Shown here: piece by piece, positions 1 to 64,000 of the stretch
Numbering within the stretch: position 1 is the stretch's first letter
Layout of the letters: each line of letters starts with the position of its first letter
NCBI RefSeq assembly: GCF_000397205.1
Contig: NC_021237.1
Span: 2,915,001-2,979,000 of the forward strand
From: Pseudomonas protegens CHA0
GTDB taxonomy: Bacteria; Pseudomonadota; Gammaproteobacteria; Pseudomonadales; Pseudomonadaceae
DNA length: 64,000 nt
Reading direction: 5' to 3'
Translations under genes and position numbers: made by a program
Notes under the pieces: generated by a model
What the model was told of the DNA's origin: nothing
Seen by the model: only the letters and a program-made list of their open reading frames with translations
The model's database searches: none

Positions 1-687
1 ATCGTCGAGGCCGAGATTGCCCACGGCCGGCGCCTGGTGCAGGTGGGGTTCATGCGCCCCTACGACGCCGGCTACCAGGCGCTCAAGGCGGTGCTGGACA
101 GTGGGCGCATCGGTGAGCCGCTGATGCTGCACTGCGCCCACCGCAACCCGCGGGTGGGGGAGAACTACAAGACCGACATGGCCATCACCGACACCCTGAT
201 CCACGAGCTGGATGTGCTGCGCTGGCTGCTGGCGGACGACTATGTGTCGGTGCAGGTGCTGTTCCCGCGCAAGACCGGCAAGGCCCACTCCCAACTGCGC
301 GACCCGCAGATCGTGCTGCTGGAAACCGCCCGGGGCACGCGGATCGACGTGGAGATCTTCGTCAACTGCCAGTACGGCTACGACATCCAGTGCGAAGTGG
401 TGGGCGAGAGCGGCATCGCCCGCCTGCCGGAGCCGCCCCAGGTCCAGCTGCGCAGCGCGGCCAGCCTGTCCAGCGCGATCCTGATGGACTGGAAGGAGCG
501 CTTCATCGCCGCCTATGACGTCGAGCTGCAGGCCTTTGTCGATGGCGTGCGCGCTGGCCGGGTGGGTGGGCCCTCGGCCTGGGACGGCCTGGCCGCGGCG
601 GTGGCGGCCGACGCCTGCATCGAGGCCCAGCAGAGCGGGGCGATCGTCCCCATCAGCCTGCCCCAGCGCCCGGCGCTCTACGCCTGA
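1..687 (+). CDS. Gfo/Idh/MocA family oxidoreductase (inositol dehydrogenase-like), 5' end outside window
   Basis: This is the C-terminal part (about 228 codons) of an NAD(P)-dependent sugar or cyclitol dehydrogenase. The frame is open from base 1, so the Rossmann domain lies left of the window. What is visible is the start of the substrate domain ([10 protein letters not shown], then a stretch ending in [10 protein letters not shown]), which matches inositol 2-dehydrogenase-type members, where the first Asp/His of this region are catalytic. It stops at TGA 685-687. A complete three-gene sugar ABC importer follows on the same strand after a 500-base gap, the order seen in Pseudomonas myo-inositol (iol) clusters. 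Substrate is therefore inferred as myo-inositol or a relative; the family itself is certain. Confidence 0.85.
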
Positions 688-701
688 ACCCCGGGATTTC
701 T

Positions 702-785
702 GTAGGCGCCGGCTTGCCAGCGAAGGTGTTTTCCAGGGCGCTGCAAGGCGTGCGGGCCCCTTCGCCGGCAAGCCGTCTCCTGCGG
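702..785. repeat. REP doublet
   Basis: Two inverted Pseudomonas REP units: a forward unit beginning GTAGGCGCCGGCTTGCCAGCGAA and an inverted unit carrying TTCGCCGGCAAGCCG, separated by about 40 bases. It lies just after the oxidoreductase gene. It may act as an mRNA 3' stabiliser or a transposition footprint of a RAYT/REP system. Confidence 0.85.
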
Positions 786-1187
786 GAAGCGAGGGATCGG
801 GCTGCTGGAAATGCAATTGCAGTAAAATTCTAAAATGAGTTGATATAGAAATTATTTTCCAATAAAGTCGTTTCCAGGTAGCCGACCCTACAAGGTTCCC
901 ATGGCCTTCAAGCCCCGCTTGAGCCCTGGAGAACCCACCAACAAGAACAAACAGGTGCCGTCGATGAAAACCTTCCGCTCTGCTCTGCAATGGCTGTCCC
1001 GTACCCGGGGCGCCGCCTCCCGCGATCTGCCCGTCACTCCCTGGTCCTCTCGTTTATTGACCCTGCTCAGCGGCCTGTGTGTCGAACACCAGGGCGCGCT
1101 GCTGGGCTGCATGCCCGGGGCCCCGGTTCTGTATTCGCCGGCCTGAGCACGGCCACCCACCAACAAGCATGTGGAGAACGACTCTTA
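786..1187 (+). other. Leader region of the sugar ABC operon with a cryptic 60-81 codon frame
   Basis: About 400 bases upstream of the sugar-binding protein gene. The first part (about 820-880) is AT-rich and could hold the promoter. A frame starting at ATG 901 or ATG 964 and ending at 1146 (stop included) has no recognisable homology and unconvincing composition. The words around 935 and around 1155 are alike (CCCACCAACAA in both), as if the 5' boundary of the binding-protein gene had been partly duplicated. I do not call a gene here. Confidence 0.4.
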
Positions 1188-2114
1188 ATGAACATTCAGA
1201 ACCGAGTGGCGTGTCTTGCCCTGTCGCTGATGCTGTTCAGTGGCGCGGCGCTGGCCCAGGTGCGCATCGGCGTGAGCATGTCGCAGTTCGACGACACCTG
1301 GCTGACCTACCTGCGCGAGTCCATGGACCAGAAGGCCAGGTCCATGCCCGAAGGCGTGCAGTTGCAGTTCGAGGACGCCCGCAGTGACGTGGTCAAGCAA
1401 CTGAGCCAGGTGGAAAGCTTCATCAGCCAGAAGGTGGACGCCATCGTGGTCAACCCGGTGGATACCGCCGCCACTCGCAAGATCACCGAGGCGGCGGTCA
1501 AGGCCGGGATTCCCCTGGTCTACGTCAACCGTCGCCCGGACGACCTGAACCTGCCCAAGGGCGTGGTCACCGTGGCCTCCGACGACCTGGAGGCAGGCAA
1601 GATGCAGATGCAGTACCTGGCCGAGAAAATGGGCGGCAAGGGCAGCATCGTGATCCTTCTCGGCGACCTGGCGAACAACTCCACCACCAATCGCACCAAG
1701 GGGGTCAAGGAGGTGCTGGCCCGGTACCCCGGGATCAAGGTCGACCAGGAACAGACAGGCGTCTGGCTGCGGGACAAGGGCATGACCCTGGTCAACGACT
1801 GGCTGACCCAGGGCCGCGAGTTCAATGCGGTGGTGGCCAACAACGACGAGATGGCCATCGGTGCGGCCATGGCCCTGAACCAGGCCGGGGTGGCCAAGGG
1901 CAGCGTGCTGATCGCCGGGGTCGACGGCACCCCCGACGGGCTGCGCGCGGTGCAGCGCGGCGAGCTGGCGGTGTCGGTGTTCCAGGACGCCAAGGGCCAG
2001 GCCGACGGCTCGGTGGAAACCGCGGTGAAGATGGCCAACAAGCAGCCGGTGGACGCCGCGGTGTGGATTCCCTACCGCCTGATCACCCCGGAAACGGTCG
2101 CCCAGTTCAAGTAG
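1188..2114 (+). CDS. Sugar ABC transporter periplasmic substrate-binding protein (probably myo-inositol)
   Basis: A 308-residue Peripla_BP_4 protein of the RbsB/IbpA type. Start ATG 1188 is preceded by GTGGAGAACGA (GGAG) and gives a clean Sec signal peptide (basic start, hydrophobic core, cut after ALA at residue 23). The mature protein begins QVRIGVSMSQFDDTW, a typical first strand of the type I binding fold, and later has VANNDEMAIGA and IAGVDGTPDGL, both hallmarks of the ribose-binding family. It delivers the sugar to the permease encoded two genes downstream. The TAG stop lies in a REP-like GTAGGCGCCGGC word. An extension to a codon near 990 would destroy the signal peptide and is not supported. 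Confidence 0.93.
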   Translation: MNIQNRVACLALSLMLFSGAALAQVRIGVSMSQFDDTWLTYLRESMDQKARSMPEGVQLQFEDARSDVVKQLSQVESFISQKVDAIVVNPVDTAATRKITEAAVKAGIPLVYVNRRPDDLNLPKGVVTVASDDLEAGKMQMQYLAEKMGGKGSIVILLGDLANNSTTNRTKGVKEVLARYPGIKVDQEQTGVWLRDKGMTLVNDWLTQGREFNAVVANNDEMAIGAAMALNQAGVAKGSVLIAGVDGTPDGLRAVQRGELAVSVFQDAKGQADGSVETAVKMANKQPVDAAVWIPYRLITPETVAQFK

Positions 2115-2180
2115 GCGCCGGCCCTTCAATCACACGCGGGCCGGGCGGCGCTGGCTGCCCGGCCGCTGGAGTAGCTGATC

Positions 2181-3728
2181 ATGAACGCTTGTGCTACTGC
2201 TTCGAGCCTGCACTCCCTGAGCCCGGCCGTGGCGCCCCAGGAGCCCTACCTGCTGGAAGTGCTGAATGTCAGCAAGGGCTTTCCCGGGGTGGTGGCCCTG
2301 GCCAACGTGCAACTGCGGGTGCGCCCCGGCACGGTCCTGGCGCTGATGGGCGAGAACGGTGCCGGTAAGTCGACCCTGATGAAGATCATCGCGGGCATCT
2401 ATCAGCCCGACTCCGGCGAACTGCGCCTCAAGGGCCGGCCGGTGACCTTCGCCACGCCGCTGGCGGCGCTGCAGGCGGGGATCGCCATGATCCACCAGGA
2501 ACTCAACCTGATGCCGCACATGAGCATCGCCGAGAACATCTGGATCGGCCGCGAGCAACAGAACCGCCTGGGCCTGATCGACCACCGGGAAATGCACCGC
2601 TGCACCGCCGCCTTGCTGGCGCGCCTGCGCATCGAACTGGACCCCGAGGAGCAGGTGGGCAACCTGAGCATCGCCGAGCGCCAGATGGTGGAGATCGCCA
2701 AGGCGGTGTCCTATGACTCCGACGTGCTGATCATGGACGAGCCGACCTCGGCCATCACCGACAAGGAGGTGGCGCACCTGTTCTCGATCATTGCCGACCT
2801 CAAGGCCCAGGGTAAGGGCATCGTCTATATCACCCACAAGATGAACGAAGTGTTCGCCATTGCCGATGAAGTGGCGGTGTTTCGCGATGGCGCCTACATC
2901 GGCCTGCAACGGGCCGACAGCCTGGACGGTGACAGCCTGATCTCGATGATGGTGGGGCGCGAGCTGAGCCAGCTGTTTCCCCAGCGCGAGAAGCCTATCG
3001 GCGAGCTGCTGCTCAAGGTCCGCGACCTGCGCCTGGACGGGGTGTTCGCCGGGGTGTCGTTCGACCTGCATGCCGGGGAGATCCTCGGCATTGCCGGGCT
3101 GATGGGCTCGGGGCGGACCAATGTCGCCGAAACCCTGTTCGGCATCACCCCAAGCGATGGCGGCGAGATTGTCCTCGACGGCCAGCCCCTGCGCATCGGC
3201 GACCCGCACCGGGCGATCGAGAAGGGCCTTGCCCTGCTGACCGAGGATCGCAAGCTCAGTGGCCTGTTCCCCTGCCTGTCGGTCCTGGAAAACATGGAAG
3301 TGGCGGTACTGCCGCACTACGCCGGCGGCGGTTTTGTCCAGCAGAAGGCCTTGCGCGCCTTGTGCGAGGACATGTGCAGGAAACTGCGGGTCAAGACCCC
3401 GTCCCTGGAGCAATGCATCGACACCCTGTCCGGGGGCAATCAGCAGAAGGCCCTGCTGGCGCGCTGGCTGATGACCCAGCCGCGGATCCTGATTCTCGAC
3501 GAGCCGACCCGGGGCATTGACGTGGGGGCCAAGGCTGAGATCTACCGTCTGATCGCCAGTCTGGCCGGTGAGGGCATGGCGGTGATCATGATTTCCTCGG
3601 AACTGCCCGAGGTGCTGGGCATGAGCGACCGGGTCATGGTCATGCACGAAGGGCAGCTGATGGGCACCCTGGACCGCAACGAGGCGACCCAGGAACGGGT
3701 CATGCAACTGGCTTCGGGCCTGAACTAG
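2181..3728 (+). CDS. Sugar ABC transporter ATP-binding protein, two-domain CUT2 type
   Basis: A 515-residue protein with two tandem ATPase domains, as in RbsA/MglA/IatA. The first domain has Walker A GENGAGKS at residues 57-64, an atypical signature (LSIAERQ) and Walker B LIMDEPTS. The second has a degenerate Walker A (GLMGSGRTN), as usual for CUT2 proteins, a canonical signature LSGGNQQK and Walker [10 protein letters not shown]. It powers import through the downstream permease. The start ATG 2181 follows GGAG, and the 66-base gap to the binding protein fits one operon. About 25 poorly conserved residues precede the ATPase fold. Substrate inferred from the neighbouring dehydrogenase. Confidence 0.95.
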
Positions 3729-3759
3729 ACGACATTCAACCCAAGGGTGGTGGCTGGCA

Positions 3760-4782
3760 ATGAACGCGATAATCGACAACAAACCCGCGGCGGTGGCAGT
3801 CAAGCCCCGGCGACGACTGCCCACCGAGCTGAGCATCTTCCTGGTGCTGATCGGTATCGGCCTGGTGTTCGAGCTGTTTGGCTGGATCGTCCGCGACCAG
3901 AGTTTCCTGCTCAATTCCCAGCGCCTGGTGCTGATGATTCTCCAGGTCTCGGTGATCGGCCTGCTGGCCATCGGCGTGACCCAGGTGATCATCACCACCG
4001 GCATCGACCTGTCTTCCGGTTCGGTGCTGGCCCTGTCGGCGATGATTGCCGCAAGCCTGGCCCAGACCTCGGACTTCACCCGGGCGGTGTTTCCCTCGCT
4101 GACCGACCTGCCGGTGTGGATCCCGGTGCTGGCCGGGCTCGGGGTCGGCCTCCTGGCGGGGGCGATCAACGGCAGTGTGATTGCCCTGACCGGCATTCCT
4201 CCCTTTATTGCCACCCTGGGGATGATGGTCTCGGCCCGGGGGCTGGCGCGTTACTACACCCAGGGCCAGCCGGTGAGCATGCTCTCCGATTCCTACACCG
4301 CCATCGGCCACGGGGCGATGCCGGTGGTGATCTTCCTGGTGGTGGCGCTGATCTTTCATATCGCCCTGCGCTACACCAAGTACGGCAAGTACACCTATGC
4401 CATCGGCGGCAACATGCAGGCGGCGCGGACTTCGGGGATCAACGTCAAGCGCCACCTGGTGATTGTCTACAGCATTGCCGGGCTGCTGGCGGGGCTGGCC
4501 GGGGTGGTGGCCTCGGCACGGGCCGCCACCGGTCAGGCGGGGATGGGCATGTCCTACGAGCTGGACGCGATTGCCGCGGCAGTGATCGGCGGCACCAGCC
4601 TGGCCGGCGGGGTGGGGCGCATCACCGGCACCGTGATCGGCGCGCTAATCCTCGGGGTCATGGCCAGTGGCTTCACCTTTGTCGGGGTCGATGCCTACAT
4701 CCAGGACATCATCAAGGGCCTGATCATCGTGGTGGCGGTGGTCATCGACCAGTACCGCAACAAGCGCAAGCTCAAGCGCTGA
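3760..4782 (+). CDS. Sugar ABC transporter permease, CUT2 type
   Basis: A 340-residue integral membrane protein of the RbsC/BPD_transp_2 family, with 8-10 hydrophobic segments. Family motifs are visible: TTGIDLSSGSVLALSAM near residue 85, ALTGIPPFIATLGMM near residue 145, and GGTSLAGGVGRITGTVIGALILG near residue 285. The soluble N-terminus is basic (KPRRRLPTE). It sits 31 bases after the ATPase gene and closes the importer operon; a strong intrinsic terminator lies about 215 bases downstream. Substrate probably myo-inositol, by context only. Confidence 0.94.
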   Translation: MNAIIDNKPAAVAVKPRRRLPTELSIFLVLIGIGLVFELFGWIVRDQSFLLNSQRLVLMILQVSVIGLLAIGVTQVIITTGIDLSSGSVLALSAMIAASLAQTSDFTRAVFPSLTDLPVWIPVLAGLGVGLLAGAINGSVIALTGIPPFIATLGMMVSARGLARYYTQGQPVSMLSDSYTAIGHGAMPVVIFLVVALIFHIALRYTKYGKYTYAIGGNMQAARTSGINVKRHLVIVYSIAGLLAGLAGVVASARAATGQAGMGMSYELDAIAAAVIGGTSLAGGVGRITGTVIGALILGVMASGFTFVGVDAYIQDIIKGLIIVVAVVIDQYRNKRKLKR

Positions 4783-4788
4783 GCAGGG

Positions 4789-4888
4789 GAGAGGCGCCGG
4801 CTGGTGCAGCAGCCGGTGTGCCAGCGAATACGCTCCCGAGCCCTGGCCCGCTCCAAAGGCCTCTTCGCCGGCCGGCCGGTGCCCCTGG
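4789..4888. repeat. Degenerate REP doublet
   Basis: Diverged REP arms (GAGGCGCCGGCTGGTGC, TGCCAGCGAA and CTTCGCCGGCCGGCC) after the permease gene. The inverted arrangement is kept but neither arm is intact. Confidence 0.6.
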
Positions 4889-4996
4889 AAATCGTTGAAA
4901 ACGGCCAGAATCCGCCGTCCGGCACTGCCGTTTGTCTTCTAACAGACCCATGGCTATGGAATTTTTTGTTATAAACGCACTCCAATAAACGCCACC

Positions 4997-5024
4997 AAAG
5001 CCCGCATTTGCGGGCTTTGTGCGG
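4997..5024 (+). terminator. Intrinsic terminator or bidirectional hairpin after the sugar ABC operon
   Basis: Perfect 10-bp stem AAAGCCCGCA / TGCGGGCTTT (4997-5006 and 5009-5018) with a two-base loop, followed by TGTGCGGTTTG. The 5' A-tract would make it work in the minus direction too. The rest of 4783-5207 holds the degenerate REP and the promoter region of the DksA-like gene; no gene is seen. Confidence 0.75.
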
Positions 5025-5207
5025 TTTGTCGGACAGATTCGCTGTCATTTCAGTTGCTGCGCCCTCAAACCGGCCTTAGACTGCCGCCCCTCGTAAATTG
5101 AGTGCCGGGTGGCGCTTGGAAGGTATGGCGCCTTTCTGATGACCTGACGGGTCAACCGGAAACAGTTTGAATTCGCCTTAATGCACGTATTTTTTATAGA
5201 GAAATCA

Positions 5208-5612
5208 ATGACCAAGGAAAAGTTGCTGGCCATGCCGGCGGATGACTACATGAATGCCGAGCAGCACGCTTTTTTCAGCGACCTGTTGCAAGCCATGAAG
5301 GTGGAAACCCACGAGCGCATCGAACAGAACCGGATCGCCATTGAAAGCCTGGACACCCCGGCTGACCCGGCCGACGCCGCTTCCGTCGAAGAAGAGCGCA
5401 CCTGGTTGGTCAACGCCATTGATCGCGACCAGCGCATGCTGCCGCAACTGGAACAGGCCCTGGGCCGGATCAGCGACGACAGCTTCGGCTGGTGCGACGA
5501 CAGCGGCGAGCCGATCGGCCTCAAGCGCCTGCTGATCAGCCCCACCACCAAGTACTGCATCGAGGCCCAAGAGCGCCACGAGCAGATCGACAAGCATCAG
5601 CGTCAAGCCTGA
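5208..5612 (+). CDS. TraR/DksA family protein with a half-lost zinc finger (DksA2-like)
   Basis: A 134-residue member of the DksA family, which binds the RNA polymerase secondary channel and works with ppGpp. The coiled-coil tip motif DxxDxA is present at residues 53-58, so the functional acidic tip is conserved. The C-terminal finger keeps only two of four cysteines: C96-x2-S99 and C117-x2-A120. That pattern resembles zinc-independent DksA2 of P. aeruginosa (known from the family), not housekeeping DksA. Start ATG 5208 is chosen because GAGA lies upstream and the sequence MTKEKLLAMP aligns with family starts; ATG 5181 is possible but lacks a ribosome site. Monocistronic, followed by its own terminator. 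Confidence 0.85.
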   Translation: MTKEKLLAMPADDYMNAEQHAFFSDLLQAMKVETHERIEQNRIAIESLDTPADPADAASVEEERTWLVNAIDRDQRMLPQLEQALGRISDDSFGWCDDSGEPIGLKRLLISPTTKYCIEAQERHEQIDKHQRQA

Positions 5613-5617
5613 TCGCC

Positions 5618-5650
5618 AGCCCCCGCCACAGCGGGGGCTCTGTTTTTTCG
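5618..5650 (+). terminator. Intrinsic terminator of the DksA-like gene
   Basis: Nine-bp GC stem AGCCCCCGC / GCGGGGGCT (5618-5626, 5631-5639), 4-base loop, then CTGTTTTTTC. It begins six bases after the stop codon. Confidence 0.9.
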
Positions 5651-5771
5651 GGCAGTGCCCGCCCGCACATTCTCTTGATCTGCTGCAAACCCGCGACTAA
5701 GGGACCATGGATAATGGCCCTCTAGTGGCGTCTAATGCCGCAAACAATTAGAACGATGTGGGGTGACACAG

Positions 5772-7397
5772 ATGTCAAGAGATGGATCTCTAGCGGCGCC
5801 GGTCGCACAGCCGCTGGCAACACCCGAAACCGCCGCCCGCTGGTGGGCGCCGTCCTTGCAGAGCGCGGCGCTGATGGCGCTGTTCGCCGGCCAGGCCCTG
5901 GGCGGCTGGTCGCTGTACCTGTGCCTGCCCGTGGCGGTGCTGGTGATCTGGCTGCCGCGGTTGCGCGGGCGCGGGCGGCCCCTGGTGGCGAACGCGACGG
6001 CTGACGATCAGTTGTCGGCGCTGACCCGCGACCTGTCCTACGGCACCACCCATAACGCACTGTCCGCGGCGGGCGTGGCCTACTCGGTGACCCAGCTGGC
6101 AGGCAAGCTGCAATCCCAGCTCGACGCCGCCGCGCGCATCGTCGGCAACGCCGAAGTGATGATCAAGACCGAGCAGGTCACCTCCCAACTCAGCCAGCAG
6201 GCCCTGGGCGCCGCCAGCGAGGCCCACGCCAGCAGCGCCGAAGGGCGCACGGTGCTGGGGGAATCCATCAGCCGCATGCACCTGCTCAGCCAGCGCGCCA
6301 ATGGCAGCCGTGAGCTGATCGAGGCCCTGAGCCAGCGCAGCGAGGAGATCCAGCGGGTGACCCTGGTGATCCAGTCCATCGCCAGCCAGACCAACCTGCT
6401 GGCGCTGAATGCGGCCATCGAGGCGGCCCGGGCCGGGGAACACGGGCGCGGTTTCGCGGTGGTGGCCGATGAGGTGCGCGGGCTGGCCGGGCGCACCGCC
6501 GCGGCCACCGACGAGGTCGGGGTGATGGTGGCAGATATCCAGCAGCGCACCAGCGACGTGGTGGAGCAGATCCGCCAGCTGGCCGACGACCTCAACCTGG
6601 GGGTCGAGCAGGTGGAGCACACCGGTCGTCACCTGGACAACATCGCGCGCCTGGCGGCCGGGGTGGAAGGGCAGGTCAGCGAGATCGCCCGGGGCGCCGA
6701 GACCAACCGCGAGCAACTGGACAGCCTGTTTCATGCCGTGGAGCAGATGCGCAGCGACCTGGCGGTCAGCGACCAGCAGACCCGCAGCCTGGCGCAGGCC
6801 GCGGTGCAGATGGAAGGGCAGGCGGAAACCATCAGCGAACGCCTGGCGGCGGTGGGCCTGGATGACTATCACCAGCGCATCTACGACCTGGCCCGCGAAG
6901 GCGCGCGGCGCATTGCCGAGCAGTTCGAGGCCGACCTGGAGCAGAACCGCATCAGCCTCGACGATCTGTTCGATCGTCACTACCAGTTGATCGCCAACAC
7001 CGACCCGGCCAAATACCAGACCCGCTTCGACCGCTACACCGATCAGGTGCTGCCGCCGATCCAGGAATCCCTGCTGCCGCGCCACGATGGCCTGGTGTTC
7101 GCCATCGCCTGTACCCAGGAAGGCTACGTGCCGACCCACAACAAGGTTTTTTCCCAGCCGCTGACCGGCGATCCCGAGGTGGACAACCTGCATAACCGCA
7201 GCAAGCGCAAGTTCGCCGACCGCACGGGGATCCGCTGTGGCAGCCACCAGCAACCGCTGCTTCTGCAGACCTATACCCGGGATACCGGCGAGCTGATGCA
7301 TGACCTTTCGGTGCCGATCATGGTCCGCGGCCGGCACTGGGGCGGGCTGCGCCTGGGTTACAAACCCGAGCAGGCGCCAGGCTCGGGCAAGGGCTGA
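5772..7397 (+). CDS. Methyl-accepting chemotaxis protein with C-terminal sensor domain
   Basis: A 541-residue chemoreceptor with unusual order. Residues about 30-70 form one hydrophobic hairpin with almost no periplasmic part. A cytoplasmic MCP signalling domain follows, with the hairpin tip core [20 protein letters not shown] and [16 protein letters not shown] near residues 200-240. The last about 180 residues form a cytoplasmic sensor-like domain ([47 protein letters not shown]). Such receptors probably sense an intracellular cue or signal at the membrane face. ATG 5772 is preferred over GTG 5763 because GGGGTGA is correctly spaced from it. The gene stands alone; no che genes are nearby. 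Confidence 0.9.
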
Positions 7398-7518
7398 GGC
7401 CTCCATTGTTACGCTATCGGTAATGCTGCAATGCAGGAACAGGCTGTTCCAGGGGCCGGCAAGTTAGTTAGTATGCCAACATCGTTAGGCAGCTAACTAA
7501 TTTTCTGGAGGTAGCTCC

Positions 7519-7737
7519 ATGCACAGCAAAGTCGATGTAGCGGTGATGATTGGCAGCGGCGTGCCAGCCAGCCTGCGGGCCGAGGGCCGTCGTGCGTGCT
7601 GGGTGGTTCTGGTCAATGGCGAACAGCGCGGCACGGCCTTTGCCAGCCGCGCCGAGGCCGAGGAGTGCCGGCTGGCCTGGCAGCAGCAGCTGCAGGTGCT
7701 GCTGCCCGGCGGCCGGCACCTGCGGCATTCGGCTTAA
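7519..7737 (+). CDS. Small hypothetical protein (72 aa)
   Basis: Start ATG 7519 follows an excellent ribosome site (CTGGAGGTAGCTCC). The product has no signal peptide or membrane segment. Residues 25-45 (RACWVVLVNGEQRGTAFASR) look like a two-strand beta unit followed by an amphipathic helix rich in Ala/Glu/Gln. I do not recognise a named family; codon use matches the neighbours, so it is probably real. Its stop overlaps the convergent DUF2789 gene by four bases (7734-7737). Confidence 0.7.
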   Translation: MHSKVDVAVMIGSGVPASLRAEGRRACWVVLVNGEQRGTAFASRAEAEECRLAWQQQLQVLLPGGRHLRHSA

Positions 7738-7973
7738 CCGGCCTGGTGCAGGCGCAGGTTGAGCTCGTCCACCACGGGCGCCCAGTCGGCGTCTTCGCGC
7801 AGTTGCTGTTTGAGAAAGGCCGCTTGCTGGGGCGTCCAGAAGGGGGCGTCGATCATTTTCAGGTCTTCGTCCAGGGGCGAGTGCCGGGCGATGAAACCAT
7901 CGATGGCGGCGGGGCTGGAATCCAGGCCCAACTGGTCGAACAGCCCTTCGAGGTTATGGGTGGGCGCTTCCAT
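7734..7973 (-). CDS. DUF2789 family protein
   Basis: A 79-residue small soluble protein. The motifs LEGLFDQLGL, IDGFIARHSPL, DAPFWTPQQAAFLKQQL and EDADWAPVVDELNLRL are the whole DUF2789 signature as I know it; the family is common in gammaproteobacteria and has no assigned function. Start ATG 7973 is fixed by the near-ideal AAGGAGATCACC upstream; a longer frame to 8042 has a cysteine/arginine-rich, unconvincing extension. It is followed on the minus strand by nothing but the convergent 72-residue gene. Confidence 0.88.
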   Translation of the reverse strand: MEAPTHNLEGLFDQLGLDSSPAAIDGFIARHSPLDEDLKMIDAPFWTPQQAAFLKQQLREDADWAPVVDELNLRLHQAG

Positions 7974-8057
7974 GGTGATCTCCTTGGGTGACGGGCAGCA
8001 CCGGCGCTGCCTCAGTGCATCTGAGGCATGGCGGGCGCGCAAGTTCGATCCAAGGGT

Positions 8058-8432
8058 TCAGGCCAGGGTGCCGCTCTCGGCCTGGAACAACGCCGTCTGG
8101 GCCATGGACAGGGCAGTGCTGTAGGCCATGACCTGGGCCCGGGCGGACGACAGGGCCATGGCCCGGCCGGTGTCGGAGCCGGAACTGGCGCCCTTGACCG
8201 TGGCCAGGCGGGCCTTGGCCCGTTGCAGTTTCTGTTGCAGCAGCTCGATCTGCTTTTTCAGTTGGCGGATGCGTTTTTTCTTCGCCAGCAACAGCGCCTC
8301 TTCCGGGGTTTGCGCGCTGGAGCGGCTCAGGACCAGGGTCTCGCCGTCGTCCGAGGCTTCCAGTACCGCAGTGCTTGGATCCGGCTTGAGGAAGTCGGCC
8401 AGGCGAGATGGGGGTTTCAAGTCGATCATCAT
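8058..8432 (-). CDS. Hypothetical coiled-coil protein (124 aa)
   Basis: Unrecognised protein. Residues about 45-80 (LLLAKKKRIRQLKKQIELLQQKLQRAKARL) form a strongly basic coiled coil with heptad-like spacing; the rest is low-complexity Ser/Ala. No signal peptide. It lies between two other small minus-strand genes with 66- to 84-base gaps. Start is ATG 8432 or the adjacent ATG 8429. The coiled coil suggests oligomerisation or binding of an acidic partner; no function is assigned. Confidence 0.7.
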   Translation of the reverse strand: MMIDLKPPSRLADFLKPDPSTAVLEASDDGETLVLSRSSAQTPEEALLLAKKKRIRQLKKQIELLQQKLQRAKARLATVKGASSGSDTGRAMALSSARAQVMAYSTALSMAQTALFQAESGTLA

Positions 8433-8498
8433 GATGCTCTTAAACGGATCTCGCCTTTGTATCGGTCGCGCTGTCGGATCCTTGACTGGCGCTGTCTG

Positions 8499-8729
8499 TC
8501 AGGCGTTCAGGGCGCCCTGGTCGATGGCCTGCTTGAGGGCCTTGGCCGACGCTCTGGCTGCCGCGGCAGCGTCTTCCGAGGTCTTGAACCAGCGATCGCG
8601 TTCCACCTGGTGGAAGGTGACCTGGGTCAGTGGGGGTTTGGCGCGCATGGCAATCACGGCCTGGAACTCGCCTTCGACTTCTCTGCACTCGCCACGAATG
8701 AAAAACTCGCCAATATCTAGTTCGGTCAC
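8499..8729 (-). CDS. Small hypothetical protein (76 aa), GTG start
   Basis: An unrecognised soluble protein: a beta-rich N-terminal half (TELDIGEFFIRGECREVEGEFQ) and an Ala/Lys-rich helix at the end. GTG 8729 is preferred because AAGGGAAGG lies 6-14 bases upstream and the extension to ATG 8786 would read through a GC hairpin. Codon use is like the neighbours. It may be co-transcribed with the coiled-coil gene (66-base gap). Confidence 0.6.
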   Translation of the reverse strand: MTELDIGEFFIRGECREVEGEFQAVIAMRAKPPLTQVTFHQVERDRWFKTSEDAAAAARASAKALKQAIDQGALNA

Positions 8730-9331
8730 TTCTAGCCTTCCCTTGGAGATGAGTGAGTGCTTGAACGCCCCCCAAGAGGGGGGCATTCAATCAATGGCGG
8801 AGTATGGCAGTTGTTGGGTGATGGCGGGCTGAGTTATATCATTTGGATTCTAGGTGGCGATTATTCTGATGATCTAATCTGAAACTTCCTGCTTCTGTTG
8901 CTGGGTAATATTACCGGCTGCGCGTCAACTCCGGCTTTTGCTGAAGTGGGGGCGCGCGAAGCCGGTGTGCGCTTTAAATAGTCGAAATGCACAAAGTTGC
9001 TCTAGAATTGCCTCTGCAACCCGAAGTGGCTGCCGACCGGGGGAATCGTGACCCGGGTGCATCCGGCCAGCAGGCCTGTTCCAGCACCCACCCCCGACGA
9101 CGCGCCGCCACGCTTTGCGGGTCAGAGCTCACTCCTCACGCCTTCGACATGTGCCTGATGCATCGGCGAAATGCCCCTTGCTCAGTGCCGCCGCCAGCGT
9201 CGTGGCCAGGAGTGCCAGCTGCACTTGTGTGTATTGGGTAACCGATTGGGGTGACTACGCCGTCATGGCGGTTTTTTCGTGCCGTCCGTTTTTTTCCGGG
9301 CGACATCATTTTGAGTATCGGGGAGTGTTCC
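8730..9331. other. Intergenic region between divergent small genes, with a GC hairpin at 8767-8784
   Basis: About 600 bases with no convincing gene. It contains a perfect 7-bp inverted repeat GCCCCCC-AAGA-GGGGGGC (8767-8784), which falls in the presumed 5' leader of the 76-residue minus-strand gene and has no T-run in that direction. The AT-rich stretch 8830-8915 is a plausible promoter zone. A plus-strand frame at 8987-9241 is Pro/Arg/Cys-rich and looks non-coding. Confidence 0.5.
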
Positions 9332-9802
9332 TTGGCAGTAAGTAATCTTGAAATGCATGCATTGTTCGTGTTGGGTGATTTGCGCGCAAAGCTGGTCAAG
9401 CAGTTCCAATCTCGTTTTGTCTACCTCACCGAACAGTCCGCCGAAGGCATCTACGTCGCCGAGATCGACACCGAGACGGCCCTGGTGGTGGACGACAAGC
9501 CGCGCCTTGAACTCAAGGTCGGCGATCATTTTCGCGCCGCCGTGCTGCCCAGCCGTGAAGGCGGCAAGATGGAGATCCGCTTTCGCGAGATCAAGCTGAC
9601 GGTCTACGGCCTGGGCGACTACGCCTTTGTCAGCAGCCCCCTGGGGCAGGGCATCCTGTTCAAGGAAGGCCATTCGGTGGTGACCGTGTTTGCCGCCAAC
9701 GAGCAGTTGCAGGAAGGCCTGACCAAGACCCTCAAGGCGGTGACCGCCAAGGCCGCCAAATGGCGCAAGGGCGAACTGGTGAGCTTCAAGGCCAGCGAGT
9801 GA
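9332..9802 (+). CDS. Conserved hypothetical protein (156 aa), TTG start
   Basis: A soluble protein of unknown function. It starts with AVSNLEMHALFVLGDLRAKL, a helix, followed by a beta-rich middle (FVYLTEQSAEGIYVAEID, LELKVGDHFRAAVLP, MEIRFREIKLTVYGLGDYAFV) reminiscent of a small OB- or PilZ-like barrel, although the PilZ signature is absent. The C-terminus is Lys-rich (KAVTAKAAKWRKGEL). TTG 9332 follows GGGAGTG; ATG 9353 is an alternative. Its TGA overlaps the ATG of the next gene by one base, so the two are translationally coupled. Confidence 0.7.
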   Translation: MAVSNLEMHALFVLGDLRAKLVKQFQSRFVYLTEQSAEGIYVAEIDTETALVVDDKPRLELKVGDHFRAAVLPSREGGKMEIRFREIKLTVYGLGDYAFVSSPLGQGILFKEGHSVVTVFAANEQLQEGLTKTLKAVTAKAAKWRKGELVSFKASE

Positions 9803-10005
9803 TGAGCCAGGGCCGCGCCGCGTTTCACCATGAGCATCAACAGGCCGCGAGCGCTGAAGCCCAGCGCCTGTTCGCGCAGAAGACCGTGCTCCAGGGCGCC
9901 TGGCTGAACTGGGTCGCCGCCCAGCTGTACAACCTGCGCCCCGCGGCCTACGCCAGCATGGTGCGCCGCGAGTTGCAGCGGTTGCAGGAGCCTCCGGCCT
10001 CTTGA
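9802..10005 (+). CDS. Small hypothetical protein (67 aa), coupled to the preceding gene
   Basis: The start overlaps the preceding stop (TGATG). The product is predicted mostly helical, with no signal peptide and no known motif. The conserved-looking centre is KTVLQGAWLNWVAAQLYNL followed by RPAAYASMVRRELQRL. Coupling suggests the product works with the 156-residue partner; function unknown. Confidence 0.65.
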   Translation: MSQGRAAFHHEHQQAASAEAQRLFAQKTVLQGAWLNWVAAQLYNLRPAAYASMVRRELQRLQEPPAS

Positions 10006-10141
10006 GCGGCCATCCGGGAATGGCCTGGGGTTGAAACTACTGAACCTCTACTACAGTCAGTTGACTTAATGCTTTGGGGGCCGTGCGCTTAGGCGCTGCC
10101 TGCCCCTGTGGCCCAGGTCCTGACCCAAGAGGTGTACCCCG

Positions 10142-11155
10142 ATGAAAGGAATCCGCGCGCTGCTGGCCAGCAGCCTGTTGAGCCTTGCCGCCCTGAGTAC
10201 GGCGCAGCCGGTTGTGGCGGCGCCGCAACCGATTCATTTCGCCGACCTGAACTGGGAAAGCGGCAGCCTGATCACCGAGATCCTGCGGATCATGGTGGAG
10301 CAGGGCTATGGCTTGCCCACCGACACCTTGCCCGGCACCACCATCACCCTGGAAACGGCCCTGGCCAACAACGACATCCAGGTGATCGGCGAAGAGTGGG
10401 CGGGGCGCAGCCCGGTGTGGGTCAAGGCCGAGGCCGAAGGCAAGGTGCAGGCCCTGGGGGATACGGTCAAGGGCGCCACCGAAGGCTGGTGGGTGCCGGA
10501 ATACGTGATCAAGGGCGACCCGGCCAAGGGTATAAAGCCCCTGGCGCCGGAGCTGCGCAGCGTGACCGACCTGGCCCGCTACAAGGACGTGTTCAAGGAC
10601 CCGGAGAGCCCGGACAAGGGGCGTTTCCTCAACAGCCCGATCGGCTGGACCTCGGAGATCGTCAACCAGCAGAAGCTCAAGGCCTATGGCCTGCAGGACA
10701 GCTACGTGAATTTTCGCAGCGGTTCCGGAGCGGCCCTGGATGCGGAGATCAGCTCGGCGATCCGTCGCGGCAAGCCAATCCTGTTCTACTACTGGTCGCC
10801 CACGCCGCTGCTCGGGCGCTTCAAGCTGGTGCAACTGCAAGAACCGCCCTTTGACGCCGAAGCCTGGAAGACCCTGACCGACGCCGCCAACCCCAACCCC
10901 CGGCCAACCCGTTCCCTGGCCTCCAGGTTGTCGATCGGGGTGTCCACGCCATTCCAGAAGCAGTACCCGCAACTGGCGCAGTTCTTCGCCAAGGTCGACC
11001 TGCCCATCGAGCCCCTGAACCGCGCCCTGGCGCAGATGAGCGAGAACCACAGTGCCCCGCGGGACGCGGCCCGGGCCTTCCTCAAGCAGCACCCCGACGT
11101 CTGGCGCGCCTGGGTGCCCCGGGACGTGGCGGACAGGATCGCCGCCACCTTGTAG
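10142..11155 (+). CDS. Orphan glycine betaine/proline-type ABC substrate-binding protein (OpuAC family)
   Basis: A 337-residue periplasmic protein. Signal peptide at residues 1-27 (cut after VVA), then IHFADLNWESGSLITEILRIM, the OpuAC/ProX opening. Aromatic residues likely to cage a quaternary amine are visible (EEWAGRSPVW, TEGWWVPEY, FYYWSPTPLL). It would bind glycine betaine, carnitine, choline or a related compound. No permease or ATPase gene is adjacent, so it must serve a transporter encoded elsewhere. Its TAG stop is part of a half REP. Confidence 0.88.
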   Translation: MKGIRALLASSLLSLAALSTAQPVVAAPQPIHFADLNWESGSLITEILRIMVEQGYGLPTDTLPGTTITLETALANNDIQVIGEEWAGRSPVWVKAEAEGKVQALGDTVKGATEGWWVPEYVIKGDPAKGIKPLAPELRSVTDLARYKDVFKDPESPDKGRFLNSPIGWTSEIVNQQKLKAYGLQDSYVNFRSGSGAALDAEISSAIRRGKPILFYYWSPTPLLGRFKLVQLQEPPFDAEAWKTLTDAANPNPRPTRSLASRLSIGVSTPFQKQYPQLAQFFAKVDLPIEPLNRALAQMSENHSAPRDAARAFLKQHPDVWRAWVPRDVADRIAATL

Positions 11156-11178
11156 GCACCGGCGTGCCGGCGAATGGG
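11153..11178. repeat. Half REP overlapping a stop codon
   Basis: GTAGGCACCGGCGTGCCGGCGAA; the TAG is the stop codon of the OpuAC-type gene. Confidence 0.65.
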
Positions 11179-11215
11179 CCCTTGAACCTTGCGCCCGGCG
11201 GGTGCAGGGCAGGGG

Positions 11216-13351
11216 TCAGAAGCGGGTCTGCACCGCCACCTCGAAGGTTCGCGGCTGGCCCAGGTAGTACGCCGGGGACACATGGGCGAACTGGCCATAG
11301 ACCTCGTTGGTCAGGTTGCGCACCCGGCCGGTCACTGTGGTGTGGCTGTCGACCTTGTAGCGCAGGAAGCTGCCGTACAGGGTGTAGGCGGGCATCCGCA
11401 GGGTGTTGGCGTTGTCGGCGTATACCGAGGCCACGTAGCGCGCATCGACCCCGGTCTGCCAGTTGGGCGACAGGTCATAGGTCAGCCACAGGTTGGCCAG
11501 CCGGTCCGGTACGTTGGTCGGCGTGTTGCCCTTGCGTGAAACCACCGCGCCGCTGGCGATCTTCTCGTTGAACTCGCCGTACTCGGCATCCACCCAGGCG
11601 AAGTTGGCTTGCGCCAGTAGCTTGGGGGTGATGTGCAGGGAACTGGCCAGCTCGATGCCCCTGGAGGTCTGCTGGCCCACCGGGATGCTGTTGGCCGGGT
11701 CCAGGGGATCGGTGACGGCAAAGTCCTTGCGCTCGATGCGATAGGCGGCAACGGTCGCCGAACCCCGTCCTTGCAGGTAGTCGAACTTGCTGCCCACTTC
11801 CCATTGCTTGCCCGTGGACACCTCGAAGTTCTGAGTGCCACTGGGCTGCTCGGCGGCGGTGCTGTACTGCACGTAGACATTGGCGCTGGGCAGGAACTGC
11901 CAGGTCAGGCCCAGGCGCCCGGTGACCGGTTCCCAGCTGCGCTTGAGGTGGCGCGGGTTGCTGGCGGTGATCAGCCGGTGGTTGGTCACGTCCAGGTCGA
12001 TGGCGTCGTAGCGCAGGCCGCTGAGCAGTGACAGCTCGTCGCTCAGGGCCAGGCGGTTCTCGACGAACAGGGCGCGGGTGGTGACCTGGTTGGTCTTGTC
12101 CTTGGCCCAGCCCTGGCGGGTGCCCTTCAGGTCATAGAAGTACCCCGGCTGGAAGTTGCCGGGATCGACGCTGTTGCTGGCCGGCACGTTCCAGGGCGAG
12201 TTGGTGGTGCTGTTGACCTTGTACTCAAAACCCCCGGACCAGGTGGTGTCGAGGCCGAACAGCTGATCGTCGTGGCGCAGTTCGAACTGGTTGCCGTCCT
12301 GCTGGCCCTGGTGCCGTACCAGGTAGGCGGTCGAGCGGTTCACCCGGCTGTTGTCGGCGTTGTACTGGTAGGTCTCCAGGTTGCGATAGTCGCGCTGGCT
12401 GTCCAGGTGGTAGAGGGTGTTGCGCAGGCTGGTGCTGGGGTTGATCCGGTAGTCGATGATCGAGCGCAGCCACACCGTGCGTTGCTCATACAGGCCATCG
12501 GCGACGTTGTAGTTGTTGAAGCGGTTGTGCTTGTCGATCTTCAGCTCACCGGCCTTGGGATTGAGCACCGGGGTGCCCCAGTAGGGGCTGTCCTCGTGTT
12601 CATCCTGGTATTCCACCGCCAGGGTGTGGGACAGGTCCGGGGTCAGGTCGCTGAGCAGGGAGAAGGCCAGGCTCCAGGCATCCCTTTCCTGGCGGTCGAT
12701 GTAGCCGTTGCTGGTGTTGTGGCTGACGTCCAAGCGCGCGTAGTGCTGCACCTCGGCGCCGGCCGGGCTGAGGGCGTGGTTGACCCCGAAAGCGGTCTGG
12801 GTGGTGTCGTAGCTGCCGTAGCCGAGCAGGCCTTCGGCGGCCTGTTCGCGGCGGTCCGCGAGTTTGGTCACGTAGTTCAGCGAACCGCCCACGGAGCCGG
12901 CGCCATTGATCAGTGACGAGGGGCCGCCCACCAGTTCCACCCGGTCGTAGATCCAGGCGTCCACCGGCCGGGCCAGGCCGGTGGCGACGTTGATGCCGTT
13001 GAACATCTGGGTGATCTGGCTGCTGGTGAAGCCACGGTAGGAGACGAAGCCGCCGAACCCCGGCGGCGCACTGGCGTTGACCCCGGGCAGGGCGTTGGCC
13101 GCTTCCTGGAAGGTGCGGGCGCCGCTTCGCTCCAGGTCCTGGCGGCTGGCCACGGCCACCGAGGCCGGGGTTTCGCGCAGGCTCAGGCCCAGGCGCGAGG
13201 CCATGCCGCTGGACTGGTCCAGGTTCAGGCCCGGCTCGGCATCGGCCTCATCGGCGCCGATGGTGGTGGGGGCCAGTTCGAGGCTCGGCTGTCCCCAGGC
13301 ATTGATCGACAGGCAGCCCAGCAGGCTCGCCAGCAAAGGAAGGTGTTTCAT
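11216..13351 (-). CDS. TonB-dependent outer membrane receptor (siderophore or metal)
   Basis: A 711-residue TonB-dependent transporter. Signal peptide about 1-20 (cut near AWG-QPS), a TonB-box-like segment ELAPTTIGA, a plug domain (ETPASVAVASRQDLERSGARTF, FNGINVATG, RVELVGGPSSLINGAGSVGGSLNYV) and a 22-strand barrel ending in the outer-membrane signature TFEVAVQTRF. It lacks the N-terminal signalling extension of transducing receptors. It lies 87 bases downstream of a DUF2946 gene on the same strand, with a hairpin between them. That arrangement is known for copper-repressed TonB receptors, so a metal or metallophore substrate is likely. No Fur box is obvious upstream. Confidence 0.9.
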   Translation of the reverse strand: MKHLPLLASLLGCLSINAWGQPSLELAPTTIGADEADAEPGLNLDQSSGMASRLGLSLRETPASVAVASRQDLERSGARTFQEAANALPGVNASAPPGFGGFVSYRGFTSSQITQMFNGINVATGLARPVDAWIYDRVELVGGPSSLINGAGSVGGSLNYVTKLADRREQAAEGLLGYGSYDTTQTAFGVNHALSPAGAEVQHYARLDVSHNTSNGYIDRQERDAWSLAFSLLSDLTPDLSHTLAVEYQDEHEDSPYWGTPVLNPKAGELKIDKHNRFNNYNVADGLYEQRTVWLRSIIDYRINPSTSLRNTLYHLDSQRDYRNLETYQYNADNSRVNRSTAYLVRHQGQQDGNQFELRHDDQLFGLDTTWSGGFEYKVNSTTNSPWNVPASNSVDPGNFQPGYFYDLKGTRQGWAKDKTNQVTTRALFVENRLALSDELSLLSGLRYDAIDLDVTNHRLITASNPRHLKRSWEPVTGRLGLTWQFLPSANVYVQYSTAAEQPSGTQNFEVSTGKQWEVGSKFDYLQGRGSATVAAYRIERKDFAVTDPLDPANSIPVGQQTSRGIELASSLHITPKLLAQANFAWVDAEYGEFNEKIASGAVVSRKGNTPTNVPDRLANLWLTYDLSPNWQTGVDARYVASVYADNANTLRMPAYTLYGSFLRYKVDSHTTVTGRVRNLTNEVYGQFAHVSPAYYLGQPRTFEVAVQTRF

Positions 13352-13375
13352 CGGTGCATCCTGAATTCTTGGCTA

Positions 13376-13418
13376 GGAAAAGGCCCACGAACGCGCGCCG
13401 CGCGACAGCGCAGTGGGC
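13376..13418 (-). promoter_or_regulatory. Hairpin between DUF2946 ORF and TonB receptor (possible attenuator)
   Basis: On the minus strand, GCCCAC and GTGGGC (plus 13413-13418 and 13383-13388) pair around a GC-rich loop with internal GCGC pairing, and CTTTTCC follows directly. This looks like a weak intrinsic terminator about 21-40 bases after the DUF2946 stop and 30 bases before the receptor start. A ribosome stalled at the end of DUF2946 would stand next to this structure. Confidence 0.6.
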
Positions 13419-13438
13419 AGGTTGAGCACGAGCAGGAA

Positions 13439-13825
13439 TCAGGCGAGAGGCGGTGCCCGGGGATGGGCCGCGGGCCAGGTGGAGCGGGCGGGGAGGTCGG
13501 TCTTGGCCAGGGTGCGCGCAAGCGGGGCCTGGGGCTGCGGCAGCAGGGCCAGGGTCAGGCTGGAGTTCAGGGCCGGGCCCATGCCGCCGGTGGAGCACAG
13601 CGGGCAACCGAAGGCTTTGGATAGAGTGGGCAGGGAGCCCTGGTCGGCCGGTTTCTGCAGCGGCGCCTGGGTGGCAGGGTCGACGCTGCAGAACTGCCCG
13701 CCGATGCCGTTGAGCTGCATGCCGAGCATCTGCCCGTGGCCGATGCTGCAGGCGAACACGTTGAACAGGACGCAGCAATAGAGCATCCAGGCAACGAGCG
13801 AGCGATCGGAACGGGCAAATTTCAT
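13439..13825 (-). CDS. DUF2946 upstream ORF with CxxC and C-terminal RAPP motif (putative copper-sensing arrest peptide)
   Basis: A 128-residue protein with an N-terminal hydrophobic segment (LVAWMLYCCVLFNVFACS, residues 10-27), a His/Met patch (GHGQMLGMQL, 29-38), C46, a CPLC motif (C74/C77) and a Pro-rich tail ending RAPP-Leu-Ala (R123-P126) just before the stop. DUF2946 proteins upstream of TonB receptors are reported as copper-responsive regulatory ORFs, and RAPP/RAGP motifs stall ribosomes in other arrest peptides. I infer that copper binding to the nascent chain changes arrest and so expression of the receptor downstream. Start ATG 13825 gives the expected membrane helix; ATG 13843 is less likely. 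Confidence 0.85.
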   Translation of the reverse strand: MKFARSDRSLVAWMLYCCVLFNVFACSIGHGQMLGMQLNGIGGQFCSVDPATQAPLQKPADQGSLPTLSKAFGCPLCSTGGMGPALNSSLTLALLPQPQAPLARTLAKTDLPARSTWPAAHPRAPPLA

Positions 13826-13921
13826 GGGGCGGCACTTTATCATCGAAGGCGACGAACGTACTTACAAAAACGGTCAATCGAGTCCATTCTTCAGCGACAT
13901 TTTCTGCACGGACGTCTGAAC

Positions 13922-14359
13922 ATGAATCTTCTGCTCGCACAGGGGGTGGCTGGCAGCTTCCTGTTGATCAGTCTGATCCATCTGTACTGGGCTACGGGTG
14001 GCAAGCGTGGCAGTGATGCGGTGATTCCCGAGGTGCCGGGGCCGGGGCCCGGCATGACCCAGCCGGCGTTCCGTCCGCCGGCCCTGGCCACGATGCTGGT
14101 GGCAGTGGCTTTGTTGCTGGTGGCGATGCTGGTGTGCCTGAGGGTCGGGCTCTACCTGCCGACGGTGACCCACCCGTCTCTGCAGTGGGTGATCAGCGCC
14201 ATTGCCTTGCTGATGTTCGCCCGGGCCATCGGCGACTCCGAGCTGGTGGGTTTTTTCAAGGAAGTCCGGGATTCGAAATTCGCCCGCCTCGACACCCTGT
14301 TCTATTCCCCCCTGTGCGTGGTGCTGGGGACCGGGTTGCTGGTGCTGGCCTGGGCCTGA
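13922..14359 (+). CDS. DUF3995 membrane protein
   Basis: A 145-residue integral membrane protein with four hydrophobic segments (about 5-25, 55-75, 88-105, 125-145). The start MNLLLAQGVAGSFLLISLIHLYWATGG and the later FYSPLCVVLGTGL match the DUF3995 family as I know it; function unknown. ATG 13922 is preferred because it places the first helix at the N-terminus. It is divergent from the DUF2946/TonB-receptor pair across 96 bases, so the two promoters share that gap. Confidence 0.83.
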   Translation: MNLLLAQGVAGSFLLISLIHLYWATGGKRGSDAVIPEVPGPGPGMTQPAFRPPALATMLVAVALLLVAMLVCLRVGLYLPTVTHPSLQWVISAIALLMFARAIGDSELVGFFKEVRDSKFARLDTLFYSPLCVVLGTGLLVLAWA

Positions 14360-14398
14360 GGGCAGTCAGCCGGCGCTGGCCAGTGCAGGAACTGGCTG

Positions 14399-14480
14399 GT
14401 GCAGGAGCTGGCTTGCCAGCGAAGGCGTTTTCGAAGTCGCCGCAAGGCTCACGGGCCTCGTCGCCGGCAGCCGGCTCCTA
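14399..14480. repeat. REP doublet
   Basis: GTGCAGGAGCTGGCTTGCCAGCGAA and the inverted TCGCCGGCAGCCGGCTCCTA arms between the DUF3995 gene and the convergent Pha operon end. Confidence 0.85.
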
Positions 14481-14496
14481 GGTGCAGCGGATGTGC

Positions 14497-14865
14497 TCAG
14501 TTGCCGGTTTCGCTGCGTTTGCTGCTGATTTCCGCCGGCACATCGTCGCCGGCCATGCGCTTGCGAAACAGCGCGGCCCGCGCCAGCAGCAGGGTGGTCA
14601 CCGGTACGGTGATGGACATCAGCACCGGGATCAGCCAGGCGTGCAGCACCGGCCCGGACTTGAGCGCGGAAAAGTACAGGATCGACGCCAGGGCCACGGC
14701 CCAGGAGCCCATGGTGGAGGCCAGGGCCGGCGGGTGCATGCGCTGGAAGTAGCTCTTCATGCGCAGGATGCCCAGGGCCCCGATCAGGGCAAACACACTG
14801 CTGATCACCAGCAACAAGGCCACCAGCACTTCCACCCAGAGTGGCAATTGTTCCAGGCTGTTCAT
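14497..14865 (-). CDS. phaG: Monovalent cation/H+ antiporter subunit G
   Basis: A 122-residue MnhG/PhaG/ShaG subunit with three membrane segments in the first 95 residues and a charged cytoplasmic tail. Family motifs GALGILRMKSYFQRMHPPALAST are present. Last gene of the operon; its ATG overlaps the stop of phaF by four bases. In the assembled Mrp-type complex it is a small accessory subunit needed for K+ or Na+ efflux in exchange for protons. Confidence 0.92.
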   Translation of the reverse strand: MNSLEQLPLWVEVLVALLLVISSVFALIGALGILRMKSYFQRMHPPALASTMGSWAVALASILYFSALKSGPVLHAWLIPVLMSITVPVTTLLLARAALFRKRMAGDDVPAEISSKRSETGN

Positions 14866-15140
14866 TCGATCACCTCGCCACGCAGAAGGAATTTGGCCAG
14901 GGCGAAGGAGCCGACAAAGCCGAACAGGGCGATCAGCAGCGCCGCCTCGAAGTAGGTGTCACTGGCGTAGCGCACGCCCAGCACCAGCATCATCAGCATC
15001 GCCAGGATGTACAGGTAGTCCAGGGCCAGAACCCGGTCCTGGGCCGAGGGGCCCTTGAACAGGCGCACCAGGGTCAGGACCATGGCCAGGGAGAAAATGA
15101 ACAGACTCAGCAAGATCGCGTTGGTCAGCAGGACACTCAT
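14862..15140 (-). CDS. phaF: Monovalent cation/H+ antiporter subunit F
   Basis: A 92-residue, three-helix MrpF/PhaF subunit. Motifs GPSAQDRVLALDYL and the C-terminal LIALFGFVGSFALAKFLLRG are diagnostic. Start ATG 15140 overlaps the phaE stop by four bases (ATGA), which fixes it against a much longer upstream open frame that is a shadow of phaE. Confidence 0.92.
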   Translation of the reverse strand: MSVLLTNAILLSLFIFSLAMVLTLVRLFKGPSAQDRVLALDYLYILAMLMMLVLGVRYASDTYFEAALLIALFGFVGSFALAKFLLRGEVIE

Positions 15141-15625
15141 TCGAAAATCTCCATCAGCGGGCGCTCGTACGTGGCCTTGAAGTGCTGGATGAATTGCGCC
15201 TCGTCCTTCAGGTCGAAGACGTGCAGCAACAGCAGGCTGCGGTCCAGGGACAGCTCGGACCAGACCGTGCCCGGTACCACCGTGGTGATGGTAGACAGCG
15301 CCGCCAGGCCATTGGCGTCCCGCAGGTCCAGGGGGATCTTGACGAAGGCCGAGTGCACCGGGCGCCGGCCGTTGTTGAGCACGCCCCAGGCCACCAGCAG
15401 GTTGGACACCAGCACGTCGCGGCCCACCACCAGGAACAGGCGCAGGATGGTGCCCGGGCGGCGGATGCGGATCGGCAGGGGCCGCAGGGGCTGCATCAGC
15501 AGCGGTGCGAGAAAGCCCAGCAGGGCGCCCAGCAGCAGGTTGCCCGGGCTGAGGGACAGGTTCAGCACCAGCCAGAGCAGCCACAGTGCCAGGGACAGGA
15601 ATGGCGCGGGGAACAGGCGCTTCAT
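15137..15625 (-). CDS. phaE: Monovalent cation/H+ antiporter subunit E
   Basis: A 162-residue MrpE/PhaE subunit: two N-terminal hydrophobic segments (LSLALWLLWLVLNLSL, LLLGALLGFLAPLL), then a soluble domain with the family stretch SNLLVAWGVL and STITTVVPGTVWSEL. Overlaps phaD (stop 15622) and phaF starts by four bases each. The MrpE soluble part packs on the side of the antiporter complex in solved Mrp structures. Confidence 0.92.
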   Translation of the reverse strand: MKRLFPAPFLSLALWLLWLVLNLSLSPGNLLLGALLGFLAPLLMQPLRPLPIRIRRPGTILRLFLVVGRDVLVSNLLVAWGVLNNGRRPVHSAFVKIPLDLRDANGLAALSTITTVVPGTVWSELSLDRSLLLLHVFDLKDEAQFIQHFKATYERPLMEIFE

Positions 15626-17310
15626 GGGTGCACCTCCACTGCCGCTGCGGTCTTGGATTCAGGGCTGAGCACGGTGCGGGTGCCCAGCACCGCCATCACG
15701 TAATGCTCCGGGTGGTTGAGGCTGTCGGCGGTGGCCTGGGTGAAGCGCAGCAACGGCTCGGCCTTGAAGCTGAGCAGCACGCAGAGCCCCAGCAGCGCCA
15801 CGATCGGCAGGCACTCCAGGCGCCGCAGCACCGGCGAAGGGCGTTCCTCCGGGGTCCAGAAGCGCTGCACACCCAGGCGGGCAAAGGCAATCAGCGAGGC
15901 CAGGCCCGAGAGGATCAACAGCGCCAGGAAGCACCAGGCCGCCGGGGTGATCGGCGCGCCCTCGCTGGCCCCCAGGCCCTCGGGGTTGAGCAGGGCGGCA
16001 ATCAGGTTGAGCTTGCCGATGAAGCCCGATAGCGGCGGCATGCCGATGATCAGCAAGGCGCAGGCGATGAAGCTCAGGCCGAGGAAGGCCATGGTCCAGG
16101 GGATCACCTGGCCGACCACCACTTTCTGTTCATCGTCGAGGTTGCTGCCCCGTGGCGGGTGCAGCGACTCCATGGGCCGCGGCAGGATCTCGCCTTCATC
16201 CTCCAGGGGGATCTCATTGGCCGAGCGCGAACGCTCGATCAGTTCTGCCAGCAAAAACAGCGCGCACATCGCCAGGGTCGAGCTGAACAGGTAGAACAGC
16301 GCCGCGCCGGTAAGGGCCGGCTGAGCGAAGCCGATCACCGAGATCAGGATGCCGGCCGACACCAGGATGCTCAGGCTGGCCATGCGCTCCAGGCGCTGGG
16401 CCGGAAGAATCGCCAGGGCCGCGCAGAAGATCGTCGCCATGCCGCCGTACACCAGCCACTGGCTGCCGAAATAGGCCGAGGCCCCGGCTTGCCCGGAGAA
16501 CAGCAGGGTCCACAGGCGCAGTACGGTGTACACACCGACTTTGGTCATGATGGCGAACAGTGCCGCCACCGGCGCGCTGGCCGAGGAGTAGGCGGGCACC
16601 AGCCAGAAGTTCAGTGGCCACATCCCGGCCTTGGCCAGGAAGGCGATCGCCAGGATCGCCGTACCGGCGTGCAGCAGGCCGCGGTCGGCTTCCGGCACCA
16701 GGGGGATCTTCATCGCCAGGTCGGCCATGTTCAGGGTCCCGGTGACCCCGTAGATCATCGCCGTGCCGATCAGGAACAGCGACGAGGCCAGCAGGTTGAT
16801 GGTGATGTAGTGCAGCCCCGAAGACACCCGCGCGCGCCCCGAGCCGTGCAGCATCAGGCCGTAGGACGCCGCCAGCAGCACCTCGAAGAACACGAACAGG
16901 TTGAACAGGTCGGCGGTCAGGAAGGCCCCGTAGAGGCCCATCAGCTGGATCTGGAACAGGGCATGGAAACTGGCCCCGGCGCCGTCCCAGCGGGCCATGG
17001 CGAACAGCAGCGCGCTGACCCCGATGATACCGGTGAGCACCAGCATCAGCGCCGACAGGCGATCGACCACCAGCACGATGCCGAACGGCACCTGCCAGTT
17101 GCTGGGCAGGTACACGCCGAAGGAGCCGGTGGCGCCCTGGACCTGGGTCCAGTACAGCAGGTAGCCCGCCAGGCACAGGCCCAGCAGGGTGGAGAGCAGG
17201 TTGATCCGGGCTTTCAGCGGGCGATGCTTTTCCCCCAGCAGCAACATGATGCCCGCGGTCAGCAGCGGCAGGAGGATGGGGGCGACGATCAGGTGCGACA
17301 ACGGATTCAT
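15622..17310 (-). CDS. phaD: Monovalent cation/H+ antiporter subunit D
   Basis: A 562-residue, 14-helix homologue of complex I antiporter subunits (NuoM/N). Conserved proton-path residues can be recognised: Glu in FFEVLLAASYGLML and Lys in FLAKAGMWPLNFWLVPAYSSA. It carries an acidic loop (NEIPLEDEGEILP) and a hydrophilic segment near residues 395-425, longer than in typical MrpD. The start ATG 17310 overlaps the phaC stop by four bases; an upstream extension is a shadow of phaC. Confidence 0.93.
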   Translation of the reverse strand: MNPLSHLIVAPILLPLLTAGIMLLLGEKHRPLKARINLLSTLLGLCLAGYLLYWTQVQGATGSFGVYLPSNWQVPFGIVLVVDRLSALMLVLTGIIGVSALLFAMARWDGAGASFHALFQIQLMGLYGAFLTADLFNLFVFFEVLLAASYGLMLHGSGRARVSSGLHYITINLLASSLFLIGTAMIYGVTGTLNMADLAMKIPLVPEADRGLLHAGTAILAIAFLAKAGMWPLNFWLVPAYSSASAPVAALFAIMTKVGVYTVLRLWTLLFSGQAGASAYFGSQWLVYGGMATIFCAALAILPAQRLERMASLSILVSAGILISVIGFAQPALTGAALFYLFSSTLAMCALFLLAELIERSRSANEIPLEDEGEILPRPMESLHPPRGSNLDDEQKVVVGQVIPWTMAFLGLSFIACALLIIGMPPLSGFIGKLNLIAALLNPEGLGASEGAPITPAAWCFLALLILSGLASLIAFARLGVQRFWTPEERPSPVLRRLECLPIVALLGLCVLLSFKAEPLLRFTQATADSLNHPEHYVMAVLGTRTVLSPESKTAAAVEVHP

Positions 17311-17650
17311 TCCTTGGGCTCCCGGCCATCGACGTGGTCGGTGCCGGTCAGGCCCCGGGAAGCCAGGAGCACCACCAGAAACAGCGCGGTCATGGCGAAG
17401 CTGATGACGATGGCCGTGAGCACCAGCGCCTGGGGCAGCGGGTCGGTGTAGTGCAGCAGGTCCTGGGGCACGCCCTCCTTGACGATCGGCTCCTTGCCGA
17501 TGAACAGGCTGCCCATGCTGAAGATGAACAGGTTGACCGCGTAGGACAGCAGGCACAGGCCCATCACCACCTGGAAGGTCCGCGGGCGCAGCACCAGCCA
17601 GACTCCGGAAGCGGCGAGGACCCCAATGGCGATTGCGATGACTTCTTCCA

Positions 17651-17651
<1 letters not shown>
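17307..17651 (-). CDS. phaC: Monovalent cation/H+ antiporter subunit C
   Basis: A 114-residue, three-helix NuoK homologue: GVWLVLRPRTFQVVMGLCLLSYAVNLFIF and DPLPQALVLTAIVISFAMTAL are the MrpC/PhaC signatures. The ATG overlaps the phaAB stop by one base. It lies between the two large antiporter-like subunits, as in all Mrp operons. Confidence 0.92.
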
Positions 17652-20569
<2,918 letters not shown>

Positions 20570-20774
20570 AGGCTTCTAATCTGCGGAAAAGTATGACGCA
20601 TAATACGTGCCAGGCTCTGGATCACCAACCGCCATGCGCGGCCCGGGCCCCCTAAGAAATGTTACATACGCTTTCAAAGGTAGGAGACAAATGCCTGATG
20701 CGCCCGTTCACCGGGTGCTGTGGGGCAAATGCCCTGCCCAGCTCAAGCCGCCACAAGGATCGACAAGGGTGCAC

Positions 20775-21134
20775 ATGATTAAAGGATCGGCCTTGGGCCG
20801 GCTGTTTCGACGGGGCGCGTTCGCCGTGCTGTTCACCGCCTTCGGTGCGGCATCGGGCATTGGCCTGGAGCATTATCTGGATCGCCCCGACATGCTCAAG
20901 ACCCGCCAGGCGCTGGTCATCGAAGGCCCGCAGGGGGATGAGCGCAACTATGTGCTGCCGCCGGGCACGGTGCTCTATTTCGACCGCGCCTTTGCCGAGG
21001 GGCATGCGCTCTACCACGCCTACTTCTACTATCACGGCGAGCCTGAAAATGACCGGGTACTGCTGGAGCCCAAGCACAAGGGCTCCCTGACCGTCCCCAC
21101 CTGGCTCTACGCCCCCGGGGACCCCGCACTGTAG
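20775..21134 (+). CDS. Hypothetical membrane-anchored protein (119 aa)
   Basis: Unrecognised. The N-terminus is basic followed by one hydrophobic helix (FAVLFTAFGAASGIGL) that probably anchors it in the inner membrane, and a periplasmic-type soluble domain (YVLPPGTVLYFDRAFAEGH, LYHAYFYYHGEP, GSLTVPTWLYAPG). Start ATG 20775 has AAGGGTG upstream; ATG 20691, behind a very strong GGTAGGAG, would add 28 residues and cannot be excluded. Divergent from the Pha operon. Its TAG stop is the start of a REP unit. Confidence 0.7.
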   Translation: MIKGSALGRLFRRGAFAVLFTAFGAASGIGLEHYLDRPDMLKTRQALVIEGPQGDERNYVLPPGTVLYFDRAFAEGHALYHAYFYYHGEPENDRVLLEPKHKGSLTVPTWLYAPGDPAL

Positions 21135-21262
21135 GCGCTGGCCTATCAGCGAGAGCGCCTGCAAGAGCACCTTCGCCGGCAAGCCGGCTCCTACAGTCCC
21201 CACCACTACCCCAGCCAGCGAAAGGGCCCTCAAGAGCCCCCTCACCAGCAAGCCGCCCCCCG
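21131..21262. repeat. REP cluster (one doublet plus a degenerate copy)
   Basis: GTAGGCGCTGGCCTATCAGCGAG pairs with CTTCGCCGGCAAGCCGGCTCCTAC (end 21194); a decayed second pair follows (CCAGCCAGCGAAAGG, CACCAGCAAGCCG). It lies between two convergent genes. Confidence 0.8.
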
Positions 21263-21276
21263 CAGCGGGCCGTTGC

Positions 21277-22194
21277 TCAGGACTCCACCGCCTCGCCGCT
21301 CTGCTGTCCGGCTTCTGCCTTGGGCTTCCATTCGCTGATGATCACCGCCAGCACGATCAAGGCGCCGCCCAGCAACGCCAGCCCCGGCAGGCGCTCCCCG
21401 GCGATGCGCCCGACAATCCCGGCCCACACCGGCTCGCCGGCATAGATCAGGGTGGCGCGGGTCGGCGAGACGCTTTTCTGCGCCCAGTTCATTGCCAGCT
21501 GGATCACCGCGCTGGCAGCCCCCAGGCCCAGGGCGCTGGCCAGCAGCAGCCAGGAAAACCCCGGCAGCGCTTCCCCGGTCGGCCACACCATGGCGAACGC
21601 CAGCAGCGAGGTGACCGCCAGTTGCACCACGGTGACCCGGCGCACATCCACCCGCCCGCCGAAGCTGCTGATGAGGATGATCTCCGCGGCAATGGCCACG
21701 GTACTGATCAGGGTGGCGATCTCCCCGGGGCTGAAGTCCAGGGAGGCGCCATTGGGCCCGGACAGCAGCATCAGCCCGGTGAACGCCAGCATGATGCCGA
21801 TACTCGGCAGCAACCCCGGGCGCTTGCCCATGAACAGCCATTGCAGCAACGGCACGAAGGGCACATAAAGGGCGGTGATGAACGCCGACTGGCTGCTGGG
21901 AATGCTTTGCAGGCCCACGGTCTGCAAACCGTAGCCGAGCATGATCGCGGTACCGATAAAGGCCCCGGCGCGCAGTTCGAACAGGGTCAGGCCGCGCAAG
22001 TGGCGCAGTGAGAATGCACCGACCATGCAGGCCGCTGCGGCAAAGCGCAGGCCGACGAAGAACATCGGCCCGCTGACGCTCATGGCGTTCTGCACCAGCA
22101 GGAAGGTGCCGCCCCAGATCATGGTGATCAGCACCAGCACGGCTTCGGCCTTGCTCAACTTGAACTGGAATCCGCGGGAGGGCGTTGCTGTCAT
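21277..22194 (-). CDS. EamA-family DMT transporter
   Basis: A 305-residue exporter of the drug/metabolite superfamily: ten hydrophobic segments in two EamA repeats, the first with ITMIWGGTFLLVQNAM and FFVGLRFAAAA, the second with LIYAGEPVWAGIVGRI AGERL. Such proteins export amino acids, metabolites or toxic compounds. Start ATG 22194 is chosen because the reading frame further upstream is the antisense of the regulator gene. It is divergently transcribed from an XRE-cupin regulator that very likely controls it. The C-terminal tail is hydrophilic. Confidence 0.88.
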   Translation of the reverse strand: MTATPSRGFQFKLSKAEAVLVLITMIWGGTFLLVQNAMSVSGPMFFVGLRFAAAACMVGAFSLRHLRGLTLFELRAGAFIGTAIMLGYGLQTVGLQSIPSSQSAFITALYVPFVPLLQWLFMGKRPGLLPSIGIMLAFTGLMLLSGPNGASLDFSPGEIATLISTVAIAAEIILISSFGGRVDVRRVTVVQLAVTSLLAFAMVWPTGEALPGFSWLLLASALGLGAASAVIQLAMNWAQKSVSPTRATLIYAGEPVWAGIVGRIAGERLPGLALLGGALIVLAVIISEWKPKAEAGQQSGEAVES

Positions 22195-22241
22195 GGCCTT
22201 GCGTGCTACCTGAGGGGGACGCACAATGCGCCGGAAGTTGG

Positions 22242-22283
22242 GCAGTATACTGCGCAGGCCCCGGGAGTGAGCAATATAGTGCA
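22242..22283. promoter_or_regulatory. Palindromic operator candidate(s) in the divergent EamA / XRE promoter
   Basis: GCAGTATACTGC (22242-22253) is a perfect 12-bp palindrome in the 84-base divergent gap. A related word CAATATAGTGCA (22272-22283, 9 of 12 identical to CAGTATACTGCG) overlaps the regulator start codon 29 bases away. Likely binding sites of the XRE-cupin protein. Confidence 0.55.
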
Positions 22284-22842
22284 CAAAGAAAACGTCCAGC
22301 GGGCCTCGGTCCTGCAACATGTCAGCCTCAACGTCCGCCGCCTGCGCAATGCCGCGGGTTTGAGCCAGAGCGCCCTGGCGGAAAAATCCAATGTCAGCCG
22401 GCGGATGCTGGTGGCGATAGAGGCGGGGGAGAAGAACGTCAGCCTCGGCACCCTGGACCGGGTGGCCGAAGCCCTGGACGTGGCCTTCAGCGACCTGATC
22501 CAGGCCCCGGAATCCCGGGATTCGAGCCGCATCAACGAGCTGGCCTGGGCCGGTGCTATCCCCGGCAGCAAGGCGCTGCTCCTGGCCAAGGCCGAGGCCA
22601 CCCGTGAAGTGGAGCTTTGGGAATGGCAGCTGGAGCCTGGCGAGGTCTATCACTCGGAGTGCGACGCCGAGGGCTGGAGCGAGCAGATCTACGTCTTCGA
22701 AGGCTGCCTGACGGTGTTCTTCGGCGACACTGAACGGCGCCTGGAATGCGGTGACTTCTTCATGTTCGCCAGCCACGTGCCCCACGGCTACCGCAACGAC
22801 GGCACCCGGGCCACGCGCTTCGTGCGCAATGTGGTGATCTGA
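22279..22842 (+). CDS. XRE-family transcriptional regulator with C-terminal cupin domain
   Basis: A 187-residue regulator. Residues about 12-66 are a classic HTH_3 domain (VRRLRNAAGLSQSALAEKSNVSRRMLVAIEAGEKNVSLGTL), followed by a cupin_2 sensor domain (LEPGEVYHSECDAEGWSEQIYVFEG, ECGDFFMFASHVPHGYRN). It should bind a small ligand in the cupin barrel and control the divergent EamA exporter and itself. Start GTG 22279 is chosen because GGGAGTGA lies just upstream; GTG 22267 is possible. Confidence 0.88.
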   Translation: MHKENVQRASVLQHVSLNVRRLRNAAGLSQSALAEKSNVSRRMLVAIEAGEKNVSLGTLDRVAEALDVAFSDLIQAPESRDSSRINELAWAGAIPGSKALLLAKAEATREVELWEWQLEPGEVYHSECDAEGWSEQIYVFEGCLTVFFGDTERRLECGDFFMFASHVPHGYRNDGTRATRFVRNVVI

Positions 22843-22965
22843 CGCCCCGTGGCCCGGCAAGCGCTGTTTGCCCAGCAACAGCAGTTGGACATTTTGCCTG
22901 TTTTCAATTGATGTCTTTTAGCTGAATTATCAAGCAACTTACTGATATTAAAGGTTTTTATATTT

Positions 22966-22981
22966 AGGCACGACTCCTGCA
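22966..22981 (+). promoter_or_regulatory. Sigma-54 promoter candidate for sfnB
   Basis: AGGCACGACTCCTGCA: GG and GC dinucleotides are at exactly the -24/-12 spacing of the sigma-54 consensus (TGGCACG-N4-TTGC), with one mismatch in each element. It lies 64 bases before the sfnB start. The rest of 22843-23044 holds no gene. Confidence 0.6.
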
Positions 22982-23044
22982 ATTGTCCTGGAAAGAACCC
23001 CGCGACGGGTGTTCAGCTTGATGTTCAGGAAGCGGAGTCGGCCC

Positions 23045-24247
23045 ATGACAGCCCCAGCCCAACCCTCTCGCAGTGCCCATCTAATCCAGAACGATGCGCA
23101 AGCCATCAGCGTGGCCCGGGCCCTGGCCCAGCGCTTTGCCGTGGAGGCGGCGCTGCGTGATCGCGAGCGGCGCCTGCCCCGGGCTGAGCTCGACGAATTT
23201 TCCGCCAGCGGCCTGTGGGGCATCACCATCCCCAAAGAGTACGGCGGTGCCGGGGTGTCCTACGCCACCCTGGTGGAAGTCATCAAGCTCATTTCCGCCG
23301 CCGACCCGTCTCTCGGCCAGTTGCCGCAGAACCACCTGGGGGTGGTGGACATCCTGCTGCAGACCGCCAGCGAAGAGCAGAAGCGCCATTACTTCGCCAA
23401 GGTGTTGCAGGGCTACCGCTTCGGCAATGCGTTTTCCGAGGCCGGCAGCAAGCACGTCGGCGCCTTTGAAACCCAGATCCGTTTCGACGGCGAACAGGCG
23501 CAGATCGACGGCGAGAAGTTCTACTGCACCGGGGCGCTGTTCGCCCACATCGTCCCGGCGGTGGCGGTGGACGAACACAACCAGGCGCACATTGCCTTTA
23601 TCGAGCGCGACAACCCTGGCCTCACGGTGGTCGACAGCTGGGACGGCTTCGGCCAGCGCACCACCGCCAGCGGCGGGGTCAGCCTCAAGGCGGTGCGGGT
23701 GCCGCGCAGCGCGGTGATCCCGGCCCATCGGGCCTTCGACCAGCCCACCGCCGATGGCCCGATCTCGCAAATCATCCAGGCCGCGGTGGACACCGGCATC
23801 GCCGTCGCCGCCCTGGAAGACGCCAAGCATCATGCCCGGCAATCCCGGCCGTGGATCGACAGCGGCCTGGACCATGGCTGGCAGGACCCGTTCACCATCG
23901 CCGCCATCGGCGACCTGGAATGGCGGGTGCACGGCACCGAGGCGATCCTCGCCAAGGCCGCCGAGGCGGTCGATCAGGCCCTGGCCCAGCCCGGTGAAGA
24001 CAGCGTCGCCCAGGCCTCCCTGGTGGTGGCCCAGGCCAAGGTGCTGTCGGCGGAGAGTGCCTTGCTCGCCGCCAGCAAACTCTTCGAACTGGCCGGCACC
24101 CGTTCGGTGTCGGGCAAGTACAACCTCGACCGCCACTGGCGCAACGCCCGCACCCACACCCTGCACGATCCGGCGCGCTGGAAATATCACCTGATCGGCA
24201 ACTACCTGCTCAACGGCATCAAGCCGGCCCGCCACGCCTGGAACTGA
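23045..24247 (+). CDS. sfnB: SfnB family sulfur acquisition oxidoreductase
   Basis: A 400-residue acyl-CoA-dehydrogenase-fold flavoprotein of the DszC/SfnB group. Visible landmarks are the N-terminal helical domain (LWGITIPKEYGGAGVSYATLVEVI), the middle beta domain (GNAFSEAGSKHVGAFETQIRF) and the C-terminal helical bundle ending RWKYHLIGNYLLNGIKPARHAWN. SfnB is known from Pseudomonas dimethyl-sulfone utilisation and is induced under sulfate limitation through sigma-54. Start ATG 23045 follows GCGGAG. It heads a cluster of same-strand genes for organosulfur-type oxidation and uptake. Confidence 0.87.
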   Translation: MTAPAQPSRSAHLIQNDAQAISVARALAQRFAVEAALRDRERRLPRAELDEFSASGLWGITIPKEYGGAGVSYATLVEVIKLISAADPSLGQLPQNHLGVVDILLQTASEEQKRHYFAKVLQGYRFGNAFSEAGSKHVGAFETQIRFDGEQAQIDGEKFYCTGALFAHIVPAVAVDEHNQAHIAFIERDNPGLTVVDSWDGFGQRTTASGGVSLKAVRVPRSAVIPAHRAFDQPTADGPISQIIQAAVDTGIAVAALEDAKHHARQSRPWIDSGLDHGWQDPFTIAAIGDLEWRVHGTEAILAKAAEAVDQALAQPGEDSVAQASLVVAQAKVLSAESALLAASKLFELAGTRSVSGKYNLDRHWRNARTHTLHDPARWKYHLIGNYLLNGIKPARHAWN

Positions 24248-24258
24248 AGGACTGCGCC

Positions 24259-24723
24259 ATGAATGCACTGACCCGCCCCGACACCCCCCAAGCGGCCCTG
24301 GAACACAACGCCCAGGTCCTGCAGCGGGCCCGCGTCCTGCTGCAGCAAACCCTGGATTTCATCCGCGAGCAGGCCCGGCCCTGGAGCGGCAGCGGCCTGG
24401 CCAGGGCCAGCGACGACCCCTATGTGATCAGCCGCTTTGGCGACCTGAACATCCGCATCGACCTGGCCGCGGCCCTGCAGGAGCGGGCCCTGCGCCAGAT
24501 AGAACAAGAGCCGGACCCGGCGGAAGTTGCGGTGGCCCTGGCCGAGGCGGCAATTGCCGCGGGCCAGGCGCTGCTGGCGGCCAGCGACGCCGAGTTCGAA
24601 CTCACCGGTCAGCGCAGCCCGCAGCCCCAGACCCTGGATGACCCGCTGCGCTGGAAATACCAACTGATCGGCAACTACCGCCTCAATGGCGTGCCACCCC
24701 AAGGTTTCAGGAGTTTTGTGTGA
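24259..24723 (+). CDS. Stand-alone C-terminal domain of an acyl-CoA dehydrogenase/SfnB-like protein
   Basis: A 154-residue protein that aligns only with the last third of SfnB. The stretches DDPYVISRFGDLNIRI and LDDPLRWKYQLIGNYRLNG match DPFTIAAIGDLEWRV and HDPARWKYHLIGNYLLNG of the gene just upstream. The N-terminal and middle flavin-binding domains are absent, so it cannot be a complete dehydrogenase. It has its own good start (ATG 24259, GAAGGACTGCGCC upstream) and its stop overlaps the next gene by one base, suggesting a kept, expressed subunit, not a relic. It may pair with SfnB or the monooxygenase. Confidence 0.8.
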   Translation: MNALTRPDTPQAALEHNAQVLQRARVLLQQTLDFIREQARPWSGSGLARASDDPYVISRFGDLNIRIDLAAALQERALRQIEQEPDPAEVAVALAEAAIAAGQALLAASDAEFELTGQRSPQPQTLDDPLRWKYQLIGNYRLNGVPPQGFRSFV

Positions 24724-26126
24724 TGTCCCGTGAAATCCGCCTCAATGCCTTCGACATGAACTGTGTCGGTCACCAGTCGCCGGGCCTCTGGGCCCACCCC
24801 CGGGACCGCTCCTGGCAGTACAAGGACCTGGAGTACTGGACCGACCTGGCGAAAATTCTTGAAAAGGGCAAGTTCGACGGGTTGTTCATCGCCGATGTGC
24901 TGGGCATCTACGACGTCTACAACGGCAACGGCGAGGCAGCGATCCGCCAGGCCGCCCAGGTCCCGGTGAACGATCCGCTGCAGCTGATCCCGCCCATGGC
25001 CCTGGTCACCGAGCACCTGGGCTTCGGCCTCACCGCGTCGCTGTCCTTCGAGCACCCGTACCCCTTCGCCCGGCGCCTTTCCACCCTCGATCACCTGACG
25101 AAGGGCCGCGCCGGCTGGAACATCGTCACCTCCTATCTGGAGAGCGGGGCCAAGAACATCGGGCAGCAGGCCCAGACCGAACACGACGCTCGCTACGACT
25201 ACGCCGAGGAGTATCTGGAGGTCTGCTACAAGCTCTGGGAAGGCAGTTGGGAAGACGGCGCGATCCTGCGCGACCGCGAGCGACGGATCTTCAGCGACCC
25301 GAGCAAGATCCACGAGATCCGCCATGTCGGCAAACATTTCCAGGTGCCGGGCATCCACCTCTGCGAGCCGTCGCCGCAACGTACCCCGGTGCTCTACCAG
25401 GCCGGGGCGTCCAGCCGGGGCAAGCAGTTCGCCGCCGAGCAGGCCGAATGCGTGTTCGTCGCCGCGCCGTCCAAGGTGCTGCTGAAAAAGACCGTGGCCG
25501 ACATCCGCCGCCGGGCCGCCGAGGCCGGGCGCGATCCGTCGAAGATCCTGATCTTCAACCTGCAGACGGTGATCCTGGGCGAGACCGACGCCAAGGCCAA
25601 GGCCAAGTTCGAGGAATACAAATCCTGGGTCAGCTACGAGGGCGCCATGGCGCTGATTTCCGGCTGGACCGGCATCGACTTCAGCCGCTTCAAGCCCGAC
25701 GAGCCCCTCAAGCACGTGCACACCAACGCCATCCAGTCGGCGGTGGAAGCCTTCTCCACGGCAGACCCGAACAAGGTCTGGACACCCCATGAACTGGCGG
25801 ACTGGGTGGGCATCGGCGGCTTTGGCCCGTTGTTCGTCGGTAGCCCGGAAACCGTCGCCGACCTGCTTCAGGAATGGGTGGAAGAAACCGACGTCGACGG
25901 CTTCAACCTGGCCTATGCGCTGACCCACGAAAGCTTTATCGACGCCGTGGAACTGCTGGTGCCGGAGTTGCAGAAACGTGGCGTCTACAAGACCGAATAC
26001 GCCCCGGGTACCCTGCGGGAAAAACTCTTCGGCGCCGGCCCGCGCCTGCCCGAAAGCCACCCGGGCAGCGCCTGGCGCAACCTGGGCGGGCAACGCCAAA
26101 CAGCCGCGCAACGTGCCAGCGCCTGA
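24723..26126 (+). CDS. LLM-class flavin monooxygenase (NtaA/SnaA/DszA/SoxA family)
   Basis: A 467-residue FMNH2-dependent monooxygenase. The opening IRLNAFDMNCVGHQSPGLWAHP, GKFDGLFIADVLG, FEHPYPFARRLSTLDHLTKGRAGWNIVTS and YQAGASSRGKQFAAEQAECVFV are signatures of the DszA/NtaA branch, which oxidises sulfones or aminopolycarboxylates using reduced flavin from a separate reductase. No flavin reductase is in the window. ATG 24723 overlaps the preceding stop and follows CAGGAG at good spacing. With SfnB it suggests stepwise S- or C-oxidation of an imported organosulfur compound (inference). Confidence 0.9.
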   Translation: MSREIRLNAFDMNCVGHQSPGLWAHPRDRSWQYKDLEYWTDLAKILEKGKFDGLFIADVLGIYDVYNGNGEAAIRQAAQVPVNDPLQLIPPMALVTEHLGFGLTASLSFEHPYPFARRLSTLDHLTKGRAGWNIVTSYLESGAKNIGQQAQTEHDARYDYAEEYLEVCYKLWEGSWEDGAILRDRERRIFSDPSKIHEIRHVGKHFQVPGIHLCEPSPQRTPVLYQAGASSRGKQFAAEQAECVFVAAPSKVLLKKTVADIRRRAAEAGRDPSKILIFNLQTVILGETDAKAKAKFEEYKSWVSYEGAMALISGWTGIDFSRFKPDEPLKHVHTNAIQSAVEAFSTADPNKVWTPHELADWVGIGGFGPLFVGSPETVADLLQEWVEETDVDGFNLAYALTHESFIDAVELLVPELQKRGVYKTEYAPGTLREKLFGAGPRLPESHPGSAWRNLGGQRQTAAQRASA

Positions 26127-26138
26127 ACCCCGCGTCCT

Positions 26139-26196
26139 GTAGGAGCTGGCTCGCCAGCGAAGGGGCCCACGCCTTCGCCGGCAAGCCGGCTCCTAC
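26139..26196. repeat. REP doublet (canonical)
   Basis: GTAGGAGCTGGCTCGCCAGCGAA and TTCGCCGGCAAGCCGGCTCCTAC as a compact inverted pair, inside the sulfur cluster between the monooxygenase and the ligase-like gene. Confidence 0.9.
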
Positions 26197-26279
26197 AAGC
26201 GAAAAGGCCCACAAGGCCCCCCGTTCATTTCCAGCCAGCGGACCACCGCACGCGATTGCCAAGATGTCGAGGTCAACTC

Positions 26280-27269
26280 ATGAGCGTGCATGAACTCAAG
26301 CGTGCGCCGAGCGCGGATTCGCCAGCGCCCCAGGCCCGGCTGCAGTTGAGCGGGGCCCTGGAGCGGTTGCGCCACTGGGCCCAGGTCAGCCCGTTGCACA
26401 ACGCCTTGCGCCACAAGCGCCACGGCCACTGGTACGCCTGGCGCTGGATCGACGCCCTGCGGGACGTCGAGCGCCTGGCCGACGGCCTGCGCCAGCAGGG
26501 CCTGACCCCGGATTCGCGGTTGGCAGTCAGTGCCCGCTTCGAACCGGACCTGCTCCTGCTGGCCCTGGCGGCCCACAGCCTTGGCGCCGAGGTGCTGAGC
26601 CTGGACGACGAGCTGCCGCCCCAAGCCCTGCGCCAGACCCTGTGGCGCCTGCAACCGAGCCACGCCTTCGTGCATTCGCGCCAGCAGGTGCTGGATTGGG
26701 TCGCCGCCAGTGAAAACGCTCTGGCCCCGCAGTTGCTGATTGCCGGGCAAGCCTTGCCGCGCCTGCCGGAAGGCGCGCATCTGCCCCTGCTGGAATTGCG
26801 CGAGCTGCTGGGCCGGGGCGAGCCACCCCGGCGCCAGGCCAATTGGCGCGCCCCGGTCGGCAGCGGCCAATTGTGGAGCGAGGAGGGCACGCAATGGCAG
26901 GAGGGCCTGACGGTGCTGCTGGAGCAATGGCTGGGCAGTGGCCAGTGCCTGGCCTTCGCCGAAAGCCGCGGCTCGACCAGCCGCGACCGGCGGGAGGTAG
27001 CCCCCAGCGGCCTGCTGCTGTCGCCCCAGCGCCTGCAACGCCTGGCGGACGAGGTCGAGAGCCGCCTGGCGCCCCCCGACAGCTGGCGCCGACGCCTGTG
27101 CGAGTGGGCCTTGGCCCATCCCCAGGGCCTGTTGGCGCGCCTGCTCAAGCATCGGGTGCGCCGCCTGCTGGGCTTTGCTCGCCTGCAATTCATCTGGCAG
27201 GCCCCCCAGGCCACGACGCCACCGGCCACCCCGGCCTGGATCGTCGAATTCACACGGAACATTGCATGA
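26280..27269 (+). CDS. Adenylate-forming-ligase-like protein lacking the catalytic core
   Basis: A 329-residue protein. Residues about 25-140 resemble the N-terminal domain of long-chain acyl-CoA ligases (HWYAWRWIDALRDVERLADGLRQQGL, LLLALAAHSLGAEVLSLDDEL). Residues about 245-310 (LQRLADEVESRLAPPDSWRRRLCEWAL, LLKHRVRRLLGFARLQFIWQ) match a later ligase segment normally placed before the gate motif. The ATP-binding SGTTGxPK loop, the YxTGD region and the whole C-terminal domain are missing. In comparable Liv-type operons of other bacteria a full ligase of about 650 residues sits at this place. The frame is intact and its stop overlaps the next ATG (ATGA), so it is probably expressed as a non-catalytic partner. 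Confidence 0.75.
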   Translation: MSVHELKRAPSADSPAPQARLQLSGALERLRHWAQVSPLHNALRHKRHGHWYAWRWIDALRDVERLADGLRQQGLTPDSRLAVSARFEPDLLLLALAAHSLGAEVLSLDDELPPQALRQTLWRLQPSHAFVHSRQQVLDWVAASENALAPQLLIAGQALPRLPEGAHLPLLELRELLGRGEPPRRQANWRAPVGSGQLWSEEGTQWQEGLTVLLEQWLGSGQCLAFAESRGSTSRDRREVAPSGLLLSPQRLQRLADEVESRLAPPDSWRRRLCEWALAHPQGLLARLLKHRVRRLLGFARLQFIWQAPQATTPPATPAWIVEFTRNIA

Positions 27270-28042
27270 GCCACGCCGAATCCATTTTGCAAGTCAGTGA
27301 CATCTCCCTGTCGTTCAAGGGGGTCAAGGCCATCAATCAACTGTCGTTCGAGGTGCGCCGGGGCGAGATCTGTGCCCTGATCGGCCCCAATGGCGCGGGC
27401 AAGAGTTCGCTGCTCAACGTGCTCAACGGGGTCTATCGCTTTGACGCCGGGACCATCGTGTTCGAGCGCCAGCCATTGCAGCGCATCGACCCGCTGGACG
27501 CCGCGCGCCGGGGCATCGGCCGGACGTTCCAGAACAACGCGCTGTTCAAGAAGATGAGCGTGCTGGACAACCTGCTCACCGGCCTTTCGCGCCACTCCCG
27601 CGCGCGCTTCATCGAACAGGCCCTGGGCTTGCCCCGGGCCCGCCGTGAAGCCCGGGCATTCCGCCAGCTGGCCGAGGGCATCCTGCAGTTTCTGGAATTG
27701 CAGGCATTGCGCGATGTGCCGGTGGGCAACCTGGCCTATGGCCTGCAAAAGCGCGTCGAGTTGGGCAGGGCGCTGATCGCCGGGCCCAGCCTGTTGCTGC
27801 TGGACGAACCCCTGGCCGGAATGAATGCCGAGGAGAAGCAGGAAATGGCCCGCTTCATCGCCGACATCAACCGTGACTTGGGCACCACCGTGGTGCTGAT
27901 CGAGCACGACATGGCGGTGGTCATGGACCTGTGCGACCACGTGGTGGTGCTCGACTACGGACGCAAGGTGGGCGATGGCACACCGGCCGAGGTTCAGGCC
28001 AACCCCGAGGTGATCGCCGCTTACCTGGGGGCCGTGCACTGA
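27266..28042 (+). CDS. Branched-chain-type ABC transporter ATP-binding protein (LivG-like)
   Basis: A 258-residue ATPase. Walker A GPNGAGKS near residue 40, Q-loop with RTFQNNALFKKMSV, a signature LAYGLQKRVELGRAL that replaces LSGGQ by LAYGL, Walker B LLLLDEPLAG, and H-loop VVLIEHDM. Start ATG 27266 overlaps the ligase-like stop. One of two different ATPases of the transporter; LivF-like partner at 31344-32111. The variant signature is shared with the operon type that carries a ligase gene. Confidence 0.92.
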   Translation: MSHAESILQVSDISLSFKGVKAINQLSFEVRRGEICALIGPNGAGKSSLLNVLNGVYRFDAGTIVFERQPLQRIDPLDAARRGIGRTFQNNALFKKMSVLDNLLTGLSRHSRARFIEQALGLPRARREARAFRQLAEGILQFLELQALRDVPVGNLAYGLQKRVELGRALIAGPSLLLLDEPLAGMNAEEKQEMARFIADINRDLGTTVVLIEHDMAVVMDLCDHVVVLDYGRKVGDGTPAEVQANPEVIAAYLGAVH

Positions 28043-28923
28043 TGGCATTCTTCTTCGAAACCCTGCTCGGCGGTCTGCTGGCCGGCACCCTGTATTCACT
28101 GGTGGCCATCGGCTTCGTGCTGATCTACAAGGCCAGTGGCGTGTTCAATTTCGCCCAGGGCTCGATGCTGCTGTTCGCCGCGCTGACCTTCGTCAGCCTG
28201 CACGAGCAGGGCGTGCCTTTCGCCCTGGCACTGTTGCTGACGGTGCTGGTGATGATCCTCGGCGCCTGGCTGATCGAACGCCTGGTGCTGCGACCCTTGG
28301 TCAACCGCTCGCCGATCACCCTGTTCATGGCCACCCTGGGCCTGTCGTTCATCATCGAGGGCCTGGCCCAGGGCCTGATGGGCTCCCAGGTGCGGGCCCT
28401 GGACCTGGGCATCGACGATGTGCCGCTGTTCCTCGGGCCGCTGATGGTCAGCCAGTTCGACCTGATTGCCGCGGCCACCGCCCTGGTGCTGGTGACGGTG
28501 CTGGCGCTGCTGTTCAACAAGACCCGCATCGGCATCTCGCTGCGTGCGGTAGCCGACGACACCACGGCGGCGCTGTCCATCGGCATCAACCTCAACCGCA
28601 TCTGGCAGATCGTCTGGGCGGTGGCCGGGGTGGTGGGGCTGGTGGCCGGGCTGCTCTGGGGGGCACGCCAGGGGGTGCAGTTCTCTCTATCGCTGGTGGT
28701 GCTCAAGGCGCTGCCGGTGCTGATCATCGGCGGCTTCACCTCGATCGGCGGGGCGATTGCCGGCGGCCTGATCGTCGGCGCCGCCGAAAACCTGGCGGAG
28801 GTCTATATCGGCCCGCTGATTGGCGGCGGCATCAGCCCCTGGTTCGCCTATGTCCTGGCCCTGGCCTTCCTCTACATCCGCCCCGCCGGCCTGTTCGGCG
28901 AGCGGGCCATCGAGCGAGTGTGA
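28042..28923 (+). CDS. Branched-chain-type ABC transporter permease (LivH-like)
   Basis: A 293-residue inner-membrane permease with about eight hydrophobic helices. Family landmarks: TLYSLVAIGFVLIYKASGVFNFAQGSMLL at residues 16-44, LRAVADDTTAALSIGINLNRI (coupling helix) and GGFTSIGGAIAGGLIVGAAENL. ATG 28042 overlaps the preceding stop by one base. Pairs with the LivM-like protein. Confidence 0.94.
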   Translation: MAFFFETLLGGLLAGTLYSLVAIGFVLIYKASGVFNFAQGSMLLFAALTFVSLHEQGVPFALALLLTVLVMILGAWLIERLVLRPLVNRSPITLFMATLGLSFIIEGLAQGLMGSQVRALDLGIDDVPLFLGPLMVSQFDLIAAATALVLVTVLALLFNKTRIGISLRAVADDTTAALSIGINLNRIWQIVWAVAGVVGLVAGLLWGARQGVQFSLSLVVLKALPVLIIGGFTSIGGAIAGGLIVGAAENLAEVYIGPLIGGGISPWFAYVLALAFLYIRPAGLFGERAIERV

Positions 28924-28927
28924 ATTG

Positions 28928-29977
28928 ATGTCCCTTCTTCTGACGCGGCAAACCGCCCCCTTGCTGCTGGTCCAGCGCCGCCTGCCCTGGGGCCTGGCCG
29001 GCCTGTTGCTGCTGGCCTTCGGCGTGGTGCCGGTGCTGGGCAACGACTATTGGCTCAACGCGATCCTGATTCCGTTCCTGGTGCTGTCCCTGGCCGGGCT
29101 CGGGCTCAACCTGCTGACCGGCTACACCGGCCAGACCTCGGTGGGCGCCGCCGGCTTCATGGCCGTGGGGGCCTTTGCCACCTACGGTATTCTGCTGCGC
29201 CTGCCGCAGCTGGGGCTGCCCCTGGCCCTGCTCGGCGGCGGCCTGATCAGCGCCCTGGTGGGCTGGCTGTTCGGCCTGCCCAGTTCGCGGATCAAGGGTT
29301 TCTACCTGATGGTCAGCACCCTGGCGGCGCAGTTCTTCCTGGAGTGGCTGTTCGTCAAGTTTCCCTGGTTCTACAACTACGGTTCCTCGGGCACCATTTC
29401 GGCGCCGCAGTTGAGCCTGCTGGGCCATGACCTGAACCACCCCCAGGGGCGCTACCTGCTGACCCTGGTGACGGTGCTGCTGTTGACCTGGGTCGCGCAG
29501 AACCTGGTGCGCAGCCAGGTCGGGCGCAACTGGATGGCGATCCGCGACATGGACACCGCCGCCGCAGTGATTGGCATCCCGGTGGCCCGCTACAAACGCC
29601 AGGCGTTTGCCGTCAGCTCGTTCTACCTGGGCATCGCCGGTGCGCTGTGGGCCTTCGCCTACCTGGGCACCGCCAGCGCCAGCAGCTTCGATATCAATCG
29701 TTCGTTCCAGATCCTCTTCATCATCATTATCGGCGGCATGGGCAGCGTGGCCGGCAACTTCGTCGGCGCGGCCTTCATCAGTCTGTTGCCGATTCTCCTC
29801 AGCCATGCCGGGCAGGCGCTGCTGGGCGGGGCGGTGGACGCCGGGCAGTTGCAGAACCTGCAGAAAATCATTTTCGGCGTGCTGATCATCCTGTTCCTGA
29901 TCAAGGAACCCGAGGGCCTGATCCGCTTGCTGGGCAACTTGCGCGAGCGCCTGCGGCACTGGCCGCTGCGCTTCTGA
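28928..29977 (+). CDS. Branched-chain-type ABC transporter permease (LivM-like)
   Basis: A 349-residue permease. Visible LivM features are LNLLTGYTGQTSVGAAGFMAVGAFATYG, the coupling segment NWMAIRDMDTAAAVIGIPVARYKRQAFAVSSFYLGIAGAL and IIIGGMGSVAGNFVGAAFI. Start ATG 28928 is four bases after the LivH-like stop. A frame extending 5' to 28820 is an overlap artefact of livH. Confidence 0.94.
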   Translation: MSLLLTRQTAPLLLVQRRLPWGLAGLLLLAFGVVPVLGNDYWLNAILIPFLVLSLAGLGLNLLTGYTGQTSVGAAGFMAVGAFATYGILLRLPQLGLPLALLGGGLISALVGWLFGLPSSRIKGFYLMVSTLAAQFFLEWLFVKFPWFYNYGSSGTISAPQLSLLGHDLNHPQGRYLLTLVTVLLLTWVAQNLVRSQVGRNWMAIRDMDTAAAVIGIPVARYKRQAFAVSSFYLGIAGALWAFAYLGTASASSFDINRSFQILFIIIIGGMGSVAGNFVGAAFISLLPILLSHAGQALLGGAVDAGQLQNLQKIIFGVLIILFLIKEPEGLIRLLGNLRERLRHWPLRF

Positions 29978-30005
29978 ATTCCTCCTCCCAGAACAGAGAG
30001 ACAAC

Positions 30006-31340
30006 ATGCGTGCATCCTTGAAAGCTTCCCTGGCCGGCGCGGCGTTGCTGCTGGCGGCGGCCGTTGCCCCGGCAGCCCAGGCCGGGCCGGACCAGCAGTT
30101 CTTCCCCCTGGCCACCTACCGCGTCGGCGCCTATGCCTCCAGCGGGGTGCAGGTGTGGGCCGGGATGATCGACTACCTGAACTACATCAACCAGGTGGAG
30201 GGCGGCATCAACGGGGTCAAGCTGGTGTGGCAGGAGTGCGAGACCGAGTGGACCGCCGAGAAGGGCATCGAGTGCTACGAGCGCTTCAAGAACGGCCTGG
30301 ATGGCGCACCGGTGGCGGTCTACCAGCCCAACGGCGCACCGGCGGCCTATGCCCTGAGTGAGCGTGCCGAGGTGGACAAAATCCCGCTGATCACCCTGGG
30401 CTACGGCCGCACCGAAGCCACCGACGGCACGGTGTTCCCCTACAACTTCCCGGTGATGCTGACCTTCTACAGCGAGGCCTCGACCCTGGTGAACTACATC
30501 GCCCAGCGCGAGGGCGGGTTCGACCGGCTCAAGGGCAAGAAGATCGCCACGCTTTATCACGACTCCGCCTATGGCCGGGAAACCCTCGGGCCGCTCAAGC
30601 TGCTGGCCGAGAAGTACGGTTTCGAGAACATCCAGATTCCGGTGGCCGACCCGGGCAACGAGCAGTCGGCGCAATGGCGGCAGATCCGCCAGCAGAATCC
30701 GGACTGGGTGTTCCTGCGCACCTGGGGCGTGTCCACCCCGGTGGCGGTGAAGACCGCCGCGCGCTTCGGCTTCCCGGTGGACCACATCATCGGCGATATC
30801 TGGGCCAGCTCCAGCGAAGACGTGCTGCCGGCCGGCGCCGCGGCCAAGGGCTACCTGGCGCTGACGCCCTACCCGGCGGGCAGTGACTTCGAGATCCACA
30901 AGCGCCTCAAGCAGTACATCCTCGATACCGGCAAGAGCGACCTCAAGGACCTGAAGAATTTCGGCAGCGTGTACTACAACTCCGGCCTGGTGAACGCGGC
31001 GGTGGCGGTGGAGGCGATCCGGACCGCCCAGGGCAAGTTCGGCAAGCGCCCGCTCAATGGCGAGGAAGGGCGCTGGGGCCTGGAACACCTGAACATCGAC
31101 GACGCCCGGCTCAAGGACATGGGCTACCTGGGGCTGATGCAGAACCTCAAGCTGTCCTGCCGCGATCACGAAGGCGGCGGCGCGGCCCGGGTGCAGCAAT
31201 GGGACGGCGCCAACTGGACCCTGATCAGCGAGTGGATTGCCGCCGACCGTGCGCTGCTACGGCCGCTGATCGACGAAAAGGCCGCGGCCTTTGCCAAGGA
31301 GAAGCGCCTGGTGCCCCGTACATGCAACGAGGGTGACTGA
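30006..31340 (+). CDS. ABC transporter periplasmic substrate-binding protein (Peripla_BP_6 family)
   Basis: A 444-residue binding protein with a clear signal peptide (cut after AQA, residue 26). It belongs to the long LivK-like branch: TYRVGAYASSGVQVWAGMIDYLNYIN, GINGVKLVWQECETEWTAEKGIECYERFKNG and ATLYHDSAYGRETLGPL. Two Cys near residues 80 and 88 and two near 385-440 could form disulfides. Ligand unknown; the neighbours argue for an aromatic or organosulfur acid. AGAGAGAC lies just before the start. Confidence 0.92.
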   Translation: MRASLKASLAGAALLLAAAVAPAAQAGPDQQFFPLATYRVGAYASSGVQVWAGMIDYLNYINQVEGGINGVKLVWQECETEWTAEKGIECYERFKNGLDGAPVAVYQPNGAPAAYALSERAEVDKIPLITLGYGRTEATDGTVFPYNFPVMLTFYSEASTLVNYIAQREGGFDRLKGKKIATLYHDSAYGRETLGPLKLLAEKYGFENIQIPVADPGNEQSAQWRQIRQQNPDWVFLRTWGVSTPVAVKTAARFGFPVDHIIGDIWASSSEDVLPAGAAAKGYLALTPYPAGSDFEIHKRLKQYILDTGKSDLKDLKNFGSVYYNSGLVNAAVAVEAIRTAQGKFGKRPLNGEEGRWGLEHLNIDDARLKDMGYLGLMQNLKLSCRDHEGGGAARVQQWDGANWTLISEWIAADRALLRPLIDEKAAAFAKEKRLVPRTCNEGD

Positions 31341-31343
31341 ACC

Positions 31344-32111
<768 letters not shown>

Positions 32112-32124
32112 CCGTGAGCATTCC

Positions 32125-33561
32125 ATGAGCCAAACCCACACCGGACAGGCAACCCCTGCCACCCGTGATGCGCCAATCCTGATTGTCGGCGGCGGCCTCA
32201 GCGGCGCCTTGCTGGCCGCCCAGTTGCTGCGCCTGCCGGGCCAGCGACGGATCCTGGTCATAGAACCGCGCAGCGAGCTGGGGCGCGGCGAGGCCTACAG
32301 CGCCGTGGAGCTGGGGCACACCCTCAATGGCAACGCCGCGCGCATGAGCGTCGACCCGGACAACGCCGACGACCTGACCCAATGGCTGGCCCGGCACATC
32401 GCCGAGGGCGGCTGGTCCGAGTCGGACCGCCAGCATGTGCCGGTCAGCGAACTGTTTCCACCTCGCGGGCTGTTTGGTGTCTACGTCCAGCAGCGCCTGG
32501 CCGAGGCCCAGGTGCAGGGCCGGGCGCAGGGCTCCTCGTTGAGCCATGTGCAGGGCGAGGCGGTGGACCTGGAAACCGGCCCTGACGGCGTGCTACTGAC
32601 CCTGGCCGATGGCCGGCAACTGCCCGGCGCGGTGGCGGTGCTGGCCACCGGCATGTTCCCGGCGGCGCGTACCCCGCAGACCCGCTCCAGCGGCCTGAAT
32701 GCCGCGGCGCTGGACCCCTGGGATGTGGCGGCCATGGCCCGCCTCGATCCCCGGGCGACGGTGCTGATCATCGGTTCCGGGCTGACCATGGTGGACGCCG
32801 TGGTGTCCCTGGAGCAGGCCGGGCATCGTGGGCCGATCGAGGTGTTTTCCCGGCATGGGCTGCTGCCACACGTGCGCCGCCAGCCCCCGGCCTGGGAAGA
32901 CTTTCTCGGCGCCGACCCGAGCATCCGCAGCCCTCGGCAACTGCTGCGGGCGCTGCGCCAGCAATGCCGCGTGGCCGAGGCCCAGGGCATCGACTGGCAG
33001 GCCCCGCTGGACACGGTGCGGGTGCATATAGGGCGCCTGTGGAGCCAGGCCAGCGAGGTGCACAAACGCCAGTTCGTGCGCCATGTACGGCCCTGGTGGG
33101 AAAGCCATCACCATCGCTCGCCGCCCCTGAGCGCCGAGCTGGTGGCGCGCCTGCATGAAGAAGGGCGGTTGCGGATTCATGCCGCTTGCTACCAGGGCCT
33201 GGAGCCGGGCGACGAAGGCCGGCTGGCGATCCGCCTGCGCTACCGCGGCAGCCAGGACAGCGTGCGCATGGCGGGCGATGCCCTGATCAACTCCAGTGGC
33301 ATCGAATACGACTGGCGCCGGGTGGCGCGGCCTTTGCCGCGCCAGCTGCTGGCCCGCGGCCTGGTGACACCCGGGCCTTTGGCCCTGGGCATCAGCGCCG
33401 CACCCGATGGTGCCGTGCACAACGCCCAGGGCCAGGCCTGCGAGCGCCTGTTCGCCATGGGGCCGCCCCTGCGCGGCCTGTGGTGGGAAAGCACCGCCGT
33501 CACCGACGTCGCCCTGCAGGCCAAGGCCCTGGCCGCGCGCCTGGCCAACCACCAACCGTAG
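32125..33561 (+). CDS. FAD/NAD(P)-binding protein (YdhS-like, flavoprotein hydroxylase/oxidase)
   Basis: A 478-residue flavoprotein. The dinucleotide motif GGGLSGALLAAQLLR lies at residues 22-36 with the acidic end VIEPR, and the second motif is IIGSGLTMVDAVVSLEQ near residues 212-228. It matches the FAD-NAD(P)-binding domain family typified by E. coli YdhS. Last gene of the sulfur-type cluster, 13 bases after the ATPase. It may supply reducing power or oxidise the imported substrate. Its TAG stop is the first TAG of a REP unit. Confidence 0.85.
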   Translation: MSQTHTGQATPATRDAPILIVGGGLSGALLAAQLLRLPGQRRILVIEPRSELGRGEAYSAVELGHTLNGNAARMSVDPDNADDLTQWLARHIAEGGWSESDRQHVPVSELFPPRGLFGVYVQQRLAEAQVQGRAQGSSLSHVQGEAVDLETGPDGVLLTLADGRQLPGAVAVLATGMFPAARTPQTRSSGLNAAALDPWDVAAMARLDPRATVLIIGSGLTMVDAVVSLEQAGHRGPIEVFSRHGLLPHVRRQPPAWEDFLGADPSIRSPRQLLRALRQQCRVAEAQGIDWQAPLDTVRVHIGRLWSQASEVHKRQFVRHVRPWWESHHHRSPPLSAELVARLHEEGRLRIHAACYQGLEPGDEGRLAIRLRYRGSQDSVRMAGDALINSSGIEYDWRRVARPLPRQLLARGLVTPGPLALGISAAPDGAVHNAQGQACERLFAMGPPLRGLWWESTAVTDVALQAKALAARLANHQP

Positions 33562-33621
33562 GCGCTGGCTTGCCAGCGAAGGCGCCCGCAAGATCGCCTT
33601 CGCCGGCAAGCCGCTTCCTAC
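33558..33621. repeat. REP doublet providing both convergent stop codons
   Basis: GTAGGCGCTGGCTTGCCAGCGAA and CTTCGCCGGCAAGCCGCTTCCTAC face each other. The TAG of the first arm is the stop of the FAD protein; the CTA of the second arm is the stop of the dehydrogenase on the other strand. Confidence 0.85.
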
Positions 33622-34724
33622 AGTGCCACCCAGCGCTGTTCGGCGGCGGCAGTGCGGATCGCCGCGGCCAGGCGCTCCACTTCCCAGGCTTCAGCGAAAT
33701 CCGTGCCGTCCCGGCCCTGGCCGCACAGGGCCATGATCAATTCGTGAACTTCCAGGGTCTTGAGTTCGTTGTAGCCCAGCTGGTGCCCCGGGGCCGGGCT
33801 GAAGGCCGCGTAGCCGGGCAGGGCGGGCCCGGCCAGCAGGCGCTGGAAACCCTTCTGGCCGACCCGGTACAGGCGCAGTTCGTTGAGGCGTTCCTGGTCG
33901 TACGCCAGGGTGCCAAGGGTGCCGCTGATCTCGAAGCTCAGGTGGTTCTTGTAACCATGCTTGATCCAGCTGCTGCTCAGCGTGCCCCGCGCGCCATTGG
34001 CAAAGCGCAGCAGGGCATGGGCCTGGTCATCCACGGCGATGGCGCGGCGTTCCTGGCTGCCGGCTTCGGTGGGGCGTTGCAGGTGCACGGTCTGGGTATC
34101 GGCGCACACCGCCTGCACCGGCCCCATGAGAAAGCGTGCCATGGCCAGCAGGTGGCTGCCCAGGTCCGCCAGGGCGCCGCCGGCGTGCTGCGGCTCGCAA
34201 CGCCAGGACCAGGGGGCATCCGGGTCGGCCATGAAGTCTTCGCTGAACTCGCCCTGGAAACTCACCAGTTGCCCCAGTTCGCCGTTGCCGATCATGTCCC
34301 TGGCCTGGGCGATCACCGGGTTGTGCTGGTAGTTGTAGCCCACCCGGGTCACCACCCCGGCGGCCTGGGCCGCGTGGTGCATCTGCCGGGCCTGTTCGAC
34401 GCTGACCGCCAGGGGCTTTTCGCAGTACACCGCCTTGCCTGCGGCCAGCGCCGCCATGGCCATGGGGAAGTGCAGATGGTTGGGGGTGGTGATGGCCACC
34501 AGATTGACCCGGGGATCGGCGATCAGGTCTTGCCAGTCGCGGTGGGCCTGGGCAAAGCCCCAGGCGCCGGCGCAGTGTTCGCCGCGCTGGGCGTCGGCGT
34601 CGGCCAGGGCCGCCAGGTGCAGGCGCACCGGCAATTCGAAGACCGCGCCGGCACTGCGAAACGCCAGGGCGTGGGCACGCCCCATGAAACCGGTGCCGAT
34701 CAAACCAATGCCGAGCTCGTCCAT
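33618..34724 (-). CDS. Gfo/Idh/MocA family oxidoreductase
   Basis: A complete 368-residue NAD(P)-dependent dehydrogenase. Rossmann GTGFMGRAHALAF at residues 10-22, the nicotinamide-site motif AVYCEKPLAVSVEQA near residue 100 (EKP with catalytic Lys), and the C-terminal substrate domain with GGALADLGSHLLAMARFLMG (D and H typical of the active site). It probably oxidises a sugar or cyclitol. No obvious link to the adjacent sulfur cluster, which is convergent. It is only distantly like the partial homologue at the left edge. Confidence 0.88.
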   Translation of the reverse strand: MDELGIGLIGTGFMGRAHALAFRSAGAVFELPVRLHLAALADADAQRGEHCAGAWGFAQAHRDWQDLIADPRVNLVAITTPNHLHFPMAMAALAAGKAVYCEKPLAVSVEQARQMHHAAQAAGVVTRVGYNYQHNPVIAQARDMIGNGELGQLVSFQGEFSEDFMADPDAPWSWRCEPQHAGGALADLGSHLLAMARFLMGPVQAVCADTQTVHLQRPTEAGSQERRAIAVDDQAHALLRFANGARGTLSSSWIKHGYKNHLSFEISGTLGTLAYDQERLNELRLYRVGQKGFQRLLAGPALPGYAAFSPAPGHQLGYNELKTLEVHELIMALCGQGRDGTDFAEAWEVERLAAAIRTAAAEQRWVAL

Positions 34725-34824
34725 AACCGCACCTGCAGAATTATTGTTCTAGGGAGGGCTAGTTATGGAATAAATATTCTTTAATTGCAATTGGTGGAAT
34801 TAAAATTTTGAAAGGCGCTTGCAT

Positions 34825-34904
34825 GAGCCGGCTTGCCGGCGAAAGGGGCCGCTTGGGTTGCGCTGGGCTCAAGGCCCTCTTCGCTGGCAAGCCAGCTCCT
34901 GCGG
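34825..34904. repeat. REP doublet
   Basis: GAGCCGGCTTGCCGGCGAAAGG and CTTCGCTGGCAAGCCAGCTCCTGC arms, between the dehydrogenase promoter region and the SDR gene's terminator. Confidence 0.85.
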
Positions 34905-34910
34905 GAAATG

Positions 34911-34939
34911 AAAAAGGCAGCCTCCGGGCTGCCTTTTTT
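34911..34939. terminator. Bidirectional intrinsic terminator
   Basis: AAAAAGGCAGCC / GGCTGCCTTTTTT stem (34911-34922, 34927-34939) with loop TCCG. It ends the minus-strand SDR/APH operon, whose last stop is 17 bases away. Confidence 0.9.
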
Positions 34940-34955
34940 GTGGTGCAAGCGGGCC

Positions 34956-35723
34956 TCAGGAGAGGAAGCCGCCGTCCACATTGAGCGAGACACCCGTGGT
35001 GTAGCTGGAGGCGTCGCTGGCCAGGTAGAGCACCGCGCCGGCCATTTCGCTGGGGTCGGCTACGCGCTTGAGGGGGATCTGCGCCAGGGCGGTCTTGAGG
35101 ATGGCGTCGTTCTTGACCAGGGCCGAGGCGAACTTGGTGTCGGTCAGGCCCGGCAGCAGGGCGTTGCAGCGGATGCCGAACTGCGCGCATTCCTTGGCGA
35201 AGACCTTGGTCATGTTGATCACCGCGGCCTTGGTCACCGAGTAGATGCCCTGGAAGATCCCCGGCGAGATGCCGTTGATCGAGGCCACGTTGATGATGCT
35301 GCCGCCGCCGTTTTCGCGCATCAGCTTGCCGGCTTCCACCGACATGAAGAAGTAGCCGCGGATGTTGACGTCGACGGTCTTCTGGAAGGCCCCCAGGTCA
35401 GTGTCCAGGACGTTGCAGAATTGCGGGTTGGTCGCGGCGTTGTTGACCAGGATGTCCAGGCGCCCGAACTGTTCGCGGATGCCGGCGAAGACTTGGCTGA
35501 TCTGCTCCATTTCACCGATGTGGCAGGCAATGGCGGTGGCCTTGCCGCCGGCGGCGATGATCGCGTCGGCCACGTGCTGGCAACCTTCGAGCTTGCGGCT
35601 CGACACGATGACATGGGCGCCTTGCTGGGCCAGCAACTTGGCAATGGCCTCACCGATGCCGCGGCTGGCGCCGGAGACGAATGCGATCTTGCCGTCGAGG
35701 TCGAACAACTGAGTCTTGGACAT
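34956..35723 (-). CDS. SDR family oxidoreductase
   Basis: A 255-residue classical short-chain dehydrogenase. NAD(P) motif SGASRGIG near residues 18-25, NNAAT near 92, catalytic Ser in NVASINGISPG, YSVTK (Tyr-x3-Lys) near 161-165, and a C-terminal GVSLNVDGGF. The end of the operon with the APH-like gene 39 bases upstream. That pairing is common in Pseudomonas acyl-CoA/alcohol catabolic loci, so the substrate may be a hydroxyacyl compound (inference). Confidence 0.9.
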   Translation of the reverse strand: MSKTQLFDLDGKIAFVSGASRGIGEAIAKLLAQQGAHVIVSSRKLEGCQHVADAIIAAGGKATAIACHIGEMEQISQVFAGIREQFGRLDILVNNAATNPQFCNVLDTDLGAFQKTVDVNIRGYFFMSVEAGKLMRENGGGSIINVASINGISPGIFQGIYSVTKAAVINMTKVFAKECAQFGIRCNALLPGLTDTKFASALVKNDAILKTALAQIPLKRVADPSEMAGAVLYLASDASSYTTGVSLNVDGGFLS

Positions 35724-35762
35724 GGTTTTTCCTTGTTTTGGCTGTCGAGCGCCGGGGCGCGG

Positions 35763-36830
35763 TCAGAGGCTGGATTTGTGAATGACCTGCAGGCTCATCT
35801 GCTCCAGCAGTTTGTTCATGTGAATGAACTGCGCGAAGCGTTTGTCCTGGGTCTGGCCATGGTAGAAGCGGTAGTAGATCTGCTGCACGATGCCGGCCAG
35901 GCGGAACAGGCCGTAGGTGTAGTAGAAGTCGAAGTTGCCGATTTCGATTCCCGCGCGCTCGGCGTAGTAGTCGACGAACTGCTGGCGGGTGAGCATGCCC
36001 GGGGCGTTGCTCGGCTGGCGGCGCATCAGTTGCACCGGCGCCGGGTCGCCGGCCTCGATCCAGTAGGCCAGGGTGTTGCCCAGGTCCATCAGCGGGTCGC
36101 CCAGGGTGGTCAGTTCCCAGTCCAGCACGCCGATGATCTGCATCGGGTTCTGTGGGTCGAGGATCACGTTGTCGAAGCGGTAGTCGTTGTGCACGATGCT
36201 CGAGGTCGGGTGGTCGGCGGGCATCTTCTCGTTGAGCCAGGCCTTGACCTTTTCCCAGTGCGGCGCGTCCGGGGTCAGGGCCTTCTCGTAGCGGTCGCTC
36301 CAGCCCTTGATCTGGCGCTGCACATAGCCTTCGGGCTTGCCCAGGTCACCCAGGCCGCAGGCGCTGTAGTCGACCCGGTGCAGCTCGACGAAACGATCGA
36401 TGAAGCTCTTGCACAGGGCCTCGGTCTGGCCGGCATCCAGGCCCAGCTCCGGCGGCAGGTCGGAGCGCAGGATGATGCCCTTGACCCGTTCCATGACATA
36501 GAACTCGGCGCCGATCACCGACTCGTCGGTGCAGTGCACGTAGGCTTTGGGGCAGTAGGGGAAACCGTCCTTGAGCTGGTTGAGAATGCGGAACTCGCGG
36601 CCCATGTCGTGGGCCGACTTGGCCTTGTGGCCGAAGGGCGGGCGACGCAGGACAAACTCCTGCCCGGGGTATTCCAGCAGGTAGGTGAGGTTCGAGGCAC
36701 CGCCCGGGAACTGGCTGATCTGCGGCGTACAGCTCAGGCCGGGAATGTGCGCCTTGAGGTACGGGTCGATCAGGTTGGCATCGAGTTCCTCGCCTGAGCG
36801 AGTGCGGGTGGACTGGTCTGTAAGCGCCAT
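35763..36830 (-). CDS. APH-family phosphotransferase (ACAD10/11 N-terminal-like)
   Basis: A 355-residue kinase-fold protein. Landmarks: FPGGASNLTYLLEYPGQEFVLRRPPFG (nucleotide loop and Lys-equivalent region), the catalytic loop SIVHNDYRFDNVIL (HxDxxxxN) and IIGVLDWELTTLGDPLMDLG (DFG-like). In mammals the same domain is fused to acyl-CoA dehydrogenase and phosphorylates 4-hydroxyacyl-CoAs; a bacterial role in hydroxy-acid catabolism with the SDR is plausible. Start ATG 36830; upstream AAGGGATAAGC is a good site. Confidence 0.87.
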   Translation of the reverse strand: MALTDQSTRTRSGEELDANLIDPYLKAHIPGLSCTPQISQFPGGASNLTYLLEYPGQEFVLRRPPFGHKAKSAHDMGREFRILNQLKDGFPYCPKAYVHCTDESVIGAEFYVMERVKGIILRSDLPPELGLDAGQTEALCKSFIDRFVELHRVDYSACGLGDLGKPEGYVQRQIKGWSDRYEKALTPDAPHWEKVKAWLNEKMPADHPTSSIVHNDYRFDNVILDPQNPMQIIGVLDWELTTLGDPLMDLGNTLAYWIEAGDPAPVQLMRRQPSNAPGMLTRQQFVDYYAERAGIEIGNFDFYYTYGLFRLAGIVQQIYYRFYHGQTQDKRFAQFIHMNKLLEQMSLQVIHKSSL

Positions 36831-37073
36831 GCTTATCCCTTCTGCTTATTCTGGAGGCCAGAGATTATTGGCTAATCTAATGCGCCTACCGGCCCCTCAC
36901 AATCGCGGCGGGCCTTTATAGGTGCGCGTGTTGCCGGACAATCATTGCTTTTGATACAAGCGTTTGAATTTAGCCCCGTGTGTCTACGACCCGATGAGAC
37001 CAAGCCCCCGCAGGAACCATGCAGGCACAGAGGTTGTCCGCCCCACGAGCATAGGCGTTGACTCGGGGCTGGG

Positions 37074-38024
37074 TCAGTTCGGTGCCGGCAGGGCCAGCGG
37101 GGTCAGCAGTGGCCGGCCTTCGAAGTGGGCCAGCAGGTTCTGGCCGACCATCGCCACGGTATCGCGGCTGGCCTGGGGCGAAAGGCCGGCGACGTGGGGC
37201 GTGAGCACCACGTTGTCGAGCACCTTGAGGGCGTCCGGGACTTGGGGTTCGTCATCGAACACATCCAGGGCCGCGCCGGCAATCCGCCGCTGCTGCAGGG
37301 CCTGCAGCAGGGCGTTGGTGTCCACCACGCTGGCCCGGGCGATGTTCACCAGGAAACCTTCGGGGCCAAGGGCTTCCAGCACCGGCTGGTCCACCAGGTG
37401 CCGGGTGTCGGCGCCGCCCGGGGTGGCGATTACCAGGACGTCCGAGTCCCGGGCCAGTTCCACCAGGGTCGGGCAGAAGCGGTAGGGCTGGTCGGGGCGT
37501 GGCTGGCGGCTGTGGTAGCTCACCGGCATGTCGAAGCCCAGGGCGCAGCGCCGGGCGATGGCCTGGCCCACGGCGCCGAGGCCGAGCACCCCCAGGCGCA
37601 TGCCGGCCAGGGACGGGCGCAGCACCTTCGGCCAGTCCCCCTGGCGTACCGCGGCGTCGGACTGGGGAATGCCGCGCACCAGGGCCAGCAGCAGGGCCAG
37701 GGCATGATCGGCCACGGACGAGGCGTTGACCCCGGCACCATTGGTTACCGCGATCCCGCGATTGCTCGCCGCTTGCAGGTCCACTTGCTCATAGCCGGCG
37801 CCGATCACGCAGATGATCTGCAATCGGGGCAGGGCGGCGATTTCCGCCGCGCTCAGCCCCAGGGGGCCACGGGTCAGCACCGCATCGATCTGCCCGGCGT
37901 GGTCCCGGATCGCCTGGGCCCGGGTCTGTGGAGTGGGTGCCAGGATCAGCCTGAAACCCAGGTCTTCGAGGTGCGGCAGGTAGGCGTTGACGTTTTCAAC
38001 CAGGACCAGAACGGTGGCGCGCAT
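37074..38024 (-). CDS. D-isomer-specific 2-hydroxyacid dehydrogenase
   Basis: A 316-residue NAD(P)-dependent dehydrogenase. The Rossmann loop is LGVLGLGAVGQAIARR, and catalytic Arg (NIARASVVD), Glu (DVFDDEPQVP) and His (VVLTPHVAGLSPQA) can be picked out. It probably reduces glyoxylate/hydroxypyruvate or a 2-ketoacid. Start ATG 38024 follows CACGAGGAGTCCGCC; longer frames upstream read into the VOC gene. It is downstream of the VOC gene by 17 bases, likely one operon. Confidence 0.9.
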   Translation of the reverse strand: MRATVLVLVENVNAYLPHLEDLGFRLILAPTPQTRAQAIRDHAGQIDAVLTRGPLGLSAAEIAALPRLQIICVIGAGYEQVDLQAASNRGIAVTNGAGVNASSVADHALALLLALVRGIPQSDAAVRQGDWPKVLRPSLAGMRLGVLGLGAVGQAIARRCALGFDMPVSYHSRQPRPDQPYRFCPTLVELARDSDVLVIATPGGADTRHLVDQPVLEALGPEGFLVNIARASVVDTNALLQALQQRRIAGAALDVFDDEPQVPDALKVLDNVVLTPHVAGLSPQASRDTVAMVGQNLLAHFEGRPLLTPLALPAPN

Positions 38025-38041
38025 GGCGGACTCCTCGTGGG

Positions 38042-38437
38042 TTAGCGGGGCAGGGGTTGGCGCAATTGAAAGATGTTGCCTTCCGGGTCGATGCCGTCGC
38101 AGGCCCGGGCGTCCTTGAATTGCCATTCGCGCTCGGCCTCGTACACCCGGCCACCGGCCTTGGCAGCGCGCTGCCGGGCCCGGGCCAGGTCGTCTACCTG
38201 GAACAGCGGCTTGCAGGCGCAATCGCTGCGGGGCAGCGGCGGTTCCTGCACGACGATGCGCGCAGCAATCGCTGGCGGCACCTGGACCAGGGTCAGCTCG
38301 AAGCCCTGGTGGGCCAGTTGCTGGTAGTCGGCTTGCTGTTCGGTGATGGGCCAGCCCAGCAGTTCGGCATAGAAGCGGGCGAGGGAAGGTGGATCAAGGC
38401 TGTAGAGGAGGCAGCCGGCGATCGTCGTGGCGCTCAT
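38042..38437 (-). CDS. VOC (glyoxalase/dioxygenase superfamily) protein
   Basis: A 131-residue vicinal-oxygen-chelate protein: repeat 1 TTIAGCLLYSLDPPSLARFYAELLGW, repeat 2 CKPLFQVDDLARARQRAAKAGGRVYEAE ending DGIDPEGNIFQL. It resembles small glyoxalase-like proteins of unknown substrate. ATG 38437 has TGGAA upstream; ATG 38449 would add four residues. Confidence 0.82.
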   Translation of the reverse strand: MSATTIAGCLLYSLDPPSLARFYAELLGWPITEQQADYQQLAHQGFELTLVQVPPAIAARIVVQEPPLPRSDCACKPLFQVDDLARARQRAAKAGGRVYEAEREWQFKDARACDGIDPEGNIFQLRQPLPR

Positions 38438-38571
38438 GGAGGGTTCCATACGGGCAGGGGCGAAGGCTCAAGGGTGCGGGTTGCGAGGGATTTTGGCAAT
38501 GCTCGCCGGCACCGTTCCCGGGGGCATCACGCCATGATCGGCGTGCCCGGGGCGGTGTGGGAACGATGGGG

Positions 38572-39111
38572 TCAGAAGGTTACGTCGGCGGTTGTGGCCA
38601 GGCGCACGAAGGGGCCGTTCAGGGTGGCGTTATGGTGGGCGATGATGGTTCTTGCCCCGATCAGCGGCGTGTCCATGCAGGTATGGGCGTCCTCCACCAG
38701 CACGGCGGCAAAGCCCAGGTCGCCGGCGGCGCGGCAGGTGGTATCGACGCAGTACTGGGTCTTCATGCCGACGATCACCAGTTCATTGACCTGGGCCTCC
38801 TGCAGGTGCTCGGCCAGCCCGGTGCCGATAAAGCAACTGGGGCGGGTCTTGTCCAGTACGCAGTCCTGCTCTTCATCCACTTCCAGGGTCGGCAGCAGTT
38901 GCCAGAATGCACTGCCAGCGGCAATCGGGGATTCGGCGGGGCCGGTATGGCGCACGGCGAAGATCGGCGCCCCGGCCTGGCGGGCGCGGCGGATCAGTTG
39001 GTTGATGTTTTCCAGGACCTGCTCGCGCTTGTAGGGCTTGTCCGGTCCATTGAACAACCCGACCTGCATATCGATCACCAGCAGGGCACGCTTGGCGTTG
39101 GATAAAGGCAT
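38572..39111 (-). CDS. Isochorismatase-family cysteine hydrolase
   Basis: A 179-residue hydrolase. Catalytic triad candidates: Asp in ALLVIDMQVGLF (residue 12), Lys in LDKTRPSCF, and Cys in VGMKTQYCVDTTCRAAG. Members hydrolyse amides or isochorismate-like substrates (nicotinamidase-related). ATG 39111 follows AAGGAGAGACAAG, an ideal ribosome site. A terminator and a tiny Cys-rich ORF lie just upstream on the same strand, which suggests attenuation. Not obviously linked to siderophore genes in this window. Confidence 0.88.
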   Translation of the reverse strand: MPLSNAKRALLVIDMQVGLFNGPDKPYKREQVLENINQLIRRARQAGAPIFAVRHTGPAESPIAAGSAFWQLLPTLEVDEEQDCVLDKTRPSCFIGTGLAEHLQEAQVNELVIVGMKTQYCVDTTCRAAGDLGFAAVLVEDAHTCMDTPLIGARTIIAHHNATLNGPFVRLATTADVTF

Positions 39112-39137
39112 CTTGTCTCTCCTTGTAGTGCCAGCTG

Positions 39138-39179
39138 GACGGAGAAACAAAAGGCCCCGTCCATTGCTGGCGGGGCCTT
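39138..39179 (-). terminator. Intrinsic terminator/attenuator ahead of the isochorismatase gene
   Basis: Minus-strand stem AAGGCCCCG / CGGGGCCTT (plus 39171-39179 and 39151-39159) with an 11-base loop, then TTGTTTCTCC. It lies between a 25-codon ORF and the isochorismatase start 39111. Confidence 0.85.
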
Positions 39180-39197
39180 GGTTCTACTGTGCTTGTG

Positions 39198-39275
39198 TCA
39201 TCCCGCACAGCCACCACACGACCCGCCGGAGGCAGTCGTGGTGGTGGAGGTAGGGTTCAGCGCGTAGATATTCAT
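39198..39275 (-). CDS. Candidate 25-residue Cys-containing leader peptide
   Basis: ATG 39275 to TGA 39198. It reads MNIYALNPTS, a run of four Thr, then ASGGSCGGCAG: two Cys in a CGGC motif next to a Gly-rich end. The ribosome site is weak (GGACCCC). An overlapping frame starting at ATG 39288 (34 residues, with HHH and WW) is also open. The immediate downstream terminator and good start of the isochorismatase gene suggest a leader peptide, a small metal- or redox-sensing peptide, or a peptide-product precursor. No known family is assigned. Confidence 0.4.
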   Translation of the reverse strand: MNIYALNPTSTTTTASGGSCGGCAG

Positions 39276-39320
39276 GGGGTCCGATCATGCCGCCTGCCCG
39301 TGAGGCTTGTCAACGCGGCC

Positions 39321-39391
39321 CGCTAGGGGCCGGCTTGCCGGCGAATGGCGTCTTCAGGCGGGCAACTTCGCTGGCAAGCCAGCTCCTGCGG
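39321..39391. repeat. REP doublet
   Basis: CTAGGGGCCGGCTTGCCGGCGAA and ACTTCGCTGGCAAGCCAGCTCC arms. The rest of 39276-39603 (about 330 bases) holds this repeat and the promoter zone of the amino-acid transporter; nothing else is seen. Confidence 0.85.
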
Positions 39392-39603
39392 AACCCGGAT
39401 TGAGCGGGAGAGCGCCGGGCCAGACGCTTTCCCATCAAACGAAAAAATACCTGCAGCGCATAAACCGTTCCTCAGCTGAGTCTATGCAGCGCCCTTGGAA
39501 TCCCGGACAATCGCGCCCCCTCTTTTCGCTCGGGCACTGCCTGTCGGGTACTCCGATACGCCCGGGTGAATGGCAAACGACCGGAATGTGGAGATCCCAC
39601 CGG

Positions 39604-40884
39604 ATGAATGATCAGGCCAACAGCGTTGATCAACGCTTTGAAACCGCGGCCCCAGCGACCCTGACCCGCTGGAACCGCCAAGACACCACCTGGATGCTCG
39701 GCCTGTTTGGCACGGCCATCGGTGCCGGTACCCTGTTTCTGCCCATCAATGCCGGCATCGGCGGTTTCTGGCCGCTGTTGATCCTGGCGCTGCTGGCCTT
39801 CCCCATGACCTTCTATGCACACCGCGGCCTGACCCGCTTCGTGCTTTCCGGGCGTGACGGTGCGGACATCACTGACGTGGTGGAAGAGCACTTCGGGCTC
39901 ACCGCCGGTGCCCTGATCACCTTGCTGTACTTTTTGGCGATCTTCCCGATCCTGCTGATCTACAGCGTGGCCCTGACCAACACCGTCGACAGCTTCATGA
40001 CCAACCAACTGCACATCGCGCCGCCACCGCGGGCGATCCTGGCCCTGGTGCTGATCTTCGGCCTGCTGGTGGTGGTGCGTTGCGGCGAGCAGGTGATCGT
40101 CAAGGCCATGAGCCTGATGGTCTACCCGTTCATCGTGGCCCTGCTGTTCCTCGCGGTGTTCCTGATCCCGCACTGGAATGGCGGCATCCTCGCCACCGTC
40201 AGCGATGTCCCGGCGCCTTCGGCCTTCCTGCATACCCTGTGGCTGGCGATTCCGGTGATGGTCTTCTCGTTCAACCATTCGCCGATCATCTCGGCCTTTG
40301 CCGTGGACCAGAAGCGCCGCTATGGCGTGCACGCCGAAGAGCGCAGTTCGCAGATACTCTCGCGTGCCCACCTGCTGATGGTGGGCATGGTGCTGTTCTT
40401 CGTCTTCAGCTGCGTACTGACCCTGAACCCGGCGCAGCTGGCCGAAGCCAAGGCGCAGAACCTGTCGATCCTGTCCTACCTGGCCAACCATTTCCAGAAT
40501 CCGACCATCGCCTTCGCCGCGCCGTTGATTGCCTTCGTGGCCATCGCCAAGTCCTTCCTGGGCCACTACATCGGTGCCAGCGAAGGCCTCAAGGGCCTGA
40601 TCGGCAAGAGCGGCCGGCGCCCGGGCACGAAAACCCTGGACCGCGTCACCGCCGCCTTCATGCTGGTGATCTGCTGGGCCGTGGCCACCCTCAACCCGAG
40701 CATCCTGACGATGATCGAGACCATGGGCGGCCCGGTGATCGCGGCGATCCTGTTCCTGATGCCGATGTACGCCATCCGCAAGGTGCCGGCCATGGCCCGC
40801 TACCGCGGCCAGGCTTCCAACGTCTTCGTGACCCTGGTGGGCCTGGTGGCCATTACTGCCCTGGTGTACTCCCTGGCGTCCTGA
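39604..40884 (+). CDS. HAAAP-family amino acid/H+ symporter (serine/threonine transporter-like, SdaC type)
   Basis: A 426-residue, 11-helix inner-membrane carrier. WMLGLFGTAIGAGTLFLPINAGIGGFW is the conserved first helix of the SdaC/TdcC/YhaO branch, and FSFNHSPIISAFAVDQKRRYG and AKSFLGHYIGASEGL are further family stretches. Probably imports serine or threonine with protons. ATG 39604 is chosen on TGGAGATCCCACCGG; ATG 39586 would add six residues. Stands alone, followed by REP. Confidence 0.9.
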   Translation: MNDQANSVDQRFETAAPATLTRWNRQDTTWMLGLFGTAIGAGTLFLPINAGIGGFWPLLILALLAFPMTFYAHRGLTRFVLSGRDGADITDVVEEHFGLTAGALITLLYFLAIFPILLIYSVALTNTVDSFMTNQLHIAPPPRAILALVLIFGLLVVVRCGEQVIVKAMSLMVYPFIVALLFLAVFLIPHWNGGILATVSDVPAPSAFLHTLWLAIPVMVFSFNHSPIISAFAVDQKRRYGVHAEERSSQILSRAHLLMVGMVLFFVFSCVLTLNPAQLAEAKAQNLSILSYLANHFQNPTIAFAAPLIAFVAIAKSFLGHYIGASEGLKGLIGKSGRRPGTKTLDRVTAAFMLVICWAVATLNPSILTMIETMGGPVIAAILFLMPMYAIRKVPAMARYRGQASNVFVTLVGLVAITALVYSLAS

Positions 40885-40893
40885 CAGCCTTCC

Positions 40894-40975
40894 GGTAGGA
40901 GCCGGCTTGCCGGCGAAGAGGCCCGCAAGCCAACTGCAAGGCGCGCGGACGCCTCCCTGGCGAACCCGCTGCTGC
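40894..40975. repeat. REP, one intact arm plus a decayed partner
   Basis: GTAGGAGCCGGCTTGCCGGCGAA followed by a decayed second arm (CCTCCCTGGCGAACCCGCTG). Confidence 0.8.
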
Positions 40976-40977
40976 AC

Positions 40978-41015
40978 ACAACGCCGTCGGTACTTCACTG
41001 TACCGGCGGCGTTGT
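40978..41015. terminator. 16-bp hairpin, probable transcription barrier
   Basis: ACAACGCCGTCGGTAC / GTACCGGCGGCGTTGT pair over 16 bp with one G-U, loop TTCACT. There is no T-run on the plus strand, so termination would be weak. The rest of 41016-41200 is AT-richer promoter-like DNA with no gene. Confidence 0.6.
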
Positions 41016-41200
41016 CGTTCAAGGCATTGATCAGGATTGTTTGCTGCCTTGAATAAAGGGCTAAGCTGGTGCTCTTATTGCTGCCAGGAACCCGCCCATG
41101 GCCATTCCCGCCCCTCTGGCTGCAAGCCTGCCCAAACACGTTGATGCGGTTGGGCGACACCCCCTGAATCTGGATTTTGCGTTGTCACGGATGAACCCGA

Positions 41201-42874
41201 TTGGCCACTGAACCCCTGACCCACCCAACCGCTGCACCCAAGCGCACCCGCGACCTGCTGGCCGGCCTGTCCATTGCCGGCCTGTTGTTGCCGGAAGCCG
41301 TAGCCTATTCCAGCATCGCCGCCTTGCCGCCCCAGGCCGGGGTCATTGCCCTGTTTGCCGGGTTGCTGTGCTACGGCCTGTTGGGCACCAGCCGCTTTGC
41401 CATTGTTTCTGCCACTTCATCGTCGGCCGCAGTGCTGGCGGCGGCCACCCTGTCCCTGGCCGGTGGCGACGCCCAGCTGCGCCTGAGCCTGGCCTTTGCC
41501 CTGGTGCTGCTCACTGGGGTGTTCTTCCTCCTGGCCGGGCTGTTCCGCCTGGGCGGCGTGACCGCCTTCATTGCCAAGCCGGTGCTGCGCGGCTTTGCCT
41601 TCGGCCTGGCGTTGACCATTGTCCTCAAGCAGTTCGCCACCGTGGTCGGGGTGCACCTGAGCACCGGTAACCTGGTGCGCTTCCTGCCGCAGTTGCTGGA
41701 GCAGTGGCCGCAATGGAACTGGGCCGGCGCCGCGGTGGCGGCGGTGGCGCTGCTGGTGCTGGGGATCTGCTCGCGAATTCCCTATGTGCCCGGCGGGCTG
41801 GTGGCGGTGGTGATCGGCATTGGCGCCGGCCAGTGGTTCAACCTGCCGGCCCATGGCGTCGACCTGATCGGGGTCATCGAACTCAAGCTGGAGGTGCCGA
41901 GCCTGCCGCAACTGCCTTTTGCCGACTGGCTGCGCCTGGGGGAACTGGCGTTCGCCCTGGTGATGATCCTGTATGCCGAATCCTATGGTTCCATCAGCTC
42001 CTTTGCCCTGAAGCATGGCGACCGGGTTTCCTCCAACCGCGACCTGCTGGCCCTGGGCGCTTCCAATCTGCTCTCGGGGCTGTTCCATGGCATGCCCGCC
42101 GGGGCCGGCTACTCGGCCACCTCCGCCAATGAAGCGGCCGGGGCGCGCTCGCGCCTGGCAGGGCTGACCGCGGCGGCGGTGATGCTGCTCATCGTGCTGA
42201 CCGTGCTGCCCTATATCGCCCTGACCCCGGAGCCGGTGCTGGCGGCGATTGTCATGTACGCCCTGGGTCATGGCCTGAGCCTGCAACCCCTGGGGCGCTA
42301 CTTCATCTGGCGGCGTGACCGGGTGCTGGTGATCTGCGCGGTCAGCGCGGTGCTGGTGCTGGGGGTGCTGGACGGGTTGCTGCTGTCAGTGGGTATCAGC
42401 ATCCTGTTGCTGCTGCGGCAGATGTCGGCGGCGGATATCCAGATCCTCGGGCAACTGGGCAGCGGCCACGACTTTGTCGATCTCAGCCGTCATCCTCAGG
42501 CCCGACAGGTGCCCGGCGTGCTGATCCTGCGGCCGGGGGAGGCTCTGTTCTTCGCCAACGCCGAACGCATCCTCGGCGGCGCCCTGCGCCTGATCCGCCA
42601 TGTGCAGGCGCCGATCCACAGCATCATCCTCAGCCTGGAGGAGTCCCCGGACCTGGACGGCACCAGCATCGAGGCCCTGGACGAGTTCTTCCGCCAGGTC
42701 AGCCTGGAGCACAAGCACCTGGCCCTGGCGCGGCTCAAGCACGAGGCCAAGGACGCCCTGGCACTGCTGCCGTCGAGCCGCGAGTACCAGGTGCTGCTCA
42801 GCGGCACCAGCGTCGACGACACGCTGCAGGAGAGCCTGCGGGGCTGGAAGGTTAAGGATGCGCTTGAGTCTTGA
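41201..42874 (+). CDS. SulP-family anion transporter with STAS domain
   Basis: A 557-residue SLC26/SulP protein: a 12-14 helix core starting LLAGLSIAGLLLPEAVAYSSIAALPPQ, the signature GLFHGMPAGAGYSATSANEAAGARSRLAGL, then a cytoplasmic STAS domain (residues about 435-540, VPGVLILRPGEALFFANAERI, ALDEFFRQVSLEH). Likely transports sulfate, bicarbonate or a dicarboxylate. An in-frame TGA at 41192 forces a start no earlier than 41195; TTG 41201 is the only suitable start before the first helix. The nearby ATG 41191 is out of frame. Confidence 0.87.
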   Translation: MATEPLTHPTAAPKRTRDLLAGLSIAGLLLPEAVAYSSIAALPPQAGVIALFAGLLCYGLLGTSRFAIVSATSSSAAVLAAATLSLAGGDAQLRLSLAFALVLLTGVFFLLAGLFRLGGVTAFIAKPVLRGFAFGLALTIVLKQFATVVGVHLSTGNLVRFLPQLLEQWPQWNWAGAAVAAVALLVLGICSRIPYVPGGLVAVVIGIGAGQWFNLPAHGVDLIGVIELKLEVPSLPQLPFADWLRLGELAFALVMILYAESYGSISSFALKHGDRVSSNRDLLALGASNLLSGLFHGMPAGAGYSATSANEAAGARSRLAGLTAAAVMLLIVLTVLPYIALTPEPVLAAIVMYALGHGLSLQPLGRYFIWRRDRVLVICAVSAVLVLGVLDGLLLSVGISILLLLRQMSAADIQILGQLGSGHDFVDLSRHPQARQVPGVLILRPGEALFFANAERILGGALRLIRHVQAPIHSIILSLEESPDLDGTSIEALDEFFRQVSLEHKHLALARLKHEAKDALALLPSSREYQVLLSGTSVDDTLQESLRGWKVKDALES

Positions 42875-42891
42875 CTGTATTCTGGGGTTTT

Positions 42892-42925
42892 GCGAATAAA
42901 ATTCGCTATTGCGAAAATTATTCGC
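42892..42925 (+). promoter_or_regulatory. Two tandem palindromes ahead of the HTH gene
   Basis: GCGAATAAAATTCGC (42892-42906) and GCGAAAATTATTCGC (42911-42925): two related inverted repeats, 19 bases start to start, in the short gap between the SulP stop and the HTH gene. A good candidate for autoregulatory operators. Confidence 0.7.
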
Positions 42926-42966
42926 GTGGGTGATTATTTGTTCGTGCCTATTTACTGAGGATTTTC

Positions 42967-43383
42967 ATGATGAGTAGCGAAACCTTGCCTTATAGAGCCC
43001 GTCAGGCTCTGCAAATGACTACCACCGAGGCCGCTCAGCTTGTACATGTCACACGTCGGACCTGGGAGATATGGGAGTCCGGAAAGTCAGCCATGCCATT
43101 GGCAAAGCGCGAGTTGTTCATCTCCAAGTTGGAAGGGATTCGTAGTGAACACCGTGAACTGGTTGTTGTAGTTGCGGATGATGGGATGACAGCTATCGAT
43201 GTGGTTGCCAGTGACGGGTTCTGTTCGCTTATACAGGAGGGTGATGATGGGTATGTCATCAGCTCGTTGGCTGTCCGGCGCGACAATGGGCAGCCTTATG
43301 TGCATCGGCAGCGGTTTCTCGCCGAGGGCAACGAGCAAGTCATTCTGAAAGCCAAGTCTTGGACGAGCGTAATGGACCAATAG
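42967..43383 (+). CDS. HTH-domain protein (138 aa), probable regulator
   Basis: The N-terminal about 60 residues contain an XRE-like HTH (ARQALQMTTTEAAQLVHVTRRTWEIWESGKSAMPLAKRELF), followed by a non-catalytic-looking beta-rich domain (LVVVVADDGMTAIDVVASDG, YVISSLAVRRDNGQPYVHRQRF). No known ligand motif. Lower GC than the flanks. It lies behind two tandem palindromes it may bind. A 329-residue unknown gene follows 77 bases later on the same strand. GAGG stands 9-12 bases before ATG 42967. Confidence 0.78.
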   Translation: MMSSETLPYRARQALQMTTTEAAQLVHVTRRTWEIWESGKSAMPLAKRELFISKLEGIRSEHRELVVVVADDGMTAIDVVASDGFCSLIQEGDDGYVISSLAVRRDNGQPYVHRQRFLAEGNEQVILKAKSWTSVMDQ

Positions 43384-43460
43384 TCAGGAGCAGAGGTCAT
43401 TTTGATTTTGCTTGTTTTATGTGAAGTGATCGCCGTTGGCCATTTTAAGGAGAAAAGGCA

Positions 43461-44450
43461 TTGCACAAAATTGACGTGTTTCGAAAAGAGTTTCAGCAAT
43501 ACTCCTCCTTGAACAATCCTGATGCCAAGCAGGTATCAAACTTCGCCAGTTGGCTCGAGGAACGGGGGATTCCATTGTTCAAGGAGGCCTTCCAGCAGGA
43601 GACCAATCGTCCAATTCCAAGCCTCCCGGATGAGAAGCTTATCGAGCAGGCGTATCCGAAAGGTTTGAACGAAATAGATAAGAAGCAACTGCAACAAACC
43701 TTCTATGTGTCAAATGCTCAAATTTTCGTGCAGACATGTTCGTGGATCGCATCCACTGTGGTTAACGCCAGTTCGGACCCTCGTGCAGAAGTTTTTTCTT
43801 CACGTCACTTCGACTTACTCCACTATCTGGTGTTGGATGCCATGGTGCTTCTAGATGACTGGGCACATCTGACCCAAGACGTACCTGCAATGTATGGCAT
43901 AGGGAAAAATGCGTGGCATAGTGCATCGCAAATTGCTCTTGCTACTGATCAGTTGATATTTTCTGGCTCACCTTTTTTTGCTTTCACTGATAATTCTACC
44001 GACTCGGGCATCGCCTTGCTTCGAATCGCCCTCGAAACACGAATGCGTTTTGGTTTCGAGTTGCTGGGCGTTGTCGAACTCTCGACTCAATCGGTTTTGC
44101 CTCTGAACTTGAGCACTGTTTTTAAAGCAATTGATAAGCATCAGCATAAATTCAAGTTAGCTGTACCGCTTCAACACATTGAGCGAATATACGGGTGGTC
44201 CAATATTTATGTGCATATCGGCCTGAAGCACTTCATGTGGTCACCGATTTTTGCTCTGCGTTATATGAATCGATTACTAAGAGGGGGAGAGTATTCAAAA
44301 GGGTTCAGTGTGAATGCAGGCATAGAAATAGACAAAGCCACGTTATTGGCCATTCAAGATGAAGCTGAAACGGCCTATAACCTCGACTCGACAAAATATG
44401 AGTTGTCGAAAATTCCTGTTGATCAGTGTGCCGTGGTGCTCACTGCATAG
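43461..44450 (+). CDS. Hypothetical protein (329 aa), TTG start
   Basis: Unrecognised, largely helical cytosolic protein. Possibly HEPN/DUF5677-like: IALLRIALETRMRFGFELLG and IYGWSNIYVHIGLKHF show the Tyr-x3-Ser-x3-His-type spacing of such helices, but no Rx4-6H RNase motif is clear. TTG 43461 has the strong AAGGAGAAAAGGCA upstream, so it is the real start. AT-rich codon use differs from all neighbours, indicating transfer. With the HTH gene it forms a two-gene unit that could be a defence or stress module; function is unknown. Confidence 0.7.
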   Translation: MHKIDVFRKEFQQYSSLNNPDAKQVSNFASWLEERGIPLFKEAFQQETNRPIPSLPDEKLIEQAYPKGLNEIDKKQLQQTFYVSNAQIFVQTCSWIASTVVNASSDPRAEVFSSRHFDLLHYLVLDAMVLLDDWAHLTQDVPAMYGIGKNAWHSASQIALATDQLIFSGSPFFAFTDNSTDSGIALLRIALETRMRFGFELLGVVELSTQSVLPLNLSTVFKAIDKHQHKFKLAVPLQHIERIYGWSNIYVHIGLKHFMWSPIFALRYMNRLLRGGEYSKGFSVNAGIEIDKATLLAIQDEAETAYNLDSTKYELSKIPVDQCAVVLTA

Positions 44451-44552
44451 AGTCGGACTTGAAGTACTCCCCTGACTCGTCACTGCTTCCTTGTCTAGCG
44501 TGTCAGCAGCCCCGGTAGATGCTGTCAAAGTTTAGGTGTCCAGGCATAAAAA

Positions 44553-44582
44553 AACGCCGCGTATCGTGGAGTACGCGGCGTT
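44553..44582. terminator. Intrinsic terminator (bidirectional) of acnB
   Basis: AACGCCGCGTA / TACGCGGCGTT stem (44553-44563, 44572-44582) with a poly-A run on the plus strand, which gives TTTTTTT for the minus-strand acnB transcript. Confidence 0.92.
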
Positions 44583-44603
44583 CCTTCTTACAACGCTACA
44601 GCC

Positions 44604-47213
44604 TTAGGCTTGCACCACCGGGATGTTGGCGTTGGCAGCCGCTTCACGGAACTCGGCGATCTGGTCGAAGGACAGGTAGCGGTAGATATCGGCCGCCATG
44701 CTGTCGATCTTGCCAGCGTATTCCATGTACTCCTCGACGGTCGGCAGGCGACCCAGGATCGAAGCCACCGACGCCAGTTCGGCCGAAGCCAGGTAGACGT
44801 TGGCGCCATCGCCCAGACGGTTCGGGAAGTTACGGGTCGAGGTCGACACCACGGTGCTGTTCGGCTCGACGCGTGCCTGGTTACCCATGCACAGCGAGCA
44901 GCCCGGCATTTCCATGCGTGCGCCGGCCTTGCCGTAGATGCCGTAGTAGCCTTCTTCGGTCAGTTGGTGAGCGTCCATCTTGGTCGGTGGCGACAGCCAC
45001 AGACGGGTTGGCAGCTGGCCCTTGACCTGATCCAGCAGTTTACCGGCAGCGCGGAAGTGACCGATGTTGGTCATGCACGAACCGATGAACACTTCGTCGA
45101 TCTTCTCGCCAGCAACGCTGGACAGCAGACGGGCGTCGTCCGGGTCGTTCGGCGCGCACAGTACCGGCTCGCTGATGTCGGCCAGGTCGATTTCGATGAT
45201 TTCGGCGTATTCGGCGTCGGCGTCGGCTTCCATCAACTCAGGGTTGGCGATCCAGGCTTCCATCGCTTGAGCGCGACGTTCCAGGGTACGTGCGTCACCG
45301 TAGCCTTCGCCGATCATCCAGCGCAGCAGGGTGATGTTGGACTGCAGGTACTCGGTGATCGACTCTTTCGACAGCTTGATGGTGCAACCGGCAGCCGAAC
45401 GTTCGGCCGAGGCGTCGGACAGTTCGAACGCCTGCTCCAGGGTCAGGCCTTCCAGGCCTTCGATTTCCAGGATGCGGCCGGAGAAGGCGTTTTTCTTGCC
45501 TTTCTTCTCGACGGTCAGCAGGCCGTTCTGGATGGCGAAGTAAGGAATGGCATGGACCAGGTCACGCAGGGTGATGCCAGGTTTCATTTTGCCCTTGAAG
45601 CGCACCAGGATCGATTCCGGCATGTCCAGCGGCATGACGCCGGTGGCAGCGGCGAACGCCACCAGGCCGGAGCCGGCCGGGAACGAGATGCCCATCGGGA
45701 AACGGGTGTGGGAGTCACCACCGGTACCGACGGTGTCCGGCAGCAGCATGCGGTTCAGCCAGGAGTGGATGATGCCGTCGCCCGGACGCAGGGAAACGCC
45801 GCCGCGGGTCATGATGAAGTCAGGCAGGGTGTGGTGGGTGGTCACGTCGATCGGCTTCGGATACGCCGCGGTGTGGCAGAAGGACTGCATCACCAGGTCA
45901 GCGGAGAAGCCCAGGCACGCCAGGTCTTTCAGTTCGTCACGGGTCATTGGACCGGTGGTGTCCTGGGAGCCCACGGTGGTCATCTTCGGTTCGCAGTAGG
46001 TGCCAGGACGAACGCCTTTGCCTTCTGCCAGGCCGCAGGCCTTGCCGACCATCTTCTGCGCCAGGGTGAAGCCCTTGGTGCTTTCAACAGGGGCTTCGGG
46101 CTTCTTGAACAGGTCGAACGCAGGCAGGCCCAGTTCGGCGCGAGCCTTCTCGGTCAGGCCACGGCCGATGATCAGCGGGATACGGCCGCCGGCACGGACT
46201 TCGTCGAGCAGGACCGGGGTCTTCATTTCGAAGGTGGCCAGGACTTCGTCGGTACCGTGCTTGCAGACTTTGCCTGCGTGCGGGTACAGGTCGATCACGT
46301 CGCCCATGTTCATCTTCGACACGTCGAATTCGATCGGCAGGGCGCCGGCGTCTTCCATGGTGTTGTAGAAGATCGGGGCGATCTTGCTGCCGAAGCAGAA
46401 GCCGCCGGCACGCTTGTTCGGAACATAAGGCACGTCGTCGCCGAAGAACCACAGCACCGAGTTGGTGGCCGATTTACGCGAGGAACCGGTACCGACCACG
46501 TCACCGACGTAGGCGATCGGGAAGCCTTGACCGCGCATTTCTTCGATCTGCTTCATCGGGCCGGTCTTGCCTTGTTCGTCCGGAACGATGCCGTCACGGG
46601 CCATTTTCAGCATGGCCAGGGCGTGCAGCGGGATGTCCGGGCGGGACCAGGCATCAGGAGCAGGGGAGAGGTCGTCGGTGTTGGTTTCGCCGGTGACCTT
46701 GAACACCCGCAGGCTGATCTTGTCGGCCAGTACCGGGCGGTTCTTGAACCACTCGCCGTCGGCCCAGGATTGCAGTACGCCTTGGGCGTGAACGTTGCCG
46801 TTCTTGGCTTTTTCCGCGACGTCGTGGAAGGCGTCGAACATCAACAGGGTGTGCTTGAGTTGAGCGGCGGCCACTGGCGCCAGCTCGGCGTCGTCCAGCA
46901 GGTTCACCAGGGTCACGATGTTGTAGCCGCCCTGCATAGTGCCCAGCAGTTCAACGGCGCGCTTCTTGTCGATCAGAGGGGAGGAGGCTTCGCCTTTGGC
47001 CAGCGCGGAGAGGAAACCGGCCTTGACGTAGGCGGCTTCGTCGACTCCTGGTGGAACGCGATTGGTGATCAGGTCAACGAGGAAAGCTTCTTCGCCAGCC
47101 GGGGGATTCTTCAGCAGCTCGACCAGGCCTGCAGTTTGTTCGGCGTTAAGCGGCTGGGGAACGATACCCAGTGCTGCACGCTCTTCGATATGTTTGCGGT
47201 AGGCTTCAAGCAC
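44604..47213 (-). CDS. acnB: Aconitate hydratase B
   Basis: An 869-residue bifunctional aconitase / 2-methylisocitrate dehydratase, close to the usual AcnB length. The order is AcnB-specific: N-terminal HEAT-like domain, swivelling domain ([25 protein letters not shown]), then catalytic domains. Iron-sulfur cysteines appear in [19 protein letters not shown] and [12 protein letters not shown], and [22 protein letters not shown] is present. It converts citrate and isocitrate in the TCA cycle. Start is GTG 47213 (reads as [16 protein letters not shown], aligned with other AcnB starts); an ATG five codons earlier (47228) is a possible longer start. Confidence 0.97.
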
Positions 47214-47334
47214 AGTTATTACCCTCATCAGTGGTCCCAAATGGGTGTCCGGGACGCTCATCCCGAAATTGCCGTACTCATGCGCTGCGTGGCGTTGTGG
47301 GCCACTTAGCCAGAATTACCGACAATTCCTTACA

Positions 47335-47473
47335 GAAGCTGCTTTCAAAGTTTTACGCCTGCAGAACGGGGAGCTGATGAGGGTTGGCGTTGGGTTTTTC
47401 CCCGCTGGAAAAACCCCTCGCCAACACCGCTCTGAAGGAACGACTGTGCTCGTGACGCTTTGAAAACAGCTTC
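47335..47473. repeat. Long palindromic element upstream of acnB (candidate MITE)
   Basis: Outer arms GAAGCTGCTTTCAAAG (47335-47350) and its near-perfect complement (47458-47473, one mismatch), and a strong inner hairpin GTTGGCG-TT-GGGTTTTTCC / GGAAAAACCC-CT-CGCCAAC (47383-47425). The whole 139-bp unit could fold into one branched structure. It resembles the intergenic repeat families of P. fluorescens genomes. The rest of 47214-47622 holds the acnB leader and AT-rich promoter sequence. Confidence 0.65.
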
Positions 47474-47622
47474 AAACGGACATTGGCGCCTAAAAAGGCT
47501 GGCTGATTCTACGGTAAAAAAAGCCTCAACGTAAGTTGCTGTATTGAAGTTTGAGGGGTGATCAATCTTAGACAAAGGGCTAACATTGCCCACTGTTTTG
47601 CTTTTGCGTGCGTTGTCTATCT

Positions 47623-48090
47623 ATGCCCAATCAGACCATCAAGACCCCCTGCGTCGGCCTCTGTTCCACGGTTTACGGCGATCTGGTATGCCGTGGCTGC
47701 AAGCGTTTCCACCATGAAGTGATCAACTGGAATGGTTACAACGAGGAGGAAAAACGCGCGGTCTGGCTGCGTCTTGAGCACCTGCTGGTGCAGGTGATGG
47801 CGGCCAAGCTGGAAGTCTTCGACCCGGTGCGCCTGCGCGAGCAGCTGGAGCAGCGCAAGATCCGCTTCGTGCCCCATCAGTCCGAGTATTGCTGGGCCTA
47901 CCAGCTGATTGCCCGCGGCGCGCGAGTGATCAACCAGCTCGATGCCTATGGAATGGTGCTGCTGCCAGAGTTTCGCGACTGGGCCTTGCCGGAGTTGCGC
48001 GACGCCATTGATCGGGAATTCTTCCTGCTGTCCGAAGCCCACTACCAGCGCTACATCGCCCCCGGCTTTCTCAAGGATGCCCTCGGCTGA
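47623..48090 (+). CDS. DUF1289-domain protein
   Basis: A 155-residue protein whose first 55 residues are the DUF1289 module: IKTPCVGLCSTVYGDLVCRGCKRFHHEVINWNGYNEEEKRAVWLRL, with four Cys at C9, C13, C22 and C25-type spacing and a conserved Trp, a probable iron-sulfur or zinc binder. The C-terminal 100 residues are helical and of unknown role. ATG 47623 has no strong ribosome site. Divergent from acnB. Confidence 0.85.
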   Translation: MPNQTIKTPCVGLCSTVYGDLVCRGCKRFHHEVINWNGYNEEEKRAVWLRLEHLLVQVMAAKLEVFDPVRLREQLEQRKIRFVPHQSEYCWAYQLIARGARVINQLDAYGMVLLPEFRDWALPELRDAIDREFFLLSEAHYQRYIAPGFLKDALG

Positions 48091-48129
48091 GTGCTTCGCT
48101 ACGCGAATAACTCCCACGCAAATGCCACT

Positions 48130-48270
48130 GCAGGAGCTGGCTTGCCAGCGAAGACGGCCGCCAGGGCGGTGCAAGGCTTGCGGGCCTCTTCGCCGGCAAG
48201 CCGGCTCCTACGGGGTGAGGTTGATCGGGCTCTGTAGGAGCTGGCTTGCCAGCGAAAGCGCCGTCATGGA
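48130..48270. repeat. REP cluster
   Basis: One full doublet (GCAGGAGCTGGCTTGCCAGCGAA ... CTTCGCCGGCAAGCCGGCTCC, 48130-48211) plus a third arm GTAGGAGCTGGCTTGCCAGCGAA at 48234 and an inverted GCGCCGTCATGGACGGCGC. Lies between convergent genes. Confidence 0.88.
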
Positions 48271-48307
48271 CGGCGCAGATTACGCGATGGCGTTGCGGGG
48301 AGGGGGC

Positions 48308-49171
48308 TCAAGCCTTGGCTGCCAGCTCTTCCAGGTGATCCATGATGTCCGCCGGCTTGAGCACCAGCACGTCGCTGTCCAGGGAGTCGAGCACCACTTC
48401 GGCGGTGTTGCCGATCAGTGCCCCGGAAATCCCGGTGCGGGCCACGGTGCCGATGATGGTCAGCACGGCGCCAAGCTTGTGGGCCAGGTGGGGAATCAGC
48501 ACATCGGCCGGGCCTTCCTCGATATGCAGGTGGGCGTCGTCGATGTCGAACTCGGCCTGGAACGCCTTGCACTGCTCGCGATAGCGCGCCTCGATGGTTT
48601 CCTTGAGCTGGAACACCGGGTCGGCGGCCGACAGCATCGGCGACGGGTGAGCGCTGATCACATGCAGCTGGGCCTTGGCCAGGCTGGCGATATCGAAGCC
48701 GTGGTCGACGATACTGGCGTGCAAGGCCCGGTGCTCGCCGTCCATGTTGCCGACGTCGATGGCGGCCATCACCACGCCGCCGACCCAGGGCGTGGCGGTC
48801 TTGACCAGCAGCACCGGGGTCGGGCAGTAGCGCAGCAGTTTCCAGTCCGCCGGGGTCAGTAGGGCTTTCTTCAGCGGGGCGTCCGGCAGGTGCTGCTTGA
48901 TCACCAGGCCGCAGCCCTCGGCCTGCTGCACATCGATGATGGTTTCGTGCAGGCTTTCGTTCCAGGCCTGCTCGGTGGTGACGCTGTAGCCTTCGCCGGT
49001 GAGGCTGCTCTTGAGTACGCTCAGCAGCGCCGAATGCTCGTGCTTTCTGTCGCAGACCAGCAGGTGCAGGTGGGCCTGGGTGACCCCGGCAATCAGCTTG
49101 GCGCGCTTGAGGGCAAGGCTTTCGCCGGGCGTGGGATCGATGACCACCAGGATACTGCGGATGCTTTGCAT
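48308..49171 (-). CDS. Universal stress protein, two-domain type
   Basis: A 287-residue protein with two Usp domains (about 1-125 and 130-280). The C-terminal ATP-type motif appears as GTVARTGISGALIGNTAEVVLDSLDSDVLVLKP (G-x-G-x9-GS/N type). It resembles UspE and the P. aeruginosa Usps needed for anaerobic pyruvate or nitrate survival. An Anr-type site and -10 lie upstream, so expression at low oxygen is likely. Start ATG 49171 follows CTGGAGATCCCGATC. A perfect 20-bp inverted repeat lies in its presumed 5' leader. Confidence 0.9.
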   Translation of the reverse strand: MQSIRSILVVIDPTPGESLALKRAKLIAGVTQAHLHLLVCDRKHEHSALLSVLKSSLTGEGYSVTTEQAWNESLHETIIDVQQAEGCGLVIKQHLPDAPLKKALLTPADWKLLRYCPTPVLLVKTATPWVGGVVMAAIDVGNMDGEHRALHASIVDHGFDIASLAKAQLHVISAHPSPMLSAADPVFQLKETIEARYREQCKAFQAEFDIDDAHLHIEEGPADVLIPHLAHKLGAVLTIIGTVARTGISGALIGNTAEVVLDSLDSDVLVLKPADIMDHLEELAAKA

Positions 49172-49201
49172 GATCGGGATCTCCAGGAAGGGATGAACGG
49201 T

Positions 49202-49261
49202 TAGGGTCTGTTCCCGTTTGGCCCCGCAACGCGGCTCGTCACCAAACGGGAACAGACCCTA
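49202..49261. repeat. Perfect 20-bp inverted repeat element
   Basis: Arms 49202-49221 (TAGGGTCTGTTCCCG...) and 49242-49261 are exact complements, with a 20-base GC-rich centre (CCCCGCAACGCGGC...). 60 bp in all; the ends read TAGGGTCTG / CAGACCCTA. It could be an IS5-like terminal-repeat remnant or a MITE, and lies in the leader of the Usp gene. Confidence 0.75.
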
Positions 49262-49270
49262 GCGTGCACA

Positions 49271-49313
49271 ACTATAGTTGCTGGCGCCCGGGCCGGATGT
49301 TGATGCATATCAA
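49271..49313 (-). promoter_or_regulatory. Anr (FNR-type) box and -10 for the universal stress protein
   Basis: TTGATGCATATCAA (49300-49313) is a perfect TTGAT-N4-ATCAA site. On the minus strand a -10 TATAGT (plus 49271-49276) places the start of transcription near 49265, which puts the box at -41.5, the position of a class II Anr/FNR-activated promoter. Confidence 0.75.
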
Positions 49314-49460
49314 TCGCGGCCGCTGGTGGTCTGCGGCCCGGCCGGTATAATCGCCGGCCTTTCGCTATGAAGCCTTTTGTCCCGTGAGCCTCATGTTAAC
49401 GATCACTGATAGTGCTGCCTGCCGCTTTGCGGTGGTGGCTGATTGTTCGGAAATGCGCCG

Positions 49461-50066
49461 ATGAACTTTCCTGAAATTCCCGACTTTCTTGGCTGCCGCA
49501 CGCCCGACGCCTGGGTCCAGGCGGCCCTGGCCGACCAGGAAACCCTGCTGATCGACCACAAGAACTGCGAGTTCAAGGCCGCCAGCACCGCCTTGAGCCT
49601 GATCGCCAAGTACCACGCCCATGTCGACCTGATCAACATGATGTCGCGCCTGGCCCGGGAAGAGCTGGTGCACCATGAGCAGGTCCTGCGCCTGATGAAG
49701 AAGCGCAAGGTCGAGCTGCGCCAGTTGCATGCCGGGCGCTATGCCTCGGGCCTGCGCAAGGTAGTGCGCAGCCACGAGCCGGTGAAGCTGGTGGACACCC
49801 TGGTGGTGGGCGCCTTTATCGAAGCCCGCAGCTGCGAGCGTTTCGAAGCCCTGGTGCCGCACCTGGACGAGGAGCTGGGCAAGTTCTACTTCGGCCTGCT
49901 CAAAAGCGAGGCCCGGCACTACCAGGGCTACCTGAAGCTGGCCTATCAGTATGGCGACGCCAAGGACATCGCCCAGGTCATCGACCGGGTGCGGGCGGCG
50001 GAGCAGGAACTGATCGAGTCGCCGGATCCGGAGTTCCGTTTTCACAGTGGCGTGCCGGCCTGGTGA
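49461..50066 (+). CDS. miaE: tRNA-(ms2io6A37) hydroxylase
   Basis: A 201-residue diiron protein that hydroxylates the isopentenyl group of ms2i6A at tRNA position 37 using oxygen. Ligand helices are visible: CEFKAASTALSLIAKYHAH, REELVHHEQVLRLM (ExxH) and FIEARSCERFEAL plus KSEARHYQGYL (ExxH). Start ATG 49461, preceded by GGAAATGCGCCG; TATAAT at 49346-49351 is a plausible -10. Separate strand from the Usp gene. Confidence 0.93.
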   Translation: MNFPEIPDFLGCRTPDAWVQAALADQETLLIDHKNCEFKAASTALSLIAKYHAHVDLINMMSRLAREELVHHEQVLRLMKKRKVELRQLHAGRYASGLRKVVRSHEPVKLVDTLVVGAFIEARSCERFEALVPHLDEELGKFYFGLLKSEARHYQGYLKLAYQYGDAKDIAQVIDRVRAAEQELIESPDPEFRFHSGVPAW

Positions 50067-50194
50067 ACGACTGCCCTTGTGTAAAAGCAGGGGCAAATTG
50101 TTAAAAACTCTTAAAAGAATGAAATATCGCGCAAAACCGCTGCAAGTCCCGGGTTTTGTGGCTTGCGTTATCCTTTCCTTAACCTCTTGCCCCC

Positions 50195-50220
50195 TATAAT
50201 GCGCGCGCACAAATTGTGCG
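50195..50220 (+). promoter_or_regulatory. Promoter (-10) with palindrome over the start site, rstA-like operon
   Basis: TATAAT at 50195-50200 followed directly by the perfect inverted repeat CGCACAA-A-TTGTGCG (50206-50220), so the palindrome overlaps the likely +1. It may bind the response regulator or another repressor, or form a leader hairpin. No good -35 is seen, so an activator is possible. Confidence 0.55.
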
Positions 50221-50237
50221 TTCACAGATTGGCAAAT

Positions 50238-50948
50238 ATGGAAAACCTGGGTCTTGGCAAGGTGTTGCTGGTGGAAGATGACGAGAAGCTCGCCGGGCTG
50301 ATCGCGCATTTTCTGTCCCAGCACGGCTTTGAAGTGCTGACGGTCCACCGCGGCGATACCGCCCTGGCGGCATTTCTCGAATTCAAACCGAAACTGGTGG
50401 TGCTCGACCTGATGCTGCCCGGCCAGAGCGGCCTGCACGTGTGCCGGGAGATCCGCGCCGTTGCGGACACCCCCATCGTCATCCTCACCGCCAAGGAAGA
50501 CGACCTGGACCACATTCTCGGCCTGGAATCCGGCGCCGATGACTACGTGATCAAGCCTATAAAACCGGCGGTGCTGCTGGCGCGCCTGCGGGCCCTGCAA
50601 CGGCGCCAGGTGCCGGAAACCACCACCCTGCGCGGGGCCCTGGCATTCGGCGTGCTGAGCATCGACCGCAACAGCCGCGAGGTGCGCCTGGCGGGCGAGC
50701 CGGTGGAACTGACCACCATGGAATTCGAGCTGCTCTGGCTGCTGGCCAGCGCGCCGGGCAAGACCCTGTCCCGGGACGACATCCTCAACCGCATGCGCGG
50801 CATCGAGTTCGACGGCCTCAACCGCAGTGTCGACGTCTACATCAGCAAGCTGCGGGGCAAGCTCAAGGACAACCCGCGCGAGCCGGTGTGCATCAAGACC
50901 GTGTGGGGCAAGGGCTACCTGTTCAATCCGTTCGCCTGGGAGGTTTGA
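50238..50948 (+). CDS. rstA: OmpR-family response regulator (RstA-like)
   Basis: A 236-residue regulator: receiver domain with acidic pocket VEDDEK (D14/D15), phospho-acceptor D57 in VVLDLMLPGQSGLHVC, Thr in ILTAKED and Lys in IKPIKP; then a winged-helix DNA-binding domain (LTTMEFELLWLLASAPGKTLSRDDILNRMRGIEFDGLNRSVDVYISKLRGKL). The stop is followed at once by the kinase start. The RstA assignment comes from GIEFDGLNRSVDVYISKLR and the paired RstB-type kinase. Confidence 0.85.
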   Translation: MENLGLGKVLLVEDDEKLAGLIAHFLSQHGFEVLTVHRGDTALAAFLEFKPKLVVLDLMLPGQSGLHVCREIRAVADTPIVILTAKEDDLDHILGLESGADDYVIKPIKPAVLLARLRALQRRQVPETTTLRGALAFGVLSIDRNSREVRLAGEPVELTTMEFELLWLLASAPGKTLSRDDILNRMRGIEFDGLNRSVDVYISKLRGKLKDNPREPVCIKTVWGKGYLFNPFAWEV

Positions 50949-52238
50949 ATGCTGCGTCTGTTTCTGGGGCTCTACCTGTTCCTGGCCCTGGGCTTCGCCG
51001 GGGCCATGACCGCGGTGCAACACATCTTCATCAACTACCTGGCCGCCGACCTGATCGAGTCCTACAACCGCGATGCGGTGCGCGGGCCGGCTTACAGCCT
51101 GAGCGAACAGTTGCGGCCGTTCGACGAGGCCGGGCGTCAACAGCAGCTGGAGCAGCTCAAGCCGCACTACGGGCTGCTGCTCAAACTGGTGCAGGCCGAC
51201 GACCTGGACATGAGCGTGCGTGAACAGGCCCTGCTGGATTCCAACCAGTTGGTGGTGCGCGAGGAGTTCACCGAATTCATCGGCAGCATCGACGGCGGCA
51301 AGCAACTGTTGAGCATCAAGCTGCCGGAAGACCCGCCCCTGACCCTGCTCTACAACATCGCCGCCTATGCCTTGCTCGGCGCGCTGCTGGCCATCGTCCT
51401 GTACTTCTGGGTGCGCCCGCACTGGCGCGACCTGGAGCGCCTGCGCCTGGCCGCCGAACGTTTTGGCGACAACGACCTGGGCACCCGGCTGCACCTGTCG
51501 CGGCGTTCCAACATCCGCGACCTGGCCCAGCACTTCAACCGCATGGCGGCGCGCATCGAGGGGCTGATCGCCAATCAGCGCGAGTTGACCAACGCGGTGT
51601 CCCACGAACTGCGCACGCCCATCGCCCGGCTGTCCTTCGAGCTGGACCAGTTGCAGCAACAGCCAGATCCGGATGAAAACCGCGAGTTGATCGCCGACAT
51701 GTATGCCGACCTCGGCGAGCTGGAGGAAATGGTCTCCGAACTCCTCAGCTACGCCAGCCTGGAACATGGCGCGGCCACCATCAACCGGGAAAACATCCAG
51801 GCCCAGAGCTGGCTCGACAGCGTGGTCGGCAGCGTGGCCCTGGAGGCCGAGGCGGCCGGGGTGCAACTGCTGATCCGTTCCTGCCAGGTGGAGTACGTGC
51901 GCATCGAACCGCGCTTCATGGCCCGGGCAGTGATCAACCTGCTGCGCAACGCCATCCGCTACGCCGACCGCCGGGTCGAGGTGTCCCTGGTGCGCCTGGA
52001 GCATGGCTACGAAGTGCGGGTCAACGATGATGGTCCCGGGGTGCCGGTGGATGGCCGGGAGAAGATCTTCGAGCCGTTTTCCCGTCTCGACGCCAGCCGT
52101 GACCGGCGTACCGGCGGTTTCGGCCTGGGCCTGGCGCTGGTGCGGCGGGTCTCGCAATGGCACGGCGGCAAGGTCGAAGTGGCGGATTCGGAGTGGGGCG
52201 GTGCCTCGTTCCGCATGACCTGGGCCCACCTCGACTGA
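50949..52238 (+). CDS. rstB: Sensor histidine kinase (RstB-like)
   Basis: A 429-residue inner-membrane kinase: TM1 at residues 3-25, a periplasmic sensor of about 110 residues, TM2 near 136-155, HAMP (WRDLERLRLAAERFGDNDLGTRLHLSRRSNIRDLAQHFNRMA), phosphorylated His219 in AVSHELRTPIARLSFELDQLQ, and the ATPase boxes NLLRNAIRYADR, VNDDGPGVP, GGFGLGLALVRR. Its cognate regulator is encoded directly upstream. Signal unknown; RstB-type kinases answer to acid or divalent cations in other bacteria. Confidence 0.88.
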   Translation: MLRLFLGLYLFLALGFAGAMTAVQHIFINYLAADLIESYNRDAVRGPAYSLSEQLRPFDEAGRQQQLEQLKPHYGLLLKLVQADDLDMSVREQALLDSNQLVVREEFTEFIGSIDGGKQLLSIKLPEDPPLTLLYNIAAYALLGALLAIVLYFWVRPHWRDLERLRLAAERFGDNDLGTRLHLSRRSNIRDLAQHFNRMAARIEGLIANQRELTNAVSHELRTPIARLSFELDQLQQQPDPDENRELIADMYADLGELEEMVSELLSYASLEHGAATINRENIQAQSWLDSVVGSVALEAEAAGVQLLIRSCQVEYVRIEPRFMARAVINLLRNAIRYADRRVEVSLVRLEHGYEVRVNDDGPGVPVDGREKIFEPFSRLDASRDRRTGGFGLGLALVRRVSQWHGGKVEVADSEWGGASFRMTWAHLD

Positions 52239-52270
52239 GGTTCGCGCGCAGCCCTGAACCTGCGCAGCAA

Positions 52271-52310
52271 CGCGGCCCGTGATCACGGGCCGCGCGCTCC
52301 CTTTCTTAGA
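52271..52310. terminator. Terminator between convergent rstB and mipA-like genes
   Basis: CGCGGCCCGTGATCACGGGCCGCG is a perfect 24-bp palindrome (52271-52294), followed by CGCTCCCTTTCTT on the plus strand. Serves the rst operon and perhaps the opposing gene. Confidence 0.8.
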
Positions 52311-53106
52311 AACTGTACTCAAGTTGAGTGGCGATGCTGGTCTGCATGCGCCGGTCGACGATCGGGCTGTCGCCGGCTTCCTTGCTCAGGTACTTCATCG
52401 ACAGCAGGGTCGAGACCTTGGTCTGCTCATTGAGGGGCAGGGTCCAGGCCAGGTCGGCGCCGCTGCTGACCCGTCCACCCTTGGCCCGGTAGGCGCCGAA
52501 GCGGCTGTGGGCCGCCTGGGTGTCGCTCACCCCGTACCAGGTCTGCATGTAGTCGGCGTTGCCGAACAGGCTGTTGAGGCTGGCATCCAGGCTGCCGAAG
52601 CGGCCCTGGTAGAGGTTGCTGCCAATGCTCAGTTCCAGTGCGCTGTAGGCCGAGCCGGTGTCGCGGTTATCGTTCTTCTTCACCGCGTGGGTCAGGGTGG
52701 CGCCCAGTTCGAACGGCCCCAGGTCATAGCCCAGGTGCGCGCCGAACTGTGCCCGGGTCTTTATTTCGCCCATGCCCTTGAGGCGCTTGGAACCCTGGCC
52801 CAGGTGGTTCTTGTCGCGCCGTGATTCGCTCGGGCCGACCCAGGTACTGAACGACAGGTCGCCCCATTCGTTGCCCCAGCCCAGGCCCTGGTCGGTATTG
52901 AGGAACACGCCCCAGGGGCTGATGATCTCACCGCCGAGAATCGGCGCCAGGGCGCGTTCGTCACTGCCGCTGTAGCGCGGCACGCTGGCCACCCCGGCGT
53001 GCACGCCGTACTTCCAGTCCTCGGCGTGCAGCGTGCCGCAGACCGAGCTCAGGCCCAGGGTGCCGGCCCACAAGGCGGCGGTGGTGGAGTGTTTCAGGGT
53101 TTTCAT
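52306..53106 (-). CDS. MipA/OmpV family outer membrane protein
   Basis: A 266-residue beta-barrel. Signal peptide ending LHA (residue 28). Features of the family: YGVHAGVASVPRYSGSDERALAPIL, the aromatic-alternating strands, and a C-terminal QLEYSF ending in Phe. MipA scaffolds a murein hydrolase/synthase complex in E. coli; OmpV is a porin. It is six bases downstream of a serine-hydrolase-like lipoprotein on the same strand, so they are co-transcribed. Confidence 0.9.
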   Translation of the reverse strand: MKTLKHSTTAALWAGTLGLSSVCGTLHAEDWKYGVHAGVASVPRYSGSDERALAPILGGEIISPWGVFLNTDQGLGWGNEWGDLSFSTWVGPSESRRDKNHLGQGSKRLKGMGEIKTRAQFGAHLGYDLGPFELGATLTHAVKKNDNRDTGSAYSALELSIGSNLYQGRFGSLDASLNSLFGNADYMQTWYGVSDTQAAHSRFGAYRAKGGRVSSGADLAWTLPLNEQTKVSTLLSMKYLSKEAGDSPIVDRRMQTSIATQLEYSF

Positions 53107-53112
53107 GAAGGG

Positions 53113-54918
53113 TCAGAACCTCAGGTGGTTGGCGTTATAGGTGCGTTTGAATGAGTAGCCCAGGACGTTCACGCCGTTGACCTGGCGGCGCACGGTGTCG
53201 CCCAGGCCCGGGCCGTTGCCGGCGATCACCGCGTGGGCGTTGTCCACCGGGGCGAGGATGTAGTCGGTGAGGGGACGGCCTTGCTGCAGGCTGCGGATCA
53301 TCAGGAAGCCGTCCTCCAGGGCGATGTCCATGCCGTTGATGGGCGGTTCGCCGGGAGCGTCGCTCAGAGCCTGGTAGGTGCCGACCGTGGCCAGCCAGTT
53401 GTCCGTCAGGGGCACCGGCTCGATCCGTTCTCCCACCGCCAGTAACTGGCCGTGGCTCTTGGCGGTGAACACCCGATGGCCCTGGACCTGCATCACGTCC
53501 AGTTGCAGTTGCCCCAGCGGGCCCAGGTCCTGGGGCCAGAGCCCGAGGCGCTTCTTGCGCACCCGCAGCCAGCCCTGTTCGTCCCGCAGCAGTTCGTAGC
53601 GCTCGCCGGCCAGCTCGGCGTACAGGCGCTGGTGCTGGTCGCGGATCCGCAGCACACCCCAGCGGGTGGCATAGAAGCCCGCCAGGTGCCGGCGATCCGC
53701 CGCTTGCGGAACCCGACGTTGCTGAGCCTGGGGGGCCGTGGCCGGTGGCGGTGGCGGGGCGCCGTGGGCCTGCAGCAGCATGCGCAGCACCTGGGGCACC
53801 AGGGGCTGGGCCAGGGCCTCGCCGCTGTCGGAATTGCTCATCACGATCACCGCCAGCTGCTGCTCGGCCAGCACGCTGATCCGGGCATGAAAGCCCTCGC
53901 CGAAACCGCTTTGCTGCCAGGTGCGCATATCTGGCCGGACCCATTCCTCACCGCAGGGCGACAGGAACCAGCCAAGGCCTACCTGGCAGTCGAAATCCAG
54001 CGGGTTGCCGGCGTTCTGCGTGCGCACCATTTCGTCGATGGATGCCGCCGAGAGCAGTTGGCGGTCCTGGTACCGGCCCTGGGCGAACAGCATGCGCACG
54101 TAGCGGCTCAGGTCCCGCGGGCTGCTCCACAGGCCCTGGGCGGAAAGGTCGCGGACCAGCGCATCGCTGCTGACACCGTCTTCATAGCCTCTTGCCCGGT
54201 AGGGCTGGGCGCGGCTGTCCCCGACAAAGCTCGACTGGCTCATGCCCAGTGGGCGCAGCAGGCTCTTCTGCAACTGCTGTTCGAAATCCACGCCGCTGCT
54301 GCGCTCCACCGCTGCCCCGAGCAGGGCATAACCGAGGTTGGAGTAGGCGGTCTGGGTTCCCGGAGCGTTGCTCAGCCACAGCCCGCTGAGCTTTCCCGGC
54401 AGTTCGTCGAGGGCGTTGGGGGTGCGTGCGTCGCGCAGGTATTCGCTGGGAATGCCGCCCTGGTGGCTGAGCAGGCGGCGCAGAGTCACGGCCCGGTCGG
54501 CGGCGTTCTGGTCCTCGTGGAAGCGCGAGCGGACGTAGAACTCCCTGAGGGTGTCCTGCAGCGGCGCATCCAGTTGCAGGCGCCCTTGTTCCACCAGTTG
54601 CATCACCGCCGTGGCAGTCAGCAATTGCGACAGGGCTCCGGCGCGAAACGCGGTGTTTTCGGTCACTTGCAGGCCCCGGGCCTGGTCGGCGAAGCCAAAG
54701 CCCCGGGCCCAGATCAGTTGCTGGCCGTCCACCAGGGCGATGGACAGCCCGGGCACCTGATGTTCGGCCATCTGTTGCGGGATGTACTGCTTCAGGTAGC
54801 CGATGATGCTGGCGTAATCGCCGGGCGCGATGGGCGGCGGCGCCGGAGGCTGGCCGTTGCAGCCGAGGTTGCTCAAGAGCAGGCCCACCAGCGGCAGGCC
54901 GAGAAGTTTGCGGGACAT
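53113..54918 (-). CDS. Beta-lactamase/serine-hydrolase family lipoprotein lacking catalytic Ser and Lys
   Basis: A 601-residue protein, N-terminal domain class C beta-lactamase fold and about 230 further residues. The active-site segment reads FRAGALSQLLTATAV (residues 91-105), where active members have FRxGSxxK: Ser is Ala95 and Lys is Gln98. The YSN motif (TAYSNLGYALLG) and a Gly-rich HQGGIPSEYLRD segment are kept. The N-terminus looks like a lipoprotein signal ending SNLGC (Cys20), although the lipobox is atypical. Probably a non-enzymatic binding or regulatory paralogue near the cell envelope, perhaps partner to MipA. Start ATG 54918. Confidence 0.8.
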   Translation of the reverse strand: MSRKLLGLPLVGLLLSNLGCNGQPPAPPPIAPGDYASIIGYLKQYIPQQMAEHQVPGLSIALVDGQQLIWARGFGFADQARGLQVTENTAFRAGALSQLLTATAVMQLVEQGRLQLDAPLQDTLREFYVRSRFHEDQNAADRAVTLRRLLSHQGGIPSEYLRDARTPNALDELPGKLSGLWLSNAPGTQTAYSNLGYALLGAAVERSSGVDFEQQLQKSLLRPLGMSQSSFVGDSRAQPYRARGYEDGVSSDALVRDLSAQGLWSSPRDLSRYVRMLFAQGRYQDRQLLSAASIDEMVRTQNAGNPLDFDCQVGLGWFLSPCGEEWVRPDMRTWQQSGFGEGFHARISVLAEQQLAVIVMSNSDSGEALAQPLVPQVLRMLLQAHGAPPPPPATAPQAQQRRVPQAADRRHLAGFYATRWGVLRIRDQHQRLYAELAGERYELLRDEQGWLRVRKKRLGLWPQDLGPLGQLQLDVMQVQGHRVFTAKSHGQLLAVGERIEPVPLTDNWLATVGTYQALSDAPGEPPINGMDIALEDGFLMIRSLQQGRPLTDYILAPVDNAHAVIAGNGPGLGDTVRRQVNGVNVLGYSFKRTYNANHLRF

Positions 54919-55026
54919 GCAGCACCCGAGGGCCAATTGGATCAGCGGATGCTAGGGAAGGGGGGCGTGGCAGTCTTTGACAGCTTTGTCGGGAAACTGT
55001 CAAAGACTGTTAAGCCCCGGTTGCGC

Positions 55027-55515
55027 TCAGGCCTCCAGCCCCAGGCGCTGGTGCCACTGGGCAATCGATTCCTCGGGGTATTCGGCGAACTGCAGGTCGT
55101 GCGCCCCAGCATCGACCTCGACCCAGGGCGCCCTGGAGTCGAGCATCAGGTGGGTGTGCTGCGGCGGCACCGGCAACGGGGTGTCGATGGCCGAGGCAAA
55201 AGGATGGATCAGCTCCGGCCATTGCGGGCTGAACAGCCACAGCCCGGAGCCGCAGCGCCCGCAGAAGTGCCGTTCGGCGCTGCTGCTGTGGGCCCGGGCG
55301 GCACCGGCGGGCTTGAGCCGGGCATGGTAGATGACGATGTGCTTGCGCCCGCGTACCTTGAGGCTGGCCGCATCGCCCCCCAGGTTGATGGCGTAGCCGC
55401 CACCGCCCTGGGTCTTGCGGCAGATCGAGCAGTAGCAGCGCTGGTAGGGATAGGGATGGCGGCTGGACAGGCTGAAGTGCACGGCGCCGCAATGGCAGGA
55501 GCCCTGGAGTTGCAT
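55027..55515 (-). CDS. GFA-family protein (glutathione-dependent formaldehyde-activating-like)
   Basis: A 162-residue zinc protein. Zinc ligands: GSCHCGAVHFSL (C7, C9) and RCYCSICRKTQGG plus HFCGRCGSGLW. Members are small GFA/CENP-V domain proteins that may bind thiols or formaldehyde adducts. Stand-alone, about 110 bases from the convergent serine-hydrolase promoter and divergent from the mntP riboswitch. Confidence 0.87.
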   Translation of the reverse strand: MQLQGSCHCGAVHFSLSSRHPYPYQRCYCSICRKTQGGGGYAINLGGDAASLKVRGRKHIVIYHARLKPAGAARAHSSSAERHFCGRCGSGLWLFSPQWPELIHPFASAIDTPLPVPPQHTHLMLDSRAPWVEVDAGAHDLQFAEYPEESIAQWHQRLGLEA

Positions 55516-55631
55516 GGGGTACCTCCACGAATCAACGGGTGGATTGCACAGGCTAGCCGCTGTGCGAGCAGCTGTCGTGACGCGGTGCTGATGAAATTTT
55601 CACATGTGGCCGGCTAAGCTGCGCGCCTCTT

Positions 55632-55796
55632 TGGGGAGTAACCTGCCACCGCGCCCTGCGGTGGCGCCCGTATCAACATTCTCGGCAACCTGCCGTGGTA
55701 CGGGCACCGTTTCGGTTGGTGAGACCATCGACATACCTGCGCTGAAGTCGGGCGCGTGGGCATGTCGTGGACTCAAGCCCGACCGGAAGACTCAAC
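55632..55796 (+). ncRNA. yybP-ykoY manganese riboswitch
   Basis: The conserved 5' core GGGGAGTA (55633-55640) and the downstream ATCGACATACC plus the pairing arms around CCACCGCGCCCTGCGGTGG (55648-) and CCCGTATCAAC / GTGGTACGGG fit the yybP-ykoY family (RF00080). It ends directly before mntP, the usual target. Mn2+ binding should open expression of the exporter; the segment CATGTCGTGGACTCAAGCCC may form the expression platform. Coordinates are approximate. Confidence 0.85.
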
Positions 55797-56369
55797 GTGA
55801 ACCCAGCCTCGATCATCTTTCTCGCCTTCGCCATGTCCACCGATGCCTTCGCCGCCGCGGTGGGCAAGGGTTCGGCCATGCTCAAGCCGCGCCTGCTGGA
55901 AGCTTTGCGCATCGGCCTGATCTTCGGCGTCATTGAAGCCATCACCCCGGTGGTGGGCTGGTTCATCGGCCAGGCCGCGACTCAATGGGTGGCCAACTGG
56001 GACCACTGGATCGCCTTCAGCCTGCTGCTGTTGCTGGGCCTGCACATGATCTACAACGGCACCCGCCAGCAGGCTGAGGCCGAGGAAGAAAAACCGCGCC
56101 AGCACGGCTTCTGGCTGCTGGCGGTGACCGGCCTGGCCACCAGCATCGATGCCCTGGCGGTGGGGGTGGGGCTGGCGTTCGTCAACGTCAACATCTGGGT
56201 CGCGGCCAGCGCCATCGGCCTGGCCACCATGACCATGGTCACCCTGGGAGTGATGCTGGGCCGCGCCATTGGCACGGTGATGGGCCAGCGCGCCGAAGTG
56301 CTGGGCGGGGTGGTGCTGATCATCGTCGGCTCGGGAATTCTCTACGAGCACCTGTCGGCTGTGGCTTGA
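55797..56369 (+). CDS. mntP: Manganese efflux pump MntP
   Basis: A 190-residue, six-helix transporter. Conserved Asp residues in [14 protein letters not shown] and [15 protein letters not shown] are the two DxxA repeats of MntP. Exports Mn2+ to avoid toxicity. GTG 55797 is the start because GGAAGAC is upstream and the sequence [17 protein letters not shown] aligns with homologues; the riboswitch ends at the preceding base. Confidence 0.93.
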
Positions 56370-56446
56370 CTTCAGTATCGGCGGCGGGGCCCGGATCTGC
56401 GGGCAATGCGGCCGCGCCTCGGGCCGAGGCGCGGAGCGCTCTGGCG

Positions 56447-57013
56447 TTACAGCGCCAGGCTGTGGATCACCTGGGTGGCGTCATCGGGGTCGATGGCGCT
56501 GCGCATGCCCAGCTGTTTTGCCAGGCGGCGCATGCTGTAGTTGGCGGCGGAATCCACCGAGTACATCTGCTGGAAACCGTTGTTGCGGGCTTCGTCGATC
56601 AGGTGCTGCATCAATAGCGCGCCGAGGCCCTTGCCTTGCCACTCATCGGCGATGGTCACGGCGAACTCGCAATGCAAGGGCTGCTCGTCGACCTGGGCGT
56701 AGCGGCTGATACCCACTTCCCGCAGTTCGCCGTTGTCGTGGACCAGGGCCACATAAGCCACCCGCTGCGGCGTGCCGACATCCATCAGTTGATTGAGCAG
56801 TTGCTCGCCCACTTCCTTGATCTCACCGAGAAAGCGCTGGTGCCGGGTGGCCGGGGAGAGGTTTTCGATAAAGGCCTTTTCCCGCTCCCGGTCCTGGGGC
56901 CGCAGCGGGCGGATCAGCACATGGCTGCCATCGTTCAGGGCGTCGATCCAGTATTGGCCTTGCTGCGCCGGGAACGGCGGGTGGGCGAGGGTATCGAGAG
57001 CGGTGCTGGGCAT
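56447..57013 (-). CDS. GNAT family N-acetyltransferase
   Basis: A 188-residue acetyltransferase of the Gcn5 fold. Acetyl-CoA motif A: VTIADEWQGKGLGALLMQHLIDEARNNG (Q/R-x-x-G-x-G/A). N-terminal segment HVLIRPLRPQDREREKAFIENLSPATRHQRFLG resembles small acetyltransferases linked to cell-envelope or phosphinothricin resistance. Start ATG 57013 follows CGCGGAGACTTGACC. Convergent with mntP. Confidence 0.88.
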   Translation of the reverse strand: MPSTALDTLAHPPFPAQQGQYWIDALNDGSHVLIRPLRPQDREREKAFIENLSPATRHQRFLGEIKEVGEQLLNQLMDVGTPQRVAYVALVHDNGELREVGISRYAQVDEQPLHCEFAVTIADEWQGKGLGALLMQHLIDEARNNGFQQMYSVDSAANYSMRRLAKQLGMRSAIDPDDATQVIHSLAL

Positions 57014-57288
57014 GGTCAAGTCTCCGCGGAGCCAAAGGGCGGGCTGCACACACAGCCCTGATTGGCTTCAGGTTTACTCCGCTGGTGAGGCGGGCACTTG
57101 ATCGGCATCAATGTCTTTGCTTGCGCTGCCGGCCAGGGCGATCACCGGTCACGGCCCGTTCAAGCCGCCACCGCTGGTGGCGTACAGGCATTTGGCTATT
57201 GATGCTAGCGCCTAATGTTCTTTTTCCTGGCGCGTTGCCGTGAGAGCGCTGATCTACGCTCTCGAACAGCCAAGGGAGGAGTCAGGAT
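57014..57288. other. Intergenic region with a GAGAGCG hairpin before the cytochrome-like gene
   Basis: Holds an inverted repeat GAGAGCG / CGCTCTC (57242-57248, 57257-57263) and the strong ribosome site of the next gene. No gene or other clear element is seen. Confidence 0.5.
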
Positions 57289-58977
57289 ATGGAGCATCAA
57301 CAAGATAAGAATCGTTTGCAGCGGCAGGTTTCCTACATTGCTATCAGTGTTGGTCTGGCGCTTCTGGGCGGCGTTTCGAACGCCGCCCCGGTGTCGATAA
57401 CCGTATCGCCCGAGGTACCCGCCGATATACCCGGGGGGGCATCCCAGGCAACGTTGGCACAGGCTGCGGCCTTCGCCTGGCAGGAGTTCATCGCTCTCAA
57501 CTGGCCGGCCCTGGGCGGGCAGCGCGATGTGCCCGATATCCGCCAGCCTTTCGGCAGCCAGGGCGTGCCTCTGGTGTGGCATACGTACCGAAGCAAGGTT
57601 GAGATCTTTCCGGGCAAGGGCAGTGCCAACGTCGGCCCCCCGGGCTACAAGCCTGATGGCGCTCCCAGTTATGGTTATGGCACTGCGCCAACCTATGACT
57701 ACAGTTTTACCGTGCCTGCCTGCTCTGGCCAGATCGCACCCAAACTGCCGGCCTGGATCAACCTCGACGAAAGCACCCAGATCGGCCTCGACCAGATGTA
57801 TGCCGGTGTTGTTCCGGCGACTCCCACCGGAGGCAATTCCAACCCCCAGCTGGTGCGCTTCCTGGCCAAGGCCAATCAGGTGCAATACACCTACGTCGCC
57901 GCCAACCAGTTCTGGTACGCCAACCCCGCGCTGGCACAAGCCGCGCGGAACTTCTTCAACGCGGTCAAGCAGACACCTCCGACTTTCCCCAGCGCGCCGC
58001 GGGTCAACTTTCCCAACGGCACCATTGAGGTCAAGTCCGCCTGGCGCCAGCTGGGCCCCGGCGAGGACCCCTCGCGATTCCACAGGCAGACGGTGCGCTT
58101 CTATGAGCAACCACCGGGCAAGGGCACCTGCTATTTCGAGGCGCAATGGGCGATGGTGGCGTTGCACATCATCCAGAAGACCCCCACGGCCCCGAGTTTT
58201 ATCTACGCGACCTTCGAACAGGCCGACAACATCCTGCTGCCCAGTGGCAAGCCGCTTGAGGATGAGAACGGCCGCATCATCAATCCAGCGCCGGGCCCTA
58301 TGCCCACCAATCCCGGCCTGAGTTACCAGGACGACCCCAACAACCCTCAAGTCAAGGCCCAGGGGGCCTTCTGCAAGCCCGGCAAGCAACTGTATCTGCG
58401 CGAGATTGCCAAAGGCGGTACTCCGGCGGGCGGCCCGATCTGCATCAACCAGCGCTATGAGCCGATTGCGGCTGACGTGATTCAGGTCAATCAGGCGGCG
58501 CATCAGGCTATCCAGAGCTATAGCCAGGCCAAGAATGTCAAGAATTCGCCCTGGCAGTACTACAAGCTGGTCTCGGTCCAGGCCCAGCCGTTCGACACCA
58601 CGCAGCTATCGAAAACCGATCCCAGCCACTCTGCCGCGGTGTACTACCAGGCCAATATCATGGTTGAAACGGACTATACCCTGCAGCAATTCAGGGGCCG
58701 GATTGCTGCTAACGGTGCTCCGACTTCCTTCCAGGCCGCAGGTGCGCCACCCCCTCCGAACGTGTTCGCCCAATCCGCCGGTTCCGCCGCTGTGCATGGG
58801 GTGAACATGGGAGGCTGCATGGGTTGCCATGGCAATGCCCAGGTGGCCGGCTTCGATTTCAGTTTCATCCTCAAAGGCGGCAACGTTCGGGCTCCCGAGA
58901 CGGCAGGGGCTGAGTCGGCGGCAGCGGCCAGCCAGCGTTATCTGCAATTGTTCACCCCATCTAGCACAGGGAAATAG
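57289..58977 (+). CDS. Periplasmic monoheme cytochrome-c-like protein of unknown function (562 aa)
   Basis: Signal peptide at residues about 1-33 (hydrophobic core IAISVGLALLGGV, cut near SNA-AP). A long extracytoplasmic domain rich in Trp, Tyr and Pro follows (QEFIALNWPALGGQ, VPLVWHTYRSKVEIF, QWAMVALHIIQ) with no family I recognise. Near the end is one heme c site C510-M-G-C513-H514, so it is a covalent heme protein. It precedes a 116-residue partner by two bases. Could be an electron-transfer or oxidase component. Start ATG 57289 after AAGGGAGGAGTCAGGAT. Confidence 0.75.
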   Translation: MEHQQDKNRLQRQVSYIAISVGLALLGGVSNAAPVSITVSPEVPADIPGGASQATLAQAAAFAWQEFIALNWPALGGQRDVPDIRQPFGSQGVPLVWHTYRSKVEIFPGKGSANVGPPGYKPDGAPSYGYGTAPTYDYSFTVPACSGQIAPKLPAWINLDESTQIGLDQMYAGVVPATPTGGNSNPQLVRFLAKANQVQYTYVAANQFWYANPALAQAARNFFNAVKQTPPTFPSAPRVNFPNGTIEVKSAWRQLGPGEDPSRFHRQTVRFYEQPPGKGTCYFEAQWAMVALHIIQKTPTAPSFIYATFEQADNILLPSGKPLEDENGRIINPAPGPMPTNPGLSYQDDPNNPQVKAQGAFCKPGKQLYLREIAKGGTPAGGPICINQRYEPIAADVIQVNQAAHQAIQSYSQAKNVKNSPWQYYKLVSVQAQPFDTTQLSKTDPSHSAAVYYQANIMVETDYTLQQFRGRIAANGAPTSFQAAGAPPPPNVFAQSAGSAAVHGVNMGGCMGCHGNAQVAGFDFSFILKGGNVRAPETAGAESAAAASQRYLQLFTPSSTGK

Positions 58978-58979
58978 TC

Positions 58980-59330
58980 ATGGCACTCAACACCTTCAAG
59001 GATGTACAGAACCTGCTCGATGCCTTCGTTGCGCAGAACAACCTGCCGATCTCCGGAGCGCCTCACGGGGCCTTCTGGCAGACCTCCTACCAGTCGTTCG
59101 TGACCGGTAATGTGCCGGGTATCCAAAACCCGGAAACAGGGCAGGCGGTACCTATCCTGGTCAAAGGCGATGGCGCGCATTCCAACCTGATTTATGCCCT
59201 GAGCGGTACCCCGGGCACCCCCTGGGGGCCGGATGGGGATTTTGGCCAGATGCCCCCCGGCGGCCCCTTTCTGCCTCAGGCCCAGATCGACGAACTGAGT
59301 GCCTGGATCAGCCAGGGTTGCCCGCAATAG
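58980..59330 (+). CDS. Small partner protein of the cytochrome-like gene (116 aa)
   Basis: Two bases after the cytochrome-like stop. No signal peptide, membrane helix or heme site. Contains FVAQNNLPISGAPHGAFWQTSYQSFV and DGDFGQMPPGGPFLPQAQIDELSAWISQGCPQ; the latter resembles the C-terminal helix of planctomycete-type cytochrome c domains without the heme motif. The last 23 bases overlap the convergent LysR gene. Function unknown. Confidence 0.7.
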   Translation: MALNTFKDVQNLLDAFVAQNNLPISGAPHGAFWQTSYQSFVTGNVPGIQNPETGQAVPILVKGDGAHSNLIYALSGTPGTPWGPDGDFGQMPPGGPFLPQAQIDELSAWISQGCPQ

Positions 59331-60225
59331 AAGGTTCCTGGCTGGCCGGCATCAGCGTCGCGATCAGCGCCCGCACGCTGCCGGGCAGGGCCTCCAGTTC
59401 GCGGACGATGATGCTGCGTTCGCGCACGGCCCAGCTTTCATCCAGCATCACCGTCACCAGCTGCATGGTGCGGCTGTGCCGCAAGGCCGCGGACTCGGGA
59501 ATGATGCCGATGCCGACCCCGGCTTCCACCATGCGGCAGATCGCTTCGAAGCTCGACACCTGGATGCGCAGCGAGAGTTGCTTGCCCAGGCGCTCCACAT
59601 GCTCGCGCAGGAAGGTCAAGAGGGTGCTGCCTTCATGCAGGCCGATGTGCTGGTAGGCCAGGGTCTGTTCCAGGGTCACCGACGCCTGCCCCGACAGCGG
59701 GTGGCCCACGGGCACCATCAGCACCAGGTGGTCGGTGCTGAAGTGCAGCACCTGCAGGCCGCTGGCTTCCACCGGGCCGGCGATGATGCCCATGTCGCTG
59801 GTGCCGTCCAGCACACCGCGAACGATGTCCCGGGACAGGCGCTCCTGCAGGTCCACCGTGACTCCCGGGCGTACCGAGAGAAATTTCGCCAGCACTTCCG
59901 GCAAGAATTCGGTGACCGCCGTGGTGTTGGCGAAGATGCGGATGTGCCCGGAGGAATCACCGCCGTACTGGGTGAATTCGCTTTTCAGGTAATCCACCTG
60001 GCGCATGATCAGCCGCGCGTGCTGCAGCAGCCGCTCGCCGGCGGGGGTGACTTCCACGCCGCGGCTGTCGCGGTACAGCAGGCGGGTTTCGAGCTGGCTT
60101 TCCAGGGCCTTGATCCGCGCGCTGGCGGCCGCTGGCGAGAGGAAGGCGCGGCGCGCGCCCTGGGTCAGGCTGGGGGATTCGGCAATATGGATAAACAGGC
60201 GCAGGTCCGCCAGATCGAAATGCAT
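59308..60225 (-). CDS. LysR-family regulator of the itaconate operon
   Basis: A 305-residue LysR regulator: N-terminal HTH (ADLRLFIHIAESPSLTQGARRAFLSPAAASARIKALE) and a substrate-binding domain. It is divergent from the ich gene across 142 bases and occupies the position of PA0877 in the P. aeruginosa itaconate locus. It should respond to itaconate or its CoA ester and activate the operon. An inverted repeat ATAAAC-N8-GTTTAT (60270-60289) in the gap is a candidate site. Confidence 0.88.
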   Translation of the reverse strand: MHFDLADLRLFIHIAESPSLTQGARRAFLSPAAASARIKALESQLETRLLYRDSRGVEVTPAGERLLQHARLIMRQVDYLKSEFTQYGGDSSGHIRIFANTTAVTEFLPEVLAKFLSVRPGVTVDLQERLSRDIVRGVLDGTSDMGIIAGPVEASGLQVLHFSTDHLVLMVPVGHPLSGQASVTLEQTLAYQHIGLHEGSTLLTFLREHVERLGKQLSLRIQVSSFEAICRMVEAGVGIGIIPESAALRHSRTMQLVTVMLDESWAVRERSIIVRELEALPGSVRALIATLMPASQEPSIAGNPG

Positions 60226-60269
60226 GTCCGGGCTCCTGAAGGCAGGGGTAGGGGCGAATGGCGTTCAGC

Positions 60270-60289
60270 ATAAACGAACGCCGGTTTAT
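60270..60289. promoter_or_regulatory. Candidate LysR binding site
   Basis: ATAAAC-GAACGCCG-GTTTAT, a perfect 6-bp inverted repeat in the divergent promoter, followed by an AT-rich stretch (TAGAAATGCAAATTCTCC) suitable for a promoter. Confidence 0.5.
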
Positions 60290-60367
60290 AGAAATGCAAA
60301 TTCTCCATACGCGCCAGCCCCTTGCATGATGGCCGCCATCACCTTCGTGCCACAGGACCCTGCCACC

Positions 60368-61195
60368 ATGAGTGCCACCGACCCCAGCGCCTGGATCGGC
60401 CGCAGCCAGCGGATCGACGACCACCTCAGCCATAACCTGCTGGCCCGCATCGCCGCCACGTTCGGCCAGCCCGCCCCGGCCCCGGGCGAGGCCCTGCCGC
60501 CGTTGTGGCACTGGTGTTTCTTCCAGCAGCCACAGCCGGCCTCGGCCCTGGGCGGCGACGGGCACCCGGCGCGGGGCGGTTTCCTGCCGCCGGCGGCCAA
60601 CCGCAACCGCATGTGGGCCGGTGGCCGCCTGGCGTTTCACCGGCCGCTGCGGGCCGGCGCAGAGGCCAGTTGCACCAGTACCATCCTCCAGGTCGAGGAA
60701 AAGGCCGGGCGCACCGGCAAGCTGCTGTTCGTCACCCTGTGCCACGAATATTTTCAGGACGGCCAACTGGCGCTGCGCGAAGAACAGGACATCGTCTACC
60801 GCGAAGCGTCCCCGCCGAAAATGAGCAGTGGCGAGCTGCTGCCCGAAGGCGACTGGCGCGAGCCGGTGGAGCCCACGCCGACCCTGCTGTTTCGCTACAG
60901 CGCGGTGACCTTCAACGGCCATCGCATCCACTACGACTATCCCTACGTCACCGCCACCGAGGGCTACCCGGGGCTGGTGGTGCACGGCCCGCTGATCGCC
61001 ACCCTGAGCCTGGGGGCCTTCTGCCGGGCCCACCCCGAGGCGCGCCTGCGCCATTTCGCCTACCGCGGCCTGCGGCCCTTGATTGCCCCGCAGCCTTTCG
61101 AGGTCGGCGGGCGCATCAGCGCCCCTGGCCACGCCGAACTGTGGGCCGGCGACGGCTCCGGGCTGGCCCAGCGCGGCGAAGTGCAGTTCGACTGA
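60368..61195 (+). CDS. ich: Itaconyl-CoA hydratase (MaoC-like)
   Basis: A 275-residue hotdog-fold hydratase of the FAS1_DH/MaoC type. Visible family stretches are GGRLAFHRPLRAGA, LFRYSAVTFNGHRIHYDYPYVTATEGYPGLVVHGPLIATL (catalytic region with HxxD/N and the HG motif). It hydrates itaconyl-CoA to citramalyl-CoA. Start ATG 60368 has CAGGAC upstream. Position between the LysR gene and the acyl-CoA dehydrogenase matches P. aeruginosa PA0878. Confidence 0.85.
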   Translation: MSATDPSAWIGRSQRIDDHLSHNLLARIAATFGQPAPAPGEALPPLWHWCFFQQPQPASALGGDGHPARGGFLPPAANRNRMWAGGRLAFHRPLRAGAEASCTSTILQVEEKAGRTGKLLFVTLCHEYFQDGQLALREEQDIVYREASPPKMSSGELLPEGDWREPVEPTPTLLFRYSAVTFNGHRIHYDYPYVTATEGYPGLVVHGPLIATLSLGAFCRAHPEARLRHFAYRGLRPLIAPQPFEVGGRISAPGHAELWAGDGSGLAQRGEVQFD

Positions 61196-61229
61196 ATTCC
61201 AACAATAAGCAAAGGCGGAGTGCCGATTG

Positions 61230-62393
61230 ATGACCCCCCATGACACTGAAGAACTCAATGCCATCCGTGAAGGCGTGCGTGCCCTGTGCGCCGAATTCGA
61301 CGCCGCCTACTGGCGCGGCATCGATGAGCGCAAGGGCTTCCCGGAAGCCTTCGTCAAGGCCCTGACCGAGGCCGGCTGGCTGGCGGCGATGATCCCTGCC
61401 GAGTACGGCGGCTCCGGCCTGGGGCTGGCCGAAGCCTCGGTGATCCTCGAAGAGGTGAACCGCTGCGGCGGCAACTCCGGCACCGTGCACGGGCAGATGT
61501 ACAACATGTTCACCCTGCTGCGCCACGGCAGCCAGGCGCAGAAGCACTACTACCTGCCCAAGCTCGCCAGCGGCGAACTGCGCCTGCAATCGATGGGCGT
61601 CACCGAGCCCACCACCGGCACCGACACCACCAAGATCAAGACCACTGCCATCCGCCGCGGCGACAAGTACGTGATCAACGGGCAGAAGGTGTGGATCTCG
61701 CGCATTCAGCATTCCGACCTGATGATCCTGCTGGCCCGCACCACGCCGCTGGCCGAGGTGCGCAAGAAGTCCGAAGGCATGTCGATCTTCCTGGTGGACC
61801 TGCGCCAGGCCATCGGCAACGGCCTGACCGTGCAGCCCATTGCCAACATGGTCAACCACGAGACCAACGAGCTGTTCTTCGACAACCTGGAGCTGCCCGC
61901 CGACAGCCTGATCGGCGAGGAGGGCAAGGGCTTCAAGTACATCCTCGACGGCCTCAACGCCGAGCGCACGCTGATCGCCGCCGAATGCATCGGCGATGGC
62001 CGCTGGTTCATCGACAAGGCCAGCGCCTATGCCCGCGACCGGGTGGTGTTCGGCCGGCCCATCGGCCAGAACCAGGGCGTGCAGTTCCCGATTGCCGAGG
62101 CCCATATCGAGATCGAGGCCGCCGACCTGATGCGCTGGCGCGCCTGCGAGGAATACGACAGCGGGGGCAACGCCGGGGCCAGCGCCAACATGGCCAAGTA
62201 CCTGGCGGCCAAGGCTTCCTGGGAAGCGGCCAACGCCTGCCTGCAGACCCACGGCGGCTTCGGCTTTGCCTGCGAGTACGACGTCGAGCGCAAATTCCGC
62301 GAGACCCGGCTGTACCAGGTGGCGCCGATCTCCACCAACCTGATCCTGTCCTACGTCGCCGAGCATTTGCTGGAGCTGCCCCGCAGCTTCTAA
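61230..62393 (+). CDS. Acyl-CoA dehydrogenase of the itaconate operon
   Basis: A 387-residue acyl-CoA dehydrogenase: GWLAAMIPAEYGGSGLGLAEASVILEEVNR, LQSMGVTEPTTGTDTTKIKTTAIRRGDKYVINGQKVWISRI, C-terminal domain with FGRPIGQNQGVQFPIAEAHIEIEAADLMRW and QTHGGFGFACEYDVERKFRETRLYQVAPISTNL. Expected catalytic Glu lies in the C-terminal half. Corresponds to PA0879. Start ATG 61230 after GGCGGAG. Function in the pathway is not settled. Confidence 0.92.
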   Translation: MTPHDTEELNAIREGVRALCAEFDAAYWRGIDERKGFPEAFVKALTEAGWLAAMIPAEYGGSGLGLAEASVILEEVNRCGGNSGTVHGQMYNMFTLLRHGSQAQKHYYLPKLASGELRLQSMGVTEPTTGTDTTKIKTTAIRRGDKYVINGQKVWISRIQHSDLMILLARTTPLAEVRKKSEGMSIFLVDLRQAIGNGLTVQPIANMVNHETNELFFDNLELPADSLIGEEGKGFKYILDGLNAERTLIAAECIGDGRWFIDKASAYARDRVVFGRPIGQNQGVQFPIAEAHIEIEAADLMRWRACEEYDSGGNAGASANMAKYLAAKASWEAANACLQTHGGFGFACEYDVERKFRETRLYQVAPISTNLILSYVAEHLLELPRSF

Positions 62394-62402
62394 GGAGCCC
62401 CC

Positions 62403-63752
62403 ATGAGCCATACCCACGATCTGGCCGGGTTCCTCGCCGGCCTGCGCTACGCCGACCTGCCGGAAAGCGTCCTGCTGCGCACCCAAGAGCTGTTCCTCGA
62501 CTGGCTGGGCTCGGCCCTGGCGGCCCAGGGCGCGCACCCGATCCCCTTGTTCGAGGCCTATGCCCGGCACATGGGCCCGGCCAGTGGCCCGGCGCGCATC
62601 CTGGTCAATGGGGCCGGCAGCTCGGCGTATTTCGCCGCCCTGGTCAACGCCGCCTCCTCGCACCTGGTGGAGCAGGACGACCTGCACAACAGCTCCGTGC
62701 TGCACCCGGCCACCGTGGTGTTCCCGGCGGCGCTGGCGGCGGCCCAGGACCTGGGCAAGTCCGGCCGCGAGCTGCTGCTGGCGGCGGTGGCCGGTTATGA
62801 GGCAGGGATCCGCATCGGCGAATTCATGGGCCGTTCCCACTACCGGATCTTCCACACCACGGCCACCGTCGGCACCCTGGCCGCTGCGGTGGCGGTGGGC
62901 AAGCTGATGGAATTCGACAGCGAGCAGTTCATCAACCTGCTGGGCAGCGCCGGGACCCAGGCCGCCGGGCTCTGGGAGTTTCTGCGCGACGCCGCCGACT
63001 CCAAGCAATTGCACACCGCCAAGGCCGCCGCCGATGGCCTGCTGGCCGCCTACCTGACCCGGGACGGCCTGAGCGGCGCGCGCAATATCCTCGAGGGCGA
63101 GCAGGGCATGGCGGCCGGCATGTCCCGGGATGCCGAACCGGCACTGCTCAGTGCCCGCCTGGGCAGCCGCTGGGCGCTGCTGGAAACCTCGTTCAAGTTC
63201 CACGCCTCGTGCCGCCACACCCATCCCGCCGCCGATGCCTTGCTTGAGGTGATGCAGCGCGAAGGCCTGGAACACGGGCAGATTGCCCGGGTGCTGACCC
63301 GGGTGCACCAGGGCGCCATCGATGTGCTGGGCCGGGTCCAGGTGCCGCAGACCGTGCACCAGGCCAAGTTCTCCATGGGCACCGTGCTCGGCCTGATCGC
63401 CGTGCACGGCAAGGCCGGGTTGCCGGAGTTCCAGCGCCATGGGCTGAACGACCCCCGGGTCGCGGCGTTTCGCGACAAGGTCGGCATGCAGCTGGACCCT
63501 GAAGTCGATGCGGCCTATCCAGCGCGCTGGCTGGGCCGGGTCGAGGTGCAGTGCGTGGACGGCCGCACCCTGCACGGCGCCATCGATGAGCCCAAGGGTG
63601 ACCCGGGCAATGGCCTGTCCCGGGCCGAGCTGGAAGACAAGTTCCAGCGCCTGCTGCAGTTCTCCGGTGCCCGCACCCCGGAGCAGGGCAATGCCTTGAT
63701 CCGCCGGGTCTGGGCCCTGCGGGACGCTGCCGACCTCAACTCACTGCTCTGA
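62403..63752 (+). CDS. MmgE/PrpD family protein
   Basis: A 449-residue protein of the 2-methylcitrate dehydratase / cis-aconitate decarboxylase family: GLRYADLPESVLLRTQELFLDWLGSALAA, VNAASSHLVEQDDLHNSSVLHPATVVFPAALA and FKFHASCRHTHPAADALLE. PA0881 counterpart. Its family includes cis-aconitate decarboxylase, which makes itaconate, yet it is encoded in the catabolic operon. AAGGAGCCCC lies before ATG 62403; nine bases separate it from the preceding gene. Confidence 0.92.
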   Translation: MSHTHDLAGFLAGLRYADLPESVLLRTQELFLDWLGSALAAQGAHPIPLFEAYARHMGPASGPARILVNGAGSSAYFAALVNAASSHLVEQDDLHNSSVLHPATVVFPAALAAAQDLGKSGRELLLAAVAGYEAGIRIGEFMGRSHYRIFHTTATVGTLAAAVAVGKLMEFDSEQFINLLGSAGTQAAGLWEFLRDAADSKQLHTAKAAADGLLAAYLTRDGLSGARNILEGEQGMAAGMSRDAEPALLSARLGSRWALLETSFKFHASCRHTHPAADALLEVMQREGLEHGQIARVLTRVHQGAIDVLGRVQVPQTVHQAKFSMGTVLGLIAVHGKAGLPEFQRHGLNDPRVAAFRDKVGMQLDPEVDAAYPARWLGRVEVQCVDGRTLHGAIDEPKGDPGNGLSRAELEDKFQRLLQFSGARTPEQGNALIRRVWALRDAADLNSLL

Positions 63753-63784
63753 ATGCCCGACATCGAACAGGGCGAGGACCGAAC

Positions 63785-64000
63785 ATGACTGACAACACAG
63801 CACAGCCACGGCCCCTGGACGGCATCACCGTGGTCAGCCTGGAACACGCCATTGCCGCGCCGTTCTGCACCCGCCAGCTGGCGGACCTGGGCGCCCGGGT
63901 GATCAAGGTCGAGCGCCCCGGCAGCGGCGATTTCGCCCGGGGCTACGACCAGCGGGTCAAGGGCCTGGCCTCGCACTTCGTGTGGACCAACCGCTCCAAG
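63785..64000 (+). CDS. ict: CaiB/BaiF CoA-transferase (itaconate CoA-transferase), 3' end outside window
   Basis: First 72 codons only. DGITVVSLEHAIAAPFCTRQLADLGARVIKVERPGSGDFARGYDQ is the standard family III CoA-transferase start. By position it matches PA0882 (ict), which activates itaconate with succinyl-CoA. ATG 63785 has GGCGAGGAC upstream. The citramalyl-CoA lyase gene (ccl) is expected just beyond the window. Confidence 0.88.
   Translation, partial: MTDNTAQPRPLDGITVVSLEHAIAAPFCTRQLADLGARVIKVERPGSGDFARGYDQRVKGLASHFVWTNRSK

Follow-up and report, generated by a model that had tools for sequence, protein, structure and literature searches.

A candidate CruR-type upstream open reading frame before a CrtA-like receptor gene in Pseudomonas protegens CHA0, and the predicted masking of the receptor Shine-Dalgarno sequence

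The window (the whole stretch of 64,000 nucleotides of Pseudomonas protegens CHA0 analysed here) carries on its minus strand a short upstream open reading frame (uORF), followed after 87 nt by the gene of a TonB-dependent receptor; the coordinates are collected in Table 1. The uORF product matches PF11162 (DUF2946) in Pfam with 62.8 bits (E 6.5e-17, cut-off 23.7), and an alternative in-frame ATG at 13843 would lengthen it to 134 aa. Its translation contains a hydrophobic stretch near the N terminus (residues ~11-27, by eye), the CxxC motif C74-P-L-C77 and, at the C terminus, R123-A-P-P126 followed by Leu-Ala-stop, i.e., by two residues, with a CxxC-RAPP spacing of 45 residues (C77 to R123). 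A PDB search with the uORF gave no match at E up to 1. Upstream of the uORF a DUF3995 gene (13922-14359, plus strand) diverges, and downstream of the receptor a betaine-type binding-protein gene (10142-11155, plus strand) converges, so that the unit consists of the uORF and the receptor alone. Farther upstream, a series of minus-strand ORFs (14497-20569), the last of them an Na+/H+ antiporter subunit G gene, has the look of a multi-subunit antiporter operon. A previous sequence-only reading had described a 128-residue DUF2946 ORF with C74-x2-C77 and a terminal RAPP-Leu-Ala, 87 bases ahead of a TonB receptor, and each of these elements was recovered by the Pfam match, by counting on the translation and by the Plug and barrel domains of the receptor ORF.

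Table 1. Features of the uORF-receptor unit (positions are those of the window)
Feature	Position	Strand	Basis and remarks
cruR-type uORF, DUF2946	13439..13825	-	128 aa, start ATG 13825; ORF list and Pfam
C74-P-L-C77 codons, putative copper ligand	13595..13606	-	Translation; spacing kept in 77/77 RAPP-bearing window-type loci
C-over-G bubble peak, possible Rho loading region	13418..13555	-	C 53-55%, G 22-24%, 78-nt windows
R123-A-P-P126 codons, predicted arrest core	13448..13459	-	77/78 orthologues and B. pertussis CruR toeprint (PMC12992588)
Anti-SD zone CTC GCC TGA TTCCT, +12 to +25 from Arg codon	13434..13447	-	Own-versus-swapped complementarity
Central intergenic RNA hairpin	13383..13418	-	GCCCAC/GTGGGC at base; compensatory changes in two sub-lineages
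Receptor Shine-Dalgarno (SD) TTCAGGAT	13358..13365	-	Best-conserved intergenic stretch; predicted paired with stop zone
TonB-dependent receptor, CrtA-like sister subfamily	11216..13351	-	711 aa; Plug and barrel domains

Among 298 genomes of the genus to which the window belongs, 135 contain a match to the receptor at E <= 1e-150, yielding 79 loci of the window type (77-100% identity) and 62 canonical loci (52-61%); at the same threshold, a family sample of 298 genomes showed the window type in none of its 18 other genera. The two receptor types share a genome in 6 of the 298 genomes, compared to about 16 expected if they were independent (kinship ignored), as if one replaces the other. The window receptor aligns over its full length with PDB chain 9rvq (651.6 bits), and its length lies inside the CrtA range of 707-911 aa. 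The PDB listing labels 9rvq merely as a TonB-dependent receptor; we have taken it as CrtA, the present name of the Bordetella pertussis copper-chelate importer, because its residues 130, 265, 337, 356, 358, and 395 are Y, W, E, Q, H, and R (PMC12914433). With CrtA, BfrG and PA0434, for the last of which regulation by copper availability has been described (PMC10422930), it shares full-length homology and the positions corresponding to W265, E337, and H358 (PMC12914433, PMC10422930). These three of the six CrtA ligand-site residues are present as W258, E326, and H347 and are kept in 79/79 window-type and 62/62 canonical receptors, while the window-type receptors differ from CrtA at two further positions: that of Q356 is V in 79/79 (V345 in the window) and Q in 62/62 canonical receptors, and that of Y130 is T, G, or S in 78/79, with one gap (T124 in the window), and Y in 59/62 canonical receptors. 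The R395 position is variable in both types alike. A PepSY_TM gene, reported next to crtA in over 75% of loci (PMC12914433), directly follows the receptor in 27/62 canonical loci and in 0 of the 74 window-type loci that offered 600 nt or more of downstream sequence (five others were too short). On the altered ligand-site positions and on the finding of no adjoining PepSY gene, the window receptor is, by sequence, a member of a CrtA-like sister subfamily, which may bind another ligand than CrtA does; its cargo is likely copper, presumably as a copper chelate.

The arrangement resembles that of a published system. Roy et al. (2022; PMC9426467) gave the name CruR to BP2923, a DUF2946 uORF in B. 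pertussis. According to the model proposed there, without copper the ribosome arrests at RAPP and Rho is excluded, while with copper, sensed via CxxC, the arrest is relieved and Rho terminates transcription before the TonB receptor gene. Arrest of CruR was observed in vitro, with residues 3 and 4 of RAPP in the P and A sites (Fujiwara et al., 2025; PMC12992588). Five sequence properties of CruR were found in the window uORF, namely DUF2946, a CxxC, a RAPP near the C terminus, a spacing of 45 residues, as in B. pertussis (PMC9426467), and a place as first gene before a CrtA-type receptor; a C-rich 3' half is shared as well. The two loci differ in that the intergenic region is 87 nt in the window and 162 nt in B. 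pertussis, in that the window locus is without a downstream PepSY gene, and in that, by prediction, the window receptor SD is masked through pairing with the RNA in front of the stalled ribosome. The core idea is therefore already known, since the uORF passes the CruR sequence tests down to the CxxC-RAPP spacing. The proposal of the sequence-only reading, a copper-sensing arrest peptide that controls a TonB receptor, agrees with the published CruR and with these tests, and, CruR being established (PMC9426467, PMC12992588), it describes a known system; its attenuator part fared differently.

That part relied on a GCCCAC/GTGGGC hairpin and a U-tract between the two genes. The elements are present in the window (GCCCAC at 13418-13413, GTGGGC at 13388-13383, then CTTTTCC, minus strand), and the intergenic length is well kept (86-96 nt in 74/78 window-type loci). 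On the other hand, the third pair of the stem, counted from outside, forms in 8 of 73 distinct orthologous sequences, the six-pair stem gave no covariation above shuffles, and a run of four Ts follows the hairpin in 26 of 74 relatives, being absent in 48. No intrinsic terminator was found in 13200-14100 (0.8 expected in shuffles), and an Rfam search returned nothing up to an E of 1. An intrinsic attenuator was thus rejected, as no terminator was found and neither stem nor T-run is conserved; another and larger fold of this region, in which the receptor SD takes part, is supported instead. The more general expectation that the peptide would modulate either read-through or translation may hold on both counts, via Rho and via SD masking, as set out below.

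The association of uORF and receptor, claimed previously from the single locus, goes beyond chance, for a DUF2946 ORF lies directly upstream in 78/79 window-type and 57/62 canonical loci, and three of the six misses fall at contig ends. The comparison of RAPP among related DUF2946 ORFs, which had been suggested as a check, found the motif in 77/78 window-type CruRs, the exception (L018) being frameshifted. In all 77 the CxxC stands 44-46 residues before RAPP, and in 76 of them two or three residues follow it. Conservation of a different kind marks the N-terminal half, where a block C26-SIGHGQM...FC46 (codons 13688-13750, minus strand) follows the hydrophobic segment. HGQ is kept in 77/77 window-type and 57/57 canonical CruRs, and C-x3-HGQ in 76/77 and 56/57, respectively, which suggests a further role of this half; the CruR model as published assigns it no function, and metal binding or a task in the exported protein may be considered. 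The uORF could also encode a small copper-binding protein of the ordinary exported kind, sharing a transcript with the receptor and free of any regulatory arrest, for which the conserved HGQ/Cys block speaks. We regard this as highly improbable, given the RAPP at a fixed distance from CxxC and from the C terminus, the avoidance of RAPP in proteomes otherwise (PMC12992588), and the coupling to the receptor SD described next.

The last codon and stop of cruR belong to the anti-SD zone of Table 1, and this codon hardly varies among the loci. The gene ends in GCC-TGA in 72/77 window-type loci, and its terminal Ala codon is GCC in 72 of 73 cases, compared to 55% GCC within cruR. On a tree of 75 loci this codon underwent one synonymous change, versus 7, 10, 12, and 16 at four near-invariant Ala codons; the terminal Ala could instead be a degradation signal. 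Downstream, the receptor SD has six of its eight positions invariant and the other two at 90% or more (74 loci). Folding predicted pairing of the SD with the stop zone at a probability above 0.5 in 71/74 loci, versus 9/74 with dinucleotide-shuffled intergenic RNA, and at 0.97 in the window, where the CCUGA:UCAGG helix as such reaches a probability of 0.01 and the SD is predicted to pair elsewhere in the stop zone. RNAalifold applied to all 74 intergenic sequences together returned zero pairs. A common fold, comprising the closing helix CCUGA:UCAGG and a hairpin with compensatory changes, came from splitting the loci by tail length, a split chosen after looking, with ribosum-type scoring; with default scoring and the same split, the closing helix was recovered in both sub-lineages and the hairpin hardly. 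The five core pairs of the helix form in 189/190 and 98.3% of cells in the two sub-lineages, and the covariation score of the fold exceeds all 500 shuffles in each. Two further measures were not above shuffles: the number of pairs with both partners altered, which 27/500 and 188/500 shuffles equalled or surpassed, and the number of pair types in one sub-lineage (308/500). The pairs of the core 5-bp SD helix hardly vary among orthologues, so that this helix taken alone yields no covariation.

Anchoring of the pairing on the stop codon, our first idea, was abandoned, since the canonical loci showed no clear enrichment (0.53 versus 0.48 shuffled), and the position of the arrested ribosome was adopted as the anchor instead. 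With P125 (codon 13453-13451) predicted in the P site and P126 in the A site, the likeliest SD partners, averaged over loci, are found in both clades some +16 to +22 nt past the Arg codon, which equals +10 to +16 from the P-site codon, and a folding-free scan placed its best window at +15 to +19 in 54/74 window-type and 17/55 canonical loci. In a swap test, the +12 to +25 zone of each locus was scored for computed pairing with its own SD and with the SDs of dissimilar loci. The 194 loci comprised 129 of the genus sample and 65 of a further 137 tried (31 without receptor, 24 duplicates, 11 without a CruR ORF, and 6 with an out-of-range gap were dropped). The own SD paired at -9.41 kcal/mol and swapped SDs at -5.73 kcal/mol, the own being stronger in 180/194 loci and, when the types were run apart, in 77/91 window-type and 87/103 canonical loci; at five control zones the advantage of the own SD was at most 0.9. 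Taking one locus per SD class gave 44/53 (p = 1e-7), with the classes still related by descent, so that the p-values are overstated.

The own-minus-swapped minimum along the leader falls at +15 in window-type and +15 in canonical loci, at +12 in 11 other DUF2946 loci of the family (own better in 7/11), and, with a weaker signal, at +18 in 31 loci of other families (21/31); these broader sets derive from 51 loci submitted, 42 of them usable, with start codons assigned automatically. Loci with tails of 2-3 residues (n=116) and 4-7 residues (n=34) after the arrest core have a common register of +15 from the Arg codon, while anchored on the stop their registers diverge (-6 versus -18). In tails of 10-11 residues (n=42) the best pairing is at -3, which falls within the codons of the arrest core, and +18 ranks second. 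Judged by sequence, the pairing register follows the RA[P/S]P codons when the tail has 2-7 residues and is mixed when it has 10-11. Family, motifs, spacing, and conservation, together with the complementarity to the SD and its register, were established here by such sequence comparison.

The cost of opening the SD was then computed with a footprint that covers everything up to +17 from the P-site codon. For the 74 window-type loci it falls from 4.86 to 1.78 kcal/mol on arrest, compared to 3.12 to 2.55 in shuffles, a mean drop of 3.08 versus 0.57 kcal/mol that exceeds the shuffled one in 68/74 loci. The corresponding values are 5.22 to 1.66 kcal/mol for 55 canonical loci (shuffled, 3.94 to 2.34) and a mean of 4.68 to 1.65 for 16 held-out loci (shuffled, 2.72 to 2.47), four of which change little and which are 16 of 17, one having been dropped for its gap. 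In the window, the cost falls from 7.55 to 4.44 with the ribosome edge at +15 and to 2.8 at +18. The mean unpaired probability of the SD under a ribosome mask is 0.24 in free RNA, 0.26 at +15, and 0.37-0.39 at +18 to +21; opening energies were used next because this measure was nearly flat at +15, and both measures were kept. By prediction, by shuffles, and by the swap control, the SD would thus pair with sequence that the arrested ribosome covers, as in a SecM-type arrangement.

Two published systems invite comparison. In SecM-secA and uDF-secDF2 the SD of the following gene is hidden in a stem, which the stalled ribosome breaks up (PMC10987492); in the window the signal would be copper at CxxC and not export status, and the Rho arm would be additional. 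CutF-CutO of Rhodobacter capsulatus shares with the window DUF2946, copper, and a stem-loop over the next SD, and it differs in the opposite copper sign, in its dependence on export, and in its C-terminal motif (PMC9973294). By analogy, the SD-unmasking logic proposed here would be that of SecM-secA and, with the copper sign opposite, that of CutF (PMC10987492, PMC9973294). Should the window system work in the CutF manner, copper bound outside the cytoplasm would slow export, strengthen the stall, and open the stem-loop, so that the receptor would rise with copper. This gains some credit from the DUF2946 domain and the SD-shielding stem-loop of CutF, from a 45-residue distance from its copper motif, which is mentioned in that work (PMC9973294), and from the well-kept C-x3-HGQ block; yet the C-terminal core of the window uORF is RAPP, as in CruR, its cysteines are spaced as CxxC versus CxxxC in CutF, and CrtA-type receptors are copper-repressed in B. 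pertussis (PMC9426467) and, in Pseudomonas aeruginosa, produced at low copper (PMC12914433). A CutF-like mode consequently seems to us quite improbable here.

The reading that we prefer, and consider probable, is that of a CruR-type uORF whose arrest at low copper both blocks Rho and opens the receptor SD, and whose release by copper closes both. We infer arrest and copper response of the window uORF, SD unmasking, and receptor cargo as follows: (i) at little copper, by extension from B. pertussis CruR, the ribosome would arrest once RAP has reached the P site, the A site being occupied by the final Pro codon; (ii) the arrested ribosome, again as in B. pertussis, would bar Rho from the C-rich 3' half of cruR, and transcription would reach the receptor gene; (iii) the front edge of the ribosome would cover the last codon and the stop region (GCC-TGA-TTCCT), freeing TTCAGGAT for translation of the receptor, while without arrest GCC-TGA-TTCCT would pair with TTCAGGAT across the folded 87-nt intergenic RNA; (iv) copper bound by the emerging CxxC would release the arrest; and (v) once the ribosome departs, the SD would close and Rho would terminate, turning the presumed copper-chelate receptor off when copper is ample. 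Judging from the length of the ribosome tunnel, the CxxC would probably lie just outside at arrest, since it stands about 45 residues from RAPP. The SD-unmasking arm is new here and derives from prediction and covariation.

The published mechanism might suffice by itself, with arrest acting solely through Rho exclusion and the SD complementarity incidental or otherwise used. In B. pertussis, bicyclomycin abolishes the copper control and a Rho terminator was mapped (PMC9426467), and the 3' half of the window cruR is C-rich in turn. This C-richness we read as compatible with a Rho arm, since the receptor gene reaches similar values and the C-over-G bubble exceeds the gene's own maximum in 30/74 loci only. 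Against a purely Rho-based control stand the SD complementarity, which is tied to the position of the arrested ribosome in several sets of loci, and the near-frozen terminal GCC codon, so that we hold it to be unlikely. The terms Shine-Dalgarno and ribosome-binding site are absent from the main text of Roy et al. (PMC9426467), and the three papers found to contain both CruR and Shine-Dalgarno are the CutF work, a Sec/YidC survey, and one unrelated paper. Explanations of CruR have so far invoked Rho exclusion; an additional arm at the level of translation, positioned by the arrested ribosome, would mean that copper acts on transcription as well as on translation, and it would link CruR with SecM and CutF.

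The canonical loci extend the question to the arrest core itself. Among their CruRs, RASP is found in 47/57 and RAPP in 10/57, and 19/57 are without any CxxC; these CxxC-less CruRs (L128, L130, L132, and others) retain RASP. In a further set of named loci (the best 80 of 430 relatives) RASP was counted 53 times and RAPP 15 times, 12 having a missing end or an unassignable ORF, a set biased because the first sequence of the search was of the RASP type. The Arg of the core is irreplaceable in related arrest peptides, and a P-to-S change at the third position of RAPP removed efficient arrest in ApcA, ApdA, and ApdP (PMC12992588); for SecM, RGSP figures in a list of demonstrated cores, and RASP is found among SecM relatives (PMC10987492). 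That paper was the only source found that combines RASP with the term arrest peptide, and RASP is absent from the main text of two CruR papers (PMC9426467, PMC12992588). From the shared register it would follow that RASP, which most CruRs ahead of canonical crtA in Pseudomonas carry, works as a natural arrest core. More generally, we give an even chance to the view that the CruR/DUF2946 family is a two-level switch in which the anti-SD is placed by the arrest position and not by the stop codon, in which RASP arrests, and in which CxxC-less CruRs sense otherwise. If this were true, RASP would work despite the loss of efficient arrest on P-to-S exchange in ApcA, ApdA, and ApdP, and CxxC-less CruRs would answer to something other than copper at CxxC. 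A sequence rule, with an anti-SD at about +12 to +25 from RA[P/S]P, would make working arrest peptides recognisable from DNA alone, and the unexplained RASP cores would become directly testable.

In P. putida-group loci with 11-residue tails (L211-L228, L234, L244, L265), the RAPP loci read T-P-R-A-P-P (9/9) and the RASP loci N-P-R-A-S-P, with one H-P. The residue two before Arg hence seems coupled to the choice of P or S in these loci; the coupling is not strict, since two long-tailed RAPP loci of the genus sample have N-P. The genome of the window itself contains four DUF2946 ORFs above the cut-off, including the uORF described here. The second has RAPP and precedes what we read as a canonical crtA and a PepSY-like gene. 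The third, also with RAPP, is followed by an ORF which we take to be oprC, and the fourth, with GAPP, by one which we take to encode a PCuAC-type chaperone. The GAPP-ending ORF (L012:5168-5566, minus strand) precedes, in names given by eye, a PCuAC-like ORF and a unit of a second DUF2946 ORF and an oprC-like gene.
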